Shown one piece after another: positions 1 to 64,000 of a stretch of DNA of 64,000 nucleotides. The translations under genes were made by a program, and so were the position numbers. The notes under the pieces are model-generated. The model was not told the DNA's origin and searched no databases. It worked only from the letters and a program-made list of their open reading frames with translations. The first letter of the stretch is position 1, and each line of letters begins with the position of its first letter. Source of the DNA: Jiella mangrovi (lineage in GTDB: Bacteria > Pseudomonadota > Alphaproteobacteria > Rhizobiales > Rhizobiaceae); contig NZ_JAGJCF010000004.1 of the NCBI RefSeq assembly GCF_017815135.1, forward strand, positions 62,001 through 126,000, read 5' to 3'.

Positions 1-344
1 GTATCGGGGGCAACGCCGCTCGCCACCGAGACGTTGCGCGAAACGGCGGAAACCAGTTCCCTTGAGCCGAACAGCGCATTGGCGAGATCCTTCGCGACGG
101 GGCTTTCGGTCGCCCCGAGCGCGAGATCGGAGGAGTGCCCGTCCATGAAGGGCTTGTAGTGACGCGATATCTCCGCCCAGGCGCCGGGAACCACCATGGC
201 GCGTTGCAGGGCGAGCGCGAAGGCCGGAGCGAGCGCGGTCGTCGTGTTGCGCAGCTCCTGATGGCTGAGCTTGAACGCGTCCGCCAGCCGATCGGCGCCG
301 ATGCCCGAATCGGTTGCGGTCAGCCAGTCGAAAAAATCTGTCAT
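1..344 (-). CDS. DUF937-like protein (N-terminal part, cut by window edge)
   Basis: The minus-strand frame opens at an ATG (342-344) and runs without a stop to the left edge, giving 114 residues of an incomplete protein. It begins MTDFFDWLTATDSG and contains LFGSRELVSAVSRNVS near the end. An alpha-helical N-terminus followed by an LFGS-[RK]-EL-x-[RA]-V motif is what I know from DUF937 proteins of rhizobia, a family of unknown function. It precedes nothing in the window on its own strand except gshA upstream. Family assignment is by motif memory only; the function is unknown. Confidence 0.6.
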   Translation of the reverse strand, partial: MTDFFDWLTATDSGIGADRLADAFKLSHQELRNTTTALAPAFALALQRAMVVPGAWAEISRHYKPFMDGHSSDLALGATESPVAKDLANALFGSRELVSAVSRNVSVASGVAPD

Positions 345-519
345 GGTCGGCCCTGCCGCCTGGGAGTATGCCCCAAACCTCATCGATGCCGCTGCACCGC
401 CGTCCAAAGCAAAATCGAATAGACTATTCTAGCGCAGGGGCCCGCCATGCCCAGCGCGACACCTCAAGATTGTCGTGCTCGGGCAGCTTGCATGGGTGCG
501 GCATTTTCGCCAGCTCGGC

Positions 520-1893
520 TCAGTAGCTGAGGTGCTTGAAGAGGCGCGGCATCGACTGCTCCCACTGCGTCTCGTAGAGCCGCACCAGTTCTTCGGCGGA
601 TGTCGTGCCGCGGGCGACCACTTCCTCCAAAGGCGCGAGGAAGAAGCTCTCGTCATAGCCCTCGTCGTTGTGCCGGCCCCGGGCGATCAGGCCTTTTCGC
701 GCCATCTTGACCGTCTCGCGGGCGAGATCGAGCACGGTGCCATCGCGAAATTTCGTGGCGAAGCCATCACGCGGCACGTCCTGGCGCATCGCCGAGACTT
801 CCTCGAACGTCCAGTCGCGGGTCATGTCGTCGACGGCCTCAAGCGTCGTTTCGTCGTAGAGCAGACCGACCCAATAGGCCGGCAGTGCGCAGATCCGCCG
901 CCATGGCCCGCCATCGGCACCGCGCATTTCGATGAAGCGCTTCAGCCGCACGTCCGGGAAGAGGGTCGACAGATGGTTGGTCCAATCCCCCATCTGCGGC
1001 TCGGGATCGGGGATTTCGCCCTTCAGCGCGCCGTCCATGAACTGCCGGAAGGTGACGTGCGTCGCGTCCGTATAACGCCCGTTGCGCGTGACGAAATACA
1101 TCGGCACGTCGAGCGCCCATTCCGCATAGTGGCGATAGGTGAAGTCGTCCTCGAAGACGAAGGGCAAAAGCCCCGAGCGCTGGTTGTCGACGTCGTGCCA
1201 GACCTGCGACCGCCAGGAGACGAGGCCATTCGGCTTGCCTTCGGTGAAGGGCGAATGGGCGAAGAGCGCCGAGGCGACCGGCTGCAGCTTCATGCCGATG
1301 CGCATCTTGCGGCGCATGTCGGCCTCGGTGGCGAAATCGAGATTGACCTGGATCGTCGAGGTGCGGAGCATCATGTCGAGGCCGCGGGTGCCGACCTTCG
1401 GCATGTAGCGGCGCATGATGTCGTAGCGCGATTTCGGCATGATCGGGGTTTCGGCGATCGTCCATGTGGGCGAGGAGCCGATGCCGAGAAAGCCGATGCC
1501 GAGCTCCTTGGCGACGGCGCGGACCTCGGCGAGATGGGCGTTGGATTCCCGGCAGGTGGCGTGGATCGTCTCCAGCGGCGCGCCGGACAGCTCGAACTGG
1601 CCGCCCGGCTCCAGCGAGATCGCGCCCTGACCCTCGGCGGCGTAAAGCCCGATGATCCGCCCGTCGTCGATGATCGGCTCCCAGCCCGAAAGCTTCTGCA
1701 TGCCTTCGAGGATGGCGCGGATGCCCCGCTCGCCATCATAGGGGACCGGCGAGAGATCCTCGACATAATAGCCGAACTTCTCGTGTTCGGTACCGATGCG
1801 GAACTGGTCGGCCGGCTTCTCGCCGCCCTTCAGATGTCCGATCAGATCGTCCATCGACGTGACGGGGGTGAGATCGGTCGTGTCGCGCGCCAT
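520..1893 (-). CDS. gshA: glutamate-cysteine ligase, plant/alphaproteobacterial type
   Basis: This 457-residue protein makes gamma-glutamylcysteine from glutamate and cysteine with ATP, the first step of cytosolic glutathione synthesis. The N-terminus has the GTEHEKFGY motif of the GCS2 fold (about residues 34-42), followed by EPGGQFELSG (about 95-104) that carries the glutamate-binding acidic residues of the plant-type enzymes, and RTSTIQVNLDF near 180. Length matches rhizobial and plant GshA rather than the longer enterobacterial enzyme. The neighbour rsmE lies just upstream on the same strand, an arrangement common in Rhizobiales. A gap of 143 bases separates them. Confidence 0.95.
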   Translation of the reverse strand: MARDTTDLTPVTSMDDLIGHLKGGEKPADQFRIGTEHEKFGYYVEDLSPVPYDGERGIRAILEGMQKLSGWEPIIDDGRIIGLYAAEGQGAISLEPGGQFELSGAPLETIHATCRESNAHLAEVRAVAKELGIGFLGIGSSPTWTIAETPIMPKSRYDIMRRYMPKVGTRGLDMMLRTSTIQVNLDFATEADMRRKMRIGMKLQPVASALFAHSPFTEGKPNGLVSWRSQVWHDVDNQRSGLLPFVFEDDFTYRHYAEWALDVPMYFVTRNGRYTDATHVTFRQFMDGALKGEIPDPEPQMGDWTNHLSTLFPDVRLKRFIEMRGADGGPWRRICALPAYWVGLLYDETTLEAVDDMTRDWTFEEVSAMRQDVPRDGFATKFRDGTVLDLARETVKMARKGLIARGRHNDEGYDESFFLAPLEEVVARGTTSAEELVRLYETQWEQSMPRLFKHLSY

Positions 1894-2036
1894 TCGTCTT
1901 CATTCCACTCGTTGCGCAAACGCCGTCCATGCGGCGCGCGGAACCGGCCATTCCACTAACCCCGCGTCCTGCCCGGAATCTTCGCTCGGCGCAAGATTTG
2001 TTCGGTTGACGGTGCGGCCAGTCGGGTCGATCGGTC

Positions 2037-2789
2037 TCATCCGTTTCCTGCCGACCAGTCCCCGATCGCAGCCTGGACCACCGCCAGAGCGGCGACGGCT
2101 GCCGTGTCGGCCCTCAAGATCCGGGGGCCGAGCGAGATCGCCGTGACGCCGGCCTCGCCTTGAAGCCGCGCGCGCTCTTCGGCGGAGAAACCGCCCTCCG
2201 GCCCGATCAAAAGCGACATCGGCCCTTTTGCCAGGGAAGCGAGCGTCTGGAGCGGACTTTGCGCATCCTCGCGCTCGTCGCAGAAGATCATCGGGCCGAG
2301 CGGCAGATACTGCGTCAAGGCTGCATCGAACTTCAACGGCTCGCGGCAATCGGGGATCGTCAGGATGCCGCACTGCTCGGCGGCCTCGACGGCATTGGCG
2401 CGCATGCGATCGATATTCAGCCGGCTTGCCTGAACGTGCTGGGTCATCACCGGCTGCAGGATGCCGGCGCCCATCTCGACCGCCTTCTGCACCATGTAGT
2501 CCAGCCGCGCATGTTTCAGCGGGGCAAAGAGATAGGCGAGGGTCGGGGGCGGCGTCTGGGGGCGCAGACACTCCTGCGGCAGGAGATCGGCCTTCTTCTT
2601 CGAAGGTTTCTCCAGATGGCAAAGCCACTCGCCGTCGCGGCCGTTGAAGGCCAGGACGCTCGCGCCGGCGTCGAGACGCATGACGTTGCCGAGATAGTTC
2701 GCCTGCGCCGGATCAAGCGGAATGCGTCCATTTGCCGCCAGGTCTGCCTCGACGAACAGGCGTGGGCTCTTGAAATCGTAGTCGGGCAT
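2037..2789 (-). CDS. rsmE: 16S rRNA (uracil-1498-N3)-methyltransferase
   Basis: RsmE methylates U1498 of 16S rRNA using SAM and has a C-terminal SPOUT (knotted) fold. I take the ATG at 2787-2789, giving 250 residues starting MPDYDFKSPRLFVE; the open frame extends much further upstream but that part overlaps the divergent dehydrogenase gene and is not coding. The N-terminal PUA-like part carries H/N-YL-x-NVMRL (NYLGNVMRLDAG), and the C-terminal SPOUT part has LLIGPEGGFSAEE followed by LGPRILRADTAA, both diagnostic of this family. It is divergent from the SDR gene with a 93-bp shared promoter region. Confidence 0.93.
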   Translation of the reverse strand: MPDYDFKSPRLFVEADLAANGRIPLDPAQANYLGNVMRLDAGASVLAFNGRDGEWLCHLEKPSKKKADLLPQECLRPQTPPPTLAYLFAPLKHARLDYMVQKAVEMGAGILQPVMTQHVQASRLNIDRMRANAVEAAEQCGILTIPDCREPLKFDAALTQYLPLGPMIFCDEREDAQSPLQTLASLAKGPMSLLIGPEGGFSAEERARLQGEAGVTAISLGPRILRADTAAVAALAVVQAAIGDWSAGNG

Positions 2790-2882
2790 TTCGTCCGCGT
2801 CCCATTGTGTTGCGCACCGCAACCTAAGGCGGCGCGCGCCGTTGTCGGCACAAATCATCCATTCCTTCGAAAGGGACGTTTC

Positions 2883-3680
2883 ATGGATTTGCAGATCAGA
2901 GACAAGGTGGCGCTGATCACCGGTGCCACCGGCGGCATGGGCTTTGCGACGGCGAAGATCCTCGCAGACGAGGGCTGCAAGCTGGTGCTCTCCGACCTCA
3001 AGATCACCGATCTGGAAAAGGACGCCGCGTCGCTGCCGACCGAGGTCTTGTGCATCGCTGCGGACGTGACCGATCAGGCGGACGTCGACACCCTGGCGCG
3101 CAAGGGCCGGGAAAAGTTCGGCGCGATCGACATCGTCATCCACACCTCGGGCATCACCGGCGCCAAGGGGCACCCGCTGGAAGTCACCGACGAGGACTAT
3201 CTCGAGGCCTGGCAGATCGACTTCATGTCGGCGGTGCGCATGGCGCGGGCGACCTTCCCGGCGATGCGCGAGAAAGGCTGGGGCCGCTTCGTCTGCATCA
3301 CCTCGGAAAACGCCGTCCAGCCCTATTGGGACGAGGCGACCTACAACACCGCCAAGGCGGCGCTGGCGGCCTTCGTCAAGAATCTCTCCTACAAGGAGGC
3401 CGAACACGGCATCCTCTGCAACACCGTCTCGCCGGCCTTCATCGAGACCGACATGACCGACGGCATGATGGAAAAGCGCTCCAAGGAGATGGGCGTCTCC
3501 TTCGACGAGGCGGTCGAGAGTTTTCTGGAAGAAGAGCGGCCGGGCATCGCGCTGAAGCGTCGGGGCAGGGTCGAGGAGGTCGCCGCCGCGATCGCCCTGA
3601 TCGTCTCGGAACGCGGCTCCTTCATCAACGGCTCGAACCTGCGGGTCGATGGCGGCTCGGTTCAGGCCGTGCAGAACTGA
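2883..3680 (+). CDS. short-chain dehydrogenase/reductase (SDR family)
   Basis: A 265-residue classical SDR oxidoreductase. The Rossmann glycine motif TGATGGMG is at residues 13-20, the catalytic serine is in CITSE (Ser141), and the YxxxK pair is Y154-K158 (YNTAK). The C-terminus shows the usual FINGSNLRVDGG ending. The ATG at 2883 is chosen because the fold begins right after it; the frame is open further upstream but overlaps rsmE. Substrate cannot be told from sequence; 3-oxoacyl-ACP reductase-like and sugar or alcohol dehydrogenases share these motifs. It converges on the ArsR regulator with only 15 bases between the stops. Confidence 0.85.
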   Translation: MDLQIRDKVALITGATGGMGFATAKILADEGCKLVLSDLKITDLEKDAASLPTEVLCIAADVTDQADVDTLARKGREKFGAIDIVIHTSGITGAKGHPLEVTDEDYLEAWQIDFMSAVRMARATFPAMREKGWGRFVCITSENAVQPYWDEATYNTAKAALAAFVKNLSYKEAEHGILCNTVSPAFIETDMTDGMMEKRSKEMGVSFDEAVESFLEEERPGIALKRRGRVEEVAAAIALIVSERGSFINGSNLRVDGGSVQAVQN

Positions 3681-3695
3681 GCCACTCGGCTTCGT

Positions 3696-4439
3696 TCAAA
3701 CGGAAATTGCGAGCGCCCGCGGCAAGGCCGCGGGCGGCTCCACCGCCTCGCAGCGCCATGACCCGCCCGAAACGGCCTGCTCGCCCTTTCGGGTAACCCG
3801 CAATGCCCGGCTGCCGGGAAGACGCGCCACCCAGTTCTCCCGCTCTGCATGGGCGAACAGCGCCGCGCCGAGCCTTCCACCGATGTGGAATCGCCTTTCG
3901 CTCCAGTCGAGGCAACAGCGGCAGAGCGGCCGGCGGCGGGCAGCCGGCTGATCCAGATCGAGGCCGATCAATGCAAAGAACGACGAGCCCTGCTCGGTGA
4001 CATATCCGCCTTCGTCCGAGAGTACGACGAGGCCACGGTCTTCCAAACGCGCGGCAAGCTCCACCGCGTACCGTCCGGCCATATGGTCGTAGCAGCTGCG
4101 GGCGCGGCGCAGCGCCTCGTCGCGCGGGCCGACCGGGCGATGGCGCGCCGGGCCGAGATCTGCTGCGCCCATCAGCGTTTCCAGCATGTCCGCGACGCGT
4201 GGGCCGGACAGCTTGAAATAGCGGTGCCGGCCCTGCTTCACCACGGTGATCAGTCCGGCATCGACGAGCTTTGCCAGATGACCGCTGGTGGTCTGGGCGC
4301 TGACACCGGCGTGATGGGCGAGTTCGCCGGCCGTCAGCGCCTGCCCGCCGGTGAGGGTGCAAAGGATGTTCGCCCGGGCAACGTCGCCGATCAGGCTGGC
4401 GGTGGTGGCAAGGGTCAGTCCGGAAGCAAATCGGGTCAT
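3696..4439 (-). CDS. ArsR-family winged-helix transcriptional regulator
   Basis: This 247-residue protein has an N-terminal ArsR/HTH_20 winged helix (about residues 10-90): ARANILCTL, then AGELAHHAGVSAQTTSGHLAKLVDAGLI as the helix-turn-helix, and GRHRYFKLSGP as the wing. Residues 120-247 form an extra domain with a C-R-C-C-L-D-W cysteine cluster (CRCCLDWSERR), typical of a rhizobial subgroup of ArsR regulators. The cysteines may sense a metal or redox state, but that is inference. It is divergent from a DUF1127 gene, a pairing seen widely in Rhizobiales, and probably controls it. Confidence 0.85.
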   Translation of the reverse strand: MTRFASGLTLATTASLIGDVARANILCTLTGGQALTAGELAHHAGVSAQTTSGHLAKLVDAGLITVVKQGRHRYFKLSGPRVADMLETLMGAADLGPARHRPVGPRDEALRRARSCYDHMAGRYAVELAARLEDRGLVVLSDEGGYVTEQGSSFFALIGLDLDQPAARRRPLCRCCLDWSERRFHIGGRLGAALFAHAERENWVARLPGSRALRVTRKGEQAVSGGSWRCEAVEPPAALPRALAISV

Positions 4440-4562
4440 GGACCGAAGCTACAGCAGAGCGGTCGCGCAGCCCAGCCGCATCGCTTCGGCGCGGGCCGAA
4501 GCATCGGCCTCCCGAAAGCCGCTAGCCCTTGGTGCCAGGAAACCAGCCCAAGGAGCCCGGCG

Positions 4563-4823
4563 ATGACGCTGCAAATGAATGAACCCGTGCGTGCCAGGCA
4601 GGCAAGTGCGGATCTTTATGCGGAGGAGATGACGGAGGCGTCGAAGCGCTTGCGACCTCGCAGAGAGCGGCAATCGCCGCCACTCTTGCTGCGCCTTCTT
4701 CGCAAATGGACTCGCCGTCGAAGCCGGCTCGCTCTGTCGGAATTGAGCGACTGTCAGCTGCGCGACATCGGGGTCAGTCGGCAAGAGGCACTGACCGAAG
4801 CGGGCAAGCCATTCTGGCGATAG
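4563..4823 (+). CDS. DUF1127 domain protein
   Basis: An 86-residue basic protein with a C-terminal DUF1127 segment: WTRRRSRLALSELSDCQLRDIGVSRQEA. The motif L-x(2)-L-x-D-x-x-LxDIG is the family hallmark. DUF1127 proteins are small Arg-rich proteins; a few have been linked to RNA binding, phosphate and stress responses in Agrobacterium and Rhodobacter, but no activity is assured here. I chose the ATG at 4563 as the first start in the intergenic space after the ArsR gene; the much longer open frame upstream runs antisense through that gene. Divergent promoter region of 123 bases. Confidence 0.8.
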   Translation: MTLQMNEPVRARQASADLYAEEMTEASKRLRPRRERQSPPLLLRLLRKWTRRRSRLALSELSDCQLRDIGVSRQEALTEAGKPFWR

Positions 4824-4846
4824 GTCTGTCGCCATCTCGCCGGGGA

Positions 4847-5692
4847 TCACTCCGAAACGATCATCGCCTCGATGAAGCGCGGTGTTGCCTTCGCCTCGAC
4901 ATCGGCCTCGCGCACCAGCCCGTCGAAATGCCGGGTCAGCTCCAGAACCTGACGACGCTCGGCGAAGACGAGATAGAAGCGGCCAACATAGACGCTTGCC
5001 TGCAAGGGGCCGAAGATCGTCACCGGCGCGGAGAACACCTTCTTGCGGTCGAAGAGATAGAGCCTCAGCGAGGGGTAGAGTTCGTCGGTCAGCTCTGCGA
5101 GGCGCCTCAGCTGCCCGCGCCGTTCTTCGGCCGAAAGGCCCCGCCAGTAGCCTTCGCCGGCGGCAAAGCCTTCCAAAGTGTCGATCGGCATGGCGATCTC
5201 GTAGTCGGTGTCGGGCGCGCGCAGATAGCCGAGCCTGTCGCGCATGTCGGCGATCGCCTGGTCGGAGGTGCGGCCGACGAAGTCGCCATATTCGAAGCGC
5301 AAGACGGCTTCCGACTTCAGCATGTCCGGCAGGGTGGCCGGCACGTGGCGGATCTTGTAGCCGCGCGCCTCTTCGTGCCAGCGGAAGATCCGCTCGTCGG
5401 ATGGAGCCCGGGCCGCCTCTTCCATGCGCATGGCTGCCTGAAGCATGTCGGCGCCGCGCTCGTGCCGGTCGGTGAGGCCGAGCAGCCAGTCCGACGAGAC
5501 GGCGAGCGCGCTGGCGCATTCGGCGGCAAATTGCGCATTGGGCAACCGCCCGTCTTCGGCGGAAAGGGCGAGCGAGACAGTCGAGCGATCGGATGAGGTT
5601 GCGCGGGCAAGGCCGCTCTTGGTCATGCCGGCCGCCTGCATCGCGCTGGCGAGGCGGTCGCGGAAAAGACGGGAACGGTCGCGCTTGTCCAT
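4847..5692 (-). CDS. XRE-family helix-turn-helix regulator
   Basis: A 281-residue protein with an N-terminal lambda-repressor-like HTH at about residues 8-65: FRDRLASAMQAAGMTKSGLARA followed by DRSTVSLALS and SSDWLLGLTDR. The remaining 200 residues are conserved-looking but match no domain I recognise; they hold a mixed alpha/beta segment with AMPIDTLEGFAAGEGYWRGLSAEER and a C-terminal LVFAERRQVLELTRHFDGLV. The long C-terminal part is more like an effector-sensing domain than a phage repressor. Convergent with the DUF1127 gene, 23 bases between stops. Targets are unknown. Confidence 0.8.
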   Translation of the reverse strand: MDKRDRSRLFRDRLASAMQAAGMTKSGLARATSSDRSTVSLALSAEDGRLPNAQFAAECASALAVSSDWLLGLTDRHERGADMLQAAMRMEEAARAPSDERIFRWHEEARGYKIRHVPATLPDMLKSEAVLRFEYGDFVGRTSDQAIADMRDRLGYLRAPDTDYEIAMPIDTLEGFAAGEGYWRGLSAEERRGQLRRLAELTDELYPSLRLYLFDRKKVFSAPVTIFGPLQASVYVGRFYLVFAERRQVLELTRHFDGLVREADVEAKATPRFIEAMIVSE

Positions 5693-5964
5693 GGCACTTG
5701 GTGATTTTTGTAACGGCTATGCCAGTTCTAGCCCGTTTCGTGACCGCACCCAAGCGACTTGCGCGAAACATCCTCCCTGAGGCAGCCGGCGTCCGGCCGG
5801 TCAGCGGGCGTTGTTCGGGATCGGGCGTCATCGCGCCGGCAGAGAGGTCATCTGCGTCGCTCGGCGAGGGCCGCAGACTTCGACGCTCCTGATCAGGCTA
5901 TGGTCTTCACGTCCGGCTGAGGTCCCCCTGCCAAAAGCCAATTTTCCCCACGTGCTGCTCGAAA
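5693..5964. other. intergenic region between XRE regulator and rplS terminator
   Basis: The gap between the XRE gene start and rplS stop is 328 bases. Apart from the rplS terminator at its right end, I see only the presumed promoter region of the XRE gene; no convincing ORF, repeat or structured RNA. Confidence 0.5.
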
Positions 5965-5992
5965 CAAAAAAAGGCGGCCGAAGCCGCCTTTG
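5965..5992 (-). terminator. intrinsic terminator of rplS
   Basis: On the minus strand AAAGGCGGC-TTCG-GCCGCCTTT forms a stem with a UUCG loop followed by a run of seven T (5966-5972 region). It lies 29 bases after the rplS stop and reads in the rplS direction. Confidence 0.9.
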
Positions 5993-6020
5993 AAACGTAT
6001 CAGACGTCTAGTCGCAGAGC

Positions 6021-6479
6021 TTACTCGGCGGCGGTCTTGGCCGCTTCCTTCTCGGCCTTGGCCTTGTCGCGCGCCTCGGCGGCGATCTGGCGGGCGTCGT
6101 CGTTCAGCTTGCGGGCGCGGGCGTTGGTGGCCTCGACGATACGGGCCGACTTGCCGCGGCGATCGCGCAGGTAATAGAGCTTGGCGCGGCGGACCTTGCC
6201 GCGGCGCACGACATCGACCGATTCGAGCATCGGCGAATAGACCGGGAAGACGCGCTCGACGCCCTCGCCATAGGAGATCTTGCGGACGGTGAAATTTTCC
6301 TGCAGGCCCGAGCCGGAGCGGGCGATGCACACGCCCTCATAGGCCTGGACGCGGGTGCGCGTGCCTTCCGTGACGCGGACATTGACGCGAACGGTATCAC
6401 CGGCGGAAAATTCCGGAATCTTGCGGATGGCTTCGATGCGGGAGGCTTCGGCGGCCTCGAGTTCGGAGATGATGTTCAT
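6021..6479 (-). CDS. rplS: 50S ribosomal protein L19
   Basis: L19 sits at the 30S-50S interface. The 152-residue product starts [11 protein letters not shown] and contains F[12 protein letters not shown], [41 protein letters not shown] and [25 protein letters not shown], the family core. The last 35 residues are an Ala/Lys/Glu-rich extension usual in Rhizobiales. In related genomes rplS closes the rpsP-rimM-trmD group; here it is alone on the opposite strand about 16 kb away, with its own terminator. Confidence 0.98.
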
Positions 6480-6636
6480 GGCATAGCCTCAATTCGTTTC
6501 ACGCCGGGGTCATTTGCAACCCGACATGGCCGCCGTGACGGTCAGGTTATTCTGAGGAAATCGGGTGCGCTCATATACGGCTTCGGCGGGTTTGTCACTA
6601 GCCGGACGGCAAATTCGCCGATCGCGATGGCACCGT

Positions 6637-8034
6637 TCATGACAGGCCGGCGAAGACGACGAGGACGACCGAGACCACCGCCATGACCCAGAGCGTGAAG
6701 GCGCGGTTCCATACGAGGCCGACCGTCAGCGCGTTGGTGTGGCCGAGGCGGCCGACGAGGAGGGTCGTCGCCGTGAAGGGCGATGTCGCGCCGGCCAGCG
6801 CCCAGCCGGCGGTGATCGCCGCCACGAAAAGATTGGGGGAGATCCCGAGCGATGCGGGCGCCGGCAGAAGCGGCGCGAGCATGGAAACCGACAGGATCGG
6901 GTTCATGCCGAACTGGCCGAGCAGCGGAACGATGAAGACCGGGGCGATGAGGACGAGCCAGACCGGCAGTCCGGAAAGATCGACCGAATGGCCGGAGGCG
7001 AGCGGCTGGATCAGCGCCGCGCCCAGTGTTCCGATGACGCCGGCCATGACGAGGAGCACGAGTTCGGACCGGTAGGAGGGAAACTCCACCAGCGACAACC
7101 GCTTCAGCCGCCGCAAGGTCTCGGGAAGATTGCCGGCTTCATATGCGATCCAGCCGATCGAGATCAGCGGCACGAAGGCCATGACGATCGCGATGATGGC
7201 AAGCCCGGTGAGATATTCCAGAATGCCGACCCCGGCAAAGAGCAGGACGAGGAGCATCAGCAAGGGGGCGAGGTCGCGGGCGCTACCGATCGGCGTCTTG
7301 CGGGCAGGGGCCGGTCCGCTCAGTTTCGGCTTGTAGAGCGTGTCGAGGGCCCAGCCGACGAAGATCAGGATCGCCGCGAAGAGAAGGGCGTAGGGGGCAA
7401 CGCCGCCCCAGCTCGAACCGGCAATTACCGAGGTGGTGATCGCCGTCGCGAAGGCCAGCGGCGACCAGCACAAAGAGGCGCACAGGCCCCGCTGCACGGC
7501 GAGCAGCATACGCCGGTTTCGGATCTCGCGAATCTCCTCGTTCTTCTCCTTGCCGGCGATCGCCTCGGTCAGTCCGCCGAGAAGGGTGATCGAGCCGTAA
7601 TTGAGAATCAGCGCGAAGAGATGGCCGCCGATGGTCAGCGCCAGATAGCGCTTGCCCGGCGGCTGACTGGCCAGAAACTGGCCGCAGCGCTCGATCGCCG
7701 GCGAGGCGGCAGCGGGCGTGCGCAGGCTGGCAAGGGCGATGAAGAAGGTGGAGATGAACGCGCCCTGGGCCGCGGCCTTTTCGAGGACCGCTGGCCAGTC
7801 GTCGAGAAAGGCGACCACGAGGCCGGCGAGAACCAGCCCGATCACGACGAAAGCCTGCCGCGACCAGTGGGCAAAGGGCATTGCGATCAGGACGAAGGCG
7901 GCAAGGCCGATCGCGGCCACGGCGGCGCCGATCTCGGAGCCGATCCATTCGCGGAGGATGACGGCCACCCCGGTGACGAGGAGGAGGGCGCCGAGAATTT
8001 TGTCGAGCACGGGCTGAACCAGGCGGGCGGGCAT
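6637..8034 (-). CDS. polytopic membrane protein, ion-transporter-like
   Basis: A 465-residue inner-membrane protein with about eleven hydrophobic segments. I start at ATG 8032-8034 (MPARLVQPVLDKI) because the 40 extra residues upstream are polar, cysteine- and proline-rich and would overlap the trhO promoter. The two halves are separated by a polar loop near residues 150-190 (GKEKNEEIREIRNRR). The C-terminal half has GQFGMNPILSVSMLAPLLP and AGATSPFTATTLLVGR, reminiscent of re-entrant loops of the IT (SLC13/citrate transporter-like) superfamily. Substrate and even transport role are inference; no operon partner suggests one. Confidence 0.6.
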   Translation of the reverse strand: MPARLVQPVLDKILGALLLVTGVAVILREWIGSEIGAAVAAIGLAAFVLIAMPFAHWSRQAFVVIGLVLAGLVVAFLDDWPAVLEKAAAQGAFISTFFIALASLRTPAAASPAIERCGQFLASQPPGKRYLALTIGGHLFALILNYGSITLLGGLTEAIAGKEKNEEIREIRNRRMLLAVQRGLCASLCWSPLAFATAITTSVIAGSSWGGVAPYALLFAAILIFVGWALDTLYKPKLSGPAPARKTPIGSARDLAPLLMLLVLLFAGVGILEYLTGLAIIAIVMAFVPLISIGWIAYEAGNLPETLRRLKRLSLVEFPSYRSELVLLVMAGVIGTLGAALIQPLASGHSVDLSGLPVWLVLIAPVFIVPLLGQFGMNPILSVSMLAPLLPAPASLGISPNLFVAAITAGWALAGATSPFTATTLLVGRLGHTNALTVGLVWNRAFTLWVMAVVSVVLVVFAGLS

Positions 8035-8240
8035 GAACGCCGGACCGGCTTGCGGCGGCGATGTCGAGATTTCTACATAACGCCGGCAGCGGCGCGCGCA
8101 AGAAAGATGCTGCAAGGCAGGGGTGGGGTGGGCGCATGGCCGAAATGCCGGCATCGTTCGAAATCTGTTGCGCCGCGTTCCATGGCGGCGGAGCGGATTG
8201 CCGAATTGCGATCGGCGCGCCCTGGGGCTATCACGCCGCC

Positions 8241-9122
8241 ATGCCTTACTCCGTCGCCGCCTTTTACCGTTTTCTGCCGCTCGAGGACCTCGAATCGCTG
8301 CGTGCCGGGCTCCTCGCTTTCTGCCGCGAGCGGGCTCTGCGCGGCACGATCCTGATCGCGCCCGAGGGTGTCAACGGCACGGTCGCGGGTGAGCCGGCGG
8401 CGATGACCGCGTTCCTCGCCGAGCTGTCCCGTCGCTTCGCTCTCACCGAGGAGCATCTGCGGATCTCATCGGCCAGCGACTGGCCTTTCGCCCGCATGAA
8501 GGTGCGCATCCGGCCGGAGATCATCACTTTGCGCGACGAGGCCGGCGACCCCACCGAGAAGACCGGCGTCCATGTCGCCCCCAAGGACTGGAACGCCCTG
8601 ATCGCCGATCCGGGCGTCGTCCTTCTCGATACCCGCAATCGCTACGAGACCAAGGTCGGCATCTTCGAGGGCGCCATCGATCCCGGCATCGACCAGTTCA
8701 CCGACTTCAAGCGCTATGTCGAGGAACAGCTCGATCCGCAAAAGCAGCAAAAGATCGCGATGTTCTGCACCGGCGGCATTCGCTGCGAGAAGGCCTCGGC
8801 CTTCATGCTGGAGAAGGGCTTTGCCGAGGTCTACCAGCTGAAGGGCGGCATCCTGTCCTATCTCGAACAGGTGCCCGAAGCCGACAGCCGCTGGCAGGGC
8901 GACTGCTACGTCTTCGACGGCCGGGTGGCGCTGGGGCATGGCCTTGCCGAGACCGACTGGACCGCCTGCTTCGGCTGCGGAGCGCCGCTGTCGGCGGAAG
9001 ACAGGGCCTCGCCGGAGTTCGAGGAGGGCGTTTCTTGCCCGGTTTGTGCGGGCGAAAAGAGCGAAGCGGAAAAAGCGGCGCTACGCGAGCGGCATCGTCA
9101 GATGACGGCCGGCGAGGGGTGA
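8241..9122 (+). CDS. trhO: tRNA uridine(34) hydroxylase, rhodanese family
   Basis: TrhO (YceA) hydroxylates C5 of the wobble uridine in tRNA in an oxygen-dependent way, the first step to 5-(carboxy)methoxyuridine. The 293-residue protein has an N-terminal acylphosphatase-like part (MPYSVAAFYRF, GTILIAPEGVNGTVAG) and a central rhodanese domain with the active-site loop CTGGIRC, the first cysteine being residue 176. The C-terminus carries two CxxC pairs (CFGCG, CPVCAG) likely to bind zinc. The frame is open 60 codons further upstream but that stretch lies in the divergent promoter. Convergent with yciB. Confidence 0.95.
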   Translation: MPYSVAAFYRFLPLEDLESLRAGLLAFCRERALRGTILIAPEGVNGTVAGEPAAMTAFLAELSRRFALTEEHLRISSASDWPFARMKVRIRPEIITLRDEAGDPTEKTGVHVAPKDWNALIADPGVVLLDTRNRYETKVGIFEGAIDPGIDQFTDFKRYVEEQLDPQKQQKIAMFCTGGIRCEKASAFMLEKGFAEVYQLKGGILSYLEQVPEADSRWQGDCYVFDGRVALGHGLAETDWTACFGCGAPLSAEDRASPEFEEGVSCPVCAGEKSEAEKAALRERHRQMTAGEG

Positions 9123-9186
9123 GGGGCCAAAGCTCGACTTCTCTCCCGCGCTCGAGAGAGAATGTGCGAGCGCTCAGCCGCCTTCG

Positions 9187-9996
9187 TCAATCTTTCGCCT
9201 TCCCAAGCGGCTCGGTCGCGTGGCGTTTGATCAGCGGGAGCTGGGTGAGCATGAAGACGATCGTGATCGGCATGGTCGCCCAGACCTTGAAGTTGACCCA
9301 GAAGTCGGTCGAGAAGTTGCGCCAGACGACCTCGTTGAGGACGGCCAGGAAGATGAAGAACAGGCCCCAGCGCAAGGTCAGCTTGCGCCAGCCCTCCTCG
9401 TCGAGCTTGAAGGCCTGATCGAAGACGTAGCCGAGCAGCGACTTGCCGAAGAGGAGACCGCCGAGAAGCACGCAGCCGAACAGCGCGTTGACGATGGTCG
9501 GCTTCATCTTGATGAAGGTCTCGTCCTGCAGCCAGAGCGTCAGGCCACCGAAGACGAGAACGACGGCGAGCGTCACCAGCGGCATGATCGGCAGCGTCCG
9601 GGTGATCGCCCAGGACACCGCCAGCGAAATCACCATCGCCGCCATGAACAAAGCCGTCGCGATGAACAGCGGACCGCCGAGATCGCCGAGGATCGGGAAG
9701 GCGCGGGCGAGATCCTCGCCCCGCGAATTGGCGAAGAAGAAGACGAGTAGCGGCCCAAGCTCCAGCGCGAATTTCAGGAACGGGTTCATCTCCTTGCGGC
9801 CGGGCTTGTTGGGGTCGCGTTCCAAGATCCGTTGGTGCTGCTTTGCCTCGATCTGCGGACGCAGAACCTCGCCGGCGGCGTTGACCTTCAGCCGCGACAG
9901 GCCGCGCTCGAACCAGATCGGCAGCGAGGCGCTGGCCTCGGGGTCTTTCCCCTTGCCAGACGTGTCGTGAGCGTCGTTCTTCTTATGCTTCGTCAT
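9187..9996 (-). CDS. yciB: septation protein A / YciB (IspZ) family
   Basis: YciB is an inner-membrane protein affecting cell-envelope integrity and division. The conserved core starts at residue 52 here ([19 protein letters not shown]) and continues with five to six membrane segments and the family motif [10 protein letters not shown], then [30 protein letters not shown]. The frame adds about 50 hydrophilic residues before the core ([11 protein letters not shown]), so the protein of 269 residues is longer than the usual about 200. ATG 9994-9996 is used. It follows ftsY by 185 bases on the same strand, as in many Rhizobiales. Confidence 0.92.
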
Positions 9997-10181
9997 GTCA
10001 GCCTTGTCGCTTTTCGAGCCTCGCAGTCCAAGGCTTGGTCGGAGCGCCATCGAGAGCGCCGTGGGCCAGTGATCTTGCCGGTGCGTCCGGAACGAATCAA
10101 ACCATTCAGTCGCTCACATGGCCCGCATCCGCGCCTGGCTCAAGGCCAGTCGGCACGCTTCACCGAATTGGCACCGCCATC

Positions 10182-11911
10182 TCATGGAGCGGAGACCGCT
10201 TCCGTCCCCGCAATCGCGCTGGCAAAATCCTTCGCCTTGAAGGGCTCCAGATCGTCGATGCCTTCGCCGACGCCGACGAAATAGACCGGCAGCCGGTGTT
10301 TGGCGGCGATGGCGACCAGGATGCCGCCACGGGCCGTGCCGTCGAGCTTGGTCATGACGAGCCCGTTGACGCCGGAGACGTTGCGGAAGATCTCGACCTG
10401 ATTGAGCGCGTTCTGCCCGGTCGTCGCGTCGAGGGTCTGGAGCACGGTGTGCGGCGCGTCCGGCTCGCGTTTTCCAAGCACGCGGTTGATCTTTTCGAGC
10501 TCGGCCATCAGCTCGGCCTTGTTCTGCAGCCGGCCGGCGGTGTCGATGATCAGGACGTCGGAATCGTTTTCCACCGCCCGGTCATAGGCCTCGAAGGCAA
10601 GGCCCGCCGCATCGGCGCCGATCTGCTTGGCAATGACCTCGGAACCGGTGCGCTCGCCCCAGATCTTCAGCTGTTCGACGGCGGCGGCGCGGAAGGTGTC
10701 GCCAGCGCAGAGCGTGACCTTGAGGCCGCCGCGCGTCAGCTTGGCGGCGAGCTTGCCGATGGTGGTCGTTTTGCCGGTGCCGTTGACGCCGACGACGAGG
10801 ATGACGTGCGGCTTCTTCTCCAGATCGAGTTCCAGCGGCTGGGCGACGGGCTGAAGCGTCTTTTCGATCTCCTCGGCGAGGATGCGGCGAACCTCCGCTC
10901 CGGAGACCTCCTTGCCATAGCGGCCTTCCGATAGCCGGTCGGTGATGCGCATGGCCGTCTCGACGCCGAGATCGGCCTGGATCAGGATGTCCTCGAAATC
11001 CTGAAGCGTATCCTCGTCGAGCCTGCGCTTGGTGAAGAGCGAGGTGATCGAACCGGTGAGCTGGTTCGAGGAGCGGGCGAGGCCCTGACGAAGGCGCTCC
11101 GCCCAGGAGATGCGCGGGGCCGGTGCGGCCGGCGCGGGATCCGCCGGCTTTTCCCGCAGCCGAAAGCCGGCATCGTCCGGCACGGGCGCACGCGGCGGAG
11201 CGGCTGGAACGACGGGCGCGACCGGTTCGACGCGCTCCTCGTCCTCTTCGGGCGGCAGATCCTCGTCCAGCCAGGAGAAATCGGCGCCGTCGTCGTCCGC
11301 GTCCTCGGCTCTTTCGGCGAAGGTCTCGTCGTCGTCAGGCTCTGCCGGCTCGATGCCGACGTGATCGTCCTCGGTGGCCGGCGCGACGTCCGGGGCTGCT
11401 TCCTCCGCTTCGGGCGAGGGCTCGCGCGTCGCGGTTTCGACCGGTTCGACACGTTCTTCGAGAAAGGAGAAATCCGCCTCTGTCTCCTCGACCGGCTCGG
11501 CGCGTTCGAGGAACGAGAAGTCGGCGCTCTCCTCGTCTTCGTCGTCATCGACGGCGCTGCCGGTTTCGGTTGCGGACCAGTGATCGTGCGGATCGGCGGC
11601 GAGTTCAGCGGGAACTACGGAGTTTTTTTTTGAGCCTCGTCGGACGGGCCGGTCTCAGCCTTCGTCGACGCTTCGTCTTCGCGTTGCTTCAGCGGCGTGA
11701 TGCCGCCTTCGTCCGAGGGCTCCGCGCCCGCTTCGCTGTCGGCGATCGAGCTGGCGGCGGCCGTCGGCCGGACCTCGGGGTCCGGCGCCTCCTCGCGACC
11801 GAGCTCGACGTCGGACGGGCGAGGCGTATTGCCATGTTCCGGCGTGCGCTCTTCCTCGCTCTCGGAGCCGAAGGAGAAGATCCGCCGGAAGAAGCCCTTT
11901 TTCTCAGCCAT
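10182..11911 (-). CDS. ftsY: signal recognition particle receptor FtsY, with a -1 frameshift at an A9 run
   Basis: FtsY is the SRP receptor GTPase that docks ribosome-SRP complexes at the membrane. Two frames make one protein. The first (11911 down to a TAG at 11615-11617) begins MAEKKGFFRRIFSFG and is acidic; the second, one base back, continues with ADFSFLERAEP, ADFSFLEERVEP, ADFSWLDEDLPPEEDEE and then the NG domain: SLFTKRRLDEDTLQDFEDILIQADLG, GVNGTGKTTTIGKLA (P-loop), CAGDTFRAAAVEQL, DTAGRLQNKAELMAEL, TKLDGTARGG. Reading back one base within the nine A at 11623-11631 joins them into 576 residues. Without it only the GTG at 11181-11183 would start the NG domain (333 residues). It could be slippage, real mutation or sequencing error. 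Confidence 0.9.
11623..11631 (-). other. A9 homopolymer, slippery site in ftsY
   Basis: On the coding (minus) strand the zero frame reads CAA-AAA-AAA-ACT-CCG-TAG. Backing up one base gives AAC-TCC-GTA and a frame open all the way to the NG domain. A run of nine A suits both ribosomal -1 slippage and RNA polymerase slippage, and is also the classic place for an indel error. Confidence 0.85.
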
Positions 11912-11928
11912 GCCTGTCCTTCGTCATA

Positions 11929-13227
11929 TTATCCGGCGTCTGCCGCCACGGGGCGCGCATCGGCTTTCTGCGCGAGCGCCACACCGTTTGATGTCTCTGT
12001 AATGATAGCGTCGATGATCTCGCCGGGGAGGCCCTGGTCGATGCGACAGAGTGTGAAGTTTTCCGCGCGGCCGAGCCCCTCGCGCTCGATCAGAAGCTGT
12101 TGGCGGCTGCCGACGAGGCTTGCGAGATGCGCCGTGTGAGCCGTCTCGCCGGCGGCACGAAGCCGCGCCGCGCGCTCCTTGATGATGGACTTTTCCAGCT
12201 GCGGCATGCGGGCCGCCGGCGTTCCCTCGCGGGGCGAGAAGGGGAAGACATGCAGGAAGGTCAGTCCGCATTCCTTCACGATCGCCAGCGAGTTTTGAAA
12301 CATCGCCTCGGTTTCGGTCGGAAAGCCCGCAATGATGTCGGCGCCGAAGACGATGTCGGGACGCTTTTGCCGGATCTCGGCACAAAAGCGGATCGAATCG
12401 CCGCGTGAGTGGCGACGCTTCATCCGCTTCAGGATCATGTCGTCGCCGGCCTGCAGCGACAGATGCAGATGCGGCATCAGCCGGCGCTCGGAGGCGATCG
12501 CCTCGATCAGCGCCTCGTCCGCCTCGATCGAATCGATCGAGGACAGGCGCAGCCGCTTCAGATCCGGAACATGGCGCAGGATCGCCTGGATGAGGTCGCC
12601 GAGCTTCGGCGTGCCGGGAAGGTCGGCGCCCCAGCTGGTCATGTCGACGCCGGAAAGCACGACCTCGTTATAGCCGGCTCCGACCAGCCGCTTCATCTGC
12701 TCGACGACGGCGCCCATGGGTACCGAGCGCGAATTGCCCCGGCCGAAGGGAATGATGCAGAAGGTGCAGCGGTGGTCGCAGCCATTCTGGATCTGCACGA
12801 TTGCGCGGGAGCGGCCCTCGATCGCGTCGATCATGTGACCGGCCGTCTCGGTGACGCTCATGATGTCGTTGACGCGGACCTTCTCCTCGGCCGAGACGCC
12901 GAAGTCGGGCAGCCTGGCGTAGCTCTCGGCCGAGAGCTTTTCCATGTTGCCGATGACGGCGTCGACTTCCGCCATCTCGGCGAAGCGGCCGGGCTCGGTC
13001 TGTGCCGCGCAGCCGGTGACGACAATCTTCGCGTCGGGGTTCTCCCGCCGGGCCTTGCGGATCTGCTGGCGGGCCTGGCGCACGGCTTCGGCCGTCACCG
13101 CGCAGGTGTTGAAGACGATGGCGCCGTGCGCGGTCTCGCCAAGACCGGCGGTCTCGGCCTCGCGCTTCATCACCGCCGACTCATAGGTGTTGAGCCGGCA
13201 GCCGAAGGAAACGATCTCGACGCCCAT
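11929..13227 (-). CDS. mtaB: tRNA t6A37 methylthiotransferase
   Basis: MtaB is a radical-SAM enzyme that adds a methylthio group to t6A at position 37 of tRNA. The 432-residue product starts [17 protein letters not shown] (the N-terminal MTTase cluster: C10, then FNTCAVT and VTGCAAQ), followed by the radical-SAM cysteines in NGCDHRCTFCIIPFGRG and a C-terminal TRAM-like part. The GCRLN signature separates MtaB from MiaB and RimO. The start ATG (13225-13227) overlaps the dapF stop as TGATG, so the two are probably translationally coupled; ftsY follows after 17 bases. Confidence 0.96.
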   Translation of the reverse strand: MGVEIVSFGCRLNTYESAVMKREAETAGLGETAHGAIVFNTCAVTAEAVRQARQQIRKARRENPDAKIVVTGCAAQTEPGRFAEMAEVDAVIGNMEKLSAESYARLPDFGVSAEEKVRVNDIMSVTETAGHMIDAIEGRSRAIVQIQNGCDHRCTFCIIPFGRGNSRSVPMGAVVEQMKRLVGAGYNEVVLSGVDMTSWGADLPGTPKLGDLIQAILRHVPDLKRLRLSSIDSIEADEALIEAIASERRLMPHLHLSLQAGDDMILKRMKRRHSRGDSIRFCAEIRQKRPDIVFGADIIAGFPTETEAMFQNSLAIVKECGLTFLHVFPFSPREGTPAARMPQLEKSIIKERAARLRAAGETAHTAHLASLVGSRQQLLIEREGLGRAENFTLCRIDQGLPGEIIDAIITETSNGVALAQKADARPVAADAG

Positions 13228-14114
13228 CAGCCGATCTCCCGCCCCTCGGCGGCGTCCCGGACGAAATTCCCGGTTTCGGGATCGAGCATTCCGGACCATT
13301 CCCATTCCGCCGGCCCGGTCATGATCACGTGCTCGTCCTCGCGCCACAGGATCGACAGCTTGCCACCCGGCTGGGTGACGGCGACCTCACGGTCCGTCCG
13401 CCGTGTGCGGGCGGCGGAGACAGCGGCGGCACAGGCGGCCGAGCCGCAGGCGCGGGTGAGCCCGACGCCGCGTTCCCAGGTGCGCATGGTCAGTGACGTC
13501 GGGGAGGTGATCTGCGCGATGGAGATGTTCGCCCGCGCGGGAAAGATCGGATGGTTCTCGAGGATCGGCCCGAAGCGGTCGAGCGCCAGGGCGTCAACGT
13601 CGCCCTTCACCCAGAAGATCGCATGGGGGTTGCCCATCGAGACCACAGACGGCGAATGCAGGACCGGCGCGTCGATCGGGCCGATCTGGAGTTCGATCGC
13701 CCTTGTGTCGCGAAACTCCTCGGCGAGCGGGATGTCTTGCCAACCGAAGCGCGGCTTGCCCATGTCGACCGAGATCAGCCCGTCCTCATGCTCCTCGGCG
13801 AGGAGGAGCCCGGCCGGTGTCTCGAAGGTGAAGCGGGTCTGCCCGGTTTCGGCGGAAAGCGCCTGGACGACGCAACGCGTGCCGTTGCCGCAGGCCTCGG
13901 CCTCGGACCCGTCGGCATTGATGATGCGGACATAGGCGTCCGTGCCGGGCGTCTTTGCCTGATGAATGGCCATGATCTGATCGAAATGTGTCTCGGCCCG
14001 GCCGGCAAGGGCGATCGCCGCGTCAGGCCGGACGCGGGCCGTCGTCTCGCGCATGTCGACGACGAGAATTTCGTTGCCGCAACCATTCATGCGGGCAAAG
14101 GGGACGGAAGGCAC
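13227..14114 (-). CDS. dapF: diaminopimelate epimerase
   Basis: DapF converts LL- to meso-diaminopimelate for lysine and peptidoglycan synthesis. Both catalytic cysteines are visible: ACGNGTRC and [10 protein letters not shown], as well as [17 protein letters not shown] at the N-terminus and [11 protein letters not shown] prefer a GTG start at 14114 (295 residues, starting [11 protein letters not shown]) over the longest frame, which starts at a TTG (14168) only four bases from a terminator hairpin of the upstream gene. First gene of the dapF-mtaB-ftsY series. The start could also be the internal ATG at 14090. Confidence 0.95.
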
Positions 14115-14165
14115 TGCCAAGGCTTTGAAACCGGAGTCTTTAAGCGGAAATCTGAGCCTATATGG

Positions 14166-14197
14166 CAAGAAACGCCGGCGATTGCTACCGCCGGCGT
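14166..14197 (-). terminator. intrinsic terminator after the LysM gene
   Basis: A 9-bp perfect stem (ACGCCGGCG at 14172-14180 with CGCCGGCGT at 14189-14197) and 8-base loop is followed on the minus strand by TTTCTT. It lies 84 bases past the LysM gene stop, just before dapF. Confidence 0.65.
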
Positions 14198-14280
14198 GCC
14201 AAGGCGTTACCAGTGTCCGCTCGATCCCGGGCGTGTCGAATCTCTGCCGCCGTCGAAGACGGCGCGTGCCGTTCCGAAGC

Positions 14281-14961
14281 TCAGGGGCGAACGTCGAACG
14301 GCGGAGCGACGGCCTTCCAGGACCCGTCCTCGCCGCGCACCGAAAGCTGGTAGCGCTCGCCGTTCATGTCGTCAGGCAGTTTCACTGCCGCCTGAAGCGT
14401 ACCGTCGGGTGTCGTGCGGGCCTTGTCGAGTTCGGTAAAAGCGGCGCCGGGATTGCCGCCGCCGATGAGGACGGGCGAATCCTTCGGCAGGCCGGTGGCC
14501 GAGACCGTCACCGTCGTGCCGGGGGTGGGCGAAGCCGGGTCCAGCGACACTTCGGCCGGCTGCTGGCCGTCGCTGAGACCAAGCCGCGAGCCGAGATCGC
14601 GAATGTTGGACTGAAGCTGCGGATTCTCGTTGAGGAAGCCCTCGACCGACGACTTCACTCTCGAGCCGACATTGTCCGCCGCCTGCGAGAGCTGTTGGCC
14701 GGCGCTCGACGCCATCGACGACAGCTTGTCCATCGGCCCGGTGAGGCTGACCGACTGGCCGACGCGCAGGTCGGCCGAGGAGTCGATCCGAGGATTGGCC
14801 CGCAAGATCAGGCCTTCGCTGACATCGCAGCGCGACGCGATGGCGCTGATCGTATCGCCCGGTTCGACGACGGTTTCCTTGCCGCAGCTGTCCGCCGCCC
14901 AGGATTGGGCGGCGGAACCGAGAACGAGGAGACCGGCGACTGCGAAGCTGCGTTTCATCAT
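14281..14961 (-). CDS. exported LysM-domain protein
   Basis: A 226-residue periplasmic or secreted protein. A signal peptide ([22 protein letters not shown], cleavage after about residue 22) precedes a LysM-type peptidoglycan-binding motif at about 27-70 ([32 protein letters not shown]). Residues 75-135 look like an amphipathic helix, and the C-terminal 85 residues read like an Ig-like fold ([19 protein letters not shown]). ATG 14959-14961 is preceded at 7 bases by AGGAG. It is 23 bases after a Gly-rich membrane protein gene on the same strand, so the two are likely one operon for a cell-wall-associated function I cannot name. Confidence 0.8.
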
Positions 14962-14984
14962 GGAAGTTCTCCTCGATCCTGCGA

Positions 14985-15320
14985 TCAATTCGAGGTCGCC
15001 GGAGCGCTGCCGCCGCCGGCGTCGTTGCCCCCGGCCGGAGCTGTCGTCGTCTCGCCACCTGTGCTCGAAGCGCCGCCGGCGCTGTCGGCCGCGGGTGCGC
15101 TCTCGCTGGAGGCCGGAGCGCTGGTCGTGGCTTCCCCGCCACCGCCGGCGCCGCCGAAATAATTGCCGTTGAGGAGGAAGTATCCTCCGACGATCACGAC
15201 GACGATGACGATACCGGCGATCAGCCAGCCGGATCCGCCGCCGCCGCCGCCGCTACCCCGGTCATTGTTGATGATTGTCGTGCGATCGTTTTCCGGCGGG
15301 CGGCCGTTGACGTTGCTCAT
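14985..15320 (-). CDS. small Gly-rich single-pass membrane protein
   Basis: A 111-residue protein: a polar N-terminus (MSNVNGRPPEND) with a Gly7-type tract at about residues 23-29, one transmembrane helix (WLIAGIVIVVVIVGGYFLL, about 32-50), then a low-complexity periplasmic tail rich in Gly, Ala, Ser and Thr. No family assigned with confidence. Codon use and position in front of the LysM gene support that it is real. The tail might act as a flexible linker or be cell-wall associated; this is inference. Confidence 0.7.
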   Translation of the reverse strand: MSNVNGRPPENDRTTIINNDRGSGGGGGGSGWLIAGIVIVVVIVGGYFLLNGNYFGGAGGGGEATTSAPASSESAPAADSAGGASSTGGETTTAPAGGNDAGGGSAPATSN

Positions 15321-15467
15321 TGCATTCCTGACCTTTGCTTGCAGAACCGCTTCGTCTCTCTCCGGCCATTTCTTGGCCTGGACTTGAGCGATCGCGTCTG
15401 CGTCTCCCTACATCGGCAAGAATGTCGGGTGGCGGCTATCGTTCCCCGCCAGCACCTTGTGCAACCA

Positions 15468-16547
15468 TCATTTTTCCCAATCGGTGCCGATCGCGTCGCG
15501 GTCTAGCTGCTTGGAATTCTCCACCGTATCCTGTGCCTCGGCACGATCGGCCTCGTCGGCCTCTTCTGGATACTCTGCCCCATCCGCGTCGCGGGTGAGG
15601 GCCAGCGCGAAAAGCATCGGAAAGTGGTCCGATCCAATATGGTCGAGCCGCTTCATAGAGACCAGATCGAAGCGCGCATTGTGGAAAAGATGATCGAGCG
15701 GCCAGCGCAGGAGCGGGTAGCGCGAATCGAAGGTGTTGTAGAAGCCGCGCCCGACACGCGGATCGAGCAGCCTGGAGATTCTCTGGAAATGCCGCGTCGT
15801 ATGCGACCATGCGACGTCGTTGAGATCGCCGCAGACGATCGCCGGCAGCTTGTCCGCATCGACGAGCCGCGCGACCTGAACGAGTTCGGCATCCCTGCCG
15901 GCGGAATCGGCGTGCGGCACCGGCGGCTCGGGATGAACGCAGTAGAGGCGAAAATCCTCGCCGCTTCGCAGGGTCACGCGGGCGATGATCGAGGGGACCT
16001 TCTTCATGACGAGTTCGGCAATGCGCACATCGGAAAGCTCGAGTCGCGAATAGAGGATCATGCCGTAGCTGTTGTCATAGGGGCGGGCGACGACGTTCGG
16101 CATCGTCTCGCCAAGCGGCTCCAGCGCTTCCGCCCAGCCCTCGTCCACCTCCATGAACAGCGCCAGATCGGGCGCTTCGCGATTCACCAGATCGAGCGCG
16201 TCCTGATAGCGCCGATTGGACATCTTGACGTTATAGGACAGGATCGAGACGACTTCGGGGTCCTCCGGCTCGCCCTCGTATCGTTTCGATTGCACCGAGC
16301 GGATCGGCGAAAACTGCGCGATGCAGGCCGCCTGTACGCCCGCGACGATGAACAGGCCGCCGATGATCCAGTCCCGGCCGGGAGCGGGGATAAGCCAGAA
16401 TGCCAGGACGGCGAGGACGATGGCGAGCGCCAGGATCTGAAGGCGCGGGAACGAGAACACCCGGACGAAGCCGTGGGATATGCGAAGAAACGAAATTCCG
16501 GTCGCAGCCAGAAGGAACAGGGTGAGGACTGCGAAGACATAGATCAT
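15468..16547 (-). CDS. membrane-anchored endonuclease/exonuclease/phosphatase family protein
   Basis: A 359-residue protein starting MIYVFAVLTLFLLAATG with three N-terminal membrane helices (about 1-22, 36-53, 61-80), followed by an EEP catalytic domain outside the membrane. Motifs are LSYNVKMSNRR, APDLALFMEVDEGW (Glu metal ligand), GDLNDVAW and the closing GSDHFPM (Asp-His). These residues are those of the DNase I-like fold. The last 40 residues are acidic. Substrate is unknown; homologs are often called EEP family proteins and act on phosphodiesters of nucleic acids, lipids or sphingomyelin. Confidence 0.85.
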   Translation of the reverse strand: MIYVFAVLTLFLLAATGISFLRISHGFVRVFSFPRLQILALAIVLAVLAFWLIPAPGRDWIIGGLFIVAGVQAACIAQFSPIRSVQSKRYEGEPEDPEVVSILSYNVKMSNRRYQDALDLVNREAPDLALFMEVDEGWAEALEPLGETMPNVVARPYDNSYGMILYSRLELSDVRIAELVMKKVPSIIARVTLRSGEDFRLYCVHPEPPVPHADSAGRDAELVQVARLVDADKLPAIVCGDLNDVAWSHTTRHFQRISRLLDPRVGRGFYNTFDSRYPLLRWPLDHLFHNARFDLVSMKRLDHIGSDHFPMLFALALTRDADGAEYPEEADEADRAEAQDTVENSKQLDRDAIGTDWEK

Positions 16548-16891
16548 CTCGTGCGTTCGCTCCGGCTGGCGTTGGATGGCTCGGCGAGCCTTTCGAGGCG
16601 CTCTCTCCAACCTATTCCGCGGATGGCCATCTTCCATGGGTTGCGAATGGAATTGTCACTTTCATCGTGTCGCCGGCTGTCGATCTCTAGCGGTGGCGCA
16701 GCTTTGCGTCGCGCTGGTCGCACCTTTCGGCGCCATTGGGGGCAGGGAGTGGGGAGGGAGCGGAGAGAGGGCCGCGCCACGGCCGCGAGCGCCGTCTTCG
16801 CATCGACGGGGATTGAAACATTCGCAGCGACTTGCGCGGTCTTTCGAAGGGGGCCTCGCGCGGGCGGCGCGGCCCCAATCGTGCCGCCACC
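16548..16891. other. intergenic region upstream of the ffh promoter candidate
   Basis: I see no supported gene here. Minus-strand frames are arginine- and proline-rich with no family features. Confidence 0.5.
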
Positions 16892-16920
16892 TTGACATAT
16901 GCCTCCCGTCCTGCTTGAAA
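16892..16920 (+). promoter_or_regulatory. candidate sigma-70 promoter for ffh
   Basis: A perfect -35 hexamer TTGACA at 16892-16897 with a 17-base spacer and a weak -10 (TTGAAA, 16915-16920). If used, it leaves a leader of about 220 bases before ffh. Confidence 0.4.
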
Positions 16921-17020
16921 CCCCGCAAATCCGCGACATGCCGTCCGCGACCCGCCGACCGGGCCCCTCGTCCTGACAGGAAGCACCTGACAAGGATCCA
17001 CGAGCCGCCCGGAGGTCAAC

Positions 17021-17047
17021 ATCCCCCAGCGAGTGTCGCTCGGGGAT
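17021..17047 (+). promoter_or_regulatory. hairpin in ffh leader
   Basis: ATCCCC-C-AGCGA-GTG-TCGCT-C-GGGGAT: eleven paired bases interrupted by one C-C mismatch, triloop GTG. No T-run follows, so it is not an obvious terminator. Function unknown. Confidence 0.5.
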
Positions 17048-17111
17048 GCATTCGTGCTTTGCGCTCCTTTGAGCGGGCATGAGGGTTTGCGTGCCGGCCG
17101 TCGCTGCCCCA

Positions 17112-17133
17112 CCTTCCGGATAACACCGGAAGG
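17112..17133 (+). promoter_or_regulatory. hairpin just upstream of the ffh ribosome-binding site
   Basis: An 8-bp perfect stem CCTTCCGG with CCGGAAGG and loop ATAACA, ending only a few bases before the GGAAGGAAG that serves as ribosome-binding site of ffh. The left arm CCTTCC could alternatively pair with that site, so a translational switch is conceivable. Confidence 0.5.
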
Positions 17134-17148
17134 ACGGAAGGAAGCTTG

Positions 17149-18702
17149 ATGTTCGATTCACTCCAGGACCGCCTCGGGTCCATCCTGAACGGCCTCACCG
17201 GCCGCGGCGCGCTCTCCGACAAGGATGTGTCGGCGGCGCTGCGCGAGGTGCGCCGGGCGCTTCTGGAGGCCGACGTCTCGCTCGAAGTCGTGCGTGGCTT
17301 CACCGATCGTGTGCGCGAAAAGGCGGTCGGCGCCGAGATCCTGAAGTCGATCAAGCCCGGCCAGATGGTCGTCAAGATCGTCCATGACGAGCTGGTCGCG
17401 ACGCTCGGCGAAACCCAGGTGCCGATCGATCTCAACGCGCCGGCCCCGGTCGTCGTGATGATGGTCGGCCTGCAGGGCTCGGGCAAGACGACGACCTCCG
17501 GCAAGATCGCCAAGCGGCTGACCGAGCGGCAGGGCAAGAAGGTCCTGATGGCCTCGCTCGACACGCGCCGGCCGGCCGCGCAGGAGCAGCTCAAGGTTCT
17601 CGGCGAGCAGACCGGCGTCGCGACGCTGCCGATCATCGCCGGGCAGGGACCGGTCGAGATCGCCGCGCGGGCCGAGCAGGCCGGCCGCCTCGGCGGCTAC
17701 GACGTCGTCATCCTCGACACCGCCGGTCGGACCCATATCGACGAGCCGCTGATGGTCGAGATGGCCGACATCAAGGCCAGGACCAGGCCGCACGAGATCC
17801 TGCTGGTCGCCGACAGTCTCACCGGCCAGGACGCGGTCAATCTCGCCCGCTCCTTCGACGAGCGGGTGGGGATCACCGGCATCGTTCTGACCCGCGTCGA
17901 TGGCGACGGTCGCGGCGGCGCGGCGCTTTCCATGCGCGCCGTCACCGGCAAGCCGATCAAGCTGATCGGCGTCGGCGAGAAGATGGACGCGCTGGAGGAT
18001 TTCCATCCCTCGCGCATCGCCGACCGCATCCTCGGCATGGGTGACATCGTCTCGCTGGTCGAAAAGGCCGCCGAAAACATCGACGCGGAAAAAGCCGCGG
18101 CGATGGCCAAGAAGATGCAGTCGGGCAAGTTCGATCTGAACGATCTCGCCGATCAGATCGGCCAGATGCAGAAGATGGGCGGCATGGGCGGCATGATGGG
18201 CCTGATGCCCGGCATGGGCAAGATGAAGAACCAGATGGCCGCCGCCGGCCTCGACGACAAGATGCTGAAGCGCCAGCTCGCCATCATCTCCTCGATGACC
18301 AAGGCCGAGCGCGCCAATCCCGACCTTCTCAAGCATAGCCGCAAGAAGCGCATCGCCGCCGGCTCGGGCACGAGTGCTGCCGACATCAACAAGCTTTTGA
18401 AGATGCACCGCCAGATGGCCGACATGATGAAGTCCATGGGCAAGGGCGGCAAAGGCGGAATGATGAAGCAGATGATGGGCGGCCTTGCCGGCAAGATGGG
18501 GCTGCCCGGCGGCGGCATGCCGGGCGGAATGCCGGATCTGTCGAAGATGGACCCCAAGGAACTCGAAGCCCTGGCCAAGGCCGCGCAATCCGGCGGCATG
18601 CCGGGCATGCCGAAGGGCCTGCCGCCAGGTTTCGGCGGTCCCGGCGGCGGCATGCCGGGGGGCTTTCCGGGCCTGCCCGGCCTGCCGGGCAAGAAGAAAT
18701 AG
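17149..18702 (+). CDS. ffh: signal recognition particle protein Ffh
   Basis: Ffh binds signal peptides and SRP RNA and pairs with FtsY. The 517-residue protein has the N domain, GTPase motifs GLQGSGKTTTSGKIA (about 105-119), DTRRPAAQEQL, DTAGRTHIDEPL and TRVDGDGRGG, then a methionine-rich M domain (KMQSGKFDLNDLADQI, GMMGLMPGMGK). The last 70 residues are a Gly/Met/Pro-rich tail (GGGMPGGMPD, GLPGLPGKKK), longer than in E. coli. ATG 17149 follows the strong ribosome-binding site GGAAGGAAG at about 5 bases; a TTG three bases earlier is less likely. Confidence 0.98.
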   Translation: MFDSLQDRLGSILNGLTGRGALSDKDVSAALREVRRALLEADVSLEVVRGFTDRVREKAVGAEILKSIKPGQMVVKIVHDELVATLGETQVPIDLNAPAPVVVMMVGLQGSGKTTTSGKIAKRLTERQGKKVLMASLDTRRPAAQEQLKVLGEQTGVATLPIIAGQGPVEIAARAEQAGRLGGYDVVILDTAGRTHIDEPLMVEMADIKARTRPHEILLVADSLTGQDAVNLARSFDERVGITGIVLTRVDGDGRGGAALSMRAVTGKPIKLIGVGEKMDALEDFHPSRIADRILGMGDIVSLVEKAAENIDAEKAAAMAKKMQSGKFDLNDLADQIGQMQKMGGMGGMMGLMPGMGKMKNQMAAAGLDDKMLKRQLAIISSMTKAERANPDLLKHSRKKRIAAGSGTSAADINKLLKMHRQMADMMKSMGKGGKGGMMKQMMGGLAGKMGLPGGGMPGGMPDLSKMDPKELEALAKAAQSGGMPGMPKGLPPGFGGPGGGMPGGFPGLPGLPGKKK

Positions 18703-18803
18703 CGGGGCCTTAGGCCTCGCCTGACATCATCAGAATTCAACCGATACGGATGCCGGCGACACAAGAAGGCCGGTGCCGAAAAAACCGAAGAAGGAAATGA
18801 AGA

Positions 18804-19199
18804 ATGCCCCTGAAGATGCGCCTTGCCCGTGCCGGCTCGAAGAAGCGCCCCTACTACCACATCGTCGTCGCCGACGCCCGCTCGCCCCGCGACGGCCGCT
18901 TCATCGAGCAGATCGGTGCGTGGAACCCGATGCTGCCGAAGGACGCCGAGCGCGTCACCTTGAAGGAAGACCGCATCAAGCACTGGCTCGGCGAAGGCGC
19001 CCAGCCGACCGATCGCGTGCTGCGCTTCCTCGACAAGGCCGGCATCGCGTCGCGCCCCGAGCGCAAGAACCCGACCAAGGGCCTTCCGGGCAAGAAGGCG
19101 CAGGAGCGCGAGGCCGAGCGCAAGCAGAAGGAAGAGGATGCCGCGGCGGCGGCTGCCGAGGCTGCGGCCGCGCCGGCTGAGGAAGCATCGGCCGAGTAA
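18804..19199 (+). CDS. rpsP: 30S ribosomal protein S16
   Basis: S16 assists 30S assembly. The 131-residue protein begins [26 protein letters not shown] and includes [14 protein letters not shown] and [22 protein letters not shown], all family-diagnostic. The C-terminal 50 residues are an Ala/Glu/Lys extension usual in Rhizobiales. It is 101 bases downstream of ffh on the same strand and has a strong terminator behind it, so it does not share a transcript with rimM. Confidence 0.98.
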
Positions 19200-19240
19200 G
19201 GCTGCGAGCCCTTCGTCTGCATCGATTCGAAACGATCTTC

Positions 19241-19274
19241 ATGGGCGGCGCGTTTTGCGCCGCCCATTTTCTTT
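19241..19274 (+). terminator. intrinsic terminator of rpsP
   Basis: ATGGGCGGCGC-GTTTT-GCGCCGCCCAT, an 11-bp stem followed by TTTTCTTT, 41 bases after the rpsP stop. Confidence 0.9.
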
Positions 19275-19405
19275 CGTAAGGGTAGGTTTACGGAATTTTA
19301 ACACTGCAACTCGACGCTAAGGACTGCTAAAAATAAGGGGGCACGTGGCGATTCGATCGTCGTCGCGTCGGTTCGAACCGGCAGCCGGATGCTCGGCGCC
19401 GGACC

Positions 19406-20920
19406 ATGGATCCCCTTTTTGCGGAACACATGCGCATGGACAATCGAGCGGATGCCGAATGGATCGGTGACGTCTTCCAGCTTGCGCCACTGCCGCTCTG
19501 GCTGGAGGATTTCAGCGACGTCAAAGCCTTGCTGGAAGAGTTCCGGCTCGGCGGCGTGGAAGACCTTCGCGCCCATCTGATCGCGAATCCGGACCTCGTG
19601 CGCAAGGCGGCCCGGTCCATCAAGGTCGTCGCCGTCAACGACAAGACCGTCGAGCTCTTCAAGGCCGCCGATGCCGACGATCTCATCGCCAATCTCGACA
19701 AGGTTTTCTCCGGCGACATGATGTCGTCGCATATGGGCGAACTTTGCCAGATTTGGGTGCGGGACGACGGCTTCGAGAGCCAGGCCGTCAACTATACGCT
19801 CTCCGGCCAGCGGCTGGACGTTCAGCTCAAGGCGCGGGTTCTGCCGGGCCACGAGCAGGACTGGAGCCGCGTCCTGCTCTCGACCGAGGACGTCACGGAG
19901 CGCGAGGAGAGCCGTCGCCTGCTCGCATCCAGCGAGGCCTTTTCCCGGGGCTTGTTCGAGCATTCGCCGATCTCGCTCTGGGTGGAGGACTTCTCCGTCG
20001 TCAAAGCGCTGATCGACGAGGTTCGCGAGCGAGGCGTCACGGATTTCCGCACCTTCCTCGACGTTCATCCCGAATTCGTCTCCCGCTGCATGAGCGAGAT
20101 CAAGGTGCTCGACGTCAACCGCCACACCCTCGAGCTCTTCAAGGCGCAGGACCAAAAGGATCTTTTCAGCCGTCTGGGCGAGGTCTTCCGGGACGATATG
20201 GAGCAACATTTCCGCGAACAGCTGATCGATCTGTGGCACGGCAAGCTGTTCCAGCAGCGGGAAGTGGTGAACTATTCCCTCGACGGCGAGATACTTCACG
20301 TCCATCTGCAGTTCTCGGTGTTTCCCGGACGCGAGGCTGACTGGTCGCTCGTCCAGGTCGCGCTGACGGACATCACGGCCCGTAAAAAGGCCGAGGCCTA
20401 TCTCGAATTCCTGGGCAAGCACGACATCCTGACGAAGCTTCACAATCGCTCGTTCTATGCCGACGAGTTGAACCGTCTGGAACGCAAGGGGCCGCATCCG
20501 GTGACGATCATCGCCGCCGATCTCAACGGGCTGAAGGTGGTCAACGATACGCTCGGCCATGCCGCCGGGGACGCGCTGCTTCGCCGGGCCGGGGAAGTTC
20601 TCGCCGAGGCGGTGAAAAAGCCCTACTGCTCGGCGCGGATCGGAGGCGACGAATTCATCATCTTGATGCCGGCGACGCAGGAGGCCGACGGTCACAAGAT
20701 GATCGCCGACATCGAGGAGCTCGTCGACGTCAACAATCAGTTCTACGCCGGTCCCGCTCTGTCCTTCTCTCTCGGCCTGGCCACCTCGCTCCAGGTCGAG
20801 CGGCTCGAAGACGCGGTCAAGCGTGCCGACAAGCGCATGTACGAGGCGAAACGAAAGCACTACGCCGAGACGGATGCCGAGCGTGGCGGGCCCGGAGCAC
20901 GCCTCGGTGAGACGCGCTGA
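19406..20920 (+). CDS. diguanylate cyclase with two tandem PAS-like sensor modules
   Basis: A 504-residue cytosolic protein making cyclic-di-GMP. Residues 31-164 and 191-324 are copies of one module at an exact 160-residue offset: LWLEDFSDVKAL / LWVEDFSVVKAL, IKVVAVNDKTVELFKAAD / IKVLDVNRHTLELFKAQD, VNYTLSG / VNYSLDG and PGHEQDWSRV / PGREADWSLV, each ending in a DVTER / DITAR-like PAS exit. The GGDEF domain spans about 335-495 with DLNGLKVVNDTLGHAAGD and the active site RIGGDEF (413-417 is GGDEF). I see no RxxD inhibitory site before it. No EAL domain. It sits alone between the rpsP terminator and rimM. Signal sensed is unknown. Confidence 0.92.
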   Translation: MDPLFAEHMRMDNRADAEWIGDVFQLAPLPLWLEDFSDVKALLEEFRLGGVEDLRAHLIANPDLVRKAARSIKVVAVNDKTVELFKAADADDLIANLDKVFSGDMMSSHMGELCQIWVRDDGFESQAVNYTLSGQRLDVQLKARVLPGHEQDWSRVLLSTEDVTEREESRRLLASSEAFSRGLFEHSPISLWVEDFSVVKALIDEVRERGVTDFRTFLDVHPEFVSRCMSEIKVLDVNRHTLELFKAQDQKDLFSRLGEVFRDDMEQHFREQLIDLWHGKLFQQREVVNYSLDGEILHVHLQFSVFPGREADWSLVQVALTDITARKKAEAYLEFLGKHDILTKLHNRSFYADELNRLERKGPHPVTIIAADLNGLKVVNDTLGHAAGDALLRRAGEVLAEAVKKPYCSARIGGDEFIILMPATQEADGHKMIADIEELVDVNNQFYAGPALSFSLGLATSLQVERLEDAVKRADKRMYEAKRKHYAETDAERGGPGARLGETR

Positions 20921-21137
20921 CGGCTTTCATTCGGGCCGGCCTCTGCGGCGCGATGATGGCCATCGGCGTGTGACCTCGTCACGACCGGTCGACGCGCCGG
21001 CTCGAACCGTCTATTGCCCTTCTCCTGCGCCCGGACGAAAATCTCGCAGAAGCGGGTGCAGACGATCGGGCGCGAGGCGCCTTCACGCGAATGGAACGAC
21101 GACGCCCTTGTCTTCGAAATCACCGACCCGCGGGGAT

Positions 21138-21767
21138 ATGGCCGAGCCGGTCAGCCACGCCTCCGAGCGCCAACCTGTTCTCCTCGCGATCGTCGGCGGC
21201 GCCCATGGCATTCGCGGCGAATGCCGGGTGAAATCCTTCACCGAGGAGCCGGAAGCGTTCGGGCAATACGGCCCCCTGTTTGATGCCAAGGGCAACCGCT
21301 ACACGGTGAAATCGGCGCGGCCGCAGAAGAACATGCTGCTCGTGCGCTTCGCCGAGATCGCCGATCGCAACGCCGCCGAGCGGCTGAACGGCACCGAGCT
21401 TTTCGTCGATCGCTCGTGCCTGCCCGAGCCCGAGGACGACGACGAGTTCTATCTCGACGATCTCGTCGGTCTCGACGCGCGCTCGCTGGAAGGTGAAGTT
21501 TTGGGGCGGATCGTCGCCACCCATAATTTCGGCGCCGGCGACATTCTGGAACTCGCCCAGGCCAAAGGGTCGACCGTGATGATCCCCTTTTCCGAAGCCG
21601 CCGTCCCGGACATCGACCTCGACGAAGGGACGATCGTCGTCGATCCCGTCGCGGCCGGCCTTGCACCGGGCCCTGAGGACGAGGACGAAGATGTCGGCCT
21701 TGGCGAGGCCGGCGAAGCAGCCGCCGGAAAAACAGCGGCCGGCCAACGAAGGAAAGAGGAAGAGTGA
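21138..21767 (+). CDS. rimM: 16S rRNA processing protein RimM
   Basis: RimM binds S19 and helps mature the 30S head. The 209-residue protein begins MAEPVSHASERQPVLLAIVGGAHGIRGECRVKSFTE (RimM N-domain) and continues with a PRC-barrel (DDEFYLDDLVGLDARSLEG, GAGDILELAQAKGSTVMIPFSEAAVP). An acidic/basic tail of about 35 residues (PEDEDEDVG ... RRKEEE) follows. The stop TGA shares its A with the next ATG (21767), which indicates translational coupling. Confidence 0.96.
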   Translation: MAEPVSHASERQPVLLAIVGGAHGIRGECRVKSFTEEPEAFGQYGPLFDAKGNRYTVKSARPQKNMLLVRFAEIADRNAAERLNGTELFVDRSCLPEPEDDDEFYLDDLVGLDARSLEGEVLGRIVATHNFGAGDILELAQAKGSTVMIPFSEAAVPDIDLDEGTIVVDPVAAGLAPGPEDEDEDVGLGEAGEAAAGKTAAGQRRKEEE

Positions 21768-22069
21768 TGATCATCGTGTCGGGAACCCTACGCCTGAGCC
21801 CCGAGGATCTTGCAAAGCTTCGCGATCAGGCGGCGATCGTTCTGACCGAGACCCGAGCCGAAACGGGCTGCCTCGTCTACGCCTTCGCCGAGGATCTGCT
21901 GGAGCCCGGCCTCGTTCGGATCTACGAGGAATGGGAGAGCCGCGAGGCGCTTGCCGCCCATGGCAAGGCGCCGCACATCGCCGCGTGGCATGAGGCGCTC
22001 GCCGGCGTCACCGTCCTTGGACGTGATCTGAAACTCGTCGAGGCCGGCAGGGCCGAGCCGCTCGGCTGA
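21767..22069 (+). CDS. antibiotic biosynthesis monooxygenase (ABM) family protein
   Basis: A 100-residue dimeric alpha/beta-barrel type protein. Motifs: [63 protein letters not shown], the typical ABM pattern E-x-G-C-x(3)-F with the conserved W-E and final H. ABM proteins are small monooxygenases or heme/quinone-related enzymes; the real substrate here is unknown. It is wedged between rimM and trmD, overlapping both by one base, so it is co-translated with them. The ATG at 21767 is preferred over a GTG three bases earlier. Confidence 0.85.
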
Positions 22070-22761
22070 TGGCCTTTCACGCGACGATCCTGACGCTTTA
22101 TCCGGAGATGTTTCCCGGGCCGCTCGGCGTCTCGCTGGCGGGCCGGGCGCTGGAGCGCGGCGACGCCGTGATCGAGACCCGGCAGATTCGCGACTTCGGC
22201 AGGGGAAAGCACCGGGCCGTCGACGACACGCCGGCCGGTGGCGGTGCCGGCATGGTTCTGCGGGCCGACGTCCTTGCCGATGCCATCGACGCGTCTTCGC
22301 CCGCAGGCGATACCCGTCCTCGGCTGTTGATGAGCCCGCGCGGCCGGCCGCTGACGCAAGGCTTCGTGCGGGATCTGGCTGCGGGCGAGGGGGCGCTGAT
22401 CGTCTGCGGACGCTTCGAGGGTATCGACGAGAGGATCATCGAGGGGCGCGGCCTCGTCGAAGTCTCGATTGGCGACTACGTGCTGTCGGGCGGCGAGATC
22501 GCCGCCATGGTGCTGCTCGACGCCGTAATCCGGCTTCTGCCCGGCGTCATGGGCAACGATCTGTCCGGGATCCATGAAAGCTTCGAGACACCGCTGCTCG
22601 AGCACCCGCATTACACACGGCCGGCAGAGTGGGAAGGGCGGGTGATCCCGCCGGTGCTCTCATCGGGCGATCATGGCGCAGTCGAGCGCTGGCGCCGCGC
22701 CGAGGCCGAGCGGATCACGCGCGAACGCCGACCCGATCTTATAGAGCGTGATCCCGAATAG
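22069..22761 (+). CDS. trmD: tRNA (guanine(37)-N1)-methyltransferase
   Basis: TrmD methylates G37 of tRNA with SAM and prevents +1 frameshifting. The 230-residue SPOUT enzyme shows [13 protein letters not shown], the [13 protein letters not shown] motif, [14 protein letters not shown] and the knot motif [10 protein letters not shown], then [17 protein letters not shown]. The start overlaps the preceding stop (TGATG). The last seven codons (LIERDPE-stop) lie inside a rhizobial palindromic repeat, so the C-terminus was probably re-made by repeat insertion. Confidence 0.97.
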
Positions 22762-22795
22762 TGGGAACCGGTTTTCGGAAAAGATCATGCCCCGA
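22746..22795. repeat. rhizobial-type palindromic intergenic repeat overlapping trmD 3' end
   Basis: The stretch contains GTGATCCCGAA, GTGGGAACCGGTTTTCGG and AAAAGATCATGC. Left and right parts are imperfect reverse complements (TGATC ... GATCA; CCGAA ... TTCGG) around ACCGGT. The pattern is one I know as a common intergenic palindrome in Rhizobiales genomes. Only one copy is in this window. Confidence 0.7.
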
Positions 22796-22803
22796 CAAGA
22801 GGA

Positions 22804-22844
22804 TAGAGCGGGAGGGTGAGCGAGGCTCATCTCACCCCGCTCTA
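22804..22844. repeat. bulged 14-bp hairpin downstream of trmD
   Basis: TAGAGCGG (22804-22811) pairs with CCGCTCTA (22837-22844), and GGTGAG (22815-22820) with CTCACC (22831-22836), with a 3-base bulge and 10-base loop. No T-run; it may stabilise or end the trmD transcript between convergent trmD and phaZ. Confidence 0.6.
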
Positions 22845-22917
22845 GCCCCGAGAGGCCGGAGGGACGACGGCACGTCGTGATCTCCAGCCATTTCGACGCC
22901 ATTTCGAGGGATGAGCG

Positions 22918-25083
22918 TCAGCGTCGGCGGGCGCGGCCAGTCGAGCGTTTCGGCCGCGTGGTCGAACGGCTGCGCTTCTGTGGGGCGGATGTCTGCGCAT
23001 GGCCGGAGCGATCGGCAAAGAGGTCGCTTGCCTCGCCAGCTTCCGCAACCCGGTCATCGGACGCTTTTGCGCTGAGGGCATCGGCCTTGGCACGCGAGGG
23101 TTTCGATGCGGCCTTGCCGGCGGTTCCGGGACTGGCCGTTGCCGCCTTGGTCGCCGCCGCCTCTGCCGGCTTTTCAGCCTTGGCGTCGTCCTTGGTCGCG
23201 GCGGGCTGTCGTGGAGCCTCCGGCTTTGCCGGCCCGTCCGTCTTTGCGCCCGCAGCTTTTGCGGCTGGCTCCGCCTTGATCGCAGGGGCCGCGGCCGGGC
23301 TCGCCTTGGATGAGGCGACGGCCGGCTTCGACGTGGGCTTATCGTCGGGCTGCTTTGCGATGGCCTCGGCTTTCGCCGCAGGCTCGTCCGATTTCGGCTC
23401 CGCCTTCGCGGCAGGCGTTTCGGCTTTCGTTGTCGCGTTCTTTTGCGGTTCCGCTCCCTTTGTGGAAGCCGTCTTGGGTGTCTCGGCCGGCTGCGCCTTT
23501 GGCGCCGAGCCGTTGGTCGCAGCGGGGCTTGCCGTCGCTCCGGAGGTCCGGGCCGGTTCCCGTGCGATATAGGGGGCCGAGAAGCCGGAATTGTTGCTGC
23601 CGGCAAACGAACCGAAGGACAGGTTTGCCGCTTCCATGGCGGTCGACATCATCGCCTTTGCCGGCGCTGCCATCGCGTTCATCGCCGCGTTGAAGCCGCC
23701 GAGCCCTGCGACGGCGCCCACACCGCTTTCTCCCGCCATCGAGACCGTCCGCCCGAGCGTCCCGGCCTTGGCCTGGCGCTCCGCATAGGCGCCGATCCGG
23801 TGGGGTCCCTTGCCGGTTTCGGCAGGCGCCTTCGGCGGCTTGGCGCCGGTATGCGTCGTGCCGTGGGTCAGCGCGAAGTCGACGATGCGCGGGGCGATCT
23901 CCGCCCGATAGCGCGAGCCGTTGAAGACGCCGTAATGGCCGACCTTTGCCTGAACGTAGTGGACGCGCTTGTCTTCCGGGATGTTGACGCAGAGCGTCTG
24001 CGCCGCTTCCGTCTGGCCGACGCCGGAGATGTCGTCATTCTCGCCCTCGACGGTGAGAAGCCCGGTCCGGCGAATGGCCGTCAGATCGACGCGCTTGCCG
24101 TGATGGGTGATCTCGCCCTTTGGCAGGGAATGCTTGACGAAGACCTCGTCGACCGTCTGCAGATAGAACTCGGCGGTCATGTCCATGACGGCGTTGTACT
24201 CGTCATAGAAGGTCCGGTGCTTTTCAGCCGGATCGCCGTCGTCCTTCACCAGATGCCAGAAGAAGTCCTTGTAGGCGATGACGTGGCGGTCGAGATTCAT
24301 CGACATGAAGCCGGTCAGCTGCAGGAAGCCCGGATAGACCTGACGCATGAAGCCGGCATGGGGGAAGGGAACCGACATGATGACGTTGTCGCGGAACCAG
24401 TCGATGCCGCGTTCCTTGGCCAGATCGTTGACCGCCGTCGGGTTGATGCGGGTGTCGATCGGCCCGCCCATCAGCGTCATGGTGGCGGGAGCGCAGGGAT
24501 CCTCCGCCTCTTCCATCACCGCCGTTGCCATCAGTACCGGCACGGCCGGCTGGCAGACACCGATCACATGCGTGTCCGGGCCGAGGAAGCGCAGGATCTC
24601 GATGACGTAGTCGACATAGCTGTCGAGATTGAAGGCGCCCATGGAGAGCGGAACCGTGCGGGCGTCCTTCCAGTCGGTGATGTAGACGTCCGCATAGGGC
24701 AGCAGCGCTTCGACGGTGCCGCGCAAGAGCGTCGCGTAATGGCCCGACATCGGCGCGACGATGAGAATGCGCGGATCCTTGCCGTGGCCCTTGGGCAGGG
24801 CGCGCTCGAAATGCAGAAGATCACAGAACGGCTTCGACCAGACCGGCTTGTCGACCACCGGAACCCGGTAGCCGCGGATGGTCGTCTCGTCGAGCCCGAA
24901 TTGCGGCTTGCCATAGACGCGCGTCGTCCGCTCGAACAATTCGGCGATCGCCGCGAGAGAGCGGCCCGCCGTCGTGTGAGACATCGGATTGAGCGGGTTC
25001 TGGTAGAAGAGACGAGTAGCGTCCGCCACGGCGCGGAACGGCGTCAGCGCGGCATGATTCCACTCGTAGAGCTGATAAAGCAT
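22918..25083 (-). CDS. phaZ: intracellular polyhydroxyalkanoate depolymerase with long C-terminal tail
   Basis: PhaZ mobilises stored PHA (poly-3-hydroxybutyrate). The first 425 residues match the intracellular depolymerase family: MLYQLYEWNHAAL, NPLNPMSHT, PMSGHYATLLRGTVEALLPYADVYITDW, the lipase-box-like VIGVCQPAVPV with Cys177 as nucleophile, GGPIDTRINPTAVN and GHYGVFNGSRY with the catalytic His. The family usually ends near 420; here about 295 more residues follow, first AAMNAMAAPAKAMMSTAMEAANLSF (phasin-like), then about 210 residues rich in Ala, Lys, Pro, Thr and Glu resembling histone-H1-like tails, ending RSRSTTRPKRSTGRARRR. In frame throughout. Confidence 0.93.
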   Translation of the reverse strand: MLYQLYEWNHAALTPFRAVADATRLFYQNPLNPMSHTTAGRSLAAIAELFERTTRVYGKPQFGLDETTIRGYRVPVVDKPVWSKPFCDLLHFERALPKGHGKDPRILIVAPMSGHYATLLRGTVEALLPYADVYITDWKDARTVPLSMGAFNLDSYVDYVIEILRFLGPDTHVIGVCQPAVPVLMATAVMEEAEDPCAPATMTLMGGPIDTRINPTAVNDLAKERGIDWFRDNVIMSVPFPHAGFMRQVYPGFLQLTGFMSMNLDRHVIAYKDFFWHLVKDDGDPAEKHRTFYDEYNAVMDMTAEFYLQTVDEVFVKHSLPKGEITHHGKRVDLTAIRRTGLLTVEGENDDISGVGQTEAAQTLCVNIPEDKRVHYVQAKVGHYGVFNGSRYRAEIAPRIVDFALTHGTTHTGAKPPKAPAETGKGPHRIGAYAERQAKAGTLGRTVSMAGESGVGAVAGLGGFNAAMNAMAAPAKAMMSTAMEAANLSFGSFAGSNNSGFSAPYIAREPARTSGATASPAATNGSAPKAQPAETPKTASTKGAEPQKNATTKAETPAAKAEPKSDEPAAKAEAIAKQPDDKPTSKPAVASSKASPAAAPAIKAEPAAKAAGAKTDGPAKPEAPRQPAATKDDAKAEKPAEAAATKAATASPGTAGKAASKPSRAKADALSAKASDDRVAEAGEASDLFADRSGHAQTSAPQKRSRSTTRPKRSTGRARRR

Positions 25084-25172
25084 TGCGACGGCCTTCCGTT
25101 TTCGGGAAATATATCAATCATTGCTGCAATGCACAAATTCTGGCGCCGGCCTGCGGTCTCCCGGTGCCGCAC

Positions 25173-25742
25173 TCAGAGCCACTTGACGCGAAAGTGACGG
25201 TCTGCCGACAGGGCCTCGAACCCCGTTCCGGCAAAGAGGTCTTCGCAAGAGTTAAGCGGAAAATCCTTTCGTGAAACCTTCATGAAGCCCCTCTGATCAT
25301 AAGATGACGATTCGTGACCGGAGTCGAGAGCTGGCGAAACGACGATGGCGCGGTGATAAAACCACCGTGCCCTTTGCGTCACGGCATCGATGAGAGCTGC
25401 GTCGATGCCCCGGGCGGCAAGGCGCGGGTCGATGCGGATTTCACTGACGAAGTAGAAGTCGATGCGGTCGCCGGCCGCCGCAAACCCCGCAATAGCGCCT
25501 GTCCGCTTGTCGGCGGCGACGAAAATCTCGTGAGAGACGAGATGAGTGACGAAGTCGGCAAGGCTTTGGCGCTTGATCTCGCCGGCCGCCGGCAAGCAGG
25601 CCATCCGCAGACGGAACAGGGCCTCTGCCTCGCCCGGCTCCATCATGCGGATCCGGTAGCCCTTCGGAGCAAAACCCTTGAACGCTTTGCGTCCCGGCCG
25701 TGGCTCCATGCGTTGCCGGCCTTCGCCCTGATCAGCCGTCAT
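25173..25742 (-). CDS. GNAT-like N-acetyltransferase
   Basis: A 189-residue protein with a GNAT-like pattern: FRLRMACLPAAGE, IFVAADKRTGAIAGFAAAGDRIDFYFVSEIRIDPRLAARGIDAALIDAVTQRA, where the second part resembles motif A (R/Q-G-x-G-x-A/G modified to R-G-I-D-A-A). The acetyl-CoA motif is degenerate, so an active enzyme is uncertain. The start overlaps the DUF1330 stop by 11 bases and has GAGG four bases before it; a second ATG at 25709 is possible. Confidence 0.65.
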   Translation of the reverse strand: MTADQGEGRQRMEPRPGRKAFKGFAPKGYRIRMMEPGEAEALFRLRMACLPAAGEIKRQSLADFVTHLVSHEIFVAADKRTGAIAGFAAAGDRIDFYFVSEIRIDPRLAARGIDAALIDAVTQRARWFYHRAIVVSPALDSGHESSSYDQRGFMKVSRKDFPLNSCEDLFAGTGFEALSADRHFRVKWL

Positions 25743-26025
25743 AGCCCTCGACGATGATCATGTCCGCCTCGGCAACCTGCTCGCGGATCGCCTTGGCCTT
25801 CTGGTAGTCGTCGCTCTCGTAGCAGGCGCGTGCGGCCTCGACGCTGTCGAATTCGATGACGACATTGCGCCCCCGCGCGGTGCCTTCGAGCGAAGTCAGC
25901 TCTCCGCCGCGGACGAGAAATCTGGCGCCATGGGCCTCGAAGGCCGGTTTGGCCGCCGCGACATATGCCCTGTATCCCTCGGGGTCACGTACGTCGACGC
26001 GCGCGATCCAGTATCCCTTGGCCAT
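25732..26025 (-). CDS. DUF1330 family protein
   Basis: A 97-residue protein starting MAKGYWIARVDVRDPEGYRAYVAAAKPAFEAHGARFLVRGG and with GRNVVIEFDSVEAARACYESDDYQKAKAIRE, the DUF1330 (ferredoxin-like, ABM-related) pattern. Function is unknown; the family consists of small dimeric cytosolic proteins. It lies 35 bases after pyrF and overlaps the GNAT gene, so the three form a probable operon. Confidence 0.93.
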   Translation of the reverse strand: MAKGYWIARVDVRDPEGYRAYVAAAKPAFEAHGARFLVRGGELTSLEGTARGRNVVIEFDSVEAARACYESDDYQKAKAIREQVAEADMIIVEGYDG

Positions 26026-26060
26026 GTCTGTCCTCCCTGTCGATGTTGGATTGCCGGCGC

Positions 26061-26771
26061 TCAGCCGATGGCGGCGCCCATTTCTGCGAGAATGTCTTGC
26101 GCTGCCGCGCGCTTGTCGGCGGCCCCGGTGATCGGCCGGCCGACGACGAGATGCGACGCGCCGGCGTCAAGCGCCCCGGCCGGCGTCGCCACCCGCTTCT
26201 GGTCGCCGCTGTCGCTGCCCGCGGGACGGATGCCGGGGGTGACGATCGCCATGTCGCCGCCGATAACCTGGCGAATCTCGGCCGCTTCCGCCGGAGAGGC
26301 GACGACACCACCCATGCCGATGTCGCGGGCCTGGCGAACACGCAAGCTGACGAGATCCCGGATCGTCGTCTGGTATCCGCTGGCCGTCAGATCCTGATCG
26401 TCGAGCGATGTGAGGACCGTGACGCCGAGAAGGGTGAGGGCGCTGCCGCTCGCCGCCTTCACGGCGGCGCGCATGGCGTGGGGGTAGGCGTGGATCGTCA
26501 GCATCGAGGCGCCCAGTTCGGCGGCGCTCTCAACGCCCTTTTCGACGGTGTTGGAGATATCCAGCATCTTCATGTCGAGGAAGACGCGTTTTCCCGAAGC
26601 GGCGAGTTCGCCGACCAAAGGCAGGCCGCCGGCAAGCGCCAGCTGGAACCCGATCTTGTAGAAGGTCACGCTGTCGCCAAGGGTCTCGACGATCGTCTCA
26701 GCCTCTGCGCGGCTGGTCACGTCCAGTGCGACGATCAGCCTGTCCCTGGCGCTGTCTACGCTCACGTCCAT
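26061..26771 (-). CDS. pyrF: orotidine 5'-phosphate decarboxylase
   Basis: PyrF makes UMP from OMP, the last de novo pyrimidine step. The 236-residue TIM barrel shows LIVALDV (substrate-binding Asp), [24 protein letters not shown] (the catalytic D-x-K-x-x-D here DMKMLDI), [25 protein letters not shown] and [10 protein letters not shown]. Length is normal. Terminal genes downstream are DUF1330 and the GNAT-like protein. Confidence 0.97.
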
Positions 26772-26812
26772 CCTCCTCGCCCTGCTCGATGCGGGCTCGC
26801 GAGGTCGTCATC

Positions 26813-28072
26813 TCATTCCTGAGGCGGAATGTCGACCGTGACGGTGGTGCCGGTCGTATGGGAATTCACATCGATCTCGGCGTCGAGCCCTCGAACCAGG
26901 GAAACCGCGATCCTGCCGCCGAGCCCGCCCTCCGTCTGGCGCGCCTTCTGCCGGCGCGGAGCCTGTTCGCCGGACTCGACGATCTCGCTGCCCGTTGCCT
27001 TCGAGGAGCCGCGCGACATGCCCATGGATTCGGCAAGATCGCGGGCCTCGTTGACCGCGCCCTCCTGATCCGCCGCATTGCGGGCGTCTTCCGTGATCTC
27101 GTCGATTTCCTCCGACTCGAGGGGCTTGGGCTTGGAGGGGCCGTAGGGCCAGTTGCTGTCGCTCGGCAAACCGATGCCGTCGTCCGTCACGGTCATTCGG
27201 ATGACGCCGGAGGACAGCATCTTGAGCCGCGCTTCGACGAGACCCTCCTCGCGCCCCTCGAAGGCATGCTTCAGGGCGTTGGTCAGGAGTTCGGAGAACA
27301 ACAGGCCGATGCGCGCCGCCTGATCGACCTTCACCTCGACGGCGTCGCAATCGACATTGATGCGAACCGAGCGGCGTCCGTCGAGATGGCCGATGGTGGC
27401 GGCGATGCGGCTGACGTAAGCGCCAAGAGGAACTCGCTCGGAGCGGTGCGAGCCGACGCCCGATTCGGTCATTTCCTGATAGAGAAGCTGCAGGCTCTCG
27501 ATCCGCCTCGCAAGCGCGCTGAAGGCTTCCTTGCTGCTCTTGGCCCGCGCCTGCATTCGGATCATGCCGACGATCATCGAGAGATGGTTTTTGACCCGGT
27601 GCTGGATCTCGCCGAGGACAGCATCGACCGGCGCATCCTGACCGATCGTCTTGGACACTTTTGCGTCTTCGCCATCGCTCATGTCGCGCTGGACACCGAG
27701 GAAGCACTGGATCTTGTCACTGTCGTCATAGAGCGGCGTGATCATCAGCCGGTTGACGAATTTCGTGCCGTCGGCGCGATAGTTCAGGATGTCGAGCGAG
27801 ATGTCCCGCTCCTCGCGCAGGGCTTCCCCGATCTGGCGCGAATGTTCCGGATCGGTCTCGTCGCCCTGGAGGAATCGGCAATTGCGCCCGATCGTCGCCG
27901 CTGCGGCGTAGCCGGTAATCCGCTCGAAGGCGGTGTTGGCGTAGATGATGGGATTGTCGTCGAGATGGGGGTTGGTCAGGACCAGGGCCAGTGGAAGCTT
28001 GGCAAGCGCGGCCGTCGTGACGTTCGAGGGAACACCGTAGGCCTGCGAATTGTCGTCGTCTCGCTTGTCCAT
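26813..28072 (-). CDS. LOV-domain histidine kinase (HWE/HisKA_2 type)
   Basis: A 419-residue soluble blue-light sensor kinase. Residues 25-132 form a LOV domain: NPIIYANTAFERITGY, then GRNCRFLQG (62-70), with the flavin-adduct Cys65, and ISLDILNYRADGTKFVNRLMITPLYD. The dimerisation domain has EIQHRVKNHLSMIVGMIRMQAR (phospho-acceptor His158), and the ATPase domain has LFSELLTNALKHAF (N-box), TVTDDGIGLP and GGLGGRIAVSLVRGL. Between the last two (residues 304-381) lies an insertion of about 78 polar residues, with acidic EEIDEITEDA, where kinases of this class normally have a short ATP lid. No response regulator adjoins. ATG 28072 gives the complete LOV domain. Confidence 0.93.
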   Translation of the reverse strand: MDKRDDDNSQAYGVPSNVTTAALAKLPLALVLTNPHLDDNPIIYANTAFERITGYAAAATIGRNCRFLQGDETDPEHSRQIGEALREERDISLDILNYRADGTKFVNRLMITPLYDDSDKIQCFLGVQRDMSDGEDAKVSKTIGQDAPVDAVLGEIQHRVKNHLSMIVGMIRMQARAKSSKEAFSALARRIESLQLLYQEMTESGVGSHRSERVPLGAYVSRIAATIGHLDGRRSVRINVDCDAVEVKVDQAARIGLLFSELLTNALKHAFEGREEGLVEARLKMLSSGVIRMTVTDDGIGLPSDSNWPYGPSKPKPLESEEIDEITEDARNAADQEGAVNEARDLAESMGMSRGSSKATGSEIVESGEQAPRRQKARQTEGGLGGRIAVSLVRGLDAEIDVNSHTTGTTVTVDIPPQE

Positions 28073-28395
28073 GAAACCTCACCAGCGCCCGTTGGGCACA
28101 CCGTATCGATAGAGCCGTGAATTTGCGAAATCAGCGCAAGGAAAACCCGGAGCGGCTGCAGCGCCGGCAACCGGTCCAGGGCGTAAGAGTGGTTACCGCA
28201 ACAACATCGGCCCAAGACACCTGATTTTCAAGGGGCCATATTTACCCGGCTACGATAGAAATCCCTATGATTGCATGGCGTTGGTCGCAATTTCGCCGGA
28301 TGGTTGGGGATGCCGCAAGCCGCGACCAGGCTCGCGACCAGGCTATTGTGACGAATGATCTTTTGTCGGCGGGCTCGAGCCGATGGCCGAGCCGT
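28073..28395. other. intergenic region between polA 3' end and LOV kinase start
   Basis: Holds the presumed kinase promoter on the minus strand. I see no convincing gene, terminator or repeat. Confidence 0.4.
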
Positions 28396-31332
28396 TCAGT
28401 GCGCGGCTTCCCAGTCTTTTGCCGCTTTCGCGTCAACCTCGAGTGGAACGGACAAATTGACGCGGGGGCCGGGCGCTTCCGCCATGATCCGCTGCACGAG
28501 CGGCAATGTCGCCTCGATTTCGTCCTCCGGTACCTCGAAGACCAGTTCGTCATGGACCTGCAGGAGCATTTTCGCCGCAAGGCCCGCCTCGGCCAGCGCA
28601 CTTTCCATCCGGATCATCGCCCGGCGGATGATGTCGGCGGCCGTGCCCTGGATTGGCGCGTTGATCGCCGCGCGCTCGTTGAAGGCCCGCATGGCCGCGT
28701 TGGGAGACTTGATGTCGGGATAATGCGCCCGCCGGCCGAACAGCGTCTCGACATAGCCGTGCTCTTTGGCAAACGCTTTGGTCGCGTCCATGTAATCGCG
28801 AATGCCGGGGAAGCGCTCGAAATAGCGCTTGATGTAGAGGCCGGCTTCCTCGCGCGGGATCGACAGCTGGTTGGCGAGACCGAAGGCCGAAATGCCGTAG
28901 ATGATGCCGAAATTGATCGCCTTCGCCCGCCGCCTGACGTCGGAGGGCATGCCCTCGACCGGGACGCCGAACATTTCCGACGCGGTCATCGCATGGATGT
29001 CGAGGCCTTCGAGAAAGGCCTGTTTGAGCTGCGGAATGTCGGCGATGTGGGCGAGAATGCGCAGCTCGATCTGGCTGTAGTCGGCCGAAAGGAGCTTGGT
29101 GCCCTCGGGCGCGACGAAGGCCGTGCGGATCGCTCGGCCTTCCTCCGTCCTCACCGGAATGTTCTGCAGGTTCGGCTCGGAAGATGAAAGGCGACCCGTC
29201 GTGGTCGAGGCCATGGAATAGGAGGTGTGGATCCGGCCGCGCGCGTCCATGTGGTGGGGCAGGGCGTCGGTATAGGTGCCCTTCAGCTTGGTCAGCTGCC
29301 GCCATTCGACGATCCTGGCCGGCAGTTCGTGGCCTTCCGCGGCCAACTCTTCCAGCACCTTGACGTCGGTCGACCACTGGCCGCCCTTGGTCTTCTTGCC
29401 GCCGGGCAGGTTTAGCTTGCCGAACAGGATCTCGCCGAGCTGCTTGGGCGAGCCGGGATTGAATTCCTCGCCGGCAAGTTCGGCGATGTCGGCTTCGAGC
29501 GCGCCCTGCTTCTGGGCGAACCGCCCGGACAGCCGCGACAGGATCTGCCGGTCGACCATGATCCCGCGCTCTTCCATCCGCGCCAGCACCGGAACGAGCG
29601 GCTTTTCCAGCCGCTCATAGACCGAGGCGAGGCCTTCGGCGGCGAGGCGCGGTTTCAGGACGCGCCAGAGCCTCAGCGTCACGTCGGCATCCTCGGCGGC
29701 GTAGTCGGTGACCTTCCGGATATCGCAGGCGGCGATCGGCACCGCCTTCTTGCCCGAGCCGCAGAGATCCTTGAACGAGATCGGCTTGTGGCCGAGGAAG
29801 CGCTCCGACAACTCGTCCATGCCATGGCCGGAGAGCGAGGCCGAGGCGTCGAGGGCGTAGGAGATCAGCATGGTGTCGTCGAAGGGCGCGACGGTGATGT
29901 CGTGACGCATCATGACGAGAAGGTCGTATTTGCTGTTCTGGCCGATCTTCAGGATCGCGGGATCTTCGAGCACCGGCTTCATCAGCGCCAGCGCCGCCTG
30001 AAGCGGGATCTGCGGGCCGATTTCCTCTTCGGCCGACTTCTCCGACAGAAGATCCGTTTCGCCGCCGGGCGGGACGTGGCCGAGCGGCACATAGGCGGCC
30101 CGGCCCGGGGAGACGGCGAAGGAGACGCCGACGAGCTTGCCGTTCATCGCCGACAGGCTGTCGGTCTCGGTGTCGAAGGCGAGGATGCCGGTCTCCGCCG
30201 CCTCGGCGAGGAAGGCGGCGAGGGCGGCTTCGTCGCGGATCGTCAGATAGGACCCGTGGTCGAAACTGGCGGCAGCCGCCTCGTTGCGACGCTGTTCGAC
30301 GAGGCCTTGCGGCGTCATCGCCAGCCGGGCTTCGCCGCCTTCGCCCGCCGTCACCGCCGTGCCGGCCGCGCCCGGATCGAGATCGGGACCCCGCGCCGGC
30401 CCGTCGACCTTGATGTCGGCGGTCTCGACGTCGCTGGCCGAAACCTCGAGTGTCGCCGCGACCCGGCGGGTGAGGGTGGTGAACTCCATCGCCTTCAGGA
30501 AGGCGATCAGCTTCTCGCCGTCCGGCTCGTGCAGAAAGAGGTCGTCCAGCGGCGTATCGAGAGGGGTGTTCTGGTCGAGGGTCACGAGGCGCTTCGACAG
30601 GCGCGCCTGCTCGGCGAAATCGATGAGGTTCTGCCGCCGCTTGGCCTGCTTGATCTCCTCGGCGCGCTCCAGAAGGGTTTCGAGGTCGCCATAGTCGTCG
30701 AGAAGCTGTGCCGCCGTCTTTGGCCCGATCCCCGGAACCCCCGGCACGTTGTCGGAGCTGTCGCCGACGAGCGCCTGCAGGTCGATCATCTTGTCGGGAT
30801 AGACGCCGAACTTCTCCTTCACCTCTTCGGGCCCGAGGCGCTTGTCCTTCATCTGGTCGTAGAGGATCACCCCCGGCCCGACGAGCTGCATCAGGTCCTT
30901 GTCCGACGAGACGATGGTGACGTCGCCGCCGGCCGCGACGGCCTCCCGCGTATAGGTGGCGATCAGGTCGTCGGCCTCATAGCCCTGCTTCTCGATGCAG
31001 GGCAGGTCGAAGGCGCGGACCGCCTCGCGGATGACGGCGAATTGCGGCACGAGGTCTTCGGGCGGGGCCGTGCGGTTGGCCTTGTACTGGTCGTAGAGCT
31101 CGTTGCGGAAGGTCGTCGACGAATGGTCGAAGATCACCGCGAAATGGGTCGGTGCGGTGCCCAGCGAGGTGTCGCGGGATTCCTCGACGAGCTTCCACAG
31201 CATGTTGCAGAAGCCCGAAACCGCGCCGACGGGCAGGCCGTCGGACTTGCGCGTCAGCGGCGGGAGCGCGTGATAGGCCCGGAAGATGTATGCCGAGCCG
31301 TCGACGAGGAAGAGGTGATCGCCTTTTTTCAT
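28396..31332 (-). CDS. polA: DNA polymerase I
   Basis: PolA fills gaps and removes RNA primers. The 978-residue protein has three parts: 5'-nuclease (1-290: LFLVDGSAYIFRAYHALPP, EADDLIATY, VGDSSDNVPGVPGIGPKTA), 3'-5' exonuclease (about 365-560: GILAFDTETDSL, LKIGQNSKYDLLVM, YAAEDADVTLRLW, so the DEDD residues are present and proofreading is likely), and the polymerase (about 590-978: LSADYSQIELRILAHI, RRAKAINFGIIYGISAFGLANQL, LLQVHDELVFEVP). Full length and intact. It has no close operon partners. Confidence 0.98.
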   Translation of the reverse strand: MKKGDHLFLVDGSAYIFRAYHALPPLTRKSDGLPVGAVSGFCNMLWKLVEESRDTSLGTAPTHFAVIFDHSSTTFRNELYDQYKANRTAPPEDLVPQFAVIREAVRAFDLPCIEKQGYEADDLIATYTREAVAAGGDVTIVSSDKDLMQLVGPGVILYDQMKDKRLGPEEVKEKFGVYPDKMIDLQALVGDSSDNVPGVPGIGPKTAAQLLDDYGDLETLLERAEEIKQAKRRQNLIDFAEQARLSKRLVTLDQNTPLDTPLDDLFLHEPDGEKLIAFLKAMEFTTLTRRVAATLEVSASDVETADIKVDGPARGPDLDPGAAGTAVTAGEGGEARLAMTPQGLVEQRRNEAAAASFDHGSYLTIRDEAALAAFLAEAAETGILAFDTETDSLSAMNGKLVGVSFAVSPGRAAYVPLGHVPPGGETDLLSEKSAEEEIGPQIPLQAALALMKPVLEDPAILKIGQNSKYDLLVMMRHDITVAPFDDTMLISYALDASASLSGHGMDELSERFLGHKPISFKDLCGSGKKAVPIAACDIRKVTDYAAEDADVTLRLWRVLKPRLAAEGLASVYERLEKPLVPVLARMEERGIMVDRQILSRLSGRFAQKQGALEADIAELAGEEFNPGSPKQLGEILFGKLNLPGGKKTKGGQWSTDVKVLEELAAEGHELPARIVEWRQLTKLKGTYTDALPHHMDARGRIHTSYSMASTTTGRLSSSEPNLQNIPVRTEEGRAIRTAFVAPEGTKLLSADYSQIELRILAHIADIPQLKQAFLEGLDIHAMTASEMFGVPVEGMPSDVRRRAKAINFGIIYGISAFGLANQLSIPREEAGLYIKRYFERFPGIRDYMDATKAFAKEHGYVETLFGRRAHYPDIKSPNAAMRAFNERAAINAPIQGTAADIIRRAMIRMESALAEAGLAAKMLLQVHDELVFEVPEDEIEATLPLVQRIMAEAPGPRVNLSVPLEVDAKAAKDWEAAH

Positions 31333-31632
31333 GGCAAGCGTGGTATCGCGCGCGTGTCGGACTGTCCATCGCCGGAAACGGCTCGAAGCTTTGAACGCGT
31401 GTAGAGGCTCTCGCTTGGCCTCACCTCCGGCAGTTTTCCCGCAATGCGGGCAGCGAGCGACCAGATAAACGTTGCCAAAAAGTCACGTTGCTTGTTTTCT
31501 CCGAGAAACCGCCGGTTTTCGGCGTTGCATCCTGGTCCGATCCATGTTCATTTTGGGCAAATCACCCAATTCACGTCGATGTGAGAGGGTGCACCTTATG
31601 CCAAGCTTGATTTTGGTGCGCGCGAGTCGCAC
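31333..31632. other. polA upstream region
   Basis: About 300 bases upstream of polA with no supported gene. It presumably includes the polA promoter on the minus strand, which I cannot place. Confidence 0.4.
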
Positions 31633-31638
31633 TATAAT
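31633..31638 (+). promoter_or_regulatory. candidate -10 box TATAAT for an intergenic RNA
   Basis: Perfect TATAAT in a GC-rich intergenic region; a -35 such as TTTTGG or TTGATT about 16-20 bases upstream is weak. It points rightward to the candidate small RNA. Confidence 0.4.
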
Positions 31639-31673
31639 GGCCGACGACGCGCTTCAAAGCGTCGTATTCGGCC
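31639..31673. repeat. interrupted hairpin adjacent to the TATAAT box
   Basis: GGCCGA with TCGGCC enclosing CGACGC with GCGTCG, loop GCTTCAAA and a 3-base bulge. Its left arm begins one base after TATAAT, so it could be an operator or part of the RNA's 5' end. Confidence 0.5.
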
Positions 31674-31820
31674 AAGGCATGTCCCCCGCTTTAGAGCCGA
31701 AATTTGAGATGCCGAGGTCCTCTTCCCCCTCTTAAGGACCGGCGTCGTGAGAGTGCAAGAGAGTCGTCACGGCGTATCCCCCTCCAGGCCGTGGCGGCTC
31801 TCTTCCATTTTACGGTCCCT
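31645..31820 (+). ncRNA. candidate trans-acting small RNA with C-rich loop
   Basis: Between the MFS gene end and the polA start on the other strand. The main structure is a 17-bp uninterrupted stem (31757-31773 with 31788-31804, two G-U pairs) closing a 14-base loop GTATCCCCCTCCAG, followed by CCATTTT. A GGACCG (31736-31741) and CGGTCC (31813-31818) could pair around it. The exposed CCCCCTCC is complementary to Shine-Dalgarno sequences, a pattern known from rhizobial sRNA families with anti-SD loops. A CU-rich stretch (31720-31733) precedes it. Ends are guesses. It could instead be a terminator for a plus-strand transcript. Confidence 0.4.
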
Positions 31821-31940
31821 TTTCCCCTTCCGTCTGACGCCCGGTCCTCTTCGTCTGGGACTCGATCGTCCTTGTGAGTGGCCGCCAGCCGCCAACGCCA
31901 CGCCCAGTCGGTCTGCGCGCGATGTGACGCTGGTTTGCGA

Positions 31941-33383
31941 TCACACGTCAACCGTTTCTTCCCGTCTCGCGCATGCCATGACGATCGCGAAAGCTGCCGT
32001 CAGACCGCCGGCCGCAACGAGAAACGAGACCATCAATCCGTGGCCGATGGCCTGCGGCGAGCCGGGCCCGACGGCGCTTGCCCCGATGGAGGCGGCGAAA
32101 ACCGCGCCGAGGACCGTTGTCCCGGTGATCAGACCGAGGTTGCGCGACAGGCCGATGAGGCCGGAGGCAACGCCCCGATCCGTTCGCGCCGCCTCAGCCA
32201 TCACCGCCGTGCTGTTGGCGGCGAGAAACAGCTGGTAGCCGGGCGTCAGGACAAGCAGCGCCAGGACATATCCGGCGATCCCCAAGACCGCCGGCAGAAG
32301 CGCGAGGCCGGCCGCACCAGGGATCATCACGGCAAGACCGGCCAGCCTTGCCTTCGTCGCTCCCAGCCGATCGGTCGCCCATCCGGCGATGAGCCCCGTC
32401 AGGGCGGAAGTGATCGGCCCGACAGCCATGACGAGCCCGACCGCGACGGGATGAAGGCCGAGGCCGAAAGCGAGATAGAACGGGCCGACGACGAGCGTCG
32501 CCATCATCACGCCTGAAACGAGAAGGTTGGCCGCAAGTCCGCCGGCCGTCGCGGGGCGTCGCAAGGCGGCGATGTCGATCAACGGCGCGGGCGCCTGCCA
32601 CTCGAGGCGGACAAAGAGAATGAGGCCGACGATCGCCGCGGCGAGAAACGCCGCGCGAATTTCGCCGACGCCCGCATTGGATCGCGAGGCGATGGCGAGG
32701 CAGTAAGCGGTCAAGGTTGCCGCCAAGAGCAGCGCGCCGGCCATGTCGAACTGCCGCTTGCGCGGCTTCGGCGTCTCCGCCCGAGGCGGCAGAACTCGCA
32801 ATGCCAGCGCCGCATTGAGCGCACCGAGCGCTGCGAGAAGGACGAAACAGGCCCGCCATCCCGGTCCGGACACCAGCACACCGCCGAGCGACGGGCCGAG
32901 CGCCGTGCCGACGGCCGACATCGTGCCGAAAAGCCCCATGGCGCGGCCGATCCGCTCGTCCAACACGATCTCACGCAGGAGCGAGAGCGCGGCCACGGTG
33001 AGGATGGCCGCTCCGATGCCCTGACCGGTTCGCGCGGCGAGAAGCCACGGCAGCGTCGGCGCGATGCTGCCGGCGAGCGATGAGGCGGCGAACAGCAAGA
33101 TCCCGGCGAAGAGGACCCGGCGTGGTCCAAAGACGTCGGCCGCCTTTCCGGCACCGGCGATCGTGACGGTCGTCGCCAGGAGATAGGCGAGCACCACCCA
33201 CTGAACCTCGGAGAAAGGCCGGAGAAACGCTTGCGCGATGGCCGGGAGTGCGACGTTGGCGATGCTGATGCCGAGGGACGCCAGCAGCGTCGAGAGAGCC
33301 AGTGTCGCGATCGGCCACGACAGGAGGCCGGGCTCGTGGGCGGATGGATCGGTTGTCACGGCGGTCTTCCCCTTGCCTGTCAT
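31941..33383 (-). CDS. MFS transporter, DHA2-like drug exporter
   Basis: A roughly 480-residue inner-membrane antiporter with 14 predicted helices. Features: LASLGISIANVALPAIAQAF, WVVLAYLLATTVTIAGAGKAADVFGPRRVLFAG (loop 2-3 motif A-like), LLAARTGQGIGAAIL (motif B-like), GTALGPSLGGVLV (motif C, antiporter signature). This matches drug:H+ antiporter family 2. I start at the ATG 33381-33383; an in-frame GTG at 33398 lies inside the likely promoter. Divergent MerR regulator with shared operator suggests drug-induced expression. Substrate unknown. Confidence 0.88.
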   Translation of the reverse strand: MTGKGKTAVTTDPSAHEPGLLSWPIATLALSTLLASLGISIANVALPAIAQAFLRPFSEVQWVVLAYLLATTVTIAGAGKAADVFGPRRVLFAGILLFAASSLAGSIAPTLPWLLAARTGQGIGAAILTVAALSLLREIVLDERIGRAMGLFGTMSAVGTALGPSLGGVLVSGPGWRACFVLLAALGALNAALALRVLPPRAETPKPRKRQFDMAGALLLAATLTAYCLAIASRSNAGVGEIRAAFLAAAIVGLILFVRLEWQAPAPLIDIAALRRPATAGGLAANLLVSGVMMATLVVGPFYLAFGLGLHPVAVGLVMAVGPITSALTGLIAGWATDRLGATKARLAGLAVMIPGAAGLALLPAVLGIAGYVLALLVLTPGYQLFLAANSTAVMAEAARTDRGVASGLIGLSRNLGLITGTTVLGAVFAASIGASAVGPGSPQAIGHGLMVSFLVAAGGLTAAFAIVMACARREETVDV

Positions 33384-33396
33384 CGGCTGAAGGGGC

Positions 33397-33427
33397 ACGC
33401 TACGACTTCAAGCCAAGTTGAGGTCAA
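33397..33427 (-). promoter_or_regulatory. MerR-type promoter with 19-bp spacer and operator
   Basis: On the minus strand, -35 TTGACC (33422-33427), a 19-base spacer and -10 TAGCGT (33397-33402). The long spacer is the hallmark of MerR-activated promoters. The spacer holds an inverted repeat, GACTTCAA and TTGAGGTC (33404-33425, one mismatch), the presumed regulator-binding site. It would place the MFS start codon almost at the transcript's 5' end. Confidence 0.6.
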
Positions 33428-33429
33428 GG

Positions 33430-33828
33430 ATGAAACTGATCGATATCGGCGAGGTCTCCGCCCGCTCCGGCGTGCCGCCTTCGACGCTGCGCTACTATGA
33501 GGAGATCGGGCTGATTCAGTCGCTCGCCCGCACCGGTTTGAGACGGCAGTTCGGCCCGCAGACCCTCGTTCAACTGTCCCTGATCGCGCTCGGCAAGACC
33601 GCCGGCTTCAGCCTGAGCGAGATTGCAGGCATGTTCGGTAGGGGAGGTGCCCCGGACTTGCCGCGGGAGGGGCTGCATGCGCGCGCCGACGCGCTCGAGG
33701 GGCAGATCCGTCAGCTCTCTACTCTGGCCAAAGCACTGCGCCACGTCGCCGACTGCCCGGCGCCGACGCATCTGGAATGCCAGAAGTTCCAACGATTGTT
33801 GCGGGTCGCCGGCCGGAGGCAAGGCTGA
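33430..33828 (+). CDS. MerR-family transcriptional regulator
   Basis: A 132-residue protein: MKLIDIGEVSARSGVPPSTLRYYEEIGLI (MerR winged HTH, residues 1-70), a coiled-coil dimerisation helix near 80-110, and C-terminal CPAPTHLECQKFQRLLR with two cysteines eight residues apart. That ending is a subgroup mark, not SoxR's four-cysteine cluster. ATG 33430 starts right after the AAGGA ribosome-binding site. Divergent from the MFS gene, whose 19-bp-spacer promoter it likely activates on binding a drug-like ligand. Confidence 0.9.
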   Translation: MKLIDIGEVSARSGVPPSTLRYYEEIGLIQSLARTGLRRQFGPQTLVQLSLIALGKTAGFSLSEIAGMFGRGGAPDLPREGLHARADALEGQIRQLSTLAKALRHVADCPAPTHLECQKFQRLLRVAGRRQG

Positions 33829-33891
33829 CACGCCGGCAGTCGGTGGAACCGTCAGCAATCACCGCGGGAGCTCGGCCGAGCGGCAAGGCCG

Positions 33892-35703
33892 TCACGGATG
33901 CTCGGCGATCACTTCCAGAAAGGCGTCGCCATAGCGGTCCAGCTTGGCCTGTCCGACGCCGGGCACCTTGGCCATCTCGCCGCGTGAGGTGGGACGGCTC
34001 GCTGCGAGGGCGATCAGCGTCTTGTCATGGAAAATCACGTAAGGCGGGACATTCTGCTCGCGCGCCAGCTCCATGCGCGTCTGCCGCAGCGCCTGAAACA
34101 GATCGCGGTCCCCCTCGGCGATGGCGGACTGGGTCTGGGTTCTTCCGGCCTTCTCGCGCCTTGCGCGCGGGGGCGAGGGAACGCGAAGCATCAGCGTCGG
34201 CTTTTCGCGCAGGAACGTCCGGCCTAAGGGCGCGATCGACAGGCCGCCATGGCCGGCGAGGTCGACGGCGACAAGGCGCAACGCGATCAGTTGACGCAGG
34301 ATCGCCCGCCAGGCGCGCTTGTCATACTCGGTGCCGATGCCGAAGGTGGAAATCTGATCGTGGCCGAACTGCAAGATGCGCTCGTTCGTGGCGCCGATGA
34401 GCACGTCGATCGTGTAGGCCTGCCCGAAGCGTTCGCCTGTGCGGTAGATGCAGGACAGCGCCTTCTGCGCGGCGATCGTGCCGTCGAAGAGTTCCGGCGG
34501 CTCGGCGCAGGTGTCGCAATTGCCGCAGGGTTCGCAATGGTCGCCGAAATAGGACAGGAGCACCTGCCGGCGGCAGCCGGCGGTTTCGGCGAGGCCGAGC
34601 AGCGCATCCAACTTCTGCCGCTCGACGCGCTTGCGCTGTTCGGGCGCGTCGGACTCCTCGGTGAAGCGGGTGCGCAGCGCGATGTCCTCGGCGCCGTAGA
34701 GCATCAGCGTGTCGGAGGGCAGGCCGTCGCGCCCGGCGCGGCCGGTCTCCTGATAGTAGGCCTCGATGCTGCTCGGCAGGTCGACATGGGCGACGAAGCG
34801 CACGTCCGGCTTGTCGATCCCCATGCCGAAAGCGATGGTCGCGACCATGACCACGGCCTCGCCGTGCTGGAAGCGGAGCTGGTTTTCTTCGCGCGCCGCC
34901 TTGTCCATGCCGGCGTGATAGGCAAGCGCGTCATACCCCTCGACGCGAAGAAAGGCGGCGGTCTCCTCCGTCTTGCGCTTGGACAGGCAGTAGACGATGC
35001 CGCTTTCGCCTTCGTGGCGCTTGAGAAAGCCCTTCAGCTGGGCGCGGGGATTGTCCTTCTCCTCGATGGCATAGCGAATGTTGGGACGGTCGAAGCCGGC
35101 AATGAAAGCATCGGCTTCCGCGATGTCGAGATGGGACTGGATCTCGGCACGGGTCGGCGCGTCGGCCGTCGCCGTCAGCGCCATGCGCGGCGTGTCGGGA
35201 AACTGGCGGACGAGCGTGTCGAGCTGGCGGTAGGACGGGCGGAAATCATGCCCCCACTGAGAGAGGCAGTGGGCTTCGTCGATGGCGATCAGCGACAGCC
35301 GCGCGCGGCCGAGCTGTTCCAGCACCTCGTTGCGCAAGAGCGTCTCGGGCGCGACATAAAGGAGGTCGAGGCGGCCGGCATGTATGTCCCGCCACAAGGC
35401 GCGCCGCTCGTCGGCGGGCAGGTCCGAGTTGAGGGCCGCTGCCCTGACGCCGGCCTGCCGCAGGGCGGCCACCTGATCGGCCATCAGCGCTAGCAGGGGC
35501 GAAACCACCAGTCCCATGCCGGGCCTGACGATCGCCGGGATCTGGTAGCAGAGCGACTTTCCGCCACCCGTCGGCATCAGCACGAAGGCGTTGTTGCCGG
35601 CGATGACATGATCGACGATGCCTGCCTGCGGGCCGCGGAACGCGTCGTAGCCATAGACCGTCTTCAGGACGTCGAGGGCGGTGGTGGTCGTTTCGATCTG
35701 CAT
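33892..35703 (-). CDS. recQ: ATP-dependent DNA helicase RecQ
   Basis: RecQ unwinds recombination and replication intermediates 3' to 5'. The 603-residue protein shows LMPTGGGKSLCYQIPA (Walker A), IDEAHCLSQWGHDFRPSY (motif II plus RecQ loop), ATIAFGMGIDKPDVRFVAHVDLPSS and QETGRAGRDG (motifs V-VI), then the zinc cysteines C-RR-x(9)-GDHCEPCGNCDTC, winged helix and a C-terminal HRDC domain (about 520-600). Complete. It runs away from the MerR gene with a 63-base gap between the convergent stops. Confidence 0.97.
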   Translation of the reverse strand: MQIETTTTALDVLKTVYGYDAFRGPQAGIVDHVIAGNNAFVLMPTGGGKSLCYQIPAIVRPGMGLVVSPLLALMADQVAALRQAGVRAAALNSDLPADERRALWRDIHAGRLDLLYVAPETLLRNEVLEQLGRARLSLIAIDEAHCLSQWGHDFRPSYRQLDTLVRQFPDTPRMALTATADAPTRAEIQSHLDIAEADAFIAGFDRPNIRYAIEEKDNPRAQLKGFLKRHEGESGIVYCLSKRKTEETAAFLRVEGYDALAYHAGMDKAAREENQLRFQHGEAVVMVATIAFGMGIDKPDVRFVAHVDLPSSIEAYYQETGRAGRDGLPSDTLMLYGAEDIALRTRFTEESDAPEQRKRVERQKLDALLGLAETAGCRRQVLLSYFGDHCEPCGNCDTCAEPPELFDGTIAAQKALSCIYRTGERFGQAYTIDVLIGATNERILQFGHDQISTFGIGTEYDKRAWRAILRQLIALRLVAVDLAGHGGLSIAPLGRTFLREKPTLMLRVPSPPRARREKAGRTQTQSAIAEGDRDLFQALRQTRMELAREQNVPPYVIFHDKTLIALAASRPTSRGEMAKVPGVGQAKLDRYGDAFLEVIAEHP

Positions 35704-36000
35704 GAAAATTTTCGGAAGGGCCCCTCGTCGCAGCGTCGCCGCGGGAAATTCTTCGATCGCGCTCGCCGGCGGGCGACTTCAGACAGCGTGCCGGCAGCGC
35801 TGACATGACGCTCTTCTACAGAGAACGGGAGGGAGTCGAAAGCCGCACGAACGACCCGGCCCCGCCATGGTGACAGGGCTATCGCATATGGCAATGCGCA
35901 AACAACTGAGGGGCGGAAAACCAGAGCCATGGAAAGCTCTCGCGGGAAAAAGGATGCTTTTGTCGAGTACTTGATCGAGAAGGCGCACCATTCGACGCTT
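35704..36000. other. recQ upstream region
   Basis: About 300 bases between recQ start and the palindromic repeat pair. No gene supported; presumably the recQ promoter. Confidence 0.4.
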
Positions 36001-36098
36001 CGTCATTCTCGGGCTCCGTCCCGAGAATCCAGATCCTTTCGACAGAACAGAAGCTTAACTGGCCCACTGGATGCTCGGGACGGGGCCCGAGCATGACG
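36001..36098. repeat. inverted pair of 32-bp palindromic repeats, locus 1
   Basis: Copy A is 36001-36032 (CGTCATTCTCGGG ... CCCGAGAATCCAG) and copy B, inverted, is 36067-36098 (CTGGATGCTCGGG ... CCCGAGCATGACG); 34 bases lie between. Each is an internal stem (CTCGGG/CCCGAG), and the pair can also fold on itself. The same element occurs at 54209-54338. Matches in style the REP/RIME-like palindromes of Rhizobiales. Confidence 0.85.
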
Positions 36099-36202
36099 AG
36101 CGCGATGACAACGAATGCCTGATTTGTGAAAGCCGAGTCCTCGGTATGCGCCGTTAGACGAGACTCTCACGCACCATGGCATCCAGCAGGGCGCAGGGCG
36201 CT

Positions 36203-37768
36203 CTAACGGAACGCCCTCGACGGCGACCCGTCATGGGCGGCGATGGTCTGGCCGTCCTCGATCTCGAGCAGCTTGACGTCGTAGCCCCAGAGATTGGCGA
36301 GGTGATGCAGCACCTTGGCGGCGTCCCGGCTTTCCAGGGTGATGCCGTCGACGACGTTGTGGTGGAGGATCAGCTTGCGGTCGCCGGCAAGGTCCACGTC
36401 GGCGACCTGGATGTCGGGATCCTGCCGGCCGACGTCGAACTGCCGCGACAGGGACTGGCGCACCGCCTTGTAGCCCCGCTCGTCGTGGATCGCGGCGACG
36501 ACGATGTCGTCGTCTTCCGAATCGTCGATCAGCCGGAACAGCTTCTGCTTGCGGATCACGTTGGGGCTGAGGAACTGCAGGATGAAGCTCTCGTCGCGAT
36601 AATTCGCCCAGGCGTCGCGCAAGACGCCATAGGCATCGCCGCAGCCTGCGAAATCGGGAAAGAACGAGCGGTCCTCGGCCGTCGGATTGGTCGCGATCCG
36701 CTCGATGTCCTCCATCATCGCAAAGCCCAGCGCATAGGGGTTGATGCCCGAATAGCGCGGGTCGTCATATTCCGGCTGGAAGACGACGCTGGTGTGCGAG
36801 TGCAGGAACTCCATGAACGAGCCGTCGGTGATCTTGCCCTGTTCGTGCAGCCGGGTCATCAGCCGATAGTGGCTGAAGGTGGCGCAGCCCTCGTTCATCA
36901 CCTTGGTCTGGCGCTGGGGATAGAAATACTGGGCGATCTGGCGAACGATGCGGATCAGCTCGCGCTGCCAGCCGGCGAGGCGCGGGGCGTTCTTTTCGAG
37001 GAAATAAAGGATGTTCTCTTCGGGCAGGCCGAGGAGCTGGCGTCGGCGCTCGGCGTCCATGTCGCGCTTCGGACCGGTGGCCGTCTTCGGCAGGGTGCGC
37101 CAGAGGTCGGAGAAATGCTCCTCGGCGAAGGCCTGCCGCTCCTCCAGCCGCCGCTGCTCGGATTTCAGGTCGAGCGAATGCTTGCCGGGGTAGCGGTGGA
37201 TGCCGTGGCTCATCAAGGCATGGGCGGAATCGAGGATCTGCTCGACCGTCTCCTGGCCGTAGCGATCCTCGCAGGAGGCGACGTATTTCTTGGCGAAGTC
37301 GAGATAGTCGAGAATGCTCGTCGCGTCGGTCCACTGCTGGAAGCAGTAGTTGTTCTTGAAGAAGTGGTTGTGTCCGAAGGCGGCGTGGGCGAGCACCAGC
37401 GTCTGCATCGTCGCGGAGTTTTCCTCCATGACATAGACGATGCAGGGGGAGGAATTGATGACGATCTCGTAGGCGAGGCCCTGCCAGCCCTTGCGATAAA
37501 GGGTCTCGTTCCTGACGAAATGCTTGCCGAAGGACCAGTGCTTGTAGAACAGCGGCATGCCGGTCGAGGCATAGGCGTCGAGCATCTGCTCGGAAGTGAT
37601 CACCTCGATCTGGTTGGGATAGATGTCGAGGCCGAGTTCCTTCTCGGCGATCTCGCCGATCGCGTCATAGACGCGCTGGAGCAGCGGAAAATCCCAGTCG
37701 CGGCCGGTGAAGAGCGGTGTGCCGCCTGGGCGAGGGGCGTTTGTGGTCGTCTCGGCGATGAGTGCCAT
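36203..37768 (-). CDS. spoVR: SpoVR family protein (YcgB)
   Basis: A 521-residue cytosolic protein of the SpoVR family, found with PrkA in stress or stationary-phase operons. Motifs: DWDFPLLQRVYDAIGEIAEKELGLDIYPNQIEVI, HWSFGKHF, LAYEIVINSSPCIVYVMEEN, LVLAHAAFGHNHFFKNNY, MNEGCATFSHYRLM and the C-terminal HNVVDGITL. The exact activity is unknown; recent work in enterobacteria suggests a role with YeaG/YeaH in nutrient-stress adaptation. The start ATG (37766-37768) overlaps the stop of yeaH. Confidence 0.96.
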   Translation of the reverse strand: MALIAETTTNAPRPGGTPLFTGRDWDFPLLQRVYDAIGEIAEKELGLDIYPNQIEVITSEQMLDAYASTGMPLFYKHWSFGKHFVRNETLYRKGWQGLAYEIVINSSPCIVYVMEENSATMQTLVLAHAAFGHNHFFKNNYCFQQWTDATSILDYLDFAKKYVASCEDRYGQETVEQILDSAHALMSHGIHRYPGKHSLDLKSEQRRLEERQAFAEEHFSDLWRTLPKTATGPKRDMDAERRRQLLGLPEENILYFLEKNAPRLAGWQRELIRIVRQIAQYFYPQRQTKVMNEGCATFSHYRLMTRLHEQGKITDGSFMEFLHSHTSVVFQPEYDDPRYSGINPYALGFAMMEDIERIATNPTAEDRSFFPDFAGCGDAYGVLRDAWANYRDESFILQFLSPNVIRKQKLFRLIDDSEDDDIVVAAIHDERGYKAVRQSLSRQFDVGRQDPDIQVADVDLAGDRKLILHHNVVDGITLESRDAAKVLHHLANLWGYDVKLLEIEDGQTIAAHDGSPSRAFR

Positions 37769-39072
37769 CAGCTCGTCTCCGCGGTTTCGTCGCGGCGCTC
37801 GAAGAGTTCCCGGAACACCGGATAGATGTCGCGCCGGTCGTTCACCTTGCGCATCGCCATCGGCAGGTTCGGCCGGATCAGCTCCTGATAGGCCCGCCAC
37901 AGCGTGGTTTCCTGCCGGGCGAATACGCCGTCCTCGCGGTCGAATTCCCCGCGCCCGACCTGGAGATAGGCATAATATTGCGCCATCGGCAGGATGGTCT
38001 CGCGCAGGAGGGCGACCGAACGGGCATTGTCCGACGAGAGATTGTCGCCGTCCGAGGCCTGCGCGGCATAGATGTTCCACTCATCGGCCGGAAACCGGAG
38101 CTTGGCGATCTTCGCCATCTCGATCAGCGCCGAGGAGATCACCGTGCCGCCGGATTCGCGCGAATGGAAGAAGGTCTCCTCGTCGACCTCCTTGGCCTCG
38201 TGGGTATGGCGGATGAAGACGATCTCGACCTGCTTGTAGCGCCGCGTCAGGAACAGATAGAGCAGTGAGAAGAACCGCTTGGCGAGGTCCTTCATCTGCT
38301 CGTCCATCGACGCCGAAACGTCCATCAGGCAGAACATCGCGGCCCTTGCGATCGGCTCCGGCGTCACCTCGATGCGGCGGTAGCGAAGATCCACCGGATC
38401 GATGAAGGGGATGACCTTGGCGCGGCGCTCCTGGCGCTCGATCTCGGCCTTGAGCGCGGCGATCCGTTCGGATTCACCGAACTTGGCCTCGAGGTCGAGA
38501 AGCTCGCGGCGCATCTCCTCCAGCTCGACCGGGTTCGGCCGCCTCAGCGCGATCCGCCGCGACAGGCTGCGCCGCATCGTCCGCCCGACCGAGAGCGAGG
38601 CCGGCGATCCGGAGGTCTTGAAGCCCGCCGGATGACGCTTCTCGGCGGAGTCGCCCATCACCTGGCGCTTGGCGAGATTGGGCAGTTCGAGGTCTTCCAG
38701 GAACAGGTCGAGAAATTCGTCGCGTGACAGGACGAAGCGGAAATTGTCTTCGCCCTCGCCGTCGGCGCTGCCTTCGGAGCCCGAGCCGGCGCCCTGCTTC
38801 GGCCGCTCGATGCGGTCGCCGGAGACGAACTTCTTGTTGCCGGGCAGCACATAGTCGCGCATGCCGCCGTCGCGCCCGGCGTGAAAGCTCGGCTCATGGA
38901 CGTCGTCGGCCGGGATGGTGACGGCGCCGCCGCCGTCGATCTCCCGGATCTTGCGGGAGCCGGAGGCCTCGCGCACCGCCTGCTTCACGAGCGCCCGGGC
39001 GCGCCGCATGAAGCGTTGGCGGTTGGCGAGGCTCTTGCCTCCCGGGTCAGGACGACGGTCGATGATGTGCAT
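37768..39072 (-). CDS. yeaH: YeaH-type protein (DUF444, VWA-like)
   Basis: A 434-residue DUF444 protein. N-terminus MHIIDRRPDPGGKSLANRQRF; middle is an acidic Gly/Ser loop (GSGSEGSADGEGED, about 95-108); the C-terminal 200 residues are VWA-like with a MIDAS start DVSASMDEQMKDLAK and S-x-G-GT-V-ISSAL. The partner kinase PrkA lies upstream, SpoVR downstream. YeaH is needed for the YeaG stress response in E. coli. Gap to prkA is 30 bases; stop overlaps spoVR start. Confidence 0.96.
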   Translation of the reverse strand: MHIIDRRPDPGGKSLANRQRFMRRARALVKQAVREASGSRKIREIDGGGAVTIPADDVHEPSFHAGRDGGMRDYVLPGNKKFVSGDRIERPKQGAGSGSEGSADGEGEDNFRFVLSRDEFLDLFLEDLELPNLAKRQVMGDSAEKRHPAGFKTSGSPASLSVGRTMRRSLSRRIALRRPNPVELEEMRRELLDLEAKFGESERIAALKAEIERQERRAKVIPFIDPVDLRYRRIEVTPEPIARAAMFCLMDVSASMDEQMKDLAKRFFSLLYLFLTRRYKQVEIVFIRHTHEAKEVDEETFFHSRESGGTVISSALIEMAKIAKLRFPADEWNIYAAQASDGDNLSSDNARSVALLRETILPMAQYYAYLQVGRGEFDREDGVFARQETTLWRAYQELIRPNLPMAMRKVNDRRDIYPVFRELFERRDETAETS

Positions 39073-39102
39073 AAGCTGATCCCGTGGAAAGCGTCAGAAC
39101 GC

Positions 39103-41040
39103 TCAGCTTGCCTGCCTGACACGCATATACCATTCGACGAGACGCCGCACCTGCCTTGGCGTAAAGCCGCGTTCGACCATGCGCTCGACGAACTCGTTGT
39201 GCTTCTTCTCGGTCTCCGAATCCTTCTTCGATCCGAAGGAGATCACCGGCAGGAGATCCTCGACCTGGCTGAACATCCGCTTCTCGACGACGTCGCGGAT
39301 CTTCTCGTAGCTCGTCCAGGAGGGGTTGTGGCCCTTGTTGGCCGCCCGCGAGCGCAGCGAGAACTTGACCACCTCGTTGCGGAAATCCTTCGGATTGGCG
39401 ATGCCCGCCGGCTTCTCGATCTTGGTCAGCTCCTGGTTCAGGAGGTCGCGGTCGAGCAGCTGGCCCGTGTCGGGATCCTTGTAGTCCTGATCCTCGATCC
39501 AGGCGTCGGCATAGGAGACGTAGCGGTCGAAGAGGTTCTGGCCGTAGTCGTGATAGCTTTCGAGATAGGCCTTCTGGATCTCGTTGCCGATGAATTCGGC
39601 ATAGCGCGGCGCGAGTTCGGCCTTGATGAATTCCAGATAGTCGCTCTCGACATCCTCGGGGAACTGCTCGCGGCGCACCGCCTGTTCGAGGACATACATC
39701 AGGTGAACGGGGTCGGCCGCGACTTCCTCGGTGTCGTGGTTGAAGGTCGCCGACAGCGCCTTGAAGGCAAAGCGCGTCGAGATGCCGTTCATGCCCTCGT
39801 CGACGCCGGCGGCATCGCGATATTCCTGCAGGGTGCGGGCCTTGGGATCGACCTCGCGCAGGCTCTCGCCATTATAGACCCGCATCTTGGCGTAGAGCGA
39901 GGAGTTCTCGTGCGGCTTCAGCCGCGAAAGGACGGCAAAGCGCGCCAGCATTTCCAGCGTGTCGGGCGCGCAGGGCGCCTCGGCGAGTTCGGAGCCCGCA
40001 ACGAGCTTTTCGTAGATCCGCGTCTCCTCGTCGACGCGCAGGCAATAGGGCACCTTGATCACATAGATGCGATCGATGAAGGCCTCGTTGTTCTTGTTGT
40101 TCTTGAAGCTCTTCCACTCCGATTCGTTGGAGTGGGCCATGATCATGCCGGTGAAGGGGATCGCGCCGATATTCTCCGAGCCGACATAGGAGCCTTCCTG
40201 CGTCGCCGTCAAAAGCGGATGCAGCATCTTGATCGGCGCCTTGAACATCTCGACGAATTCGAGAACGCCCTGGTTCGCCCGGTTGAGGCCGCCGGAATAG
40301 GAATAGGCGTCCGGGTCGTTCTGGGCGAAGGTTTCGAGCCTGCGGATATCGACCTTGCCGACCAGCGACGAGATGTCCTGGTTGTTGTCGTCGCCGGGCT
40401 CGGTCTTGGCGACGCCGATCTGCTTGAGCCGCGAGGGCATCAGCTTGGCGACCTTGAACTTGGAGATGTCGCCGCCGAATTCGTCGAGCCGCTTCACGCA
40501 CCACGGGCTCATCAGGCCGGACAGGCGGCGGCGGGGAATGCCGTATTCGGCCTCCAGCATCTCGCCCATGGTGGCCGGATCGAAGAGAACGAGCGGGCTC
40601 TCGAAGACCGGCGAGAGTTCGTCGCCAGCCTTCAACACGTAGACCGGCTGGTTCTCGATCAGATATTTGATCCGCTCGGCCAGCGACGACTTTCCGCCGC
40701 CGACGGGGCCGAGGAGATAGAGGATCTGCTTGCGTTCCTCGAGGCCCTGGGCGGCCTGGCGCAGGAAGGCGACGATCCGTTCGACCGTCTCCTCCATGCC
40801 GTAAAAGTCCGGAAAGGCCTTGTAGGTCCGGATCGTGCGGTTCTGGAATATCCTTCCTAGCCGCGAGTCCGTGGACGTATCCAGCATTTCCGGCTCGCCG
40901 ATCGCGGCGAGAAGCCGTTCGTGCGGCCCTGCATAAAGGATCGGATCGTCCTTGCAGCTCTCGAGAAACTGCGACAGCGACATCAGCGTCTCGCGCCGCT
41001 GTTCGTATGTCCTGGCGTACTGGTCGAACAATGCACTCAT
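39103..41040 (-). CDS. prkA: PrkA-type serine protein kinase (YeaG)
   Basis: A 645-residue AAA-like protein kinase. It has the P-loop LLGPVGGGKSSLAERIK (about 110-125), the PrkA AAA core and a C-terminal kinase-like part. N-terminus is MSALFDQYARTYEQRRETLMSLSQFLESCKDDP. First gene of the prkA-yeaH-spoVR operon, a unit tied to nitrogen starvation, sporulation and stress in other bacteria. The ATG is preceded by GGAGG about 6 bases away. Substrates are unknown here. I could not find a clear stress-sigma (EcfG) promoter upstream. Confidence 0.97.
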   Translation of the reverse strand: MSALFDQYARTYEQRRETLMSLSQFLESCKDDPILYAGPHERLLAAIGEPEMLDTSTDSRLGRIFQNRTIRTYKAFPDFYGMEETVERIVAFLRQAAQGLEERKQILYLLGPVGGGKSSLAERIKYLIENQPVYVLKAGDELSPVFESPLVLFDPATMGEMLEAEYGIPRRRLSGLMSPWCVKRLDEFGGDISKFKVAKLMPSRLKQIGVAKTEPGDDNNQDISSLVGKVDIRRLETFAQNDPDAYSYSGGLNRANQGVLEFVEMFKAPIKMLHPLLTATQEGSYVGSENIGAIPFTGMIMAHSNESEWKSFKNNKNNEAFIDRIYVIKVPYCLRVDEETRIYEKLVAGSELAEAPCAPDTLEMLARFAVLSRLKPHENSSLYAKMRVYNGESLREVDPKARTLQEYRDAAGVDEGMNGISTRFAFKALSATFNHDTEEVAADPVHLMYVLEQAVRREQFPEDVESDYLEFIKAELAPRYAEFIGNEIQKAYLESYHDYGQNLFDRYVSYADAWIEDQDYKDPDTGQLLDRDLLNQELTKIEKPAGIANPKDFRNEVVKFSLRSRAANKGHNPSWTSYEKIRDVVEKRMFSQVEDLLPVISFGSKKDSETEKKHNEFVERMVERGFTPRQVRRLVEWYMRVRQAS

Positions 41041-41522
41041 TACCCACCTCCATTCGCCATGGCACGCTTCGGATTTTGTCCGCGGGGCGCGCCGGTCTGT
41101 CCCGTCAACTCACCATGCTACACTGCAAACCGTTGAAAACAATCATGAAATAATTTTGATGAAGGGCTTAACCCCCTTGCATTGGGCTGCCGAATCACCG
41201 ACTATGCGCGCGCCGCACAAAAGTCTCCTCCGGGTCGCGGTCGCCATACCGCAGTGCAAAACAGTTTCACCCCGCCGGTCCCGAATCAAGTGGGCCCGGG
41301 CCCGAAAGCCTGCAAGACGCCCCAATAACTTCCGCTTCCGTCATGGGCCTCGTCGCTCGGGTGCTCGCGCTCCGGCTGAGGTCGGGGCTGTGTCTCTCGT
41401 TCAGGTTTGACCGACAAAACGGCGCGGATGCGGCGATATCGCTTCCTCGAAGGGCCGAAGTGCCGGGTCATTTCTCCATTTGCGGTGGCGACTGGCGCCT
41501 GTTTTGCCGCGATCTTGCGGTC
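41041..41522. other. intergenic region upstream of prkA
   Basis: The prkA promoter should be here on the minus strand; a weak TTGTTT-N16-TAGCAT is present near 41120-41150. A 12-bp palindrome of alternating G3/C3 (GGGCCCGGGCCC, 41292-41303) stands out. No gene is supported. Confidence 0.4.
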
Positions 41523-42248
41523 TCATGAGCTGCGAGCTGCGCCGATCATCTCGTCGACGAATGCCGGGACCAGCGCCGAGGCGAGACCATGCCGCGCCTC
41601 GTCGAACAAAAAGCTTCCCTCGGAAGGCTCCAGATTGAGTTCGAGGGTCGAAATGCCGGCCGAACGAGCCTCGGCGACGAAGCCGGCCGCCGGATAGACC
41701 GCGCCGGAGGTGCCGATCGAGACGAAGAGATCCGCCGAGATCAGGCGTTCGGTGATCTCGTCCATATGATAGGGCATCTCTCCGAACCATACGACATCCG
41801 GACGCATGCCACCCACCTTGCCGCAGGCGCCGCAGGCAAGGGTGGTCGAGAGGTCGCCCGGTGCGTCTGCCCTCGCGCCGCAACGGGCGCAGAGCGATCG
41901 GACGAGCTCGCCATGCATGTGGATGACGGTTTTCGAGCCGGCCCGTTCGTGCAGATCGTCTATGTTCTGGGTGACGAGGGTCAGCTGGCCGGGAAATTCG
42001 GCTTCCAGCCGTGCAAGCGCGCGATGCGCCGGGTTCGGGTCCACCGCCGCAAGGCCGGCGCGGCGTGCATTGTAGAAGGCGTGGACCTTTTGCGGATCGC
42101 GGGCGAAGCCTTCCGGCGTCGCGACGTCCTCCAGCCGGACCTTCGACCAGATGCCGCCCACGTCGCGAAACGTCTCGACGCCCGATTCGGCGGATATGCC
42201 GGCGCCTGTCAGGACGAAGATCGCGCCAATGTCGCCGGCCCGCTTCAT
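41523..42248 (-). CDS. cobB: NAD-dependent protein deacylase (sirtuin)
   Basis: CobB removes acetyl or succinyl groups from lysines using NAD and releases nicotinamide. The 241-residue protein starts MKRAGDIGAIFVLTGAGISAESGVETFRD and has TQNIDDLHERAG, the catalytic His in VIHMHGEL, four zinc-ligand cysteines (LCARCG, LACGACG), RPDVVWFGEMP and GTSGAVYPAAGF. Ala and Met in the class III pattern (Y-x-R) are compatible with deacylase activity. The ATG (42246-42248) overlaps the stop of pncA by four bases, so the two are coupled. Confidence 0.95.
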   Translation of the reverse strand: MKRAGDIGAIFVLTGAGISAESGVETFRDVGGIWSKVRLEDVATPEGFARDPQKVHAFYNARRAGLAAVDPNPAHRALARLEAEFPGQLTLVTQNIDDLHERAGSKTVIHMHGELVRSLCARCGARADAPGDLSTTLACGACGKVGGMRPDVVWFGEMPYHMDEITERLISADLFVSIGTSGAVYPAAGFVAEARSAGISTLELNLEPSEGSFLFDEARHGLASALVPAFVDEMIGAARSS

Positions 42249-42883
42249 GCCGGAAGAATGTCGGCCGAGTTCACCCGTCGAACACCGAGATCGGACATGT
42301 CGCGCCATGCCTTCGCGAGCGATCCGTCGAGATCGATCGCCCGGCAGGCGTCCTCCACGACGGCGACCTCAAATCCCGCCTTGCGGCCATCCATCGCGGT
42401 CCAGCCGACACAGAAGTCCGTGGCAAGGCCGCAGACGAAAAGCCGTTTCACGCCGCGTTCCTCAACATAGCCGGCAAGGCCCGTTTTCGTCTCGTGGTCG
42501 GCTTCGACAAAGGCCGAATAGCTGTCGACATCGGGATGAAAGCCCTTGCGAACGACCATCTGGGCGGTCGGCACGACGAGCTCGCGGTGGAAGGCGGCGC
42601 CGGCCGAGCCCATGACGCAATGATCGGGCCAGAGCACCTGGGTGCCATAGGCGAGCTCGGTGGTTTCGAAGGGCTGGCGACCATGGCTGGACGCAAAGGA
42701 GATGTGCCCCGGCGTGTGCCAGTCCTGGGAGAGGACGATGACGGGGAAGCCTCCGGCCAGACGATTGATGACGGGAACGACTGCGTCACCATCGGGCACG
42801 GCAAGCGCGCCTCCGCCGCAAAAGTCGTTCTGGACATCGACGATAATGAGGGCGTCGCCGGCGCCGATCGCAGTCTTGCTCAT
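42245..42883 (-). CDS. pncA: nicotinamidase
   Basis: PncA hydrolyses nicotinamide to nicotinate for NAD salvage. The 212-residue isochorismatase-fold enzyme has catalytic Asp in IIVDVQNDFCGGGAL, metal ligands in VLSQDWHTPGHISFA, and the nucleophilic cysteine in FVCGLATDFCVGWTAMDG. It is the first gene of a two-gene unit with cobB: the sirtuin generates nicotinamide and PncA recycles it. Coupling by the four-base overlap fits that. Confidence 0.95.
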   Translation of the reverse strand: MSKTAIGAGDALIIVDVQNDFCGGGALAVPDGDAVVPVINRLAGGFPVIVLSQDWHTPGHISFASSHGRQPFETTELAYGTQVLWPDHCVMGSAGAAFHRELVVPTAQMVVRKGFHPDVDSYSAFVEADHETKTGLAGYVEERGVKRLFVCGLATDFCVGWTAMDGRKAGFEVAVVEDACRAIDLDGSLAKAWRDMSDLGVRRVNSADILPA

Positions 42884-42934
42884 GCGCTCAGCATGGCACT
42901 AAAGCCGGCGCGATAAAAGCGGCGCGACATAGGA

Positions 42935-42968
42935 AAAGGCCGGCGTAGCATTCGCCGCGCCGGCCTTT
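42935..42968 (-). terminator. intrinsic terminator of the exported protein gene
   Basis: AAAGGCCGGCG (42935-42945) with CGCCGGCCTTT (42958-42968), 11-bp stem; on the minus strand it is followed by TTTTCC. Reads from the gene at 43003-43350 and lies just before pncA. A T-rich side is present in both directions. Confidence 0.8.
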
Positions 42969-43002
42969 CGTCCGTCAGTCTCGCGCGTCGCCTGCCAGGC
43001 GA

Positions 43003-43350
43003 TCAGTCCGTCAGGGAAGCACGCAGATCGCGGCCGTCTTCGAAGACCATGTGATCGCCGTCGCGGCGGAAGGTCAGTTCCCTGGTCTCGCCGCCTTCGA
43101 GCGCGGGAACCGCAATCGTCACGGACTGGCCGTCGGACAGGGTCGAGACGAAGCGGACGGGCGTTGCTGTCTCGCCGCCGGCGATGGTGGCGACGACCTT
43201 GAGGCCGTCTTTCTCGACGGTGTAGTAGGCCGCGCCGCTGACGGGGCCAAGATCGATGGAGTGACCCCTGTCGGGCTTCAGGTCGCCAGCGCCTGCGGAC
43301 GCTGCGGAAGCGAAGAATACCGCCGCTGCAGTGATGATATGGGTCTTCAT
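43003..43350 (-). CDS. small exported protein of unknown function
   Basis: A 115-residue protein with a signal peptide (MKTHIITAAAVFFASAASAGA, cleavage about residue 21). The mature part starts GDLKPDRGHSIDLGPVSGAAYYTVEKDGLKVVATIAGG and reads as an all-beta domain. I do not recognise a named family; similar short periplasmic proteins occur in rhizobia. Own terminator follows. No partner gene nearby on its strand. Confidence 0.75.
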   Translation of the reverse strand: MKTHIITAAAVFFASAASAGAGDLKPDRGHSIDLGPVSGAAYYTVEKDGLKVVATIAGGETATPVRFVSTLSDGQSVTIAVPALEGGETRELTFRRDGDHMVFEDGRDLRASLTD

Positions 43351-43834
43351 GGAAGAGCCTCGTTACTTCGATGCAATAGGATGATCACACGGATAACCGC
43401 GAATGTTGCGGCGCACAATGGCATGGCAGCCATGATAAAATGCCGGGTCATTTGAGCAAGGCGGGTCGATCGACGATTTCGATCGTGTCATTTCTTTTGA
43501 TCAACAAGTGCCGGTCAGAGGGCCGGCCCGCACGAGTCGCCCGACATCGGCCGGAAAATTTGCTCTGGAAGATTGACTTTGCCCCAGCCGGCGCCAGCCT
43601 TTCGCTCGCGCCGCCACCGAGTTCGGGCGTCTTTCGGCCGCAGATCAGCCAGCTTGTGGTTTCGTGGAAGCCAGGCATCTGCCGGGTTGCTGACGGGGAT
43701 CGGGTTCAAGGCTCGTTTCTCGTCCGTCACGAGAGAGCGCGAGAGAGTTCGGATCGACCATGGGCGAGGGGGCGTTGCCTCATGTGAAGTGGATCGCCGG
43801 TGGCCGGCTTGAAATGGTTTGGAGAATGAGCGCG
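43351..43834. other. intergenic region
   Basis: Divergent promoter region between two exported-protein genes. Short frames on both strands (for example 43440-43787 plus) lack signal, domain or ribosome-binding site, so I call nothing. Confidence 0.4.
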
Positions 43835-44257
43835 ATGATATCGCAGTGTATTGGCAGGGCATCGGCACGGCGGCTGAGGCCCTTTACCGTCTCGGCGTTC
43901 GTCCTGGCGTCCATCGCAATGAGCAGCGGCCTTGCGGCCCAGACGGTCACGCCCGCGCCTCAAGAGAGCGCGCCCGAAGCGGTCGATCCGATTGCGGGTG
44001 ATCCTGCGACGGCGCTCGTCGAGGTTTCGCTCGGAGACTGGAAGGTGAAGACCGCGATCGCCGACAAGCTGTCGCGCAAGGTCTCGGACATTCCGTTGAC
44101 GGTCAAGGTATCCCCCGAGGTCGCCGGCGACGTCTGTCCGCTCGATCGCGGCGATCTCGACCAGCAGGTGGTGATCAGTCCGACGCGCACTTGCGCCGCC
44201 AAGAAGACGAGCGATGCGCTGGAATCGGAGATCCGCAAAGTGATGCCGGCGCAATAG
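43835..44257 (+). CDS. small exported protein of unknown function
   Basis: A 140-residue protein, start ATG 43835 with GGAG ten bases before it. An Arg-rich N-terminus and hydrophobic core (RPFTVSAFVLASIAMSSGLAA) give a signal peptide ending near residue 36. The mature part has VEVSLGDWKVKTAIADKLSRKVSDIPLTVKVSP and two cysteines (VCPLDRG, TRTCAAKK) that could form a disulfide in the periplasm. No recognised domain. An earlier ATG at 43826 or 43760 is possible but has no ribosome-binding site. Confidence 0.65.
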   Translation: MISQCIGRASARRLRPFTVSAFVLASIAMSSGLAAQTVTPAPQESAPEAVDPIAGDPATALVEVSLGDWKVKTAIADKLSRKVSDIPLTVKVSPEVAGDVCPLDRGDLDQQVVISPTRTCAAKKTSDALESEIRKVMPAQ

Positions 44258-44493
44258 CTGGGATTTTTTATCCGGTAGCGGCGCCTGTGCTGCGCTGCGT
44301 CACACCTTCGCCGCAATGAGGTTCGCGATAACGCGGCCATGTCGCTGTCGTCGACCGAATAGCACCGGCGCCTGCCCGATCCGTCAACGCGAATCGCGTT
44401 CAGGAATGTAGGCGTCGCATTCATCTCGGCGGGCATGGCGGCAGATCAGTTTCGCAACGCCAGATGCTATCGTCTCTTTTGGAATTCATCACC

Positions 44494-45102
44494 ATGCGCA
44501 TGATGGCTTTCGCCGCCATTCTCATACCACTCACGAGCGGGTTGTCCGGATGCATGACCGGCGGCGTCGAGGAGGCCATGGATGTCGAGGCTCCGGTGGA
44601 CGACGCCCATTGTCAGAGCCTGCTGATTCGTCCCGGCGAGCTCGTCTACGCCCAGTGCAGGCTGGCGATGCGCAAGACCTATCTGAACGACTATAACGCC
44701 CGCAAGACCGTCATTCAGAGGCAGTATGGGCCGGTGAACGAAGCGGTCGATACCGCGCTTCGGGGCGACGCTTTCTGTAACTACGATGAAAGCGTGAAGC
44801 AGGTGACGTCCGGGCTTTCCGACGATGTGGTCGCGCAAAACGCTTACCAGACCTGTGCGAATACGCGGCAGGAGCTCGATGCCGCATTTGCGGCATGGAC
44901 GGGCCAGCCCGCCGAAGTTCTCGCCGAACTCGAGCGGCCGATGGTGCTCGACCAGAACCGCGCCGCCGTTGCCGAAGCCAGGGTCGTCATCAAGGGGCCG
45001 CCAGGCTCGGTCCTCGTGACGGAATCCGAAGTCGCGGTGCAGAACGCGCCCGGGGCAATGCCGCCGGCCGAGATCGTGCCGCAAGCTCCGATCGCGCAAT
45101 GA
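44494..45102 (+). CDS. putative lipoprotein
   Basis: A 202-residue protein starting MRMMAFAAILIPLTSGLSGC; LSGC is a lipobox with Cys20 as the acylation site. After it, a helical domain carries several cysteines (CQSLL, QCRLAM, FCNYDES, QTCANT), possibly two disulfides, and pattern L-x-NDYNARKTVIQRQYG. The C-terminus is Pro/Ala-rich. No named family. The same operon direction as its exported neighbours, but a 236-base gap separates them. Confidence 0.75.
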   Translation: MRMMAFAAILIPLTSGLSGCMTGGVEEAMDVEAPVDDAHCQSLLIRPGELVYAQCRLAMRKTYLNDYNARKTVIQRQYGPVNEAVDTALRGDAFCNYDESVKQVTSGLSDDVVAQNAYQTCANTRQELDAAFAAWTGQPAEVLAELERPMVLDQNRAAVAEARVVIKGPPGSVLVTESEVAVQNAPGAMPPAEIVPQAPIAQ

Positions 45103-45568
45103 TGGAGCGTGGCCAGGCAGGATTCACGGGGGCCTACGGATCGTCTCGCCGCCACGGTGAGGGGCCGATCGGCTGGAAAGCGGGCAGGCGAATCGTTTCG
45201 CAGTCGCGGCAGGCCCGGACCGGGTCAGCGGCTTGCGTGCCTGTCATGAGGGTTGCGGAAAAGGGCTTTCGCACCGGGGAAATCCGCGCGAATTTCGACG
45301 CATCCGACACGAGCTGCATCGACCCGTCTGCGGATGTGGTAAATATAGCTCACATCCCGATGTCACAGGGGTTCGCTGACTTAGAAAAACACGTCCGAAA
45401 CAATTTGTTAACGACAATAAGCGTAGCGTCTCGTTGTTCGGCCGGGAGTGTGGCCTTTGAGCACTTGCCGGTAGCATGTTTTGGCAACAGGTTCCCAACG
45501 CACCGGCCGCATTCGCGTCGGGATTCAAACTGCGGCAATCAACCGACAGACATAAATAGGTAGCTACT
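45103..45568. other. intergenic region upstream of the 47-residue lipoprotein
   Basis: Contains the presumed promoter of the small lipoprotein gene; the last 150 bases are noticeably richer in A/T than the surroundings. No gene supported. Confidence 0.4.
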
Positions 45569-45712
45569 ATGAAAAAAGTCATCATCGCATCGGTCGCGTG
45601 CCTCGCTCTCGCAACCTTCGCTGGCTGCATGGGCAAGGGCATCGGCAAGGGCAAGGGCAAGGCCCCGGTCCAGCCGGCCTACTCCGAGCCGGCTTACGTC
45701 ACCAAGGGCTAA
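45569..45712 (+). CDS. very small lipoprotein, 47 residues
   Basis: ATG 45569 opens MKKVIIASVACLALATFAGC, a clear lipoprotein signal with lipobox FAGC (Cys20). The mature peptide of only 28 residues reads CMGKGIGKGKGKGKA-like with a repeated G-K unit (MGKGIGKGKGKA) then PVQPAYSEPAYVTKG. The gene has the same codon bias as its neighbours, a weak AGG eight bases upstream and an intrinsic terminator directly behind, which supports expression. Related entericidin-like small lipoproteins exist, but I do not claim that family. Confidence 0.75.
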   Translation: MKKVIIASVACLALATFAGCMGKGIGKGKGKAPVQPAYSEPAYVTKG

Positions 45713-45725
45713 TCCCTTTGGCGTC

Positions 45726-45751
45726 GGGGAAGGTCGTTCGCGGCCTTCCCC
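45726..45751 (+). terminator. hairpin terminator of the small lipoprotein gene
   Basis: GGGGAAGGTCG-TTCG-CGGCCTTCCCC: an 11-bp stem (one G-U) with a UUCG tetraloop, 14 bases after the stop. The following tract is C/T-rich (CTCCCATCT) and not a clean T-run. Confidence 0.65.
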
Positions 45752-46032
45752 TCCCATCTCCCCACTTCGTCGGGCGGCTCAAGGGCCACTGGCAAACCGG
45801 TCACAGAACCGACACGACTTTGGCGCATCGGCGAAATCGCCCGTTCAATCGGCGCAGGAATTTCGTCTCAGACATTGATGCGTCTTGCTCCACGGCTGGA
45901 GTATCGACAGCGTGACATGACGCCGCGCGACGCTTCCGGAAACGGCATCAGCGTCCCAAATGCGTGATGGCGGTTGCCTGATAATAAGAAACCGTTCGGG
46001 CATCACATATCGTTTTCGAGAAAGGCGGCAGA
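45752..46032. other. intergenic region before lipoprotein gene
   Basis: Under 300 bases; I see nothing other than a probable promoter for the gene at 46033. Confidence 0.3.
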
Positions 46033-46668
46033 ATGCTTCCCTCCATCCTTCGGCTCGCGGCCGCGGCTTTTCTGAGCCTTGCCGTCGCCGGATGTGCATC
46101 CAATTCCATGAACCGGACGGCCGATTCGTCGGTCAACCCAGATGACGGCATGGTCAATCCCGTCGCTTACGCCCCGAGCGATCAGGATCAGGCGACCCTC
46201 GCCAAGCCCTATTTCATCTCCTTCCGCGCCCGCAACGCCGAGAGCTACGGCCACACCTTCGTGGTCATCGGAAAGCTGGATGCCAGCGGTCACGTCCCCT
46301 ACGATTCCACCGGGACACTGGTCCCGAGCATGACCGAGGTCGCGGGTCTTCATCCCGCCTCGACCAGCGTCGTGCCCTATATGATCGGCCACATCGTTCC
46401 CGTCCCCTCCGAGACGGGCGCCAGCGACGGCGACACCGAAAGGGCCTACCTTCTGGCCGAGTGGACCGTGCCGCTGACGGCCGCCCAGTATCAGGACGTC
46501 TCGGCCTATATCCACAAACTTCAGGACAGCAGCCCGGTCTGGAGCGCGGTGGCGTACAACTGCAGCGCCTTCGTCGGCGATATCGCCAAGCACATGGGCT
46601 ACAAGGCCCCGAATTCGCTGCTTCTTCCGAAGAGCTACATCGAAGAGCTTCGCGCCATGAACACCTGA
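46033..46668 (+). CDS. lipoprotein with possible papain-like fold
   Basis: A 211-residue lipoprotein starting MLPSILRLAAAAFLSLAVAGC (lipobox VAGC, Cys21). Conserved-looking motifs are RARNAESYGHTFVVIGKLD, in which H could be catalytic, and WSAVAYNCSAFVGDIAKHMGYKAPNSLLLPKSYIEEL, in which Asn-Cys could be the nucleophile. This arrangement (His first, Cys later) recalls permuted NlpC/P60 or LRAT-like cysteine hydrolases such as DUF4105 relatives, an inference from motifs only. It ends in a strong terminator. Confidence 0.75.
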   Translation: MLPSILRLAAAAFLSLAVAGCASNSMNRTADSSVNPDDGMVNPVAYAPSDQDQATLAKPYFISFRARNAESYGHTFVVIGKLDASGHVPYDSTGTLVPSMTEVAGLHPASTSVVPYMIGHIVPVPSETGASDGDTERAYLLAEWTVPLTAAQYQDVSAYIHKLQDSSPVWSAVAYNCSAFVGDIAKHMGYKAPNSLLLPKSYIEELRAMNT

Positions 46669-46711
46669 GGGTTCGGGCGGTTCGCTGCCAAAGCCCTTGC
46701 TCATGAGATCG

Positions 46712-46745
46712 AAAGGCCCGGCATCGCAGATGTCCGGGCCTTTTT
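46712..46745 (+). terminator. strong intrinsic terminator
   Basis: AAAGGCCCGG-CATCGCAGATGT-CCGGGCCTTTTT, 10-bp stem with T5, 43 bases after the lipoprotein stop; may work both ways. Confidence 0.9.
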
Positions 46746-46832
46746 CCTCTGCCCGCCTTGCCGGTCCATGAGGTGGCGGCAGCGACAGCGAAGATGCTTT
46801 CGGTAAGCCGCGCCAGCCGTTATCCTCTCCCC

Positions 46833-48083
46833 ATGATGAACCGTTTCAGCCACCTCGCCCGGGCCATTGCCCTGACGCTCGCACTGGGCGTCCTCGCGGC
46901 AGCCTCACCCTCCCGCGCGGCCTCGAGCCTCGATCAGGGCTTCCGCAGTTTTCTCGAGACCGACATCTGGCCGGCGGCCAAGGCGAGGGGCGTTTCCCGC
47001 GCGGTCTTCGACGCCGCCTTCAGGGGCGTTTCCCCCGACACCAAGCTCCCCGACCTGATCCTGCCCGGCGGCAAGAACACCATCGCCGAGACCAATTTTC
47101 AGGCCGAGTTCAAGAGCGGCGCGGACTATCTTTCCGAGCGCGCCGTCGCCGGCAACGTCGCGACCGCGCGCCGGCTGCGGTCGAAATACGGCGATCTTCT
47201 CGCAAGGATCGAGAGGCGATACGGCGTGCCGGCCCCGATCCTCCTGGCCATCTGGGGGCGCGAATCGGCCTTCGGCGCCGCCAAGATCCCGATGAACGCC
47301 TTCGAGGTGCTCGGCACCAAGGCGTTTCTCTCCCGCCGCAAGGCGATGTTCCGCGAGGAGCTTCTCGCCGCCCTGCAGATCGTCGCCGACGGCCATCTGA
47401 AGGTTGCGGAGATGAAGTCGTCCTGGGCAGGCGCTCTCGGCCAGCCGCAATTCATGCCGTCGAAGTTTCTGAAATATGCCGTCGACTTCGACGGCGACGG
47501 ACGCCGCGACATCTGGAACTCGGTGCCCGACACGCTGGCCTCGATCGCCAACTATCTTCAGGCCGCCGGCTGGCAGCGCGGGCGCGACTGGGGCTTTGAG
47601 GCGGTGGTGCCGCCGGCGGTTTCCTGCCGCGGCGAGGGGCCGGACAAGGCCTTTCGCATCGCCGATCTCGTCAAGTCGGGCGTGAAACGCGTTTCGGGTC
47701 GGCCGTTTCCGCAAAGTGAACTCAAGGCGACCGGGCATCTCCTGTTTCCGGCCGGGCGGCTCGGCCCGGCCTTCGTCGCGACCCCGAACTTCTATGTCAT
47801 CAAGGAATACAACAATTCCGACCTCTACGCGCTCTTCGTCGGCCATGTGGCCGACCGTATCCAGGGCGGCGGCCCGTTCGTCGGAAAATGGCGAAAGACC
47901 GACCGGCTGACCCGCGGCGACGTCTTCCGCATGCAGCAGAAGCTCGTCGCCATGGGCATGGACGTCGGGGCGGTGGATGGTCTCGCCGGTTTCAAGACCC
48001 GCCGCTCGATCGGCGAAGCTGAGAAGAAGCTCGGCTTGGCCGAAACCTGTTGGCCGTCGCAGGCACTCGCCGGCAGGCTCTGA
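46833..48083 (+). CDS. lytic murein transglycosylase (MltB/SLT_2 family)
   Basis: A 416-residue periplasmic enzyme that cleaves the glycan strand of peptidoglycan to 1,6-anhydro ends. The signal peptide runs to about residue 30 (PSRAA). The SLT_2 domain (about 30-335) has the active-site segment ILLAIWGRESAFGAAKIPMNAFEVLGTKAF with the acid Glu, ALGQPQFMPSKFLKYAVDFDGDGRRDIWNSVPDTLASIANYLQAAGW (also typical) and LLFPAGR. A C-terminal peptidoglycan-binding-like stretch (LTRGDVFRMQQKLVAMGMDVGAVDGLAGFKTRRSIG) ends it. ATG 46833 or 46836. Confidence 0.95.
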   Translation: MMNRFSHLARAIALTLALGVLAAASPSRAASSLDQGFRSFLETDIWPAAKARGVSRAVFDAAFRGVSPDTKLPDLILPGGKNTIAETNFQAEFKSGADYLSERAVAGNVATARRLRSKYGDLLARIERRYGVPAPILLAIWGRESAFGAAKIPMNAFEVLGTKAFLSRRKAMFREELLAALQIVADGHLKVAEMKSSWAGALGQPQFMPSKFLKYAVDFDGDGRRDIWNSVPDTLASIANYLQAAGWQRGRDWGFEAVVPPAVSCRGEGPDKAFRIADLVKSGVKRVSGRPFPQSELKATGHLLFPAGRLGPAFVATPNFYVIKEYNNSDLYALFVGHVADRIQGGGPFVGKWRKTDRLTRGDVFRMQQKLVAMGMDVGAVDGLAGFKTRRSIGEAEKKLGLAETCWPSQALAGRL

Positions 48084-48508
48084 GCCATGGCGATTGACCG
48101 CGCGCGGTCCGTTCGTTTGCTTTGACGGGAGGCAACGGAGAGCCAGTTGTCTGTGGATGAATTAGTGTTTTGGTAACGAGAATTGCCAAATCCTTGGGGA
48201 CGAGGATTCCCGTCACTACCGCAGGTCGGCGGGGCATAGTATTGACCTGACTGTGGATACCCACGGAGAGCAACGAGCAAATGCGTTGCCGCGGCGGGAG
48301 TTGCCGGGGAGGCGACTCGGACGGTTCGACCTTGCGAAAGGTCGAACCGTCCTCTGACCTCCCGGACCAATTTCCCCCGAACAATTCCGATGCGGCGCGA
48401 CCCAGCCAGTTTTCGAGACCCGAGCTCCTTCTGAATTGATAGAGCCGTCCTATCATTACGCCGAACTTATCATTTCGGTGTTCGTGCAAGGAAACGGGTT
48501 CGCAAGCG
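48084..48508. other. intergenic region with a 14-bp perfect hairpin
   Basis: No coding signal. GGACGGTTCGACCT (48319-48332) and AGGTCGAACCGTCC (48339-48352) form a perfect 14-bp stem with loop TGCGAA. No T-run follows on either strand. TTGACC at about 48243 could be a -35. Function unknown. Confidence 0.5.
48319..48352. repeat. perfect 14-bp inverted repeat, 6-base loop
   Basis: Stem GGACGGTTCGACCT / AGGTCGAACCGTCC, loop TGCGAA. Could be a transcript-ending or sRNA hairpin between the transglycosylase and the YcxB-like genes, or an operator. Confidence 0.75.
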
Positions 48509-49168
48509 ATGGCAGATTCCTTGAGTTCGGGTCCAGGGCGTCCTGCCGTCGCCGGTGAATCGTCACAGCCTCTCTCAGCCTTTCGCAAACGCGTCAGCCT
48601 TCATTTCGGTGATCACCTTGCCGTCGCGGGCGTGGACTGGCTCATGAAGGAGCGCGGTCTTCTGATGTTTTCCGGCATCGGGATCCTTGCGGCTGTCGTC
48701 GTCTCGTCGCTCTCCGAACCGCAGTTCGACGTGGTATCGATGCTTCTCGTGCCGTTTGTCATCTGGGCGCTGATGGCGCTGATCGCGCGGCTGTTCTTCT
48801 GGTCGGCGATCGGCCGCCTCATGAAGCGCTTGCGCCGCCGCCGCATTGCCGGTGTCGAACCGTTCGACTTCTGCATGTCGGCGGATGGGATCGTCCTGGA
48901 GGTTCCAGACGCAGAAGGTAAGAAGACCGTCTCCAGCCAGTTTCCGTGGTCTTCCATCATGGCCGTCGACCGCGACGACGAGCGCTACATCTTCTGGTGG
49001 GGACGTCGCCGGGCGGTCGTCTTTCCACGGGAGGCCTTCCTCTCCGAGGATGAGGAGCGATCCTTCCGCGAGCGCTTGGCAGCGTGGTGGAAGAGAGAGC
49101 CGACCAGCCCGCCCAGTTTTCGCAAACGGACCAAATCGCGCAGCGCCGCCAGCGGTGAGCGCCACTGA
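48509..49168 (+). CDS. YcxB-like membrane protein (first of a tandem pair)
   Basis: A 219-residue protein with two transmembrane helices (about 50-68, LLMFSGIGILAAVVVSSL; about 76-98, MLLVPFVIWALMALIARLFFW), a basic cytosolic linker (RLMKRLRRRRIAG) and a C-terminal YcxB-like domain: FQFPWSSIMAVDRDDERYIFWWGRRRAVVFPREAFLSEDEERSFRERL-type pattern with PWSSI and the IFWW core. YcxB-like proteins are of unknown function. It is followed 61 bases later by a paralog of the same architecture. Confidence 0.75.
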   Translation: MADSLSSGPGRPAVAGESSQPLSAFRKRVSLHFGDHLAVAGVDWLMKERGLLMFSGIGILAAVVVSSLSEPQFDVVSMLLVPFVIWALMALIARLFFWSAIGRLMKRLRRRRIAGVEPFDFCMSADGIVLEVPDAEGKKTVSSQFPWSSIMAVDRDDERYIFWWGRRRAVVFPREAFLSEDEERSFRERLAAWWKREPTSPPSFRKRTKSRSAASGERH

Positions 49169-49229
49169 CGATCCTCTTTTACGGACAGGTTCATTGGGTA
49201 CCCAACAGACATCCGAACCACCTGGCAAA

Positions 49230-49907
49230 ATGCCGTGGCAACGCGCAGCTCGTCAGGAACCGTCGTTCCGTCGCCAGACGATGCTGACACTCGACGATTT
49301 TCTCGTCGGAAACGACATTCGCTGGATTGGGGATCGCACCAGCTTCGTCGCGGTGGTCATGTTATGCGGCGCGGGCGCCGGGCTTTTTCTCGGCTATGAC
49401 GACTATCGCGCCCACGAGGTCGCGGGCATGCTGGCGACCATCGTGCTGGCGATCGCCGCTTCGGCTTTGCTGGCGTTGCCGCTGCACTGGCTGTGTGCCC
49501 GCCTTGTGCGCTGGTTTCTCGAGCGCTCGCTTCGCAAGCGCGGCGCGATCGGCATACTCTTCGACATGGAAGTGTCGCGAGGGGGCATCGAACTCACGGC
49601 CCCCTGGGATGAGCAGACCACGAACGTCACCTCCATGCAGTTTCCCTGGCCGTCGATCCTGGCACTCGAAGCGGATGAGACGCGGTATCTTTTCTGGTTT
49701 GCCTCTCGCGACGCGCTTGCCTTCCACCGCGAGCTTCTCTCGACCGACGGCGAGAAGAGCGAAGAGGCCGAGTTCCGTGATTGCATCGAAAGATGGTCTG
49801 GCAGACGGATCGTGACGCCGCCGGTGTTCGCCAGGAACCGGCGGGCGCGTGAACAGAAGTGGGACAGCCCGCCGGCGAAATCCCCCGACCGCCAGAGTGA
49901 GGGATGA
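49230..49907 (+). CDS. YcxB-like membrane protein (second of a tandem pair)
   Basis: A 225-residue paralog of the previous gene: DDFLVGNDIRWIGDR, two transmembrane helices (about 38-57 and 65-87), an RSLRKRGAIG-like basic linker and FPWPSILALEADETRYLFWFASRDALAFHRE in the position of the first protein's PWSSI...IFWW. The start is uncertain: ATG 49230 (MPWQRAARQEP) or 49281 (MLTLDDF). Same strand, likely the same operon. The C-terminus converges on folD with 15 bases between. Confidence 0.7.
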   Translation: MPWQRAARQEPSFRRQTMLTLDDFLVGNDIRWIGDRTSFVAVVMLCGAGAGLFLGYDDYRAHEVAGMLATIVLAIAASALLALPLHWLCARLVRWFLERSLRKRGAIGILFDMEVSRGGIELTAPWDEQTTNVTSMQFPWPSILALEADETRYLFWFASRDALAFHRELLSTDGEKSEEAEFRDCIERWSGRRIVTPPVFARNRRAREQKWDSPPAKSPDRQSEG

Positions 49908-49922
49908 CGCCTGCCTGCGAGC

Positions 49923-50843
49923 TCAGAGCTTCGGGGGCTCCACGCCGGCCGAGCGGCAGGCTGAACGCAACGTATTGGCCATCAGCATGGCGATGGTCAT
50001 CGGCCCGACGCCGCCGGGCACCGGTGTGATCGCGGCGGCCTTGGCGGCGGCTTCGGCATAGTTCACGTCGCCGACCAGCCGCGTCTTCGGTGTGCCGTCT
50101 TCTTTCAGGCCCTTTTCCGGCGCCTCGATGCGGTTGATGCCGACATCGATCACCACGGCGCCTTCCTTGACGTAGTCGCCGGTCAGCATCTCAGGCCTGC
50201 CCACCGCCGCGACGAGGATGTCGGCCCCCCGGCAGACGCTGGCGAGATCCTTCGTGCGCGAATGGGCGATGGTGACGGTGGCATTGGCCGCGAGCAGGAG
50301 CTGTGCCATCGGCTTGCCGACGATGTTCGACCGGCCGACGATGACGGCGGTCTTGCCCGACAGATCGTCGCCGAGAACGTCGCGGATGAGCAGCATCGAG
50401 CCGGCCGGCGTGCAGGGCACGAAGGCCTCGTCGGTGGAACCGGTCGACAGCCGACCGACATTGATCAGGTGGAAGCCGTCGACGTCCTTGTCCGGGTCGA
50501 TGGTCTGGATGACCTTGGCCTCGTCGATGTGCTTGGGGAGCGGTAGCTGGACGAGAATGCCGTGCACCCCCGGATCGGCGTTCAGATCGCGCACGATGTC
50601 GAGTAGGGTCGCCTCCGAGGTCTCGGCGTCGAGCTCGTGCTTGATCGAGGTGAAGCCGCACTCATTCGCCGTCTTCGCCTTGGAGCCGACATAGACCTGG
50701 CTCGCCGGGTCCGACCCGACGATGACCACGGCGAGCCCCGGTTTCGTGCCGGTCTTGTCCGTCAGCGCGGCCGTCCCTGCCTTGACAGTCTCGATGATCC
50801 GCGCCGCGACGGCCTTGCCGTCGATCCGCCGTGCCTCTGCCAT
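49923..50843 (-). CDS. folD: bifunctional methylenetetrahydrofolate dehydrogenase/cyclohydrolase
   Basis: FolD interconverts methylene-, methenyl- and formyl-tetrahydrofolate with NADP, feeding purine and initiator-tRNA formylation. The 306-residue protein shows [14 protein letters not shown] (catalytic Lys), [59 protein letters not shown] and [31 protein letters not shown], ending [15 protein letters not shown]. Full length. It lies 96 bases after the AGCS symporter on the same strand. Confidence 0.97.
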
Positions 50844-50939
50844 GACGCTCTCCCTGTCCCTTGTTCTCGAGGGCGAGTCGTAATGTCCCGCGGACGGAAT
50901 GGAAAGCCGGGCGGCCAGGACGGCGCGCCCCGCCTGTCC

Positions 50940-52385
50940 TCAATCCCTCGCGATGTCGCCGCGCGGCGTCCAGATCGTGCCGTCGATCTTGCCGGCAAGC
51001 TCGGGATAGTCGTCATTGTCGAAGCGCGGCTCGAGCCCGGTCGACTTTTGGCGGAAATAGTCGCGGGTGAGTTTCACCACCGTGCCCGAGAGGGCGACGA
51101 TCGCGATGAGGTTGATGGTCGCCATCAGGCCCATCGAGGCGTCGGCGGTGTTGAACACCGTCGTGACCTTCACCAGCGATCCCCAGATCACCATCGCCAG
51201 AAGGCCGATCTTCAGGATGCCCAGCCAGATCCGGTTGCCGGCGCCGAGGAAGGTCATGGCATTCTCGGCATAGGAGTAGTTGCCGATGATCGAGGTGAAG
51301 GCGAAGAAAAAGATCGCCACGGCGACGAAGATCTGGCCCCAGTCGCCGATATGGGCGGACAGCGCGTTCTGGGTCAGCTCGGTGCCGGTCACCTCCTGGC
51401 CGGGCGTGTAGACGCCGGACAGAAGGATCATCAGCGCCGTCGCGGTGCAGATCACCAAAGTGTCGATGAAGACGCCGAGGCCCTGGACGAGACCCTGCGA
51501 GGAGGGGTGATGCGGATCGGGCGTCGCGACGGCGGCGATGTTGGGCGCCGAGCCCATGCCGGCTTCGTTGGAGAACAGCCCGCGCTTGACGCCGTTCAGC
51601 ATCGCCGCGGCGATGCCGCCGGCAAAGCCGCCCGCCGCTTCCTGGAAGCCGAAGGCGCTTTTCACGATCAGCCACAGCATCGCCGGAACCTCGGTGATGT
51701 GGACCGCGAGGACATAGATGGCGACGGCGAGATAGGCGATCGCCATGAACGGAACGACGATTTCCGCGACATTGGCGATCGAGCGGATGCCGCCGAAGAT
51801 GACGATGGCCGAAAGGACCGCGAGGGCGACGCCGATCCACAGCTTGTCGAAGCCGAAGGCCGCCTCGACGGCGTCGGCGATCGAGTTCGCCTGGACGGCG
51901 TTGAAGATCAGGCCGTAGGCGAGGATCAGGCTGAGCGAGAACAGGGCGCCGAGCCAGGGCAGGCCGAGGCCGCGGGCCATGTAGAAGGCCGGGCCGCCGC
52001 GATACTGGCCCTCCTCGTTGCGGATCTTGTAGAGCTGGGCGAGCGAGGATTCGGCATAGGCGGTCGCCATGCCGACGAGCGCGACCATCCACATCCAGAA
52101 GATCGCGCCCGGTCCGCCCAGCGTCAGCGCCACCGCGACGCCGGCGAGATTGCCGGTGCCGACGCGGCTTGCCAAAGAGACGGTCAGCGCCTGAAGCGGC
52201 GAGATGCCGGCCTTGTCGCCGCCACGGCTGCCTTTGACGACCCGGAAATATTCGGGGAAGTGGCGGATCTGGATGAAGCCGAGGCGCAGCGTGAAGAAGA
52301 TGCCGACGGCAAGCAGGCCGTAGATGAGGACGTAGCCCCAGAAAATGTCGTTCATGAAATTGATGATGGGATCGATATAGGCCAT
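50940..52385 (-). CDS. sodium:alanine (glycine) symporter, AGCS family
   Basis: A 481-residue inner-membrane secondary transporter that imports alanine or glycine with sodium. Features: INDIFWGYVLIYGLLAVGIFFT-like N-terminus, ASRVGTGNLAGVAVALTLGGPGAIFWMWMVALVGMATAYAESSLAQLYK (the AGCS signature), NSIADAVEAAFG and FSNEAGMGSAPNIAAVA. The number of hydrophobic segments (about 11) and length fit. The substrate preference within the family cannot be read. Confidence 0.93.
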   Translation of the reverse strand: MAYIDPIINFMNDIFWGYVLIYGLLAVGIFFTLRLGFIQIRHFPEYFRVVKGSRGGDKAGISPLQALTVSLASRVGTGNLAGVAVALTLGGPGAIFWMWMVALVGMATAYAESSLAQLYKIRNEEGQYRGGPAFYMARGLGLPWLGALFSLSLILAYGLIFNAVQANSIADAVEAAFGFDKLWIGVALAVLSAIVIFGGIRSIANVAEIVVPFMAIAYLAVAIYVLAVHITEVPAMLWLIVKSAFGFQEAAGGFAGGIAAAMLNGVKRGLFSNEAGMGSAPNIAAVATPDPHHPSSQGLVQGLGVFIDTLVICTATALMILLSGVYTPGQEVTGTELTQNALSAHIGDWGQIFVAVAIFFFAFTSIIGNYSYAENAMTFLGAGNRIWLGILKIGLLAMVIWGSLVKVTTVFNTADASMGLMATINLIAIVALSGTVVKLTRDYFRQKSTGLEPRFDNDDYPELAGKIDGTIWTPRGDIARD

Positions 52386-52587
52386 GCCCGTCTCCGTTGG
52401 TGGCCCACCGGGCCCATCTGGTCGTCACAGGATGGACGATCGGTGTGGGAAGTGTCTACGGACCACGGCGCGCTTCTCCCCACGAAAATCAGTGTCGCGA
52501 CGGATCCTCGCGTTTCGGCGGGGCGCTGTTTCGAGGTGTTTGCGGCAGCCGTCTTGAAGGACGCGGCTCATCGCACCAGATAGATTG

Positions 52588-52604
52588 CACAAAATATAAT
52601 TGTG
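52588..52604. promoter_or_regulatory. OhrR-type operator and -10 of the ohr gene
   Basis: CACAA-AATATAA-TTGTG is a perfect 5-bp dyad. It overlaps TATAAT (52595-52600) about 60 bases before ohr. This AT-rich dyad in a GC-rich genome resembles OhrR-binding sites, and the regulator gene follows ohr. Confidence 0.55.
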
Positions 52605-52664
52605 TCATCGTCAATCTGAGGCCGGCCCGCGGCGAAGCGGCCGAAGACCAGGAGTGTTTTCATC

Positions 52665-53090
52665 ATGAGTGCAGCCTATGAAACCCGCGTCAAAGCCGTC
52701 GGCGGCCGTTCGGGCCGGGTCGAAAGCGAGGACGGCATCCTCGCCCTCGACCTCGCCATGCCGAAGGAACTCGGCGGCAAGGGCGGTGCCACCAATCCCG
52801 AGCAGCTGTTCGCGGCCGGCTATGCCGCCTGTTTCGAAAACGCCGTCATCCACGCCACCCGCAAGTCGGACACGAAGATCCGCGACGACGACATTGTCGT
52901 CGTCGGCGAAGTCGGCCTTTCCCCCAATGACAGCGGTGGCTTTCAGTTGTCGGTGACGCTCGAGGTGGAGATCGCCGGCGTCGATCAGGGAACGGCCGAC
53001 GACATCGTCGCCAGGGCCCATCAGATCTGCCCCTATTCCAATGCGGTGCGGGGCAATATCGACGTGAAGCTGAAAGTCTCGGTGAAATAG
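52665..53090 (+). CDS. ohr: organic hydroperoxide resistance protein
   Basis: Ohr is a thiol-dependent peroxidase that reduces organic hydroperoxides. The 141-residue OsmC-family protein shows GGRSGRVESEDGILALDLAMPKELGG, the first catalytic cysteine in GYAACFENAV and the second in AHQICPYSNAVRG, with ATNPEQLFAAGYAACF as family mark. It is 19 bases before ohrR on the same strand and has an upstream AT-rich dyad, so it is peroxide-inducible by inference. Confidence 0.97.
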   Translation: MSAAYETRVKAVGGRSGRVESEDGILALDLAMPKELGGKGGATNPEQLFAAGYAACFENAVIHATRKSDTKIRDDDIVVVGEVGLSPNDSGGFQLSVTLEVEIAGVDQGTADDIVARAHQICPYSNAVRGNIDVKLKVSVK

Positions 53091-53109
53091 ACGAACGTAG
53101 GAGGCGGCG

Positions 53110-53601
53110 TTGACGAGAAGAACACCATCAGAGGACGACGACCTCGCCCTCGACCGGCAGGTCTGCTTTCCGCTCTATGCCGCCTCCAATCTCATCACCC
53201 GGCTCTACCGCCCGGCGCTGGCCCGCCTCGGTCTGACCTATCCGCAATATCTGGTCATGCTGGTGCTGTGGGAGGCCGCGCCCCAGAGCGTCGGGAGCCT
53301 CGGCGAGAGGCTGCATCTCGACAGCGGCACTTTGACGCCGCTGCTCAAACGCCTGGAAACCGCAGGCCTGGTGGTCCGCCGGCGTGACCCGGCCGACGAA
53401 AGGCGGGTCCTGGTCGAACTCACCGATGCCGGCAAGGCCCTGAAGGCGGAGGCTTCCGACATACCTCGGACGCTTGGCGCAGGGCTCGGGCTCGGCCGCG
53501 AAGACCTCGACGGCCTGCGCCAGACCGTCGGCGAGCTCGTCGATCTGCTCGCCGCCCATTCGCGCCCGGGATCCTATCTGCCGCCCGTCGAAGCGGACTG
53601 A
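53110..53601 (+). CDS. ohrR: MarR-family peroxide-sensing repressor OhrR
   Basis: The 163-residue repressor begins at a TTG preceded at 5 bases by a perfect AGGAGG, so the unusual start is well supported. The sensing cysteine is Cys19 in LDRQVCFPLYAASNLITRLYRPAL, equivalent to the reactive Cys of Bacillus OhrR. A winged helix follows: SVGSLGERLHLDSGTLTPLLKRLETAGLVVRRRDPADERRVLVELTDAG. Co-transcribed with ohr and expected to bind the operator at 52588-52604. Confidence 0.94.
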   Translation: MTRRTPSEDDDLALDRQVCFPLYAASNLITRLYRPALARLGLTYPQYLVMLVLWEAAPQSVGSLGERLHLDSGTLTPLLKRLETAGLVVRRRDPADERRVLVELTDAGKALKAEASDIPRTLGAGLGLGREDLDGLRQTVGELVDLLAAHSRPGSYLPPVEAD

Positions 53602-53707
53602 CCGGCTAGGGCGAAAAGGCCCGGCCGAGCGAAGGGCCTTGCATTCGGGCGGCCGCGCGTGGAATGGCTCGATCTCAAATCTGGAACAGTTCGACGTTAG
53701 GACGAAA

Positions 53708-54094
53708 ATGTACGAGATCCTGGTCAAGGCCCATGGCGGCCTCGCGCTTTTGGCGCTGCTCCTGTCGATCTTCTGGGTCGGCGTTGCGATGACCGCACCC
53801 TCCGGCGCGGTCACCACCGTCTCCGGCATGCGCAAGGGCGTCTATATCGGCGCCGTCGCGCTGACGAGCCTTGTCGGCCTTCTCGGCCTCGTTCTCCTGG
53901 CGATGATGCCCAGCTGGGCCGGCCAGGCCTTCACATGGGTCGGCCTCGTCGTCCTCGTCGCCTATCCCATCCTCGGCGCAAGAAGCCGCCGAGCCTATGC
54001 GGCCGGCCAAAAGGGCACGGCCATCGGCCTCTCGGTCGCCATGGTCGCCCTCGTCGTCGTCGCCTATGGGGTGATGGTCGCAAAGCCGTTCTGA
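53708..54094 (+). CDS. SirB-like small membrane protein
   Basis: A 128-residue inner-membrane protein with about four helices: YEILVKAHGGLALLALLLSIFWVGVAM, GVYIGAVALTSLVGLLGLVLLAMM, AFTWVGLVVLVAYPILGAR and IGLSVAMVALVVVAYGVMVA. The N-terminal K-x-H-G-x-LA and Y-P-I-LG patterns recall SirB2/YchQ-type proteins. Function is unknown. AGGA five bases before the ATG. Palindromic repeats follow its stop. Confidence 0.65.
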   Translation: MYEILVKAHGGLALLALLLSIFWVGVAMTAPSGAVTTVSGMRKGVYIGAVALTSLVGLLGLVLLAMMPSWAGQAFTWVGLVVLVAYPILGARSRRAYAAGQKGTAIGLSVAMVALVVVAYGVMVAKPF

Positions 54095-54208
54095 CGGCAC
54101 GCAATACCGTTTGGGGGACAGCACGCTTCACCCGTCTCACGCTGAAGGCTCCGGCAAGTCGAGTGGGCAAAACGTTCGCAAGGTCGAGAGCGACGAAACT
54201 TCACGCTG

Positions 54209-54338
54209 CGTCATTCTCGGGCCCCGTCCCGAGAATCCAGGGGCGGATGCCGCGACGTCGGTCCTTTGCTTCTTCGGCAACTGAAGCCACTGGCGCCCTG
54301 CGATCGCTGGATTCTCGGCACGGGGGCCGAGAATGACG
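54209..54338. repeat. inverted pair of 32-bp palindromic repeats, locus 2
   Basis: Copy C is 54209-54240 (CGTCATTCTCGGGCC ... CCCGAGAATCCAG); copy D, inverted, is 54307-54338 (CTGGATTCTCGG ... CCGAGAATGACG); spacer 66 bases. Both arms agree with those at 36001-36098. In copy D, GGG has become GGC with a compensating change in the other arm. The whole locus fills the intergenic space (54095-54423) between the SirB-like gene and the polyamine gene, where I see nothing else. Confidence 0.85.
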
Positions 54339-54423
54339 GCGCGTTGAGGTGGGCGCCTCGACGCAAGAAAAAGGCGGGCCCGCCGGACCCGCCTTCTTTC
54401 ATCCAATCACCACGCCCGTCCCC

Positions 54424-55671
54424 TTACGCCGCGAGGTCGATCGCGGCCTCCGTGCCGTTCACCTGCACCTGCGTCGGCAGGCCCATCTTGCCGAGGAGAT
54501 CGAGGAACGGTTTCGGCGGCAGGTCCTCGACATTGACCATCTTCTTCACGTCCCAGGTGCCGTCGGCGATCAGAAGCGCCGCTGCCACCGGCGGCACGCC
54601 CGCCGTGTAGGAAATGCCCTGGCTGCCGACCTCGTTATAGGCGTCCTTGTGGTCGGCGACGTTGTAGATGAAGACCTCGGCGTCCTTGCCGTCCTTCTTG
54701 CCCCTGACGAGATCGCCGATGCAGGTCTTGCCCTCGTATTCGGGGGCGAGTTCCGCGGGGTTCGGCAAGCAGGCCTTCACCACCTTCAGCGGCACGACTT
54801 CCAGCCCCTCGGCCGTCGTCACCGGCTGCTCCGAAAGGAGGCCGAGATTCTTCAGAACCGTGAAGACCTGCACATAGCGCTCGCCGAAGCCCATCCAGAA
54901 CCTCACATCGGCGCCCGGATAGCGCGCCGCCAGCGAATGCACCTCGTCATGGCCGGTCATGTAGGTCGGCCGCTTGCCGACCACCGGCAGATCCCACTCG
55001 CGGGGGATCTCGAACATCTGGTTGGTCTGCCAGGCGCCCTTCTGCCAGGAATAGACGACGCCGGTGAACTCGCGGAAATTGATCTCCGGGTCGAAGTTGG
55101 TCGAGAACCACTTGCCGTGGCTGCCGGCGTTCACATCGACGATGTCGATGGAGGTGATCTCGTCGAGATATTCGTCCTCGGCGAGCCGCGCATAGGCATT
55201 GACGACGCCCGGGTCGAAGCCCGCACCGAGGATCGCCGTGATCCCGGCCTTCTCCACTTCCTCGCGCCGGCGCCACTCGTAATTGCCGTACCAGGGCGGC
55301 GTCTCGCAGATCTTCAAGGGATCTTCGTGGATCGCCGTGTCGATATAAGCGGCGCCCGTCTCGATGCAGGCGCTCATCACCGACATGTTGACGAAGGCCG
55401 AGCCGACATTGATGACGATCTCGGCGCCGGTCTCGCGGATCAGCTTGACGGTGGCGGGAATGTCCAGAGCGTCGAGCGGATGCGCCGCGATCACCCCATC
55501 CTTGACCTTCATCGCGTCCTTCTCACGCACCGAGGCGATGATCGCCTCGCATTTGGCGACGGTGCGCGAGGCGATGTGGATCTCGCCGAATTTGTCGTTG
55601 GCTTGAGCGCATTTGTGGGCGGCCACCTGCGCGACGCCGCCGGCGCCGATGATCAGGACGTTCTTAGCCAT
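54424..55671 (-). CDS. carboxynorspermidine/carboxyspermidine dehydrogenase (saccharopine dehydrogenase family)
   Basis: A 415-residue NADPH enzyme that condenses an aspartate semialdehyde with a diamine to the carboxy-polyamine. It has a Rossmann start MAKNVLIIGAGGVAQVAAHKCAQ, INVGSAFVNMSVMSACIETGAAYIDTAIHEDP, ILGAGFDPGVVNAYARLAEDEYLDEITSIDIVDVNAG, all saccharopine-dehydrogenase-like. Together with nspC upstream it makes the alternative polyamine route. Which product (homospermidine, spermidine or norspermidine) cannot be told. Confidence 0.92.
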   Translation of the reverse strand: MAKNVLIIGAGGVAQVAAHKCAQANDKFGEIHIASRTVAKCEAIIASVREKDAMKVKDGVIAAHPLDALDIPATVKLIRETGAEIVINVGSAFVNMSVMSACIETGAAYIDTAIHEDPLKICETPPWYGNYEWRRREEVEKAGITAILGAGFDPGVVNAYARLAEDEYLDEITSIDIVDVNAGSHGKWFSTNFDPEINFREFTGVVYSWQKGAWQTNQMFEIPREWDLPVVGKRPTYMTGHDEVHSLAARYPGADVRFWMGFGERYVQVFTVLKNLGLLSEQPVTTAEGLEVVPLKVVKACLPNPAELAPEYEGKTCIGDLVRGKKDGKDAEVFIYNVADHKDAYNEVGSQGISYTAGVPPVAAALLIADGTWDVKKMVNVEDLPPKPFLDLLGKMGLPTQVQVNGTEAAIDLAA

Positions 55672-55709
55672 TGAATGTCATTCCCCTTCAGGACGTTCGT
55701 TGTCCGGCC

Positions 55710-56807
55710 TTACGAGAGGCTCAGTTCATAGTCTTCATAGGTGAAGTCGCGGGCGAGGCGAATGGACCCGTCGAGCGACTTCACCGCGATTGCCGGCATT
55801 TTCACGCCGTTGAACCAGTTCTTCTTGACCATTGTATAACCGGCTGCATCCTGAATGGAGATGCGCTGGCCGATTTCCAAGGGCTGTTCGAAGTAAAACT
55901 CGCCGAAAATATCCCCGGCGAGACAGGATTTTCCGCAGATCATCACCGGATACGCGCCGGTGTTTGGCGATATCTTGGCGCTTTCCCGGTAGATCAGAAG
56001 GTCCAGCATATGGGCCTCGACCGAGGAATCGACGATCGCCAGCTCCTTGCCGTTGAAGAGCCGGTCGAGCACCGTCACCTCCAGCGTCGTCGTGCGGGTG
56101 ATCGCCGCCTCGCCGGGCTCGAGATACACCTGCACGCCGTATCTCTCGGCAAAGGCCTTGAGCCGCCGGCAGAGCGCATCGACCGGATAGTCATCGCCGG
56201 TGAAATGGATGCCGCCGCCAAGGCTCACCCAGTCGACCCGTTCGAAGAGATGGCCGAACTTTGCTTCGATCTCACCCAGCATCTTGTCGAACAACGCGAA
56301 ATCGCCGTTCTCGCAATTGTTGTGGACCATGAAGCCGGAGATCTGGTCGATCACCGCCTCGACCTTTGCCGCATCCCATTCGCCGAGCCGCGAGAACGGC
56401 CTTGCGGGGTCGGCAAGGTCGAAGCTTGATGTCGAAACGCCGGGGTTCACGCGCAGCCCGCGGGTGATCCCGGCGCTTTTTTCCGCAAAGCGCTCGAGCT
56501 GCGAGATCGAGTTGAAGATGATCTTGTCGGCGTTCTCGATCACTTCTCCGATCTCGTGATCGGCATAGGCGACGGAATAGGCGTGGGTCTCGCCGCCGAA
56601 CTTCCGGCGCCCGAGCTTCACCTCGAAGAGCGAGGACGACGTCGTCCCGTCCATATGCTCGGCCATCAGATCGAACACCGCCCAGGACGCGAAGCACTTC
56701 AGGGCGAGCAGAACCTTCGCCCCGGATTTTTCCCGCACCTCGTCCATGACGCGCATATTGGCGAGAAGCTTCGCCTCGTCGATCAGATAATAGGGGGTGT
56801 CGACCAT
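55710..56807 (-). CDS. nspC: carboxynorspermidine (carboxyspermidine) decarboxylase
   Basis: A 365-residue PLP enzyme of the fold III (alanine racemase-like) group. The PLP lysine is Lys37 in VLLALKCFASW; other motifs are SSLFEVKLGRRKFGGETHAYSVAY, RVNPGVSTS, MVHNNCENGDF, SLGGGIHFTGDDYPVD and YPVMICGKSCLAGDIFGEF. Acts after the dehydrogenase encoded next to it. It starts 38 bases upstream of the dehydrogenase gene on the same strand. Confidence 0.94.
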   Translation of the reverse strand: MVDTPYYLIDEAKLLANMRVMDEVREKSGAKVLLALKCFASWAVFDLMAEHMDGTTSSSLFEVKLGRRKFGGETHAYSVAYADHEIGEVIENADKIIFNSISQLERFAEKSAGITRGLRVNPGVSTSSFDLADPARPFSRLGEWDAAKVEAVIDQISGFMVHNNCENGDFALFDKMLGEIEAKFGHLFERVDWVSLGGGIHFTGDDYPVDALCRRLKAFAERYGVQVYLEPGEAAITRTTTLEVTVLDRLFNGKELAIVDSSVEAHMLDLLIYRESAKISPNTGAYPVMICGKSCLAGDIFGEFYFEQPLEIGQRISIQDAAGYTMVKKNWFNGVKMPAIAVKSLDGSIRLARDFTYEDYELSLS

Positions 56808-57101
56808 CGCCCGCCCGTTTCGCCAGAAGTTCAGGATTGTGGCCGGTGTTTAGGCGAAAGCGGGCAAGGGGTGCAAGGGAGGCGCCGGGACGGACGCCGG
56901 CGACCCGCCGGCACGAGCAAGATCCGCCATCCCGCCGCTCTGCGACATGCGCGAAGAACACGCCGTCTTGTCCGGGTGACGACAGACTTGCGCAATTCTC
57001 GCCCGCGACGGTCGATCTTTGCGCAGACAAGGCTTAGATCGGTTCCAGATCGATCCGCTCACCAGCAAGCGCGGCCGCATCGCGGCCCGTGAAGGACACT
57101 C

Positions 57102-59021
57102 TTGGCCAATACCAGCAACGCCCGCGTCTCAGGCGACAGCGGCGAGACCTTTTCGACGCTGAAAAATCTCTGGCCCTATATGTGGCCCAGCGACCGGCCG
57201 GACCTGAAGATGCGCGTCGTCTACGCGTCCTTGTTTCTGGTCCTCGCCAAGCTTCTGACGGTCGGCGTTCCCTATTTCTACAAATGGGCGACCGACGCCC
57301 TCGACGGCAGTTCGGGCACGGTGACTGCCAGCCCCTCGGGCGATGAGACCGGCTGGCTGCCGATCATCCTCGCCGGCGCGATCACCCTCGTCGTCTCCTA
57401 CAATGTCGCACGGGTGATCTCCGTCGGTCTGAACCAGCTGCGCGACGCGCTGTTTGCCCGCGTCGGCCAGTATGCGGTGCGACGGCTCGCCTATCGCACC
57501 TTCACCCACATGCATCGTCTGTCGCTGCGCTTTCATCTGGAGCGGCGCACCGGCGGGCTGTCGCGGATCATCGAGCGCGGCACCAAGGGCATCGAGGCGA
57601 TCGTCCGCTTCACCATTCTCAACACCATCCCGACGATCCTGGAATTTGCCCTCGTCGCGGTGATCTTCGGCTTTTCCTACGGGCTTTCCTACGTCGCGGT
57701 CATTGCCGTGACGATCTGGCTCTATGGCTGGTTCACCATCAAGGCCAGCGACTGGCGGATCAACATCCGCCGCGACATGAACGATTCGGACACCGACGCC
57801 AACACCAAGGCGATCGATTCGCTTCTGAACTTCGAGACGGTCAAATATTTCGGCAACGAGGCGATGGAGGCCGAGCGCTTCGACCGCTCCATGGCCCGCT
57901 ACGAGATCGCCGCGACGCGGATCTGGACCTCGCTCGGCTGGCTGAACTTCGGCCAGGGCGTGATCTTCGGCACAGGCATGGCGATCGTCATGGTGATGTC
58001 GGCGCTGGCGGTCAGGGACGGCACCCAGACCCTCGGCGACTTCGTCTTCGTCAACGCCATGCTGATGCAGCTGTCGATCCCGCTCAACTTCATCGGCTTC
58101 GTCTATCGCGAGATCCGCCAGGGCCTCACCGACATCGAGGAGATGTTCGCGCTTCTCGATGTCGAGGCCGAGGTGAAGGACAAGCCGGATGCCGGGGCGC
58201 TCGTCGTCAGCGACGGGGCGATCCGCTTCGAGGACGTGCGCTTCGGCTACGATCCGGCCCGGGCCATTCTCAAGGGCGTTTCCTTCGAGGTGCCGCCGGG
58301 CAAGTCGGTGGCGATCGTCGGGCCGTCGGGAGCGGGCAAGTCGACCATCTCGCGGCTTCTGTTCCGCTTCTACGACGTCGGCGCCGGCCGGATCACCATC
58401 GACGGCCAGGACATTTCGAAGGTCACGCAGGCGAGCGTCCGCGCGGCGATCGGGATCGTCCCGCAGGACACCGTCTTGTTCAACGACACCATCGCCTACA
58501 ACATCCGCTACGGGCGCATCGACGCCGACGAGGAGGAGGTGGTGCGCGCCGCCGAACTCGCCCAGATCGCCGGCTTCATCGAGCAGCTGCCGGATGGGTT
58601 CGCCTCGATGGTCGGCGAGCGCGGGCTGAAGCTTTCGGGCGGCGAGAAGCAGCGCGTCGCAATCGCCCGGACGATCCTCAAGGCCCCGCCGATCCTCGTC
58701 CTCGACGAGGCGACGTCGGCCCTCGACACCCATACGGAGCAGGAAATCCAGTCGGCGCTCGACCTCGTGTCGAAGAACCGTACGACGCTGACCATCGCCC
58801 ACCGGCTGTCGACGATCATCAATTGCGACGAGATCCTCGTCCTGAAGGCCGGCGAGATCGTCGAGCGCGGCTCCCATCGCGAACTCCTTGCCAATAACGG
58901 ACTTTATGCCGAGATGTGGGCGATGCAGCGCGAGGCGACGGAAGCCGAAGAAGCGCTGAGGCGGGCGCGCGAGAGCGACGAGTTCGGCGTGATCGAGCGG
59001 CGCCGCACCCAGCCGAGCTGA
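57102..59021 (+). CDS. Atm1-type ABC exporter (half-transporter)
   Basis: A 639-residue half-transporter. Starts at a TTG with GAAGGA six bases upstream. The membrane part (about 1-360) carries six helices and the Atm1 motif FHLERRTGGLSRIIERGTKGIEAIVRFTILNTIPTILEF and TKAIDSLLNFETVKYFGNE. The ATPase has GPSGAGKST (Walker A), the family signature KLSGGEKQRVAIARTIL and ILVLDEATSALD (Walker B). This is the bacterial relative of the mitochondrial exporter of glutathione-bound sulfur or metal species, a link with gshA in function only. Confidence 0.94.
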   Translation: MANTSNARVSGDSGETFSTLKNLWPYMWPSDRPDLKMRVVYASLFLVLAKLLTVGVPYFYKWATDALDGSSGTVTASPSGDETGWLPIILAGAITLVVSYNVARVISVGLNQLRDALFARVGQYAVRRLAYRTFTHMHRLSLRFHLERRTGGLSRIIERGTKGIEAIVRFTILNTIPTILEFALVAVIFGFSYGLSYVAVIAVTIWLYGWFTIKASDWRINIRRDMNDSDTDANTKAIDSLLNFETVKYFGNEAMEAERFDRSMARYEIAATRIWTSLGWLNFGQGVIFGTGMAIVMVMSALAVRDGTQTLGDFVFVNAMLMQLSIPLNFIGFVYREIRQGLTDIEEMFALLDVEAEVKDKPDAGALVVSDGAIRFEDVRFGYDPARAILKGVSFEVPPGKSVAIVGPSGAGKSTISRLLFRFYDVGAGRITIDGQDISKVTQASVRAAIGIVPQDTVLFNDTIAYNIRYGRIDADEEEVVRAAELAQIAGFIEQLPDGFASMVGERGLKLSGGEKQRVAIARTILKAPPILVLDEATSALDTHTEQEIQSALDLVSKNRTTLTIAHRLSTIINCDEILVLKAGEIVERGSHRELLANNGLYAEMWAMQREATEAEEALRRARESDEFGVIERRRTQPS

Positions 59022-59222
59022 TGCGCGCTCGAGCCGTTGTGCCGGGCTTGCCTGGAACGGCTCCCTCGCGGTCACGTTGAGCTTGAGGCAAGAGGGCTTT
59101 GCGTTAGCGGCATCCACGATGCCGGGCGCAATGATCGCAGCGGACGGAGTATCGGAAAAAGGCCGCATCGGCTAAACGCGCCGAAACGATCCGGCGAAAC
59201 GAACGGGAAGAAGTCGACAAAC

Positions 59223-59921
59223 GTGCATATCATCACCTCGATCCGCAACGCCTTCGTCCCCATTCACCGGGCGGGCTATCCGTTCATCGCCGTCTTCTTC
59301 GGCGTGTCGATCATTCTCGGCCTGTTCTGGCAGCCGCTGTTCTGGCTCGGCCTGATCCTGACGGCCTGGTGCGCCTATTTCTTTCGTGATCCCGAACGCG
59401 TCACCCCGGTCGCCGATCATCTGGTGGTCAGCCCGGCCGACGGCACGGTCTCGCTCGTCGGCCATGTCGCACCGCCGAGCGAACTCGGTCTCGGCGCCGA
59501 GCCGATGCTGCGCGTCTCGATCTTCATGAACGTGTTCAACTGCCATGTGAACCGCGCGCCGATGCGCGGCCGCATCGCCCGGATCCTCTATCGCGAGGGC
59601 GAGTTCAAGAATGCCGAACTCGACAAGGCGAGCGAGGTCAACGAGCGCAATGCGATGGTGATCGAGACAACCCAGGGCGAGATCGGCGTCGTCCAGATTG
59701 CCGGCTTCATCGCGCGGCGCATCGTCTGCTGGGGGCAGGTGGAAGACCGGATCGAGGCCGGCGAGCGCTTCGGCCTCATCCGCTTCGGCTCGCGGCTCGA
59801 CGTCTATCTGCCGGGCAGCGTCAAGCCGCGCGTCGCCGAGGGCCAGACGGCCATCGCCGGCGAGACGATCATCGCCGAATTCGGCGATCACCTCCGTTCC
59901 TGGCCAGCGAGGCGCGATTGA
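59223..59921 (+). CDS. psd: phosphatidylserine decarboxylase proenzyme
   Basis: Psd makes phosphatidylethanolamine and self-cleaves to form a pyruvoyl group. The 232-residue protein starts at GTG (59223) with the mark [20 protein letters not shown], then [60 protein letters not shown] and [13 protein letters not shown], where G-S is the cleavage site. Short type of the Rhizobiales. The stop overlaps the pssA start. Confidence 0.96.
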
Positions 59922-60751
59922 TGCTGCTCGAGAAGGTCTTCCCACCGTTCGATCCGGGGCAGCCGGACGACGAGAACCGTGAGCGGCGGCGCATCCCCTT
60001 TCGGCGGATCGTGCCGAACCTGATCACCATTCTGGCCATCTGCGCCGGGATGACCGGCGTCAGGCTGGCGTTCGAAGGGCGGTTCGAGCTGGCCGTCGCG
60101 ATGGTTCTGGGGGCGGCCTTTCTCGACGGTATCGACGGGCGCGTGGCGCGCATGCTGAAGGGCCAGAGCCGCTTCGGCGCGGAGATGGACTCGCTCGCCG
60201 ACATCGTCAATTTCGGCCTTGCCCCGGCGCTGCTTCTCTACGCCTTCGTGCTTAACGAGGCGGGTGCCTTCGGCTGGACGGCGGCGCTGCTTTATACGAC
60301 CGGCTGCGCGCTGAGGCTCGCCCGCTTCAACACGATGCTCGACGATCCGCATCGGCCGAAATGGCATTCGGCCTTCTTCGTCGGCGTGCCGGCACCGGCC
60401 GGGGCGGCGCTGGCGCTCTTGCCGATGTATGTGAGCTTCGTCGGCGTCGATTTGCATCTTCCGCAGCTGACCGCCGGCGTCACGGCGATCTATCTGGTCT
60501 TCGTCGGCCTGTTGATGGCAAGCCGCATTCCCACCTGGTCGGGCAAGGGTGCCGGCATCCGCGTGCCGCGCAGCTATGCGATCCCGATCATCATGCTTCT
60601 GGTGCTCTATGTCGCCATGCTGGTCAGCTTCTTCTGGGAGACGCTGACGGTGTCGATCCTTGCCTATTACGTCTCGATCCCGTTTTCCTGGCGGGAATTT
60701 TCCAAACGGTCGAACCGCGAAGCTCGCCAGTTCGGCCCGCCGGCCGGGTGA
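59921..60751 (+). CDS. pssA: CDP-diacylglycerol-serine O-phosphatidyltransferase
   Basis: PssA makes phosphatidylserine, the substrate of Psd. The 276-residue membrane protein has the CDP-alcohol transferase motif DGIDGRVARMLKGQSRFGAEMDSLAD (D-G-x2-A-R-x8-G-x3-D-x3-D) at about residues 70-95 and about eight hydrophobic segments. ATG 59921 shares a base with the psd stop (TGATG), so the two enzymes of phosphatidylethanolamine synthesis are coupled. Confidence 0.97.
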   Translation: MLLEKVFPPFDPGQPDDENRERRRIPFRRIVPNLITILAICAGMTGVRLAFEGRFELAVAMVLGAAFLDGIDGRVARMLKGQSRFGAEMDSLADIVNFGLAPALLLYAFVLNEAGAFGWTAALLYTTGCALRLARFNTMLDDPHRPKWHSAFFVGVPAPAGAALALLPMYVSFVGVDLHLPQLTAGVTAIYLVFVGLLMASRIPTWSGKGAGIRVPRSYAIPIIMLLVLYVAMLVSFFWETLTVSILAYYVSIPFSWREFSKRSNREARQFGPPAG

Positions 60752-60900
60752 GGGTTTGTCGAAGGCGTTGACGCGCTAATCTGCCGGCAAGAGCCACGAG
60801 ACGGTGTCGGCAGCGCCTCAGATGACATTGCTGAGCCGGGCGGAAACCCGCGTGGCGGACCCGGCGCCCTGATATTCATAAGTGGACATTGGCGTTTCGT

Positions 60901-60914
60901 ATCCCGCACGGGAT
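60901..60914. promoter_or_regulatory. dyad ATCCCG-CA-CGGGAT upstream of the DapA-like gene
   Basis: A 6-bp perfect dyad 54 bases before the gene at 60968. It could be a regulator site; no adjacent regulator gene is in the window. Confidence 0.35.
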
Positions 60915-60967
60915 GATGCGTATGGTAGCGATGCGCCTGCGTCGCCATTGCCAGAAAGGTTTGCTCG

Positions 60968-61876
60968 ATGAGTATCGAGGCTCCGTCCCACCCGTTTTTC
61001 GGCCTCTCGGCTTTTCCCCTGACGCCGACGGATGCTTCGGGTCGTGTCGACACCGAAGGGCTGTCACGGCTGGTGGAACGGCTGTGCGCGGCGAAGGTCG
61101 GTTCGATCGGCCTTCTCGGCTCGACGGGCACCTACGCCTATCTGACGCGTGAGGAACGGCGACGTGCCGTCGAAGCCGCTGCCGAGTGCGTGAACGGCCG
61201 GGTGCCGCTGGTCGTGGGCGTCGGGGCGCTTCGCACCGACAAGGCGATCGAGATCGCACGGGATGCGGAAGCGGCGGGCGCAGACGCTCTCCTCATGGCG
61301 CCTGTCTCCTATACGCCCCTGACACAGGACGAGGCGTTCGAGCACTACAGGGCGGTGTCGACCGAATCGGCTCTCCCCTTTTGCGTCTACAACAATCCCG
61401 GCACGACCCATTTCACCTTCGGCCTCGATCTCCTCGAGCGCCTGTCGCGGCTGCCAGCCATCGTGGCCGTGAAGATGCCCATGCCCGTGGGCGGCGATTT
61501 CGCGGGCGAGCTTTCGACCTTGCGCGAGCGCACCGACCTTGCCGTCGGCTACAGCGCCGACTGGGGCATGAAGGACGCGATGCTGGCCGGGGCAGATGCC
61601 TTCTACAGCGTCCTTGGCGGTATTCTGCCGGATCCGGTTCTTGCGATCATGCGGGCCGCGCAGGCTGGTGACGAGCATGAGGCAGGGCGCCTCGACGATC
61701 TGCTCCAGCCCTTGTGCAGCACCTTCAAGTCTTTTGGCAGCCTGCGCGTGATGTATGTGCTCTACGAAGCCCTCGGCCTTGGGCGCGCCGAGCCGCCACG
61801 TCCGATCCTGCCCCTGGATGCCGCCTCGCACGCCGAGGTTCTTCGCGCCGTCGAGCCGCTTTCCGTCATGGGCTGA
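60968..61876 (+). CDS. dihydrodipicolinate synthase-family aldolase/lyase
   Basis: A 302-residue TIM-barrel protein of the DapA/NanA family. Motifs: FGLSAFPLTPTDASGRVD, GLLGSTGTYAYLTREERR (the pyruvate-binding region, GSTG rather than the GTTGE of DapA), VVGVGALRTDKAIEIARDAEAAGADALLMAPVSYTPLT, VYNNPGTTH (conserved Tyr) and AIVAVKMPMP with the Schiff-base Lys. The STG and KM motif deviate from real DapA, so this is likely another pyruvate aldolase or dehydratase (sugar-acid catabolism) than lysine synthesis. A GAAAGG ribosome-binding site precedes the ATG. Confidence 0.88.
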   Translation: MSIEAPSHPFFGLSAFPLTPTDASGRVDTEGLSRLVERLCAAKVGSIGLLGSTGTYAYLTREERRRAVEAAAECVNGRVPLVVGVGALRTDKAIEIARDAEAAGADALLMAPVSYTPLTQDEAFEHYRAVSTESALPFCVYNNPGTTHFTFGLDLLERLSRLPAIVAVKMPMPVGGDFAGELSTLRERTDLAVGYSADWGMKDAMLAGADAFYSVLGGILPDPVLAIMRAAQAGDEHEAGRLDDLLQPLCSTFKSFGSLRVMYVLYEALGLGRAEPPRPILPLDAASHAEVLRAVEPLSVMG

Positions 61877-61935
61877 GTGGGCGCGGGTTCGCCTGCGCAG
61901 ATCCCATGACTTCGCAAGGCCGTTTGTGCGTCCTT

Positions 61936-62439
61936 TTAGGGCGCACCGCCTCCTGGTCGCATCGCTGGGCCAGTTTGTTTCCGGGATAGTTCACGCTTCG
62001 GCAGAGCCGGCAACCCGTCATGAGGGTTGATGCAGGCGACGCCCAGCGGAGCAAAATCCTTGATGTTTCGCGTCAGGACGGAGAGGTCGTGAGCCTCGGC
62101 CGTTGCTGCGATCGCGATGTCGGCGAAGCTTGGATCCAGACCCTCGCCCCGTGCCCGGTCCAGAAGCTTGCCCGCGATCCGCGCCGCGCGGATGTCGAAC
62201 GGCAGGATGCGGTCAGCGTACAGATGCTCGACGGTTTCCCACCACGCGCGCAGCAGTGCCGCCTTGCGGTTCGCGCCTTCGCGCTCATTCTTCTCGATGC
62301 CGTCCACGATCTCCGCGCCGGTGACCGTCGATAGAAACAGCGCGTCGGACGCCAGATCGAGCCACTCCACCAATGCCGCGAACGGAACCCTTGCGGCCAG
62401 GGAACCAGCCGACAGGATGTTGGTGTCGAGGAGGTACAC
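61936..62439 (-). CDS. vapC: VapC-like PIN-domain toxin
   Basis: A 167-residue PIN-domain ribonuclease toxin. It starts MYLLDTNILSAGS, contains LSTVTGAEIVDGIE (second acidic site), ILPFDIRAARIAGKLLDRARGEGLDPSFADIAIAATAEAHDLSVLTRNIKDF, with the acidic residues D5, E-in-AEI, D-in-FADI. The last 25 residues are an unusual basic, proline-rich tail. The antitoxin gene ends one base before its start, so they form one unit. Confidence 0.92.
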   Translation of the reverse strand: MYLLDTNILSAGSLAARVPFAALVEWLDLASDALFLSTVTGAEIVDGIEKNEREGANRKAALLRAWWETVEHLYADRILPFDIRAARIAGKLLDRARGEGLDPSFADIAIAATAEAHDLSVLTRNIKDFAPLGVACINPHDGLPALPKRELSRKQTGPAMRPGGGAP

Positions 62440-62440
62440 G

Positions 62441-62683
62441 TCAGAACTCGACCTTGCGCGAGGAGGTCCGGTTGCGCTCCGGCAGGTCGCCGTCCTCCAG
62501 TCCCGACGCCATCAACAGGCGCCCGAAGCTCGGGACGGTCGAAAGCTTCTTCCATTCAGCGAAGCTCACGACGACGGCTTCGGGTTCCCCGTAGCGGGTG
62601 ATGACGACCGGTTCACCGCGAACCACGTCGTCAACCACGGCCGACAGGGTGGCTTTGGCGTCTTTCAGCTGAATTTCGCGCAT
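62441..62683 (-). CDS. Phd/YefM-type antitoxin
   Basis: An 80-residue antitoxin that binds its toxin and represses the pair. Start MREIQLKDAKATLSAVVDDVVRGEPVVITRYGEPEAVVVSFAEWKKL is the Phd/YefM DNA-binding fold; the C-terminal half is the toxin-binding arm (EDGDLPERNRTSSRKVEF). I use ATG 62681-62683 (GAGG upstream), because the next start upstream lies in the operator. Pairs with VapC by position, a Phd-type antitoxin with a PIN toxin. Confidence 0.92.
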   Translation of the reverse strand: MREIQLKDAKATLSAVVDDVVRGEPVVITRYGEPEAVVVSFAEWKKLSTVPSFGRLLMASGLEDGDLPERNRTSSRKVEF

Positions 62684-62694
62684 GGCTCGCCTCG

Positions 62695-62715
62695 ATATGA
62701 CTACTATAGTCATAT
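62695..62715. promoter_or_regulatory. autoregulatory operator of the toxin-antitoxin pair
   Basis: ATATGACTA-CTA-TAGTCATAT, a perfect 9-bp inverted repeat with 3-base spacer, 12 bases upstream of the antitoxin start. Typical for Phd/YefM autorepression. Confidence 0.8.
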
Positions 62716-62830
62716 GTAGCGTTCAAAGACTCTGCCGGCAATCCACGCGAGTGAACGGCCCTCGCACGGGGGACCTCTTCGAGTCCAACGCCGGAAACCG
62801 TCCTCTCCGCCCGCAAAGGGGCGGGGGAGC

Positions 62831-64000
62831 TTATCCGGCCAGTGCCGCCCGTGTTTCCCGATTGCCGCTTTCCGCCATCTCGACCGCTTCGCCGAAGACA
62901 TCGCCGACGCCGATGAGGATCGGACGATCGAGCCCGATGGTCGTGACGATCGCGGCGAGGTCCGACAGCCGTCCGGCGGCGCGGGTCTCGTCCTCGCGCG
63001 ACAGATTGGCGGCCACGCCGACCGGCGTTGATGGGGAAAGGCCCTCGGCAATCAGCCGCTCGGCGATCCGGCCGGCCATGCGGCCACCCATGTAGAAGAT
63101 CGTCGTCGCGCCGGGTTTTGCCAGTGCCGGCCAGTCGACGTCTTCCGGCAGGCCGCCCTTCTTGGAATGGCCGGTGACGAGGCGCAGCTCCTGGGCGTGG
63201 TCGCGGTGGGTGAGCGAAATGTTGAAGCTGGCGGCGAGCGCCGAAGCCGCGGTGATACCGGGCACGATCGACACGGGGATGCCCTCGGCCTTCAGTTCGC
63301 GCAGCTCCTCGCCGGCCCTGCCGAAGACCGAAACGTCGCCGGATTTCAGCCGCACGACCGACTTGCCGGCCCGGGCGAACTGCACCATCAAGGCGTTGAT
63401 GTCTTCCTGACGGCAGCTTTCGCGCGATGCCCGCTTGCCGACGAGCATGCGTTTGGCCTCCCGCCGGGCGAGCTCCAGAATGGCGTCGGAGACGAGGTCG
63501 TCGAACAGGATGACGTCGGCGGCCTGAAGCGCGCGCACGGCCTTCAGCGTCAACAGTTCCGCCTCGCCGGGGCCTGCGCCGACCAGCGTCACCCTTCCGA
63601 CCTTTGCGCCATGGGCCTGGCTTTCGGGTGCGGTGGCGATTTCTTCGATCAGCTTTGCAGCTTCGCTCTCGTCGCCGGCGTCCGGCGCGCGGGTGAGAAA
63701 GGCCTTGTCGGCGAAGCGCTCCCAGAAGGTGCGGCGCTCGAGACCCGGAGACAGCTTCTCCATCGTCGCCGTACGCAGCTCTGCCGCGAGCGCCGCCCAG
63801 CCGGAAAGGGCAGGGGGCAGAAGCGTCTCGATGCGTCGGCGGATCGCCTGACCGAGGATCGGCGCCGCGCCACGGGTCGAGATGCCGATGACGACGGGCG
63901 AGCGGTTGACGATCGAGCCGAAGGCGAAATCGCAGAAGGCCGGCTTGTCGACGACGTTGACGGGAACCGAGGCGGCTCTGGCCGCGCAGGCAAAGGCGTG
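62831..64000 (-). CDS. cysG: siroheme synthase (uroporphyrinogen III methyltransferase), N-terminus cut by window edge
   Basis: CysG makes siroheme for sulfite and nitrite reductases in three steps. The frame is open from 64000 without stop, so the protein is at least 389 residues and continues outside. The upstream part (PVNVVDKPAFCDFAFGSIVNRSPVVIGISTRGAAPILGQAIRRRIE) is the precorrin-2 dehydrogenase/ferrochelatase. The downstream part is the SAM methyltransferase: VTLVGAGPGEAELLTLKAVRALQAADVILFDDLV, KSGDVSVFGRAGEEL, PGITAASALAA and LRLVTGHSKKGG. No frameshift. In many relatives cysG leads into DUF2849-cysI; here the toxin-antitoxin pair follows. Confidence 0.96.
   Translation of the reverse strand, partial: HAFACAARAASVPVNVVDKPAFCDFAFGSIVNRSPVVIGISTRGAAPILGQAIRRRIETLLPPALSGWAALAAELRTATMEKLSPGLERRTFWERFADKAFLTRAPDAGDESEAAKLIEEIATAPESQAHGAKVGRVTLVGAGPGEAELLTLKAVRALQAADVILFDDLVSDAILELARREAKRMLVGKRASRESCRQEDINALMVQFARAGKSVVRLKSGDVSVFGRAGEELRELKAEGIPVSIVPGITAASALAASFNISLTHRDHAQELRLVTGHSKKGGLPEDVDWPALAKPGATTIFYMGGRMAGRIAERLIAEGLSPSTPVGVAANLSREDETRAAGRLSDLAAIVTTIGLDRPILIGVGDVFGEAVEMAESGNRETRAALAG

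Follow-up and report, generated by a model that had tools for sequence, protein, structure and literature searches.

Escherichia coli dnaX is subject to −1 programmed ribosomal frameshifting at the heptamer A_AAA_AAG, the shift in prfB is +1, and in Shigella homopolymer slippage in mxiE and spa13 reportedly restores the product or makes another one. Slippage in Thermus dnaX occurs at a nine-base run with stops near in both non-zero frames, and the hybrid held by RNA polymerase measures 9 to 10 bp, both according to the accessible part of the review PMC5009743; on A/T runs, single-base insertions dominate and rise with run length, as stated in the accessible part of PMC5574713. Productive slippage is of a known kind, while ftsY as an example of it is unreported in the open-licence literature searched: no report of a slippage or frameshift site in ftsY was found there, supplementary tables aside, the GeneTack paper (PMC3711429) makes no mention of signal recognition, SRP or docking, and the part searched of PMC5009743 makes none of FtsY, the signal recognition particle or docking protein.

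The locus described here lies in a window of 64,000 nucleotides (the whole stretch of DNA analysed) from Jiella mangrovi, a genus that we assign to the Aurantimonadaceae; the source genome comprises 4.93 Mb in 41 contigs. On the minus strand of the window, the NG frame of ftsY is −1 relative to the N-terminal frame, and the two frames meet at a run of nine A. Comparison with related loci makes it likely that this frame break is a conserved and used slippage site in an essential gene, at which RNA polymerase slips. The parts of the locus are the following.

11615–11911, minus strand: N-terminal zero-frame open reading frame of ftsY, 98 codons from the ATG at 11911 (MAEKKGFFRRIFSFG...) to TAG, with codon periodicity
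11623–11631, minus strand: A9 run, the putative slippage site, read in the zero frame as cAA AAA AAA ACt; at least nine A in 38/38 frame-broken relatives
11615–11617, minus strand: zero-frame stop TAG, 5 nt 3′ of the A9 run
11605–11607, minus strand: third-frame stop TGA, 15 nt 3′ of the A9 run
10182–11654, minus strand: NG frame, open from stop to stop (490 aa), with the acidic A domain and the NG GTPase; used from the run onwards
10212–11021, minus strand: FtsY NG domain, matched by TIGR00064, with Pfam SRP54_N and SRP54 on the same region
11508–11525, minus strand: first repeat of the A domain, ADFSFL
11460–11477, minus strand: second repeat of the A domain, ADFSFL
11268–11285, minus strand: third repeat of the A domain, ADFSWL
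11690–11707, minus strand: GGITPL motif of the N-terminal peptide, 5′ of the run
11181–11183, minus strand: internal GTG, unsupported as a start
11929–13347, minus strand, as ftsY: mtaB, the upstream neighbour (TIGR01579, 451 bits)
9187–10050, minus strand, as ftsY: septation protein A (ispZ), the downstream neighbour

An earlier, sequence-only reading of this DNA had placed the 98-codon frame, its TAG and the A9 run at these positions, all of which check, and had proposed that a −1 shift joins the N-terminal frame to an acidic domain that holds three ADFS[FW]L repeats and precedes an intact NG GTPase. Repeats and GTPase are both there, and the NG frame scores 314.1 bits against TIGR00064 (ftsY; cut-off 260.7) and matches both PF02881 (SRP54_N) and PF00448 (SRP54). 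The genome holds two SRP54-type GTPase matches, the ftsY of the window and one other; since the latter fits ffh best (a 269-aa piece was tested), the genome has only one ftsY. The MAEKKGFFRRIFSFG segment and the acidic repeats are both present in the window's FtsY, and a membrane-binding role of the N terminus is putative. According to the accessible part of PMC2780400, E. coli FtsY(NG+1), which is without one of the two lipid-binding segments, has reduced activity, so that what is encoded 5′ of the run is probably of importance to full-length FtsY as well.

Both halves of the gene are under coding constraint. Counted by codon position over 11 pairs of relatives, differences number 104/85/297 in the zero frame 5′ of the run (981 codon pairs), 309/308/658 in the A domain, read in the NG frame from the run to the N domain (1791 codon pairs), and 119/85/796 in the NG domain (3410 codon pairs). 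Each half shows codon-position periodicity; the sequence-only reading had remarked that both looked selected. From the run to the N domain the NG frame is nearly devoid of ATG (5 in 5282 codons, none in 24/29 loci), which makes a separate start for the second half unlikely.

We compared 53 distinct ftsY loci, made up of 37 from the Aurantimonadaceae (L023–L059, taken from the best 80 related loci listed), four genus members (L003, which is the window itself, L005, L008 and L012) and 12 more, the last remaining after 16 of 28 additional loci were left out for NG DNA identical to that of loci already counted; one of the 21 genomes used in adding loci (G407) had no match at the threshold. Four loci whose start was missed by the motif (L040, L045, L052 and L053) are included in the final tables. 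In 38/53 loci, one of them (L024) on a record titled complete genome, the N-terminal and NG frames differ in register, always by the same step, and an A-run stands at the junction in every one: 36 have A9, one has A10 (L031, Fulvimarina manganoxydans) and one A11 (L134). Even L058, from which the N-terminal region is mostly gone, keeps the run and the frame break. The 15 in-register genes comprise 13 without a run, among which no locus is out of register, and two that keep A9 (L025, Jiella flava, and L132) with one extra base 3′ of the run relative to their relatives. Runs of at least nine A number only four in the whole 4.93-Mb genome, and with this scarcity and the recurrence in 38/53 related loci the frame break in ftsY is more than chance. 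The sequence-only reading had called the gene broken, a word that does not suit a break conserved at the A-run; it had also held that relatives with a run length restoring the register would make slippage unlikely, and among the 40 run-bearing genes there are none.

Elsewhere in these ftsY genes lysine is encoded by AAG 855 times and by AAA 64 times (n = 919, away from the run), and the run is therefore kept against codon preference. When 394 genomes sampled from the family were scanned for GGCT[CG]A9C, the pattern turned up in 22, of which 18 read as ftsY and four as other genes; a reversed control pattern occurred in two genomes. In L122 and L123 (genus g47, not Jiella), GGCTCA9C lies in frame in a gene that is CpoB/YbgF-like by eye. 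Among 43 further Rhizobiales loci, the start motif lies in the NG frame in 36, a contig end cuts five, and L060 and L099 are ambiguous by motif. The Rhizobiales loci L065, L069, L075 and L091 have FtsY A domains with long Pro-Glu repeats at contig ends, which suggests assembly breaks at the repeat. A separate A10, one of the four runs of at least nine A in the Jiella genome, is found at L128 (G000:C38 near 252785, minus strand), where a frame with a peptidoglycan-binding domain stops soon 3′ of the run and another frame beyond looks coding; this is possibly a second frame break, and the genus contains no close orthologue of the gene.

The sequence directly after the run closes both wrong frames. 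A zero-frame stop lies within 26 nt 3′ of the run in 37/38 genes (4.13 expected), a third-frame stop within 50 nt in 36/38 (9.92 expected), and both frames are closed in 35/38 (1.1 expected), the loci being related and the counts being of sequences rather than of independent events. Expected values were obtained by synonymous codon shuffling with the genes' own usage, the NG-frame protein being kept. In an earlier set of 29 genes both frames are closed in 26, against 0.61 expected, and in the in-frame genes without a run both other frames are closed likewise at 26 of 2504 codon positions. A tree-based test of independent pairs had three supported pairs only and no power. The two stops occur in 20 distinct arrangements, from which it follows that wrong-frame stops have been replaced repeatedly.

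Codon choice accounts for these stops. Of the 47 CTN codons that lie at most 16 codons from the run, 23 are CTA before G or A, against 2 of 240 from codon 24 on, and NNT before GA, the source of a TGA in the third frame, stands at 38/171 near the run and 71/1616 far from it. NNT not before GA is unchanged (46/437 near, 455/4519 far); stop-making codons are enriched near the run only where a stop results. GC content is lower near the run (0.666 vs 0.735 elsewhere), and local base composition was considered as the cause of the wrong-frame stops; the codon-choice control counters it, NNT not before GA being equally frequent at both distances. In 28/38 frame-broken genes the zero frame ends in TAG. 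A reading of this excess as an RF1-specific signal was dropped, because where the NG frame encodes Leu-Glu, CTA GAR is the only spelling that can produce a zero-frame stop.

The locus shows three sequence features of transcriptional slippage: a run of about nine A in a coding region, a conserved change of register and stops in both other frames. We infer from the observed split, its conservation, the coding of both halves and the closure that the slipping machine is RNA polymerase. It would slip on A9, a length able to fill the 9 to 10-bp RNA:DNA hybrid, and so produce mRNAs with mixed numbers of A. The unslipped, templated mRNA, which meets a stop at once after the run, would yield no more than a short N-terminal peptide (about 98 residues in this gene); an mRNA with one extra A, or any in the same register, would be read on through the A domain and NG GTPase to full-length FtsY, and an mRNA in the remaining frame would stop immediately. 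The frequency of slipping would then set the amount of SRP receptor. The change needed in ftsY, one added A, fits the insertion bias on A/T runs reported in the accessible part of PMC5574713.

Several readings compete with this one. One is −1 programmed ribosomal frameshifting of the E. coli dnaX type, at A_AAA_AAA; the mRNA would then be uniformly A9 and some ribosomes would slip by −1. Such a site would fit the nearby zero-frame stop and the heptamer, which is in phase (the run starts in phase 1 in 37/38 copies and in phase 2, the A11, in one), and GAGG stands at most 10 nt 5′ of the run in 13/38 copies, including eight of the Jiella group; the mean anti-SD energy over 29 loci is slightly better than background (−4.32 vs −3.63). 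It needs only the zero and −1 frames, however, and should leave the third without selection, yet site-specific codon choice closes that frame within 50 nt in 36/38 genes (9.92 expected). No stimulatory RNA structure was found 3′ of the run (29 loci, pseudoknot-free folds; mean z 0.09, 3/29 below −1), nor a universal SD-like element 5′ of it (38 copies, GAGG in 13), anti-SD pairing is weak in 8/10 named Aureimonas copies, and seven A would be enough for the heptamer, yet 40/40 run-bearing genes keep at least nine. We consider ribosomal frameshifting of this kind improbable, with roughly the standing of an outside chance. Less probable still is ribosome sliding on the A-run, which could reach any frame, would also explain both closures and is known on iterated AAA in E. 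coli; the accessible part of PMC4363877 describes little truncated product at A9 or A10 and a robust one at A11, whereas 36/38 runs here are A9. Selection on the third frame implies that the site gives rise to molecules in every frame, and this closure, together with the lack of 3′ structure and of a universal SD element, favours polymerase slippage over −1 ribosomal frameshifting. A pair of separate proteins, the NG part beginning at an internal start codon, is very improbable. The GTG at 11183, which the sequence-only reading had put forward as a possible start for the NG domain alone, does exist, and an SD-like sequence precedes some GTG or TTG in 5/29 loci, but the A domain of the window has no such sequence before any of its ATG, GTG or TTG codons; the near-absence of ATG between run and N domain (5/5282 codons, none in 24/29 loci) and the coding of this acidic stretch in the NG frame also speak against it. 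Sequencing error or a pseudogene deserves almost no credence. A9 is error-prone for some sequencers, which would favour an artefact, but the break, at the A-run and in the same register, is common to 38/53 loci on many separate records, both halves are coding and ftsY is single copy. Phase variation of the run in DNA was considered as well and rejected: an essential gene would mostly be sampled in register, but 38 of the 40 genes with a run are not, and in no case does run length bring the frames together. The earlier choice between slippage, by polymerase or ribosome, and an indel or sequencing error therefore narrows to slippage, with the polymerase favoured by the closed third frame.

Another alternative concerns the purpose of the split, and its odds are separate from those of the mechanisms above: an indel, rescued by slippage, came to be tolerated, the essential gene was then bound to the run, and the split is useless. 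We regard this neutral entrenchment as possible, though the less likely reading. On a tree of the NG domain (53 loci and six outgroups), presence of the run needs about six changes, so that the run is dispensable in some lineages; one reading is that it was ancestral at the base of the group and lost several times, and since deep branches are open, gains are possible too. Repeated loss of run and split together, and several lineages living with a single frame, would suit entrenchment, as would L132, which keeps A9 in register, is sister to the run-less L032 and looks intermediate; the wrong-frame stops, too, may serve only to limit useless products. L132 and L032 both adjoin the out-of-register L029 and L030 on the tree, an arrangement which suggests that in loss the frame was restored first and the run disappeared later. 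These loci form a natural series: out of register (L029/L030), A9 in register (L132), run lost (L032). Retention of the run in L025 and L132 was considered as proof that two products are needed, an argument that was dropped because L132, beside run-less L032, looks like a step toward loss. Runs of A9 length are expected to change length often. Were the split idle, in-register run lengths should be common, and they are found in 0/40. GGIxP, moreover, is present 5′ of the run in 39/40 run-bearing genes (the exception is L058) and in only 1/13 run-less ones (L032); its third codon positions vary, and it looks conserved as a peptide. When pairs are matched for NG identity, N-terminal regions resemble each other more among frame-broken than among run-less genes in 5/5 bins; the pairs are not independent, the stretch compared in run-less genes was delimited by length, the slip set excludes L058 and the top identity bins hold three, three and four run-less pairs. 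At NG identity 0.84–0.88, median likeness is 0.42 (201 frame-broken pairs) against 0.27 (22 run-less pairs).

That the split has been kept is plain from these loci; as to why, the remaining readings would be use and the entrenchment of an accident. The absence of in-register run lengths, the distribution of GGIxP and the N-terminal likeness together favour use. What use the polymerase slippage proposed here would have is speculative: the slip ratio might be regulatory, or the short peptide might have a function of its own. Since GGIxP accompanies the slippage site, the short product may itself be a working protein. We tentatively suggest that obligatory RNA polymerase slippage could act as a dial on SRP-receptor output, with the short anchor and GGIxP peptide perhaps functional, for example as a competitor for FtsY membrane sites, and with a slip frequency that could follow transcription speed or nucleotide pools.

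If the reading of polymerase slippage is true, these GC-rich bacteria have an essential housekeeping protein that faithful transcription and translation of its gene would be unable to yield. The case also warns that an essential gene in working order can have the look of a broken one. With sequence alone, the closed-third-frame test can separate −1 ribosomal frameshifting from mechanisms that populate all three frames, and other 'frameshifted pseudogenes' could be examined in the same way.

Among described systems, E. coli dnaX has in common with the ftsY site an A-rich slippery heptamer and the −1 direction; ftsY differs in showing neither a 3′ stem-loop signal nor an SD element common to all copies, and in its closed third frame. 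Like ftsY, prfB is an essential gene with a conserved frameshift that is lost in some lineages, but the accessible part of PMC12421855 describes it as ribosomal and autoregulated by RF2, with TAG not detected as the stop, whereas TAG serves in 28/38 ftsY genes. Homopolymer slippage as proposed here is also described for Citrobacter tssM; tssM, mxiE and spa13 are secretion or regulatory genes, whereas ftsY is essential and universal and carries its site across many species of one group. In Buchnera and Blochmannia, A-run frame breaks are thought to be rescued by transcriptional slippage, as we propose for ftsY, but according to the accessible part of PMC3017870 the coding regions of Blochmannia genomes contain 114 to 153 long polyA tracts, against four runs of at least nine A in the Jiella genome, and ftsY is set apart by the closure of both wrong frames through enriched stops. 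The accessible parts of PMC5009743 and PMC1088944 describe in Thermus thermophilus dnaX (tau/gamma) the same combination as in ftsY, nine A/T in a housekeeping gene with stops near in both other frames. There the templated frame yields the full-length protein, whereas in 38/40 run-bearing ftsY genes it yields the short product; L025 and L132, unlike the other run-bearing genes, have the dnaX-type register.
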